Below are positions 1-21,638 of a stretch of 21,638 nt of DNA, piece by piece (position 1 is the stretch's first letter; every line of letters starts with the position of its first letter). The notes beneath the pieces were generated by a model. That model saw nothing but the letters and a program-made list of their open reading frames with translations, searched no databases and was not told the DNA's origin. This DNA is from a virus, in the IMG/VR virus record IMGVR_UViG_3300030943_000187, positions 1 to 21,638 of that record. One strand, given 5' to 3'. The position numbers and the translations under genes are program-made.

Positions 1-2997
1 AACGTAGAAAAACAAGGTAAATATGCTGGAGCATATATTTCTCTAGAATCAGTATTTGATGCATCAAGCTTATTATTCAATATTAAAGATGCGGGTCTTC
101 CTCTTGGATATACCCCAAATAAGTATTTTGCAGTAAAGTTGAACACAGATGCTCATGATACTACATCTTTATATTCTGATACTCATAACAATACAGGTAT
201 AGGAGCAGTTTTAGGTGAAACTCTATTAGATAGATTGAACGTATTCGGTAATCAGTCTGTATTTAACCCTTATGATGCTACTACAATTTTAAACATTGAT
301 GGAAAAACAGCTGGTTCAGCTGCTAGACTATCACTATCTTTAGGTAGACATCAGAATGCTATTAATAAAATTTGGAATTTCGACATATCTCCTAATTATG
401 AAGGTGTAAAAATATTCGGATTAGAAAATTCAATTGATCATGCTGTTTTACATATGAACGTACTTCCAGGTATCGATAGTGCACCTACAGGTAGATTAAG
501 TGTAGGTAACGAAGATGGTGTAGCAAGTTTAGAAGTAGGTACAATCACACATGGTAGAGTAAGTATGGGACAAATACCAGCTTCTCTAACAGATGGTTGG
601 GCTGATTCATATATTGGATTCAATGCAAGAAGAAATGTAGCAGCTAACGGAACATGGTATTTTGACACAGATGGAACAAACAATGCAGGTTCTGTACTTT
701 GGAATTCAGTAAAAGATTCTGTTACCGGACTCAATATAAATTCTACAACTGGTAACACACAATCTACAAAAAGTGATACTTGGTTATTAGACGGCAGTGT
801 TTTATTCAAAAAAGGCACAGTATCTAATGATTCTGTGAAAATTCTTTTAAATTCTGCCAATCTTATAGAAAGTAATGCAAATAAATTACCGGATTTAGTT
901 ATCGGTGCAGATTATACATTTAACTTTAACGATAAGACATCAGGTATCGGTTTAGGAAATGGTGTACCAATAGAATGGCTTGGTTCGCATGGAGGTAATC
1001 CTATTCAAGCATCTGGTTTCAGATTAGTGAATACCGAAGTAAATGACACAAGCTCTATATTTAGCATACAAAATAGAACTAAAGAAGACACTTGGTGGAA
1101 CGATATCATAAGATTCTACGGCGGAAATAACACAAAAGCTAAAACGTATCAAGGCTCTGTTGTAATAGGAGGTATTACTAATACATCTACACCAACAGAT
1201 ACTTTTACAGATGCTATGCTAAATATTGTTGGTAATTATGCACTAACAGGAGGTAAAGACTTATTAAGTATAGTAACTAATACGTTTGATACAGCATTAA
1301 CTGTACTATCTAACGGTGATTTCCAACTTAATAAATTAGTGTATCTTACAGAATATCAGAATAATGTATTAGTAACATCCGGAGGAGATTTATTGAATAC
1401 TTATTCATTACCCGATACTCCCAATAAAGTAGATGTGTCAAAAGCTACAGTTCCAGATACTACAACAGATGCTGCAAATCTTATTGCATCTCTAGATGAC
1501 TTAGTAACTGATCCAACTTTATTGGCGCCACTAATAGATGAACATAATATAGCAACTAATGAATCATTAAAATGGCTCATTGACTTTGCTAATGCAGTAA
1601 AACTTAGATTCAAAGACACGTATGCTAAGACCGAAACTTATGCTAAGACCGAAACTTATACTAAAGATGAAGTCGATGCAGAACTAGCAGCCGGAACAGA
1701 TAAAACACCGGTTGGTGTAATAGTTGCATGGCCTGGTCCTGTAATACCTACTGGATGGCATGAATGTGAAAACACAACACTCTTCCAGCATCCAAGTTAT
1801 GGAGCACCGGGTAATCAGGCTTTATTTGACGCAATAGGAGGTGATAGCTCACCTTATGGATTCGGAGCAGGACTTTATTCACATGCATTTAGACTGCCAT
1901 ATATTCCACCAATGGGAGCTCCTACTGTAGCAGACCCAACCAGAGTTGTAAGTTTAACTTTAGTAAATGGAGGAACAGGATATGCAACAGGTTCAGCCAC
2001 GGTAGGTAACATATCATATGGTGGAACGTATCCAAAGGCGCATCTTACAGTTAGTGGAGGTATTATTACTGCTATAGAACTTTTAGATTCACAAGCAGGT
2101 TTTGCAGATGGTATAGTTGGTACTATTATACAGGGTTCGGCTAATAATGCTACATGTATAATGCATACAGCTAAGATTGGATATGTAGGAGGTGTAATAA
2201 ATCAAGGATTACGTATTGAACAAACACCAGCTCATATACACACAGTAAATGGCATAAGATTGGAAACGATAGATGGTACAGGTAGTCAATCTGGACCAGA
2301 AGGTGGTATATCTGGAGGTAGTGCAATTACTACAACTTCAGTAGGTAATGACATGACACACAATAACTTGAGCCCATTTGCATCTATGAAATGGATCATA
2401 AAAACAGGAACTCTAACTTTAGCTACTCCTACATATACTCCTCCTACTGTATTTACTTATGCTGCTACGACTGTATTAGCAGAAAGCGCAATAGCAAATG
2501 GTAACGTATCAGATGATGGTGGTTCTACTGTATCAGCTAAAGGATTCGTAGTTAATACTACTGGTAATCCTACTATGTCAGATACTGTAGTACCCGGAGG
2601 TTCAGGATTAGGATCATTCTTCGTAACGTTATCAGGATTGACAGTAGAAACTACATACTATATTAAAGCATTTGCTACTAATACAACTGGCACAAGCTTT
2701 GGTGCAGAACAAACCTTTACTACAACTGCCGCAATAGTAGATAACTACATAAATGTTGCCCAGACAGGCCCAGATAGTGTACAAGTATATAGTACATTCT
2801 TCGTTAACAGTAATATCGAAGCACATGTAAATGTGACATATGATGATTCTTCAACATCTACTGAATTTATCACAATTAACTATGGCGATACATCAGCTAA
2901 TGCATATGGCCTAGGATCAGGATCTAATATAGTAGCAGTATATATAAATTCTTTGAATATAACATCAGATAGCATGTACAATTACATAATCTTATAA
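1..2997 (+). CDS. Large tail fibre / collar-domain receptor-binding protein, 5' end outside the window
   Basis: The frame is open from base 1, so the true start lies upstream; 998 residues are visible and any internal start such as the TTG at 139 is probably not real. The first ~540 visible residues are Gly/Asn/Thr-rich, beta-type fibre sequence. Around residues 541-560 there is a YAKTET-type repeat like those that precede collar domains. A phage tail-collar domain follows: GVIVAWPG at about 572-579, FRLP at about 630 and the closing WIIKTG near 798-803. It is interrupted by an inserted segment with a GGTGY motif (about 645-720). A fibronectin-type domain (about 820-910), ending in the YYIKAFATN and TFTT signature, and a ~85-residue terminal domain complete the protein. 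The role is probably host-receptor binding, by analogy with T4 short-tail-fibre collar proteins. The family call is firm; the exact fibre type is not determined. Confidence 0.85.
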   Translation, partial: NVEKQGKYAGAYISLESVFDASSLLFNIKDAGLPLGYTPNKYFAVKLNTDAHDTTSLYSDTHNNTGIGAVLGETLLDRLNVFGNQSVFNPYDATTILNIDGKTAGSAARLSLSLGRHQNAINKIWNFDISPNYEGVKIFGLENSIDHAVLHMNVLPGIDSAPTGRLSVGNEDGVASLEVGTITHGRVSMGQIPASLTDGWADSYIGFNARRNVAANGTWYFDTDGTNNAGSVLWNSVKDSVTGLNINSTTGNTQSTKSDTWLLDGSVLFKKGTVSNDSVKILLNSANLIESNANKLPDLVIGADYTFNFNDKTSGIGLGNGVPIEWLGSHGGNPIQASGFRLVNTEVNDTSSIFSIQNRTKEDTWWNDIIRFYGGNNTKAKTYQGSVVIGGITNTSTPTDTFTDAMLNIVGNYALTGGKDLLSIVTNTFDTALTVLSNGDFQLNKLVYLTEYQNNVLVTSGGDLLNTYSLPDTPNKVDVSKATVPDTTTDAANLIASLDDLVTDPTLLAPLIDEHNIATNESLKWLIDFANAVKLRFKDTYAKTETYAKTETYTKDEVDAELAAGTDKTPVGVIVAWPGPVIPTGWHECENTTLFQHPSYGAPGNQALFDAIGGDSSPYGFGAGLYSHAFRLPYIPPMGAPTVADPTRVVSLTLVNGGTGYATGSATVGNISYGGTYPKAHLTVSGGIITAIELLDSQAGFADGIVGTIIQGSANNATCIMHTAKIGYVGGVINQGLRIEQTPAHIHTVNGIRLETIDGTGSQSGPEGGISGGSAITTTSVGNDMTHNNLSPFASMKWIIKTGTLTLATPTYTPPTVFTYAATTVLAESAIANGNVSDDGGSTVSAKGFVVNTTGNPTMSDTVVPGGSGLGSFFVTLSGLTVETTYYIKAFATNTTGTSFGAEQTFTTTAAIVDNYINVAQTGPDSVQVYSTFFVNSNIEAHVNVTYDDSSTSTEFITINYGDTSANAYGLGSGSNIVAVYINSLNITSDSMYNYIIL
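1621..1656 (+). repeat. Perfect 18-nt tandem duplication in the tail-fibre gene
   Basis: Two identical 18-nt units (1621-1638 and 1639-1656) each encode YAKTET. A third, degenerate copy at 1657-1674 encodes YTKDEV. The repeat sits just before the collar domain, where such motifs are usual in tail fibres. Exact DNA identity suggests a recent duplication. Confidence 0.9.
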
Positions 2998-3011
2998 AAA
3001 TTAAATAAATT

Positions 3012-3788
3012 ATGAAAACTTATTTTTTAATATTCGCAGTAATAATGTCATTATTATTTCTTAGACAATGTCAGACTAATAAAGATAAAGATCGAGAAAT
3101 TACACGTCTTAATCAAAATCTCACGGCACAAAATGATACAATATCTAAATACGTTGCTAGTAATGGCAACTTAGTAACAAAGATCAATGGGTACGTGTTC
3201 GATATTAAAAAAGACAAAGCCACTATACAAGAACTTGCTGGTGAAAACTATAAGCTAAAAGGCACTGTAGCAGTATTAGATGCTAAGATAGTTGAACTTA
3301 CAAATAAAAAGATACCTAGTACAGTCGTTTCTACGTCTGATTCAACCGGGAATATTTTAATGGCTGATTCTACTGTATACAATAAGAATAATTACGTTAA
3401 GTTTTATGCAAGCGTACCATACAGTATCATAAATAAGAAGATTGATTCTCCTAACAAATCTGATATACATCCAATTTTGACAACAGGTGATGTTACATAT
3501 AGAAGAGAATCTGCTATGGAATTATTTGCAAGATTTCAAGAAGAAAAAGGAGCTATGAAATTAATCGTAGAATCTCCAAATAAAAGCATCATAATAACTG
3601 ACATAAAAGGAGGAGTAATTAGAGGAGAAGATTTGCCATCATCTATGAGAATGGAAGCAAGAAAAAACTGGGGATTCGGTTATTCAGTCGGCGCAGGCTT
3701 AGGATATGATCCATTTTCAACAAGAATGATGCCAGTTATATATGTCGGCATAGGTATAAATTATACACCAAAAAAGATACAGTTTTAA
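3012..3788 (+). CDS. Membrane-anchored coiled-coil protein with a beta-type C-terminus; spanin candidate
   Basis: 258 residues. The N-terminus has a short Lys, a hydrophobic segment (about residues 3-17) and then Cys20, which might be a lipidation site, although the preceding residues LFLRQ are not a standard lipobox. Residues ~25-95 are charged and heptad-like, suggesting a long coiled coil. The last ~35 residues alternate hydrophobic and small residues (GYSVGAGLGY, then VIYVGIGINY) and end in Phe, resembling outer-membrane beta-strands with a terminal aromatic. An inner-membrane anchor, a periplasmic coil and an outer-membrane-like end fit a spanin-type lysis protein bridging both membranes, but this is inference. 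It could also be a virion or cell-envelope protein. It lies 14 nt after the tail fibre, and its start is preceded by an A/T-rich stretch with no Shine-Dalgarno. The next gene overlaps its stop (TAATG). Confidence 0.75.
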   Translation: MKTYFLIFAVIMSLLFLRQCQTNKDKDREITRLNQNLTAQNDTISKYVASNGNLVTKINGYVFDIKKDKATIQELAGENYKLKGTVAVLDAKIVELTNKKIPSTVVSTSDSTGNILMADSTVYNKNNYVKFYASVPYSIINKKIDSPNKSDIHPILTTGDVTYRRESAMELFARFQEEKGAMKLIVESPNKSIIITDIKGGVIRGEDLPSSMRMEARKNWGFGYSVGAGLGYDPFSTRMMPVIYVGIGINYTPKKIQF

Positions 3789-5755
3789 TGAGATCATCAA
3801 CGCTCTTACAACTTTCACCATATATTCTTCTTGAATATATTTACGGTGATGCAACAAGCACTTACGCAGCATCATCTGTAAAATTGTCAAGATTGACTAA
3901 TGAGTATACAGGAGAACGAACATTCCTAAATGGACATGCATCTAAAAACGTCACTGGAAATGTACTAGATAACACTGGTACAAATCTTAGTGGTGCAAAC
4001 TGGGTGTCTCTAGATAGAGATGTTCCAGTTCCCTATATTTCTCAGGATGCTAAAATGACATTCACTGATCTTACACCAATTCTATCATCTTTAAATGTTG
4101 TATATGATACTGTAAGATTCCATATACAGAGCGGATATAATTTTGATAATGTAGAAGGATTACTACTTCAATCATATGTAAGAGAAGCTAAAACTAGTAA
4201 GATGGCTAATCTGACTAGCAGTTTTGTTTTGAAAAGTACAGATCGTATCCTGTTTAATGCAACACCATTCTATATGACTGATCGTGTATATGATCGTTAC
4301 ATCGATATTCTTATACCCTCAGTTAAAGTAGCAAATGATGACTATTATGCTAATCCTGCGAATAAAAATTCAATCGGAGGACAATATTCATCAGATGGAA
4401 ATGGATTCTTGATAAACAGTAACATTTATGTAAAAGCTACAGAAATTGATTCTATTAGTAAGAAAAATGGCATAACATATTTTAAGACTAATGCTGCTTA
4501 TACTGTAACAATTAGACAGGATGACATCTATAATTCAGTATCTGCTATAGTAAAAGAAGCTGCAGACGGTGATTACTTTGAGTTTTATCCGACTAATAAT
4601 GGATCATTCATAGAAGAACTTATTTTTGACTTAAATTCACAAGGAGGAAATTATGTAGTCATAAATCAGATAGACATTATAGAGCAAGTAGGATTTGAAT
4701 TTGTTAATACATTCTCATTTACTAATATGCAAAGTACAGGTTTTGATGCACCTTACACATTCAGACCAATTTTGAAATATGCCGATGTATCACCTTCTTT
4801 TTCTATTGAGTATACTGCACGTATTTACAATACTGAAAATGCATTCCAGATAATAAAAAAGGCTGCAACTACATCGTATAATCCAAAGAAGTATGGAAAG
4901 AATATGGAAAGAATTGCATTAAGTAATGTTACATCTCCATTAAAAGTCTATAACAAAGTGTATAGCGGACAAAAAATTGAATATGCTGCTTCTAGCACCA
5001 CTCAATTTAATACGATCTATGTACCTGTATATTATGACAGTAAAAATCTATTTGTTGGATCAAAGAATGTGTTAGCTGAAGGAGCAAATCCTCTTAGTCC
5101 AAACTTTAATGCGAATGATGTATTCTTCGGTCAAGGATATGCTAGAATCTATTTGGGTAACTTTGATCAATACTTTAAATTTTCAATTCACCAATTAGTA
5201 TCAAAAACAAATTCATTAGATGATGTCGATCTTTCTAAATTGGACGTAAGTATAGCATTTGAAGATATATACGGCAAGCTATTTACAATTCCTGCATTGC
5301 CAAGTACTACAGAAAACGATAAATATCATGGAGAAGTCGTATTTAAAATAGATGCAAATGTGAAAACAAGAATTGGTCTAACAACTGGTTCTACAAAATC
5401 ATTCTATATTCTTAGTACTACTAATACATCAGAAAATATAAAGCTTTATTCTGGCACTGTACAAACTGACGATAATATGACTAATGAAGCAAGTAGAATC
5501 ACATCTATTGGATCACAAGCTATAACTCTAAAAGATTTAGCTACTATAAATAGTACTGCTACAACCCAGACAATTGATACAAACCTAAATATAGCTACTT
5601 CAAGCAATTCTATACTTTCTCAGATAAATCAAATGAATGTTGCTACAGTACAAACTAGTTCTAATACACAAGTCATAAATCCAGTGATACCAGGTTTCAC
5701 GACAGATGATAACGCACAAAGCATGATGGCTATATCACCAATAACAACTACTTAA
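3788..5755 (+). CDS. Putative virion structural protein, 655 aa, family not recognised
   Basis: 655 residues with no signal peptide, membrane segment or enzyme motif that I can recognise. Composition is rich in Asn, Thr, Ser, Tyr and aromatic residues and looks like an extended all-beta virion protein. The C-terminal ~90 residues are Thr/Ser/Asn/Gln-rich and of low complexity. Its start overlaps the previous stop, and the following tail-tube/baseplate-like gene begins 2 nt after its stop, so it is translated in the structural block. A baseplate or fibre-attachment role fits this position between a tail fibre and a tail-tube-like gene, but no homologue is identified. The gene is certainly real: long, uninterrupted and tightly packed. 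Confidence 0.75.
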   Translation: MRSSTLLQLSPYILLEYIYGDATSTYAASSVKLSRLTNEYTGERTFLNGHASKNVTGNVLDNTGTNLSGANWVSLDRDVPVPYISQDAKMTFTDLTPILSSLNVVYDTVRFHIQSGYNFDNVEGLLLQSYVREAKTSKMANLTSSFVLKSTDRILFNATPFYMTDRVYDRYIDILIPSVKVANDDYYANPANKNSIGGQYSSDGNGFLINSNIYVKATEIDSISKKNGITYFKTNAAYTVTIRQDDIYNSVSAIVKEAADGDYFEFYPTNNGSFIEELIFDLNSQGGNYVVINQIDIIEQVGFEFVNTFSFTNMQSTGFDAPYTFRPILKYADVSPSFSIEYTARIYNTENAFQIIKKAATTSYNPKKYGKNMERIALSNVTSPLKVYNKVYSGQKIEYAASSTTQFNTIYVPVYYDSKNLFVGSKNVLAEGANPLSPNFNANDVFFGQGYARIYLGNFDQYFKFSIHQLVSKTNSLDDVDLSKLDVSIAFEDIYGKLFTIPALPSTTENDKYHGEVVFKIDANVKTRIGLTTGSTKSFYILSTTNTSENIKLYSGTVQTDDNMTNEASRITSIGSQAITLKDLATINSTATTQTIDTNLNIATSSNSILSQINQMNVATVQTSSNTQVINPVIPGFTTDDNAQSMMAISPITTT

Positions 5756-5756
5756 T

Positions 5757-6305
5757 ATGATACTTAACGCAAAAAATAATGCATTCGTATTTACTTTACC
5801 GAAAGGATTTATAAGTGATAAGCTTGAAGACAAATATAGCTTTTATCTAAAGAGATTGCCAACACCTTTCGATACTATATCTACATATTTAAGTCATACA
5901 ATACAATCTGTAACTTTTCCTCAAGTTAGTGCTACACCAGTAGAACAAACATTGGATAAAGTACCACAGTATTACAGACAATCTTTCGATATTGAACGAT
6001 TAATATCGAAAGAATTTACTGTAAACTTTAAATTAGCTGACGGATACTTAAACTACTGGATTCTTTTTGAACAATTCATGGAGAATATGCAGATGACAAA
6101 GAAGACACCTGAATATTCACCCGATATGAATCTTCGTTTTCTAGACAGGGATGGATATCAATTAGTAAGTGTCAATTTTGTTCAACCGTTCATTCTTAAC
6201 ATAGATTCAATAGACATGTCATATGCATCAGTAGGATATGAATTTAAAACCTTTGGAATGACATTCAAGTATAATCAATTTAAAATAAATGTAGATTTAG
6301 ACTGA
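5757..6305 (+). CDS. Tail-tube / baseplate-like protein
   Basis: 182 residues. The pattern resembles tail-tube-fold proteins of contractile phages: an early segment PTPFDTISTYLSHTIQSVTF, then KEFTVNFKLADGYLNYWILF, a strand around LRFLDRDGYQLVSVNF, and a closing alternation MSYASVGYEFKTFGMTF. These alternating strands with a central helix fit the tube/Hcp-type fold used by tube, tube-initiator and baseplate proteins. This is recognition of overall pattern, not a confirmed family hit. The gene starts 2 nt after the 655-aa structural gene and its stop overlaps the next start (ATGA). A T4 gp19, gp48 or gp54 equivalent is possible; I cannot choose between them. Confidence 0.6.
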   Translation: MILNAKNNAFVFTLPKGFISDKLEDKYSFYLKRLPTPFDTISTYLSHTIQSVTFPQVSATPVEQTLDKVPQYYRQSFDIERLISKEFTVNFKLADGYLNYWILFEQFMENMQMTKKTPEYSPDMNLRFLDRDGYQLVSVNFVQPFILNIDSIDMSYASVGYEFKTFGMTFKYNQFKINVDLD

Positions 6306-6769
6306 TGAGTGAAAATTGGAAAGATAAAGTACAGAAAGATATTTATGAACATGATTTCTATTTGATAACTTTCGAAGAGTATGGGAGTAAATATTATGAA
6401 GAAATTAATAGATATGTCAAAGAGGGCGGCGGTGCTTTGTATAATATACAGTATGAAACTGATCAGCAAGGTGTACATTCTACACTTGTGATACAAGTTA
6501 TGGAAAATGAATTAATAACTCGACAATATCGTATAGATATAAAGAATGATAAATTGATTACTGTCGCAGTCAATATGGGGCATAAAACAAATCTTATGAC
6601 AGAAAAACTTAGACCACTGATTAACTATATCAGAAATTCCGATGAGATTCAATGGTATCTGTCTGGAGTAGCAAATAGATGTACGTTAAATGATTGGACA
6701 GAAAAAGGAAAATCATGGGCTATGCATGAATATAGAGGAGCTGCATTAAGCAAGAAATATGGGTTTTGA
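6305..6769 (+). CDS. Hypothetical protein with C-terminal LSKKYGF tail
   Basis: 154 residues, soluble, mixed charge, no recognised domain. The start overlaps the stop of the preceding tail-tube-like gene (ATGA), implying coupled translation. It ends in YRGAALSKKYGF, which closely matches the ending HRGILLSKKFGF of the otherwise dissimilar protein at 8234-8743, and the DNA of the two ends is also alike. The shared ending may be a common small fold or a functional tail. Function unknown. A short noncoding gap with an A/T-rich pre-start region separates it from the next gene. Confidence 0.75.
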   Translation: MSENWKDKVQKDIYEHDFYLITFEEYGSKYYEEINRYVKEGGGALYNIQYETDQQGVHSTLVIQVMENELITRQYRIDIKNDKLITVAVNMGHKTNLMTEKLRPLINYIRNSDEIQWYLSGVANRCTLNDWTEKGKSWAMHEYRGAALSKKYGF

Positions 6770-6806
6770 CATTATAGATATATACTAAAAATTAAATATA
6801 ATGCAA

Positions 6807-7139
6807 ATGAAAACGTTTAATGAAATGAGAGAAGAAAAAACTCTCAATGAATATATCGTTATCAACGAAGATGAATTTCAATTTCTTAACGAATCTGAAA
6901 AACAAGAACTGTCAGAAGTTCTAAAAGAGTTTGGAGATAAGAAAATATCTGAATTGGATGAAGGAATATTAGGCAGAATCTTTGGTGGAGTAACAGGATT
7001 TATAGTAGGACCAGCTATAGGTAAAGTTATAGCTTCAGCTCTAGGAGTAGATAAAGGTATCATATACGATATGCTTACATCTAGACTTGTGAGTACAGCA
7101 CTAGGATCAGCTATAGCAAAACATATTGGCTCTAAATGA
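6807..7139 (+). CDS. Small protein with internal-protein-like N-terminus and glycine-zipper C-terminus
   Basis: 110 residues from the ATG at 6807; an in-frame ATG at 6801 would add two. The N-terminus MKTFNEMREE resembles the MKTYQEFIAEA capsid-targeting sequence of T4 internal head proteins. Then comes an acidic helical region. ELDE|GILG near residues 49-56 fits the L-x-E|G/A cleavage rule of the T4 prohead protease gp21. After it the protein is Gly-rich, hydrophobic and weakly basic (GGVTGFIVGPAIGKVIASALG), like a glycine-zipper membrane segment. Inference: a head protein matured by cleavage that releases a membrane-active peptide of ~58 residues. A holin-type or other small membrane protein is the alternative. 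Its stop overlaps the RuvC-like start (ATGA). Confidence 0.7.
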   Translation: MKTFNEMREEKTLNEYIVINEDEFQFLNESEKQELSEVLKEFGDKKISELDEGILGRIFGGVTGFIVGPAIGKVIASALGVDKGIIYDMLTSRLVSTALGSAIAKHIGSK

Positions 7140-7756
7140 CATACATCGGAATAGATATGTCAAAAAATTCACCTGGTGTTTGTATACAGACTTCTGATGG
7201 ATACAGATTTCTCTCTTTTATACGTGGTCAAGACAAAGGGAAAATAGCTACTCACTATACAACTATGAAAGATAGAGGGGTAGAAATTTATTTTTACCCT
7301 AGTGTACAACCAGCTAAAATGGAATATTCAGAATCTGAAGTTTGGAAAGCTAATGATGCTATGGAATATGCAGAATGGATAATTTCTCATTTACCAGATG
7401 AAGCTGATGGAGTAGGAATAGAAGGATTCTCATACGGTTCAAGTGGAAACTCATTCATAGACATTGTAGGATACGGATATGCAGTACGTACCGCAATAGT
7501 AAAAAAGTACGGTAAAGATAAATTTTGTGTATTTTCGCCAGGAAATGTAAAGAAAATGGCAGGTAAAGGAAATGCGAATAAAGAGCTTATCATGGAATTT
7601 TTCATGAATTTAACGGAAGATAATAATGTTACGCATACTTTCTTTTGGAAAGGATTACATTCAGGAGAGATTGATAGAACTAAAAAACCTGTCGATGACA
7701 TTGTCGACTCATATTATATACAGAAATGTACATACGAAAAATTTACTAGCATTTAA
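7136..7756 (+). CDS. RuvC-like Holliday-junction resolvase / RNase H-fold nuclease
   Basis: 206 residues. The RNase H-fold acidic residues are in order: Asp7 in MTYIGIDMSKNSPG on the first strand, Glu96 in VGIEGFSYG, and the Asp cluster Asp187/188/191 in VDDIVDSYY at the end. Residues 139-149 (KKMAGKGNANK) match the basic loop found in RuvC-type resolvases before a helix. Family knowledge: these enzymes cut branched DNA with two metal ions. In a T4-type genome this job usually belongs to endonuclease VII, so this gene may replace it and clear branched DNA before packaging. The start overlaps the previous stop, and the next gene begins immediately after its stop. The identification is confident; the preferred substrate is not known. 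Confidence 0.85.
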   Translation: MTYIGIDMSKNSPGVCIQTSDGYRFLSFIRGQDKGKIATHYTTMKDRGVEIYFYPSVQPAKMEYSESEVWKANDAMEYAEWIISHLPDEADGVGIEGFSYGSSGNSFIDIVGYGYAVRTAIVKKYGKDKFCVFSPGNVKKMAGKGNANKELIMEFFMNLTEDNNVTHTFFWKGLHSGEIDRTKKPVDDIVDSYYIQKCTYEKFTSI

Positions 7757-8164
7757 ATGAAAGCTTTTGTCCCATTTCATCAACATCTTTTAGTACGTGG
7801 AACTATGAGAAACCCAATTATCGATCCATTAAAGTTAAACCTCTGGTTTAAATCTTTAGTTGAACTAGTAGACATGGAAATCTTAATGGCTCCGTGGTCT
7901 ATCTACGTAAACGATTTGGGAAATGAGGGCATAACGGGTATAGTTTGTCTTTCTACATCACATTCATCCCTACATGTGTGGGATAAACTTGAAGAACCTT
8001 TATTTCAATTCGATCTATATTCATGTAAACAATATGATGTAGATATTGTTATTTCATGGCTAAATGAAATGGACTTAATAGAATACGATTGGATGCTAAT
8101 AGACAGAAATTCAACGCTTTCATTACAAAAAACAGGTACAAATGGAACCGCTTTATCTCATTGA
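7757..8164 (+). CDS. speD: S-adenosylmethionine decarboxylase-like (SpeD family) protein
   Basis: 135 residues, the usual size of a class 1b prokaryotic AdoMet decarboxylase (Thermotoga enzyme 130). The core GITGIVCLSTSHSSLHVW followed by FDLYSC aligns with the family pattern GVSGVVVISESHLTIHTW ... DLFTC. Ser68, the expected self-cleavage and pyruvoyl-forming residue, is present, as are His69, His73 and Cys90, with the same Ser-to-His spacing of 5 and Cys only two residues further on. The residue before the Ser is Thr67 instead of the usual Glu, which might affect processing. Family role: making decarboxylated SAM for spermidine synthesis. Some SpeD relatives have changed substrate to ornithine or arginine, so the reaction is uncertain. 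The ATG directly follows the upstream stop. Confidence 0.75.
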   Translation: MKAFVPFHQHLLVRGTMRNPIIDPLKLNLWFKSLVELVDMEILMAPWSIYVNDLGNEGITGIVCLSTSHSSLHVWDKLEEPLFQFDLYSCKQYDVDIVISWLNEMDLIEYDWMLIDRNSTLSLQKTGTNGTALSH

Positions 8165-8237
8165 TAACGATCACGACTATATTACATGGGATAAGATTTG
8201 GTTTAACGTTGATGCAAATTATACAATTAGATCATGA
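8142..8237 (+). CDS. Possible 31-aa small ORF bridging the SpeD-like gene and the next gene
   Basis: This ORF starts in another frame inside the end of the SpeD-like gene, covers the 69-nt gap after it, and stops in an ATGA overlap with the start at 8234. The peptide is acidic and aromatic (MEPLYLIDNDHDYITWDKIW...). The overlap geometry is the same as between the confirmed genes here, which supports translation. It is short, has no recognised family and could instead be a chance reading frame. Confidence 0.35.
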   Translation: MEPLYLIDNDHDYITWDKIWFNVDANYTIRS

Positions 8238-8743
8238 AATTAGAAATTGAGAAAGAGAATAGTATTCTAGCAATTATAGAAGCTAGACCTAAGTTTAAAG
8301 CTCTGACTGATATGGGAATAAACTTAACGTCTACTAAAAGACAAATAGATAATTGTTCATTCTTATTTACTATCAATCAGGATTTCATAGCTTTTACAGG
8401 TGAAGAAATTAAATCTACAAACTCGAAGATACCTTGGACATATGATCCATATAATCTACCCAATAATCCATGGGTAGTATGGCTTACACCAAGAGGTAAA
8501 ATAATGAATGGCCACAAAGACGGTATACAAACGGGTGGATATACTAGCTGTGGCGAAAAAATCACAGATTTAACAAAACCTACACTTACTACTGACGATA
8601 TAGATAATGCATTAGACTCGATTATAAAGGCGTGGAAGTTAAGAATAGAACGTATGCAAAAGAATGGTTGGAGTGTATTCACTTCACTTAAAGATAGACA
8701 TGACCATAGAGGAATACTTCTAAGTAAAAAATTTGGGTTTTGA
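8234..8743 (+). CDS. Hypothetical protein with C-terminal LSKKFGF tail
   Basis: 169 residues, soluble and basic toward its end. No domain recognised. The middle holds a short Gly/Thr/Ser-Cys segment (GGYTSCGEK), and residues ~125-145 look helical (IKAWKLRIERMQKNG). The C-terminus HRGILLSKKFGF closely resembles that of the protein at 6305-6769. It is the last gene before the gp32 leader region, and no terminator was seen after it. An antisense reading frame at 8377-8793 is treated as a shadow. Confidence 0.7.
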   Translation: MKLEIEKENSILAIIEARPKFKALTDMGINLTSTKRQIDNCSFLFTINQDFIAFTGEEIKSTNSKIPWTYDPYNLPNNPWVVWLTPRGKIMNGHKDGIQTGGYTSCGEKITDLTKPTLTTDDIDNALDSIIKAWKLRIERMQKNGWSVFTSLKDRHDHRGILLSKKFGF

Positions 8744-8906
8744 ATAAAATAGAGAACTTTTTTTAAAATAACACTAATATATAAACAAATCAATTAATTA
8801 TTCACCTAAAAGAAAGTCATTAAGTTAGATGATTTTCAACTAAACGAGCAAATCAGAACATTTTTTTAGGCATTCTAGAATAAATGTAAAACAACAAATT
8901 AATTAA
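8744..8906 (+). promoter_or_regulatory. 163-nt noncoding leader upstream of the gp32-like gene
   Basis: The longest gene-free gap inside the plus-strand gene train. It is very A/T-rich, holds no ORF of useful length, and includes a short perfect palindrome ATTCTAGAAT at 8872-8881. The run AAATTAATTAA directly before the ATG is typical of starts in this window. It probably contains the promoter, since SSB is made in large amounts. T4 gp32 represses its own translation by binding a leader with a pseudoknot and unstructured A/T-rich RNA. The composition here would suit that, but I see no convincing pseudoknot and cannot define the promoter boxes. Confidence 0.45.
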
Positions 8907-9845
8907 ATGGGCATTATGGAAAACTTTCAAGACATTTTCAATCTCGACTCACAAGACTTCGTCGAAAAAACCACATCAAAGGAATCTGACCTTTACAAAC
9001 CAAACGCTAAAGACGGTAAAGACAACACGTACAAAGCTTTAATCAGATTCATCCCTTTTTGGAAAGACCCCAAAAAATCAAAGATCAAAAAATTCTCTTA
9101 TTGGCTAGAAGATCCATTGACTGGAGACGGTTTCTCTGTCGACTGTCCTTCTACTATCAACCAGAAATCTGTATTACAAGATACTTTCTGGAAGCTTAAG
9201 AAATCTCAATCTGTAGCAGAACAAAAACTCTCAGATAAGTTTAAGAGAAGAGAAAATTATTATGCATTAATTCAAATCTTAAAAGATGATCAACGTCCTG
9301 AAATGGTCGGTAAAATCAAGATTTTGAAATTTGGTCAAAAATTAAATGCAATAATTCAATCAGAATTGCAACCAGAGTATGGCCAACCATACAATCCATT
9401 CGACCTAATTAAAGGTAGACCAATGGCACTTCACGTTACATTGAATGCTGGGTTTAACAACTACGATCTTTCGAAATTCATTGGTGATGCATTTCCAGCA
9501 ATAATGAATAGTAAACAAATAGAAGGCACGCAAGAATCAATGCGAGCATTCTTTGAACACTTAAAAACTGCTTCACCTGACCTTTCAATGTACGATTACA
9601 GAGAATGGGATGATGACACTCACAGCAAAGTTAAAAGCATTATTGAAAATACTGTTCCTTCAATGAGAACATCAGAAAATATTGCTAGAGAATCTGCTTC
9701 TGCATCAAGAACTTCAAGACCTTCAGTAGACATCGATTTAACTCCTTCTACTGTAGACGAAAAACCTTTCGATATCAATAACATTAACTTCGATGGATTG
9801 GAAGAAGGCGGAGATTTTGAAAAAGATTTATACGCAGGACTTTAA
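8907..9845 (+). CDS. 32: gp32-like single-stranded DNA-binding protein
   Basis: 312 residues (T4 gp32: 301). It coats and protects single-stranded DNA in replication and recombination. The OB-fold core shows the gp32 pattern: YKALIRFIPFW, then the strand-rich region NYYALIQILKDDQRPEMVGKI, KILKFGQKLNAII, and ALHVTLNAGFNNYDLSKF (T4 has VKQVSGFSNYDESKF). A Ser/Thr-rich linker leads to an acidic C-terminal tail ending EEGGDFEKDLYAGL, the part that in T4 recruits partner proteins. Only one Cys (Cys80) is present, so the T4 zinc site (one His, three Cys) is absent. The 5' third uses many C-ending codons, unlike neighbouring genes, consistent with strong expression. ATG at 8907 is chosen; an ATG three codons later is possible. 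It is followed by a strong terminator. Confidence 0.88.
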   Translation: MGIMENFQDIFNLDSQDFVEKTTSKESDLYKPNAKDGKDNTYKALIRFIPFWKDPKKSKIKKFSYWLEDPLTGDGFSVDCPSTINQKSVLQDTFWKLKKSQSVAEQKLSDKFKRRENYYALIQILKDDQRPEMVGKIKILKFGQKLNAIIQSELQPEYGQPYNPFDLIKGRPMALHVTLNAGFNNYDLSKFIGDAFPAIMNSKQIEGTQESMRAFFEHLKTASPDLSMYDYREWDDDTHSKVKSIIENTVPSMRTSENIARESASASRTSRPSVDIDLTPSTVDEKPFDINNINFDGLEEGGDFEKDLYAGL

Positions 9846-9866
9846 TTTTTAATTCTGAAATATTCT

Positions 9867-9901
9867 AAAAAAGAGCATAAAGAAATTTATGCTCTTTTTT
9901 T
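9867..9901 (+). terminator. Rho-independent terminator after gp32
   Basis: A perfect 15-bp stem (9867-9881 with 9886-9900), a GAAA tetraloop and a terminal T run of seven (9895-9901). It lies 21 nt after the gp32-like stop and separates the abundant SSB transcript from the primase gene. The A-run on its left arm could also allow termination on the opposite strand. Confidence 0.9.
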
Positions 9902-9918
9902 CTCTATACACTTATTTT

Positions 9919-11070
9919 ATGGAAAATATCGAGCAAACGAATTTAGTTTTTTCTTTTACACCTATGGATGTCGAACAACCTTTCGATGATGTATCTTTAT
10001 GGCGAAAAATAGAAAAATCATTACGCAATATAGTAAATAGACGATTTGCAGATAACGTTAAACACGGTGTAAAAATGTATACTGACAGACTAGCAATAGC
10101 TTGTCCATACTGTGGTGATTCTGTACAATCTCCTTCAAAGAAACGTGGGAATATATTCTTAGATTCTGCTAACTTTCATTGCTTCAACGGTAGTTGCGAT
10201 GCACATGTATCAGTAGTTCAATTACTGAAAGATTACGGCGAACTCAACGACTATAATGCTGATGAGTTAATGTATCTTAGAAGAAAAAATAAAGAGAGCA
10301 ATAATTCAGTCTCAGGTAAAAAGATACGTATATTTCAAAGTGTAGATAATCTATTCTCAGAAGAAGCTATGAATTTGACAGTTTCTCGTGAATATTTTGT
10401 GAAAACATTACGCTTACAAGAAATTAGAGGTTCTAGAATACAAAGATATTTAGAACAACGCTTGCAGAAAGATTTTCATAAATTTGCATTCGATCCTAAA
10501 ACAGGACAACTTTATGTAATGAACTTAACTGCTGACGGTACTAGAATTCTGGGATTTCAAATAAAGACGTTCAATAAGAAGGCACCGTATATAACTTATA
10601 AAGCATCAAAAGTTCGAGAATATGTTGGATTAAGTGATGGTGACCCAGAATTGCTCGAAAAGTTAGATACAATATCTACCACATTCGGTATCATGAATAT
10701 AGATTTAGGTCGATATATCACGGTATTTGAAGGTCCATTAGATAGTTTCATTTTTCCAAATTCAGTTGGTGTATGTTCAGCTAAGAACGATTTTCCATTC
10801 GAAATAGATGAAATACGTTATTTTTACGACAATGATAAGACAGGTAAAGAATGGGCTATGAAAAAGATGAATGAAGGCTATCCAGTATTTCTCTGGAAAA
10901 AGTTCATAGAAGAAAATGAACTTTATGAATACGCATCTAAAATAAAAGACTTAAATGATTTACTTATCATGATAAAACGTCACAATCTCAAGATAAAACC
11001 TCTAGTCAATTACTTTAGTGGTAATGCTAAGGATGACGAAAGCTCACGATACGATATTATTTGGATATAA
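9919..11070 (+). CDS. 61: DNA primase, gp61-like, with zinc finger and TOPRIM domain
   Basis: 383 residues (T4 gp61: 342); it makes RNA primers for lagging-strand synthesis together with the replicative helicase. An N-terminal zinc-ribbon has CPYC at residues 62-65 and Cys88/Cys93 (HCFNGSC). The TOPRIM catalytic residues are Glu271 and Asp275 in VFEGPLDSF and the DxD motif at 304-306 (FYDNDKTG). The start at 9919 is preferred over the in-frame ATG at 9889, because 9889 lies within the terminator stem of the previous gene. The stop overlaps the following ATG (TAATG). Gene identity is good at family level; assignment to gp61 rests on the T4-type neighbours. Confidence 0.85.
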   Translation: MENIEQTNLVFSFTPMDVEQPFDDVSLWRKIEKSLRNIVNRRFADNVKHGVKMYTDRLAIACPYCGDSVQSPSKKRGNIFLDSANFHCFNGSCDAHVSVVQLLKDYGELNDYNADELMYLRRKNKESNNSVSGKKIRIFQSVDNLFSEEAMNLTVSREYFVKTLRLQEIRGSRIQRYLEQRLQKDFHKFAFDPKTGQLYVMNLTADGTRILGFQIKTFNKKAPYITYKASKVREYVGLSDGDPELLEKLDTISTTFGIMNIDLGRYITVFEGPLDSFIFPNSVGVCSAKNDFPFEIDEIRYFYDNDKTGKEWAMKKMNEGYPVFLWKKFIEENELYEYASKIKDLNDLLIMIKRHNLKIKPLVNYFSGNAKDDESSRYDIIWI

Positions 11071-11297
11071 TGAAAGAGTACATTTTAGGAATAACGGAAG
11101 ACTATAAACCTGATCATATTGACATGATTATGGAAGATAAAATAGCTACAGTTGTAGCATTTAACTGTGATTCTCTAGAAATAGAATATACAGAACTTGA
11201 AATGAGTTTTTCTGAGCCTAAATTAAAAGTTAAATCTGAACCAATAATACAACATGTCGAACTTACCTCAAGAAAATCAAAATCAGAGCTCTTCTGA
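11070..11297 (+). CDS. Small hypothetical protein between primase and uvsY
   Basis: 75 residues from the ATG at 11070, which overlaps the primase stop; a TTG at 11061 would add three residues but is less likely. The protein is acidic in its first two-thirds (MKEYILGITEDYKPD...) and more basic at its end. No domain is recognised. The last 44 nt overlap the start of the UvsY-like gene in another frame. Such small genes are common between T4-type recombination genes. Confidence 0.65.
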   Translation: MKEYILGITEDYKPDHIDMIMEDKIATVVAFNCDSLEIEYTELEMSFSEPKLKVKSEPIIQHVELTSRKSKSELF

Positions 11298-11718
11298 AAA
11301 ATCATTTGCTGATGTCTTTGCAGATGAAAGAATAGAATGGATGGAAAAACTAAAAGACACATCCGCAAGATTTAGAAAAATAGAAGATATGGCAGAAGTG
11401 CAAGTCATTCTTTATTCAGATCGACAGATAGCATTAGAATATATGTTCAAGCTTATGAGCATACATACTAAGCTTAAGAAAGTTATGTTAGAGGCTTGGA
11501 AAAAAGCATACGATAACTTAGAGAATGCAGATATACGCTATAATGACAAAGAACGTATGAAAATGGCAGATAATGCAATATCGGCAGTGAAATATAAAAC
11601 AGATACTGTAAGCAATCATATTGAATACTTCAGAGAGACAATAAAGACTATCGATAATATGATATTTGGAGTTAAACACAGAATAGATATTGAAAACTAT
11701 AAAGCAGGATTAAAATAA
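11254..11718 (+). CDS. uvsY: UvsY-like recombination mediator
   Basis: 154 residues (T4 UvsY: 137), highly helical and charged. UvsY loads the UvsX recombinase onto gp32-covered single-stranded DNA. The order of features resembles T4 UvsY: an EVQVILYSDRQI region (T4 NNVMLYSKWL), then KLKKVMLEAWKKA (T4 SIKKEMLRIEAQKK), then a long helix with KYKTDTVSNHIEYF (T4 LKVDTSLQYWGIL) and the final FGVKHRIDIENYKAG (T4 FAIKHIQDMRAFEAG). This is an alignment by eye. Location directly before uvsW supports it, since these genes are close together in T4. The first ~20 residues are Ser/Gln-rich and overlap the previous gene; the ATG at 11341 would give a 125-residue alternative. Confidence 0.72.
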   Translation: MSNLPQENQNQSSSEKSFADVFADERIEWMEKLKDTSARFRKIEDMAEVQVILYSDRQIALEYMFKLMSIHTKLKKVMLEAWKKAYDNLENADIRYNDKERMKMADNAISAVKYKTDTVSNHIEYFRETIKTIDNMIFGVKHRIDIENYKAGLK

Positions 11719-11728
11719 GATTCTTATT
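11714..11728 (+). repeat. Short perfect inverted repeat between uvsY and uvsW
   Basis: A 15-nt odd palindrome with 7-nt arms (AATAAGA, one T, TCTTATT) covers the uvsY stop codon and lies 2 nt before the uvsW start. It could form a small hairpin limiting or coupling translation of uvsW. Short and A/T-rich, so chance is possible. Confidence 0.35.
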
Positions 11729-11730
11729 GA

Positions 11731-13251
11731 ATGAAATTTAATGTAACCGAAAACTGTAAATTTTTAAGATTAATAGAAGCTACTGATTTAGAACTTGAGC
11801 AATTGCATCACAGTTTAAAGAAAAAGATCAGAGGACATTTCTATAACCCGCTAGTGAAGAAAAAGTTGTGGGATGGATCTATCTCTTTCATAAAGGATGG
11901 ATATATTCAGATTGGGTTGTGGAATGAACTATTCATTATCGGTGAGCAGTTTGGTTATCCTGTTGAAATATACGGTTTAGATAAAATAGTTGATTCAGAA
12001 TTTGATGCTCAACGCTTCAAAGATTGGTCAACAAAACATTTCGAAGGCAATAAATATCAGCCTAGAGACTATCAATTAGATGCGGCTATTGCAATCATGA
12101 AGCACAGAATCACTTCTTCTGAAATTGCAACATCATCTGGAAAGACACTTATCACTTTCTTAGTCTACGGTTATTTGAAAAGTATCGGTCAGCTAAATAA
12201 AATGCTCATTATTGTACCTAATGTTACGCTTGTAATGCAATTAAATGATGACTTTGACGAGTATAATAATGGCAAAATCGATATGCAAATTAGGATGGTA
12301 TACGGTGGAGCTAAAGATAATGATCCAAGCGCTGATATAATAGTTGGTACCTTCCAATCTTTGTCTAGAAAAACCATCGATTACTACAAAGGAATTGACG
12401 TAGTATGTGTTGATGAAGCTCACCAAGGAAAAACTGTATCAGTTAAAAATGTATTGGACAAATGTAAAGACTCCAGAGTTAGATTTGGTCTTACTGGTAC
12501 ATTATGTGTAGATAATTCTGCTGACTATTATACGATAACTGCATATTTAGGTCCTTTGGTCAATACTATTTCACCAAAATTCCTATTCGATGAGGGATAT
12601 GCTACTCCTGTAAAAGTAAAAATCATAAAACTTAACTATAAGAACACTGAAATACGGGAAAAACTTTACGAGTTAAGAAAATCGAAGGCTCAATTAGACG
12701 GTAGTCAGTTATTAGCATTAGAAAAGAAGATAGTTGTACAACATAAAGGACGTACAAGATTTATCATAGACTTATTAGCTAAAACTTCTAAGAATACGTT
12801 AGTCATGTTCTCTAATATAAAAGATAACTATGGCAGATCTATCTATGATGCATTAAGAGAAGAAACTGAAAAAGTTTGTTATTATGTAGATGGCGGTGTA
12901 AGTAAAGACCACAGAGAATATTACAAGAAAGATATGGAGAATGGAGACAATAAAATTCTTATTGCTTCATTTACTACATTCTCCACTGGTATATCGATAA
13001 AGAACATTCATAATATCGTATTCATTGAATCATACAGATCAGAAATAATCATTAAACAGTCTATCGGTAGAGGAATGAGATTATTAGATGGAAAAGAAAA
13101 GGTAAATATTGTCGATATAGTTGATGATTTATCTTGGCAAACAAAATCTGATAAACAGAGTGACAATTATCTACTCAAGCATGGTAAAGCAAGACTAGAA
13201 TTCTATAAGCAGTATACTGAAGAGATTTCAATGCATAATGTTTCATTGTAA
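11731..13251 (+). CDS. uvsW: UvsW-type DNA/RNA helicase
   Basis: 506 residues, matching T4 UvsW (about 500). It is an SF2 helicase that unwinds R-loops and migrates and reverses branched DNA, shifting replication from origin- to recombination-dependent initiation. A UvsW-type N-terminal domain (about 1-100, with FYNPLVKKKLWDGSISFI) precedes the helicase core. Motifs: YQPRDYQLDA (about 109-118), Walker A ATSSGKT (133-139), DEAH (228-231), GLTGTL (about 254-259), and motif VI QSIGRGMRL in the last third, followed by IVDIVDDLSW. All core motifs are intact. The gene starts 12 nt after uvsY, and its stop overlaps a possible start at 13251. Confidence 0.92.
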   Translation: MKFNVTENCKFLRLIEATDLELEQLHHSLKKKIRGHFYNPLVKKKLWDGSISFIKDGYIQIGLWNELFIIGEQFGYPVEIYGLDKIVDSEFDAQRFKDWSTKHFEGNKYQPRDYQLDAAIAIMKHRITSSEIATSSGKTLITFLVYGYLKSIGQLNKMLIIVPNVTLVMQLNDDFDEYNNGKIDMQIRMVYGGAKDNDPSADIIVGTFQSLSRKTIDYYKGIDVVCVDEAHQGKTVSVKNVLDKCKDSRVRFGLTGTLCVDNSADYYTITAYLGPLVNTISPKFLFDEGYATPVKVKIIKLNYKNTEIREKLYELRKSKAQLDGSQLLALEKKIVVQHKGRTRFIIDLLAKTSKNTLVMFSNIKDNYGRSIYDALREETEKVCYYVDGGVSKDHREYYKKDMENGDNKILIASFTTFSTGISIKNIHNIVFIESYRSEIIIKQSIGRGMRLLDGKEKVNIVDIVDDLSWQTKSDKQSDNYLLKHGKARLEFYKQYTEEISMHNVSL

Positions 13252-13274
13252 TGATATATAAGAAAAAATCTAAT

Positions 13275-14114
13275 ATGAAATTACTGAAATTTAATGAGTT
13301 CCTCAATGAAGATAAAATGCCATTGAGTGATCAATTCGAAGAATATACAGTTAATGACATGGGTGAAGGTAAGTTTATTGTCAATATAGATAATGTAGAT
13401 CGTCAATTTTCAGTAGTTCCCATTCCAGATGACATGGACACTTACGTTAATCTTTATCATGACTTAAATAATGCTATTAATTCAAAAAGTCCTCTAGCTA
13501 TTTACAATCTCATAAAGAGAGCAGAGAAACTGCCATACAAATTCGGCAATTTATTTCCACTAGAATTATCGTTGAATAACATAAGTGAACTTAGTACTAC
13601 TTTAACTGAAGATCAACAGAATCAACTTAAGTTGTCTGAACATGATTTCTTGAAGAATAACTTTGCTACATTAGATAAGTCTCTACGTGCTACCATCATG
13701 AAATATCTATACGATATATCGAAAATGTATGCGATCGTATTAGAGTCATTATTCTATTACACAAGAACCGGAAAATCAGATACTTTCTATGATAGTATGG
13801 ATTACAGTCAGATTATTAAGACGTATGACGATTTGATTAAAAAGTATTTGTCTGATGCCAAAGGTCCTTTCGATATAAAAGGACAAACTATTGATTCTCC
13901 ATCTGAATTTGCGTATTGGTCTTTCAATAAAGATACGTACTATATCAGAGCTACCACATCTCCTAGTGATTTAAACTCAGAAGAAAATATACGTGGTGTA
14001 AAAGGACTTAGCTTAACTATTCTGGATAGTGACAAACAAGAAATTTCAAAAGAATTTGTATCTATACCGTTAGATAGTTTTCCGTCAGCATTGAAAAAAT
14101 TAAGAGATAGATAA
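13275..14114 (+). CDS. Hypothetical protein with capsid-targeting-like N-terminus (putative internal head protein)
   Basis: 279 residues from the ATG at 13275. An in-frame ATG at 13251 overlapping the uvsW stop would add eight residues (MIYKKKSN). I prefer 13275 because it begins MKLLKFNEFLNE, which resembles the targeting peptide MKTYQEFIAEA that directs T4 internal proteins and Alt into the prohead. The segment LNE would fit the L-x-E part of a prohead protease site, although Asp follows where Ala or Gly is usual. The rest is mixed alpha/beta with no recognised domain or catalytic motif. If the targeting idea holds, the protein is injected with the DNA. Otherwise it is an unknown cytoplasmic protein. 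Confidence 0.6.
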   Translation: MKLLKFNEFLNEDKMPLSDQFEEYTVNDMGEGKFIVNIDNVDRQFSVVPIPDDMDTYVNLYHDLNNAINSKSPLAIYNLIKRAEKLPYKFGNLFPLELSLNNISELSTTLTEDQQNQLKLSEHDFLKNNFATLDKSLRATIMKYLYDISKMYAIVLESLFYYTRTGKSDTFYDSMDYSQIIKTYDDLIKKYLSDAKGPFDIKGQTIDSPSEFAYWSFNKDTYYIRATTSPSDLNSEENIRGVKGLSLTILDSDKQEISKEFVSIPLDSFPSALKKLRDR

Positions 14115-14162
14115 TTTATCTTTTGATCATTTTTATGTTATTTTATCAAAAATGAAATAGAA

Positions 14163-15368
14163 ATGGGTGGAAATTCAAGAATAATAGATAGACAAACAGG
14201 AGATATTAAAGGTTATGCCGAAAAAGTAGATCTGACCATGTTCAATAGAACAGAATTGACTCGACGTATGTTGGGTCTTTTTTCGTATATAAATGTTGAA
14301 TTCTTTAAGAATTACGGCGTATTTATTTGGAAGTTCGAAGACTTAACTGAAGCATTAGTTTTTACAGGTAGTTCAAAACACTTATTCAACTCTGAAATCA
14401 CAGATCAAGATTTCATAAAGCATAAACCCATAATCGGTGATATAGACATTGCATTTCCAAAAGATTATTATACTGATCTTGCTGAATTGTTACAAAGCCT
14501 TGAAGGTGAAACATTAGTAGAAGGCATAACATATCTTGGACAAGACCGCAATAATTTCAATACTACTTTTCTGTCAGTATTCGAATACAAATCTGGCAAA
14601 GATAAGGTTAACATTCAGATAGACTTTGAATCGAATGAGTGGGATATGGAGAAAAATGAACCTACAGAATGGACATTATTTTCTCATAGTTCTTCATGGG
14701 AAGACATATGTCTTGGATTCAAAGGTGTTCATCATAAATTCTTACTTATAAATCTTGTTCGAGCATTATCTTCTAATCCAAATGCAGTTGTTGCTACTAA
14801 ATCATCTACACCAGACAATATAAAATTATGTACGGGTAAGAAAGCTGATTTAGTTCCGAGAATGTTAGCATTTTCTGTTGACAAAGGATTACGTCAAAAA
14901 TACGCTCCCATGATAGATAAGAATGGCTATAATGTATATAAAGATGGAAAATTAGTTATTCAAGAGATTCCAGTCGAGAATTCTACTTATACAACAGCTG
15001 TGAGTGAAATCGTATATGGATTAGTTGATAGTGTCTTCGATATCTATAAACCCGGAAATGACACATGTATTCTAGAAGTTAGTAAAGAAGAGATAGAAGA
15101 CTTCTATTCAGTTATAGGTCTATTAGATTTTATGAAGAAACGTCTATTAAGAGAAGATATAGCAAAATGTTTCATGTTTATTGTACATGAAAATCTTTTT
15201 GGAACACATGCACAACTACTAGAAAAAGAGGACTTGGAGCTAGATCGAAAAATAAAAGACAAGCTTTGGATAGCGTTAATGAATAAATTTTTCTATTTGC
15301 ATGATGAATATTACGATATAGTACTAACTTTAAGAAAAAAATATTATCAAGATAATGCTAAGATATAA
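14163..15368 (+). CDS. Pol-beta superfamily nucleotidyltransferase-like protein
   Basis: 401 residues. The pol-beta-type nucleotidyltransferase signature is complete: Gly69-Ser70 in FTGSSKHLF, the metal-binding pair Asp93/Asp95 in IIGDIDIAFP, and a third Asp154 at the end of the strand KVNIQIDFE. A helical HHKFLLINLVRAL segment (about 190-203) follows, as is common in template-independent members. The family transfers nucleotides to RNA 3' ends, proteins or small molecules; the substrate here is not visible. It starts a packed gene train with a Cys-rich small protein and a ligase/NMNAT fusion, which hints at nucleic-acid end repair. The downstream gene overlaps its 3' end by 14 nt. The fold call is fairly firm; the function is open. 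Confidence 0.7.
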   Translation: MGGNSRIIDRQTGDIKGYAEKVDLTMFNRTELTRRMLGLFSYINVEFFKNYGVFIWKFEDLTEALVFTGSSKHLFNSEITDQDFIKHKPIIGDIDIAFPKDYYTDLAELLQSLEGETLVEGITYLGQDRNNFNTTFLSVFEYKSGKDKVNIQIDFESNEWDMEKNEPTEWTLFSHSSSWEDICLGFKGVHHKFLLINLVRALSSNPNAVVATKSSTPDNIKLCTGKKADLVPRMLAFSVDKGLRQKYAPMIDKNGYNVYKDGKLVIQEIPVENSTYTTAVSEIVYGLVDSVFDIYKPGNDTCILEVSKEEIEDFYSVIGLLDFMKKRLLREDIAKCFMFIVHENLFGTHAQLLEKEDLELDRKIKDKLWIALMNKFFYLHDEYYDIVLTLRKKYYQDNAKI

Positions 15369-15570
15369 TGACATATTGCATGCACAAAAACGTGGAAAAC
15401 GTTGGGATGCATTGAAACTTACATATAAATCACTGAACCAGTTAAGTAAAACACATTCATTAAAATGCAACTGTTCACAATGTAGAATGATCACATATTT
15501 GAAAAGATTAGAGAATAAACAACAAAGATTGCAGCTAAAAACAGATTTAAAGAACGAATTGAATGATTAA
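15355..15570 (+). CDS. Small basic protein with CxCxxC motif
   Basis: 71 residues, strongly basic (many Lys, Arg and Gln). A compact Cys cluster KCNCSQC (Cys38, Cys40, Cys43) with His34 nearby could bind zinc, suggesting an RNA- or DNA-binding mini-protein. It overlaps the nucleotidyltransferase gene by 14 nt and the ligase-fusion gene by 8 nt, so it is probably translated together with both and may act with them. No family recognised. Confidence 0.65.
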   Translation: MLRYNDILHAQKRGKRWDALKLTYKSLNQLSKTHSLKCNCSQCRMITYLKRLENKQQRLQLKTDLKNELND

Positions 15571-17077
15571 AGGTATGTTAGATTTGTCTATCAAAAACGT
15601 AATGAAAGTGATAGACAATGAAGAAAAAGCTGAAAAATTCTTAGATGAAGAATTCGATACTATATCTGAAAAGATAGACGGTATAAAAATAAATATGTAC
15701 AGAAAGTATGCACCATGGAATGCTGAAGATCTGTTTTCTAATTTTGTCATCTCTTATAAAAAGATGATTCTATATCCAGAAGATATGTCAGAATATTTGT
15801 TTGGCATTCTTAAATTAGATATTGAAAACGAATCTATAGGAGATGCACAATTCTATTACATATTTGAATTACTTAGAAAGTCAGAGAAATATTTATCGAT
15901 GCTTCCTCAAAATACTGAATTCTTTTTTGAATATGTGGTAAGAAAACCTACTATTTCTAGAGAATATAAAAAGCTTCATAAACTTATACTTTTAGGGTAT
16001 GCTAATTCCTCAGCTATAGCGCGATTTGGTTATGTTACCACTTTTCCAAATCAGATGGAAACTATAAATAATAAAGAATATGCAGCTCTTATAGGATGTG
16101 ATACTCCTAAAGTATTTTTTAAGAATTTTAAGTTTCATACTAATCATCTATTACCTCATGGTGTCTCTATAACTAATTTATCGAAAATAACTGCTATCAG
16201 GAAATATCTACTTGACTTGCCGTCAGCTTATGGTGGCAAAATAGAAGGGGTGGTATTACAGAAAGGGAATGAATATTACAAATTTGTTCAAGATGACCAA
16301 TACGATAAAATCCATAGAGCAACTATAAAAGATAAATATGAAATGCCAAAAGATGAAGAAAATCTTTATTTTCTTAAATTGAAGGCACTAGCAAATAAGA
16401 CATTTGAAGATTTTGCAATACATACAGATATTCAAAATCCGGAGAAATGTTTAGCTATACTTTCTAGTTTAGCTTATATGAGAAAGCAAGATCTGCCTTT
16501 TCATTCGAAAAAGACGAATTTCCAAATTAGAGAAGATTTCTTTCATGTTTTAAAATACTTATATATTCATAAACATGATGATAACACGAATACTCTATTC
16601 ATTGGTAGAATGCAACCTCCAACCTCTATACATATAAACATAATCAAGAATCTGTTATTAAAGTCAAAAGGAGTATGTGTGGCTATAGTAAAAGGCAAAA
16701 AATCTGAACAGAAAAATAATCCTTTTAGTTTCGAAACGATAAAAGAAATTATAGAATACGTATTCCCTGTAGGTGTAGAAGTAATAGAAGTATCTACTGG
16801 CAATATTATAACTGCTATTAATACGTCGACTCTTGTAATATCGAAAGTAGCAGCAGGATCTGATAGAATCGAAACATACAGAAATCAACTCTTAAATAAC
16901 CCTGAGATACAAGTTATAGAATTTGTAAGAGAAGATGATGTATCAGCTACTAAACTTCGAAAAGCACTTGCAGACAAAGATATAGAAACTTTTAAAAAAT
17001 ATACTGATGAACAAACATGGATATTCTATGAAAGCTTGCAATCCTTGTACACAGAAAACAATATTTGTATTAGCTAA
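15563..17077 (+). CDS. Fused polynucleotide ligase and NMNAT-like nucleotidyltransferase
   Basis: 504 residues with two domains. The N-terminal domain (about 1-265) has covalent nucleotidyltransferase/ligase motifs: SEKIDG with candidate lysine Lys37 (motif I), FFFEYV around Glu123 (motif III), KIEGVVLQ (motif IV) and YYKFV with Lys240 (motif V), as in RNA ligases. The C-terminal domain (about 343-480) is an HxGH-superfamily nucleotidyltransferase: FIGRMQPPTSIHINI with Thr354/His357, AGSDR (431-435) and SATKLR (461-466), the pattern of NadM/NadR-type NMN adenylyltransferases. The first domain would seal RNA or DNA ends; the second would make NAD or another adenylated or cytidylated product. 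Which substrates are used is inference. It overlaps both neighbours. The start at 15563 is chosen; ATG at 15575 is possible. Confidence 0.82.
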   Translation: MIKGMLDLSIKNVMKVIDNEEKAEKFLDEEFDTISEKIDGIKINMYRKYAPWNAEDLFSNFVISYKKMILYPEDMSEYLFGILKLDIENESIGDAQFYYIFELLRKSEKYLSMLPQNTEFFFEYVVRKPTISREYKKLHKLILLGYANSSAIARFGYVTTFPNQMETINNKEYAALIGCDTPKVFFKNFKFHTNHLLPHGVSITNLSKITAIRKYLLDLPSAYGGKIEGVVLQKGNEYYKFVQDDQYDKIHRATIKDKYEMPKDEENLYFLKLKALANKTFEDFAIHTDIQNPEKCLAILSSLAYMRKQDLPFHSKKTNFQIREDFFHVLKYLYIHKHDDNTNTLFIGRMQPPTSIHINIIKNLLLKSKGVCVAIVKGKKSEQKNNPFSFETIKEIIEYVFPVGVEVIEVSTGNIITAINTSTLVISKVAAGSDRIETYRNQLLNNPEIQVIEFVREDDVSATKLRKALADKDIETFKKYTDEQTWIFYESLQSLYTENNICIS

Positions 17078-17318
17078 AAATGTCTCTGATTTTTATCGGT
17101 ATATGACCACGTTAGAATATACAGATGATGCAATTTATTACATAACGTGTATGGGAAATTTACGAGGAAGACGCAATCCTGATGAAATAGTTTTTCTAGA
17201 CAATTTTTATGAAAGTAAAGATACAATAGAAGCATTCTGGCAATTAATGGATAGATATCCGAATTTTTTCATTTTCAAGAATATAAAAACACAATATACA
17301 AAAATACCGATAATATGA
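17028..17318 (+). CDS. Small hypothetical protein between ligase fusion and thioredoxin
   Basis: 96 residues from ATG 17028; an upstream in-frame ATG at 17007 adds seven. The protein has an alternating alpha/beta look (KTIFVLAKNVSDFYRYM, DAIYYITCMGNLRGRRN, EIVFLDNFYES), with strands suggesting a small Rossmann-like or NTPase-related fold, but no catalytic motif is recognised. The first 50 nt overlap the end of the ligase fusion, and its stop overlaps the thioredoxin start (ATGA), so the three are probably translated together. Confidence 0.65.
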   Translation: MKACNPCTQKTIFVLAKNVSDFYRYMTTLEYTDDAIYYITCMGNLRGRRNPDEIVFLDNFYESKDTIEAFWQLMDRYPNFFIFKNIKTQYTKIPII

Positions 17319-17617
17319 AAGAAGAAGTAATGAAACAATTTTTAGAAGATACCGAAAAGGGTAACGTAATAGTAGATTTTTGGGCTACTTGGTGTGGTCC
17401 TTGTAAGACAATTTCACCTATTTTAGATGAGTTATCTAAAGAAGCTGGTATCAAAGTGGTTAAAATTAACGTAGATGACATTTCAAATACTGCCCTTTTA
17501 AAGAAGTTTAATGTTAGAAATATTCCTACATTAATTTGTTTCAAAGATGGTGTAGAAATAGACAAGAAAATAGGGATGCAAAGTAAAGAAGCTTTATTAA
17601 CGGTTTTTTCTAAGTAA
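17315..17617 (+). CDS. trxA: Thioredoxin
   Basis: 100 residues, close to standard thioredoxin length. The active site is FWATWCGPCK with redox Cys27 and Cys30, preceded by the VIVDFWA strand. The VRNIPTLICFKDG segment supplies the cis-proline, and a terminal helix follows. Thioredoxin reduces disulfides in the cytoplasm. In phages it commonly serves ribonucleotide reductase or acts as a polymerase accessory; no reductase gene is in this window. The start overlaps the previous stop by ATGA, and the next gene begins 2 nt after its stop. Confidence 0.93.
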   Translation: MKEEVMKQFLEDTEKGNVIVDFWATWCGPCKTISPILDELSKEAGIKVVKINVDDISNTALLKKFNVRNIPTLICFKDGVEIDKKIGMQSKEALLTVFSK

Positions 17618-17619
17618 TC

Positions 17620-18402
17620 ATGGAAGAAAAGTTTGGCACTATAGCCGATTTTGGTGAAAAGGTGACATTGTATAGAAGTATGGATAGAAAACAAGCATCG
17701 GGTTTTTTTACATATTCCGATGCTTCTGATCTATATTTCGATATATTAATAGTTCGAGGAAATAGACGTGTCTATATTAAATATCCAGGAACTGAGCATT
17801 TTATTGAGATGTTTGGTGGAACCTCCGGTGCTCATTATAAAGGTAAATGTGGAAATCAGGAGAACTATGTTATCGAAAATGTATGGGAAGATGCTACATA
17901 TAAACGTAAAATATCTCTACATGTTTCTGACACGTATGCATTTTTGAAAACTTTTTCTGCCTTTGATTTTTTACAAGTCGTTACAGATTTAGATACAGTT
18001 TTTCCGATTTATCAGTGCAAGTATTTAAAACTTCCTACTGATGTAAGAGGTATTTCATATTGTTTCAATCTTCCATTTGAACTAAATGGCTATGGGGTAA
18101 TCGATTATCCTGCCTTCAATTTTGATTATAACAATCAACGTTTACAAATAGTGATAGATAAGTCTGTTCAAGAATGGAAAATAACTTCTTTTTCTAGATA
18201 CAGAGATGGCGGAACGACAATTATAGAAGCTACAGATTCTAAAGGTGATAGTCATAAGCTTTATTTTCCTAGTCCTTGGAAAAAGGAAGCAGTACCGGAT
18301 TTCGACGGTATCGAAATAGAATATGTGTCCGATATAAAACGTGAAGAATTAATAAAGATTTTAAGTTTAACAGTTTTACCAGATAAAGATGATAGCAAAT
18401 AA
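17620..18402 (+). CDS. Hypothetical protein, 260 aa
   Basis: 260 residues, rich in aromatic residues and predicted beta-strands, no signal peptide or membrane segment. Features include a Gly-rich loop (FGGTSGAHYKGKCGN, about residues 64-78) and repeated strand-turn patterns such as RVYIKYPG and DSHKLYFPSP. No family recognised. It starts 2 nt after the thioredoxin stop and overlaps the next gene by 14 nt, so it belongs to the same transcript. A virion or enzyme role cannot be chosen from sequence alone. Confidence 0.7.
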   Translation: MEEKFGTIADFGEKVTLYRSMDRKQASGFFTYSDASDLYFDILIVRGNRRVYIKYPGTEHFIEMFGGTSGAHYKGKCGNQENYVIENVWEDATYKRKISLHVSDTYAFLKTFSAFDFLQVVTDLDTVFPIYQCKYLKLPTDVRGISYCFNLPFELNGYGVIDYPAFNFDYNNQRLQIVIDKSVQEWKITSFSRYRDGGTTIIEATDSKGDSHKLYFPSPWKKEAVPDFDGIEIEYVSDIKREELIKILSLTVLPDKDDSK

Positions 18403-19270
18403 TCGTATAACACTTCTAAATAACATAGAAGTCGATTTCAATTTACCGAAGTATAAAGATCGAGAAAATCCTACATCAGTAAATACTTGGGGAGTTATAT
18501 CTTCAAATGTAAATAGATTAACTGAAGATTCACATTTGGAGTATCTCAAGTATCTCTATGCCAATGCTCCTACGGTATATCTGAAGTTTAAGATATGGCT
18601 CTACAGAAAAATGTATGGACATAATTTTGATGCTAAACTGCATAAAATATCGAAGTTTAACCATATCAAGTCATTCTTCGATTCGATCAAGAATAATGTA
18701 CGTGAGCTTGAAAAATCCACTATTGAGGAAGTTCTGAATAAATATGATACTGTACTACAGAATGCGAAAGATAATAATCAAGTGGCACTAGTAGAAAAGA
18801 TTGAAGCATTTGCGGAAACTCTAAAATATGAATTGACATTAAGTGTAGCAAAATATGGTAAGAAATATTTAACAGAAGCAGATATTGTAGCTTTTCATAG
18901 TAAAGCTTCTGTTCACGATAAATATAGAACTGGATTATGTCTAACGTATATCAAGAATTTCGTAAAAGTTATTCCTGAGTCTGTTTCAAAAAAGAAGAAG
19001 GCCGCTGATACATTAAATGTCTTCGACAACTATGTCATATTACATTACGATCCTCTCGGATCGGCAAGTGCTGATACTAATGCAGAAAAAGAAAAGAAAA
19101 AAGATCCTATTCTGTTCGGTGTAATAAAAAACTCTAGAAACCTCTATTTCATAGATGATTGGATAGATGACTATTGTGATCTTACTTTAGATACAATCAT
19201 AAAAACGATAGGTAAAGAAGCTTCTGAAATAACAGAAGATAGTATTCTTATTGAACTAGATAATATCTAA
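18389..19270 (+). CDS. Hypothetical conserved-type phage protein, 293 aa
   Basis: 293 residues. The N-terminal half is helical and charged, with a long coiled-coil-like stretch (about 85-150). The C-terminal part has a compact alpha/beta segment: VFDNYVILHYDPLG, a Lys/Glu-rich loop (NAEKEKKKD), then PILFGVIKNSRNLYFIDDWIDDYCDLTL. This block looks well folded and I suspect it is conserved in large phages, but I cannot name the family. It is the last gene of the plus-strand train: it overlaps the preceding gene by 14 nt and is followed within 4 nt by a strong terminator. Confidence 0.7.
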   Translation: MIANNRITLLNNIEVDFNLPKYKDRENPTSVNTWGVISSNVNRLTEDSHLEYLKYLYANAPTVYLKFKIWLYRKMYGHNFDAKLHKISKFNHIKSFFDSIKNNVRELEKSTIEEVLNKYDTVLQNAKDNNQVALVEKIEAFAETLKYELTLSVAKYGKKYLTEADIVAFHSKASVHDKYRTGLCLTYIKNFVKVIPESVSKKKKAADTLNVFDNYVILHYDPLGSASADTNAEKEKKKDPILFGVIKNSRNLYFIDDWIDDYCDLTLDTIIKTIGKEASEITEDSILIELDNI

Positions 19271-19273
19271 AAC

Positions 19274-19306
19274 AAAGGGACGGAAATTTAATTTCCGTCC
19301 CTTTTT
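19274..19306. terminator. Bidirectional terminator between convergent genes
   Basis: A perfect 14-bp stem (19274-19287 with 19291-19304), a 3-nt loop and a G+C-rich core (GGGACGG). T residues follow on the plus strand and an A-run precedes the stem, so it can act on both strands. It sits 4 nt after the last plus-strand stop, and the endolysin stop codon (19305-19307) lies against its other side. Confidence 0.92.
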
Positions 19307-19946
19307 ATTTGAGTATGTCATAATACTTTTTAAATCTTGCCAATCGATCATCTAGTCCAATCGTACCACCGTTTATACGTTTAGTTAATTGTATTACTAC
19401 ATTATTTGTAGCACCTTGATCGCATATTTTCCACAGATTGTTCTTACTGAAATAAAAAGCTGCAGATGATAACGGATATTTAGTAGCTACTAATCCTGGA
19501 GATTCCATGATGTCTTCAGTGACTAATTTATCAAATTCTGCATAGTTGACTCTTCCTGTAAGTTGGATATATCCTCTTCCTGAATATTTGTATCCGTCTC
19601 CACTTGCTTCATTTCCATTTCCATTCTGATTAGCATATACGAAATTGCCTATCTTATCTGGTTGTCCTGCTAACTCTTTAGCTTTTTTCTTTTCTGAATC
19701 AGATATTACTTTATCATGATTAACGTCAAAGTCATGTTTGAATATCTGTACCATTCTATCTTCAGAATAGTTTAAATTTTCTTTTACGACTGAAAAACCA
19801 CCACTTTCATGAGCACATTGAGATAAAAAATGTGCTAATCTTAGATTAGTTGTTATATTGAACTTTTCAGCTGTTATTGGAATTTCTGCTAAAACTGAAT
19901 CAGGAATAATACCCTTCAGTTTATCGATTTTTAATGTTTCTGCCAT
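19305..19946 (-). CDS. GH19 chitinase-like endolysin with EF-hand-like loop
   Basis: 213 residues, no signal peptide, a typical single-domain size for phage GH19 lysins. It cleaves the glycan backbone of peptidoglycan at lysis and would need a holin or similar route to reach the wall. Family signatures: AHFLSQCAHESGGF with candidate catalytic Glu47, ENLNY with Glu56, FVYANQNGNGNEASGDG (about 102-118) and YSGRGYIQLTGRVNY (121-135). Residues 74-85 (DVNHDKVISDSE) form an EF-hand-type calcium loop inserted between the catalytic segment and the substrate-binding region: Asp74, Asn76, Asp78, Ile81, Ser82 and Glu85 sit at positions 1, 3, 5, 8, 9 and 12. It is the only minus-strand gene here, with its own promoter region. 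Confidence 0.9.
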   Translation of the reverse strand: MAETLKIDKLKGIIPDSVLAEIPITAEKFNITTNLRLAHFLSQCAHESGGFSVVKENLNYSEDRMVQIFKHDFDVNHDKVISDSEKKKAKELAGQPDKIGNFVYANQNGNGNEASGDGYKYSGRGYIQLTGRVNYAEFDKLVTEDIMESPGLVATKYPLSSAAFYFSKNNLWKICDQGATNNVVIQLTKRINGGTIGLDDRLARFKKYYDILK

Positions 19947-19958
19947 AGTATTTAGTTT

Positions 19959-19966
19959 TATTTATA
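19959..19966 (-). promoter_or_regulatory. Candidate T4-late-like promoter box for the endolysin
   Basis: On the minus strand the sequence reads TATAAATA, identical to the T4 late promoter -10 box, 12 nt before the endolysin ATG. A late promoter suits a lysis gene. The leader would be only a few nucleotides long. The same octamer occurs by chance inside coding regions at 5545 and 16063, so the sequence alone is weak evidence. The whole 19947-20111 region is an A/T-rich divergent gap between this gene and the methyltransferase. Confidence 0.35.
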
Positions 19967-20111
19967 ATTTATATATCTATTCAATATGAAAACAATGTAT
20001 GAATTAGAAACATATCGTATTGATATTGTATAGTTGTTTTTATATGATACATGTACAGATATGTCTAAACTTTTTCAACAGACATCTAATAACTTAAAAT
20101 AAACCATATTC

Positions 20112-21314
20112 ATGGGAGAAATTAAATATGCAGCTATAGTACCGCTTATCGGCGGTATGATCTTAGGAGCACAGAAGGCCACACACGGTCAAAAACCAGA
20201 GTTCATTCTCAGTTACCCTCCATTCTTAGGAAACGATAAGATTCTTACAGATTACATGCCTGAAGTACCTTATCACACTATTGATCCTGAGACTAATCTG
20301 TTACCTACAGATACTTCATTACCTGAAGTTGATTTTATCAGTGCATTATGTCCTTGTGCTGGTCTTTCTCAATTAAATTCTGCTGCATCTAGAGGTGCTA
20401 ATGCTCCCCAAAATGAATGGATGTATAAGACTGCTGAGTTTGTTCTTGAACAGATAAAACCGAAAGTATTTTGGGGAGAAAATGCTCCAGCTCTTTATGG
20501 TGTTACTGGATTACCCGTAGCTGAACGTTTAAGAGAAATAAGTGAACGTAATGGATATTCTATGTCATTACTTAGAACTTCTAGTACATTGCACGGGGTT
20601 CCACAGAAAAGACAACGTACATTTTACTTTTTCTGGAAAGGTACAAATGCTCCTATTCTAAATTGGTACAGTAGAGCATTACCTACACTTAAAGAATATT
20701 TTATGCAAATGCCCGTTGCTTGGCTAGATACAGATGAAGTTGAAACTAAAACTTTAGCTCTAGTTAAAGATCCGCTATATCAGTGGCTTAGACATGAACA
20801 TGGAGACGACTGGCGTTCACATGTACTAAAAATGGGAAAATCGTTAATGGATGTAGTACTATTAAGCGGTAAAATAGATGACTATTTAGAATTCGTGAAG
20901 AATAGTGATGATTATTCTGAAGAGGCTTATAATAGAGCTAAACATGCTAAACATAAAAGAGAGATCGGAAAGAACTATTGGGATTTCAGTCCATTTATAC
21001 CAGCCGAATATACAGGAGCATTGACAGGAGCTAGAATGAATATGATCCACCCATTTGAAGATAGATTTATGACATATAGAGAATTAGCACATCTTATGGG
21101 TCTTCCTATCGATATGAAAATACCAACAGAAGCACCAGGTAAGATTTTTCAAAACGTGCCCTCTATGACTTCTGCAGATTGGACTACTGAAGTTATCAAA
21201 TACATAAATGGAGAGTTAGAAGACTCTGGTGTAAAGTTTTTGCATCAAGATAATATTCAACAAAAGATTGAATTAGAACAACTAAAATCTAAAGAGATAA
21301 CAGCACTATTTTGA
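20112..21314 (+). CDS. C5-cytosine DNA methyltransferase-like protein
   Basis: 400 residues. C5-cytosine methyltransferase motifs in order: motif IV LCPCAGLSQ with candidate catalytic Cys82; motif VI ENAP (123-126); motif VIII VPQKRQR (163-169); motif IX FMTYRELAHLMGLP (about 319-332); motif X FQNVPS (346-351). The region between VIII and IX (about 170-315) would be the target-recognition domain. The SAM-binding motif I, normally D-L-F-x-G-x-G-G, is unusual: IVPLIGGMILGAQKA keeps the Gly-Gly but lacks the Asp-Leu-Phe start. The role is probably methylation of phage cytosines against host restriction. The target site cannot be read from sequence. It is divergent from the endolysin across a 165-nt gap with no convincing ORF. 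Confidence 0.82.
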   Translation: MGEIKYAAIVPLIGGMILGAQKATHGQKPEFILSYPPFLGNDKILTDYMPEVPYHTIDPETNLLPTDTSLPEVDFISALCPCAGLSQLNSAASRGANAPQNEWMYKTAEFVLEQIKPKVFWGENAPALYGVTGLPVAERLREISERNGYSMSLLRTSSTLHGVPQKRQRTFYFFWKGTNAPILNWYSRALPTLKEYFMQMPVAWLDTDEVETKTLALVKDPLYQWLRHEHGDDWRSHVLKMGKSLMDVVLLSGKIDDYLEFVKNSDDYSEEAYNRAKHAKHKREIGKNYWDFSPFIPAEYTGALTGARMNMIHPFEDRFMTYRELAHLMGLPIDMKIPTEAPGKIFQNVPSMTSADWTTEVIKYINGELEDSGVKFLHQDNIQQKIELEQLKSKEITALF

Positions 21315-21329
21315 TATATAGAAGAAACT

Positions 21330-21638
21330 ATGTTTTTAGAAGGTAAACCGCTTATACTTAATGACAATACTAAATTTCTCTGTATAGAAGCAAGTACTAT
21401 TAATGCAGTGCCTAGAGAAGTTGCTACTATTTTAGAACAAGCGTTAGATCATAATAGACGTAAATTTAGAGTTAAATTTTCTGCAGCTAAAATATACATA
21501 GATGGTCACACAGTTGTAGAACTTTACTTGGTTCATTATAATGAAGGAGGCCAGATATATCCCAACTCTGACAGAGATCTGATCATATCAGCAGACGGCA
21601 AAGTCACATCTGATCCATCATGCAAATTTGAGACATCA
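21330..21638 (+). CDS. Hypothetical protein, 3' end outside the window
   Basis: Open reading frame from the ATG at 21330, 15 nt after the methyltransferase stop, running in frame to the end of the window (103 codons visible, no stop). It begins MFLEGKPLILNDN, with later segments FRVKFSAAKIYIDGHTVVELYLVHY and a hydrophilic end. No family recognised. It probably belongs to the same transcript as the methyltransferase. Confidence 0.65.
   Translation, partial: MFLEGKPLILNDNTKFLCIEASTINAVPREVATILEQALDHNRRKFRVKFSAAKIYIDGHTVVELYLVHYNEGGQIYPNSDRDLIISADGKVTSDPSCKFETS

Follow-up and report, generated by a model that had tools for sequence, protein, structure and literature searches.

The gene at positions 15563 to 17077 (+) of the window, the 21,638-nucleotide stretch of viral DNA analysed here (IMG/VR record IMGVR_UViG_3300030943_000187, positions 1 to 21,638), is an open frame of 504 amino acids in which a ligase is fused to a nucleotidyltransferase (NTase) of the HIGH superfamily. 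It belongs to PHROG 27149, a real, old and widespread family of such fusions that is unannotated. The fusion is proposed to do the sealing in a phage module that repairs nucleic-acid ends, for which we infer that the substrate is most likely RNA; a probability of about 0.55 is given to this reading. The domains, their conserved catalytic residues, the association with neighbouring genes and the reshuffling of domains between phages are shown by the analysis.

Host defences cut RNA and phages mend it, with known repair kits being made up of kinases, phosphatases, ligases, and nucleotide-adding enzymes. The recurrent extra part here is the HIGH nucleotidyltransferase, which is fused either to the ligase or to a nucleotide-adding enzyme, and is carried by phages, many of them unrelated, that infect Campylobacter, Vibrio, and numerous uncultured hosts; nearly all of these module proteins are annotated as 'hypothetical'. 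The association of ligase, HIGH domain, and NTase has no description in the literature searched, a search outside which the main RNA-repair review lies, and the module is probably an undescribed phage RNA end-repair kit.

The fusion gene and its relatives

PHROG 27149, of which the function is unknown, matches the whole 504 amino acid protein from end to end (E 2.9e-57), and the reverse strand opposite the gene is full of stops. Complete fusions with 30-34 % identity over their full length were found by tblastn in phages of Campylobacter (CP220, CPt10, CC_R7, and others) and of Vibrio (pv27, Va1, phiKT1024, and others), in all of which the product is annotated as hypothetical. Due to the full-span family match and these full-length relatives, the fusion is not a chance joining of two frames. 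About 20 further IMG/VR contigs carry relatives, as identified in an alignment-based scan. No homologues of the fusion were found in cells, based on a pattern scan and tblastn of GTDB genome contigs; the GTDB and IMG/VR scans used short patterns, by which distant relatives are missed. No near-identical phage was found in GenBank. In the record of Campylobacter phage IBB_35 a frameshift divides the fusion gene between two ORFs (locus L008, 8001-9513), and in another genome (G007, the record of locus L053) the fusion frame is 650 amino acids long.

An AlphaFold2 model of the fusion, made with 19 alignment rows, has a pLDDT of 86.8 and a pTM of 0.83. When this was used in a structure search of BFVD, the viral relative A0A410T6C5 matched over the full length (TM 0.78/0.81), followed by many viral RNA ligases, several of them labelled Rnl2, and by cytidyltransferase-like proteins. 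The earlier note on this DNA had described a polynucleotide-ligase-type domain and an NMNAT-fold domain in one chain, and this is supported by the motifs, the family match, and the model. All of the motifs that it named are present: EKIDG (K37), EGVV (E228), K240, GRMQPPTSIH (348-357), AGSDR (431-435), and SATKLR (461-466).

The ligase half

Residues 1-338 (15563..16576, +) have a T4 RNA ligase 2-like fold and are supported as an Rnl2-like covalent nucleotidyltransferase (ligase) domain, an assignment that leans on the predicted structure. In the model, a nucleotidyltransferase core is followed by a mostly helical C-terminal part, with helices at 249-257, 263-285, 293-306, and 319-337. Motif I, EKIDG (15668..15682, +), contains K37, the predicted lysyl-AMP residue; a motif III-like NTEFFFEYV (15911..15937, +) contains E123; motif IV is EGVV (16244..16255, +); and K240 (16280..16282, +) is the motif V lysine. 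Conservation was counted over 43 relatives, which are partly non-independent, and K37, D39, G40, K42, K66, E123, E228, G229, K240, and R252 are invariant in 43/43.

Comparison of the N-terminal half with the PDB using Foldseek identified T4 RNA ligase 2 (2hvr; E 2.7e-5, prob 1.00), although the match is to a predicted model only and the rmsd of the two-domain superposition is large. By profile, the Pfam RNA_ligase family matches the family members at loci L060 (E 1.2e-4) and L054 (E 8.3e-4), but L060 scores 22.8 bits against the PF09414 cut-off of 27, and the window protein has no PF09414 match at E<=1. The domain is therefore labelled 'Rnl2-like' rather than 'Rnl2'. Alignment of the ligase half with a phage Rnl2 alignment by hhalign scored 23.4, where the maximum of shuffled controls was 22.9 (n=40); with this borderline score, the ligase half cannot be assigned from its sequence alone, and the closeness to the shuffled controls and the missing PF09414 match of the window protein count against the RNA end-repair reading. 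Single-sequence hhalign gave no match of the family to T4 Rnl2, Rnl1, or gp30. T4 RNA ligase 2 (gp24.1) and other Rnl2 proteins share with the fusion the KxDG motif I, the motif III glutamate, the EGxV motif IV, the motif V lysine, and the predicted fold, including its helical C-terminal part. They differ in that the similarity of the fusion to them is near the detection limit, the fusion has one motif V lysine, and the ligase here is fused to a HIGH domain and encoded beside a Pol-beta-type NTase.

The HIGH nucleotidyltransferase half

Profile and fold matches support residues 339-504 (16577..17074, +) as a nucleotidyltransferase of the HIGH superfamily. The HIGH motif, GRMQPPTSIH (16604..16633, +), is in the (T/H)xxH form, with H357 in 43/43 relatives and T, S, or H at position 354 in 43/43. 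The AGSDR motif (16853..16867, +) retains D434 in 36/43 and R435 in 39/43. In SATKLR (16943..16960, +), which is an SxTxxR motif, S461 is present in 42/43 and T or S at 463 in 43/43, however R466 is kept in 14/43 only and lost in the other 29. Substituted catalytic residues in close homologues, which the earlier note had named as evidence against its reading, are thus seen in part: the ligase residues and H357 are invariant, whereas the arginine of SxTxxR has been lost from most relatives.

This loss could mean that in those 29 relatives the HIGH site is for binding only, which counts against the RNA end-repair reading. Extended to the family, this becomes the proposal that the HIGH half has no catalytic activity or is a sensor, binding a nucleotide or an end and positioning or regulating the ligase. 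The loss of the arginine is consistent with this, and so is motif 1, where HxGH has drifted to TxxH and some of the family have insertions. It is nevertheless considered improbable, given the retention of the histidine in 43/43, S461 in 42/43, and T/S463 in 43/43, and the canonical HxGH and ISGTxMR of one clade. In addition, the arginine is missing from some known HIGH enzymes, being lysine in CoaD and isoleucine in TagD.

The 'NMNAT' label is not backed. The fold is that of an NMNAT, as had been suggested, but the scores do not support membership of an NMNAT family: the nearest NMNAT subfamily model gives 26.3 bits, where the cut-off is 127, and the NadM model gives 30 bits, where it is 449. 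CoaD (phosphopantetheine adenylyltransferase) is as close to the C-terminal half as NMNAT, or closer, by both profile and fold, with Foldseek E values against the PDB of 1.2e-7 for CoaD and 5.7e-7 for NadM. In Pfam the only match was to CTP_transf_like, below threshold, and two 'cytidyltransferase' PHROGs match weakly. CoaD and NadM share with this half the fold and the (T/H)xxH and SxTxx(R) motifs; unlike them, the HIGH half here is far below the NMNAT cut-offs, lacks the arginine in most relatives, and has as its partner a ligase, not Nudix or kinase domains.

The earlier note had also inferred a possible NAD supply. On this explanation, the HIGH half would be a genuine NMN adenylyltransferase. 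It would restore NAD in the course of infection, or supply it to a ligase or RNA-end enzyme that uses NAD, and would be tethered to the ligase for convenience or channelling. Some of the best profile matches of the C-terminal half are to NMNAT models, though far below cut-off, its fold is close to that of NadM, and NAD salvage is encoded by phages (PMC9503650). However, CoaD scores equally well or better, most relatives have no SxTxxR arginine, and a separate NAD-binding Ia-type domain is not apparent in the model. Furthermore, NadV was present in every phage with NadM in a published survey (PMC9503650), whereas NadV/NAMPT was found in only 4/19 records carrying the present family, many of these records being fragments, and KptA was found in 0/19. 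NAD supply is therefore not favoured and is considered unlikely. KptA-linked NAD use was rejected, based on the absence of KptA from 19/19 records.

The partner nucleotidyltransferase

Directly upstream of the fusion is a gene for a protein of 401 amino acids (14163..15368, +; PHROG 19290), which was missed in the earlier account of this locus, as was the kinase of some relatives described below. Its GS...DxD...D/E signature and its fold place it in the Pol-beta nucleotidyltransferase superfamily. The GS (G69 and S70; 14367..14372, +) and the catalytic DxD within GDID (D93 and D95; 14436..14447, +) are invariant in 15 rows, and in DFE (14622..14630, +; 15 rows) D154 is likely the third catalytic acid, with E156 also invariant. 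The model has a pLDDT of 88.6 and its best fold matches are to Pol-beta (E 2.6e-3, prob 0.99).

A known NTase of the Pol-beta type that is associated with phage RNA ligases is RlaP (PF10127). In Pfam, however, the window NTase has no match at E<=1 and 15 relatives have none at E<=0.1, and true RlaP genes are present at other loci in 4/19 records. The identification of the partner as RlaP was therefore rejected.

Some variants of the partner gene were seen. One genome (G007) has three Pol-beta-type NTase paralogues, and at locus L070 (6001-8649) the NTase carries a fused C-terminal region of 500 residues, the end of which matches PHROG 22706, of unknown function. In the window, an ORF of 71 amino acids with a CxCxxC motif (15355..15570, +) overlaps both the NTase and fusion genes and was seen only in this phage.

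Gene association and reshuffled architectures

Loci were found by a scan with the NTase family (PHROG 19290) and then checked for the fusion, giving 62 distinct loci, some of which are closely related to each other and many of which are in fragmentary records. NTase and fusion occur together in 39/62, in 38 on the same strand and in 36 within 2.1 kb, and in 15 loci the genes abut or overlap, with a gap of <=10 bp. A ligase and an NTase encoded together are a feature of RNA-repair systems. Among 19 large records, the NTase is present in 19, one with a degenerate trace only, and the fusion in 18, the other having the HIGH domain only. In the Campylobacter phages the two genes share a genome but are far apart, which counts against the RNA end-repair reading. 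Ligase, HIGH domain, and NTase have correlated pairwise distances (r 0.64-0.76; 0/2000 permutations in a Mantel test). This would fit parts that are inherited together, although shared phage phylogeny alone could also yield it.

In 11 loci a P-loop kinase family is beside or fused to the module; its matches to PHROG 505 and AAA_33 point to a weak relationship with polynucleotide kinases. Kinase, ligase, and HIGH domain are in one ORF at L060 (7209-9179), kinase and NTase are in one ORF at L036 (3988-5697), and the kinase is a separate gene at L012, L024, L026, L028, L042, L043, L044, L058, and L062. Phage RNA repair has been reported to combine a ligase with a nucleotide-adding NTase, usually RlaP, and a kinase (PMC7824862). 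The kinase and ligase logic of T4 Pnkp/Rnl1 tRNA repair is shared only by the relatives with the kinase, and the module differs from it in having two further NTases, one of Pol-beta type and one of the HIGH superfamily. The 59.7-kb contig of this phage, which carries the same fusion gene, yielded no kinase, and tRNA genes are near the module in only 2/39 loci, both of which count against the RNA end-repair reading. PADLOC gave no defence-system match.

Other loci have different combinations, in which, apart from L060 and L036, the ligases were called by eye from their motifs. At L089 and L090, NTase and HIGH domain are in one ORF (PHROG 19290 with PHROG 3041/395), adjoining a gene with the ligase motifs EKTDGS and EGMVV. 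At L080-L082 the ligase-like and HIGH genes are split and overlapping, and at L083 and L085 a further ligase-like gene (KVDG, EGVV/EGYV) comes after that for the NTase.

A comparable pair is found in cyanophages, where a 'cytidyltransferase' (PHROG 395/3041) and DUF6267 (PHROG 455) likewise bring a HIGH NTase next to a protein that is ligase-like from motifs identified by eye (KWDG, PEGYV). In S-CAM4 the DUF6267 ligase-like gene and the cytidyltransferase gene overlap, and PHROG 455 (764 positions) matches both types of protein. The pair differs in that DUF6267 is a different ligase-like family and no Pol-beta NTase of the partner type was seen beside it. DUF6267 (PF19782; e.g. L035, 4870-6087) is present in 466 phage records, mostly of cyanophages, and from its motifs may be an unrecognised ligase family.

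Repair of DNA has to be weighed against repair of RNA. In a DNA repair or recombination role, the module would mend phage DNA ends by Pol-beta gap filling and nick sealing. The Pol-beta fold matches are to DNA polymerases, and the window genes lie among those for replication, T4-like genes at 8907-13251 encoding a gp32-like SSB, a primase, and a UvsW-like helicase. However, among solved ligases T4 RNA ligase 2 comes closest, rather than any DNA ligase, and the Pol-beta match is weak, an RNA-tailing enzyme being equally possible. A separate ATP-dependent DNA ligase is encoded elsewhere in 11/20 records, which makes it unlikely that the fusion serves as the replicative ligase. Taken with this evidence, a DNA role is given a low probability.

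Proposed end-repair steps

In the favoured reading, that of RNA end repair, the Pol-beta-type NTase would first restore nucleotides missing from the 3′ end, an order of steps that is presumed. In some relatives the P-loop kinase would phosphorylate the 5′ end. The T4 RNA ligase 2-like half would then take AMP onto K37, transfer it to the 5′-phosphate, and seal this end to the 3′-OH. A further nucleotidyl transfer, linked to the ligase and NTase system, may be performed by the HIGH domain.

In NMNAT-type chemistry, a 5′-phosphate is joined to a nucleotide via a 5′-5′ pyrophosphate; the same chemistry on RNA gives App-RNA, which is the ligation intermediate. From this chemistry and the gene association, it is tentatively suggested that the HIGH domain acts at the 5′-phosphate end to make 5′-5′ pyrophosphate (App) RNA, or to undo it by pyrophosphorolysis, rather than making free NAD; this is the least secure element of the favoured reading, possible, if doubtful. 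Direct action of the HIGH domain on the 5′ ends of nucleic acids, adding a nucleotide to the 5′-phosphate of broken RNA or reversing abortive App-RNA, is a rather doubtful proposition. Were it true, there would be a lysine-independent route to App-RNA, and a ligation mechanism with two active sites that has not been described before. The pairing of ligase and HIGH domain, which recurs in several arrangements and with ligase-like families that are unrelated, would in that case be a strategy general among phages. A HIGH site working on RNA ends would add a new nucleic-acid ligation step and possibly a reagent.

Other genes near the fusion

In Vibrio phage pv27 (L006), a tRNA nucleotidyltransferase gene (1-1082) is about 7 kb upstream of the fusion, and just 3′ of the fusion a gene at 9470-10264 is PD-(D/E)XK nuclease-like by eye (GVD...EIK), without a profile match. 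In the window, an ORF of 103 amino acids (17007-17318) shares 71 bases with the end of the fusion gene and precedes a thioredoxin gene (17315-17617; Pfam E 1.2e-23). Further downstream, 18389-19270 matches PHROG 10081, labelled 'transposase' (E 1.5e-13), without a Pfam match, and 20112-21314 encodes a C-5 cytosine DNA methyltransferase (Pfam DNA_methylase, E 1.6e-17).
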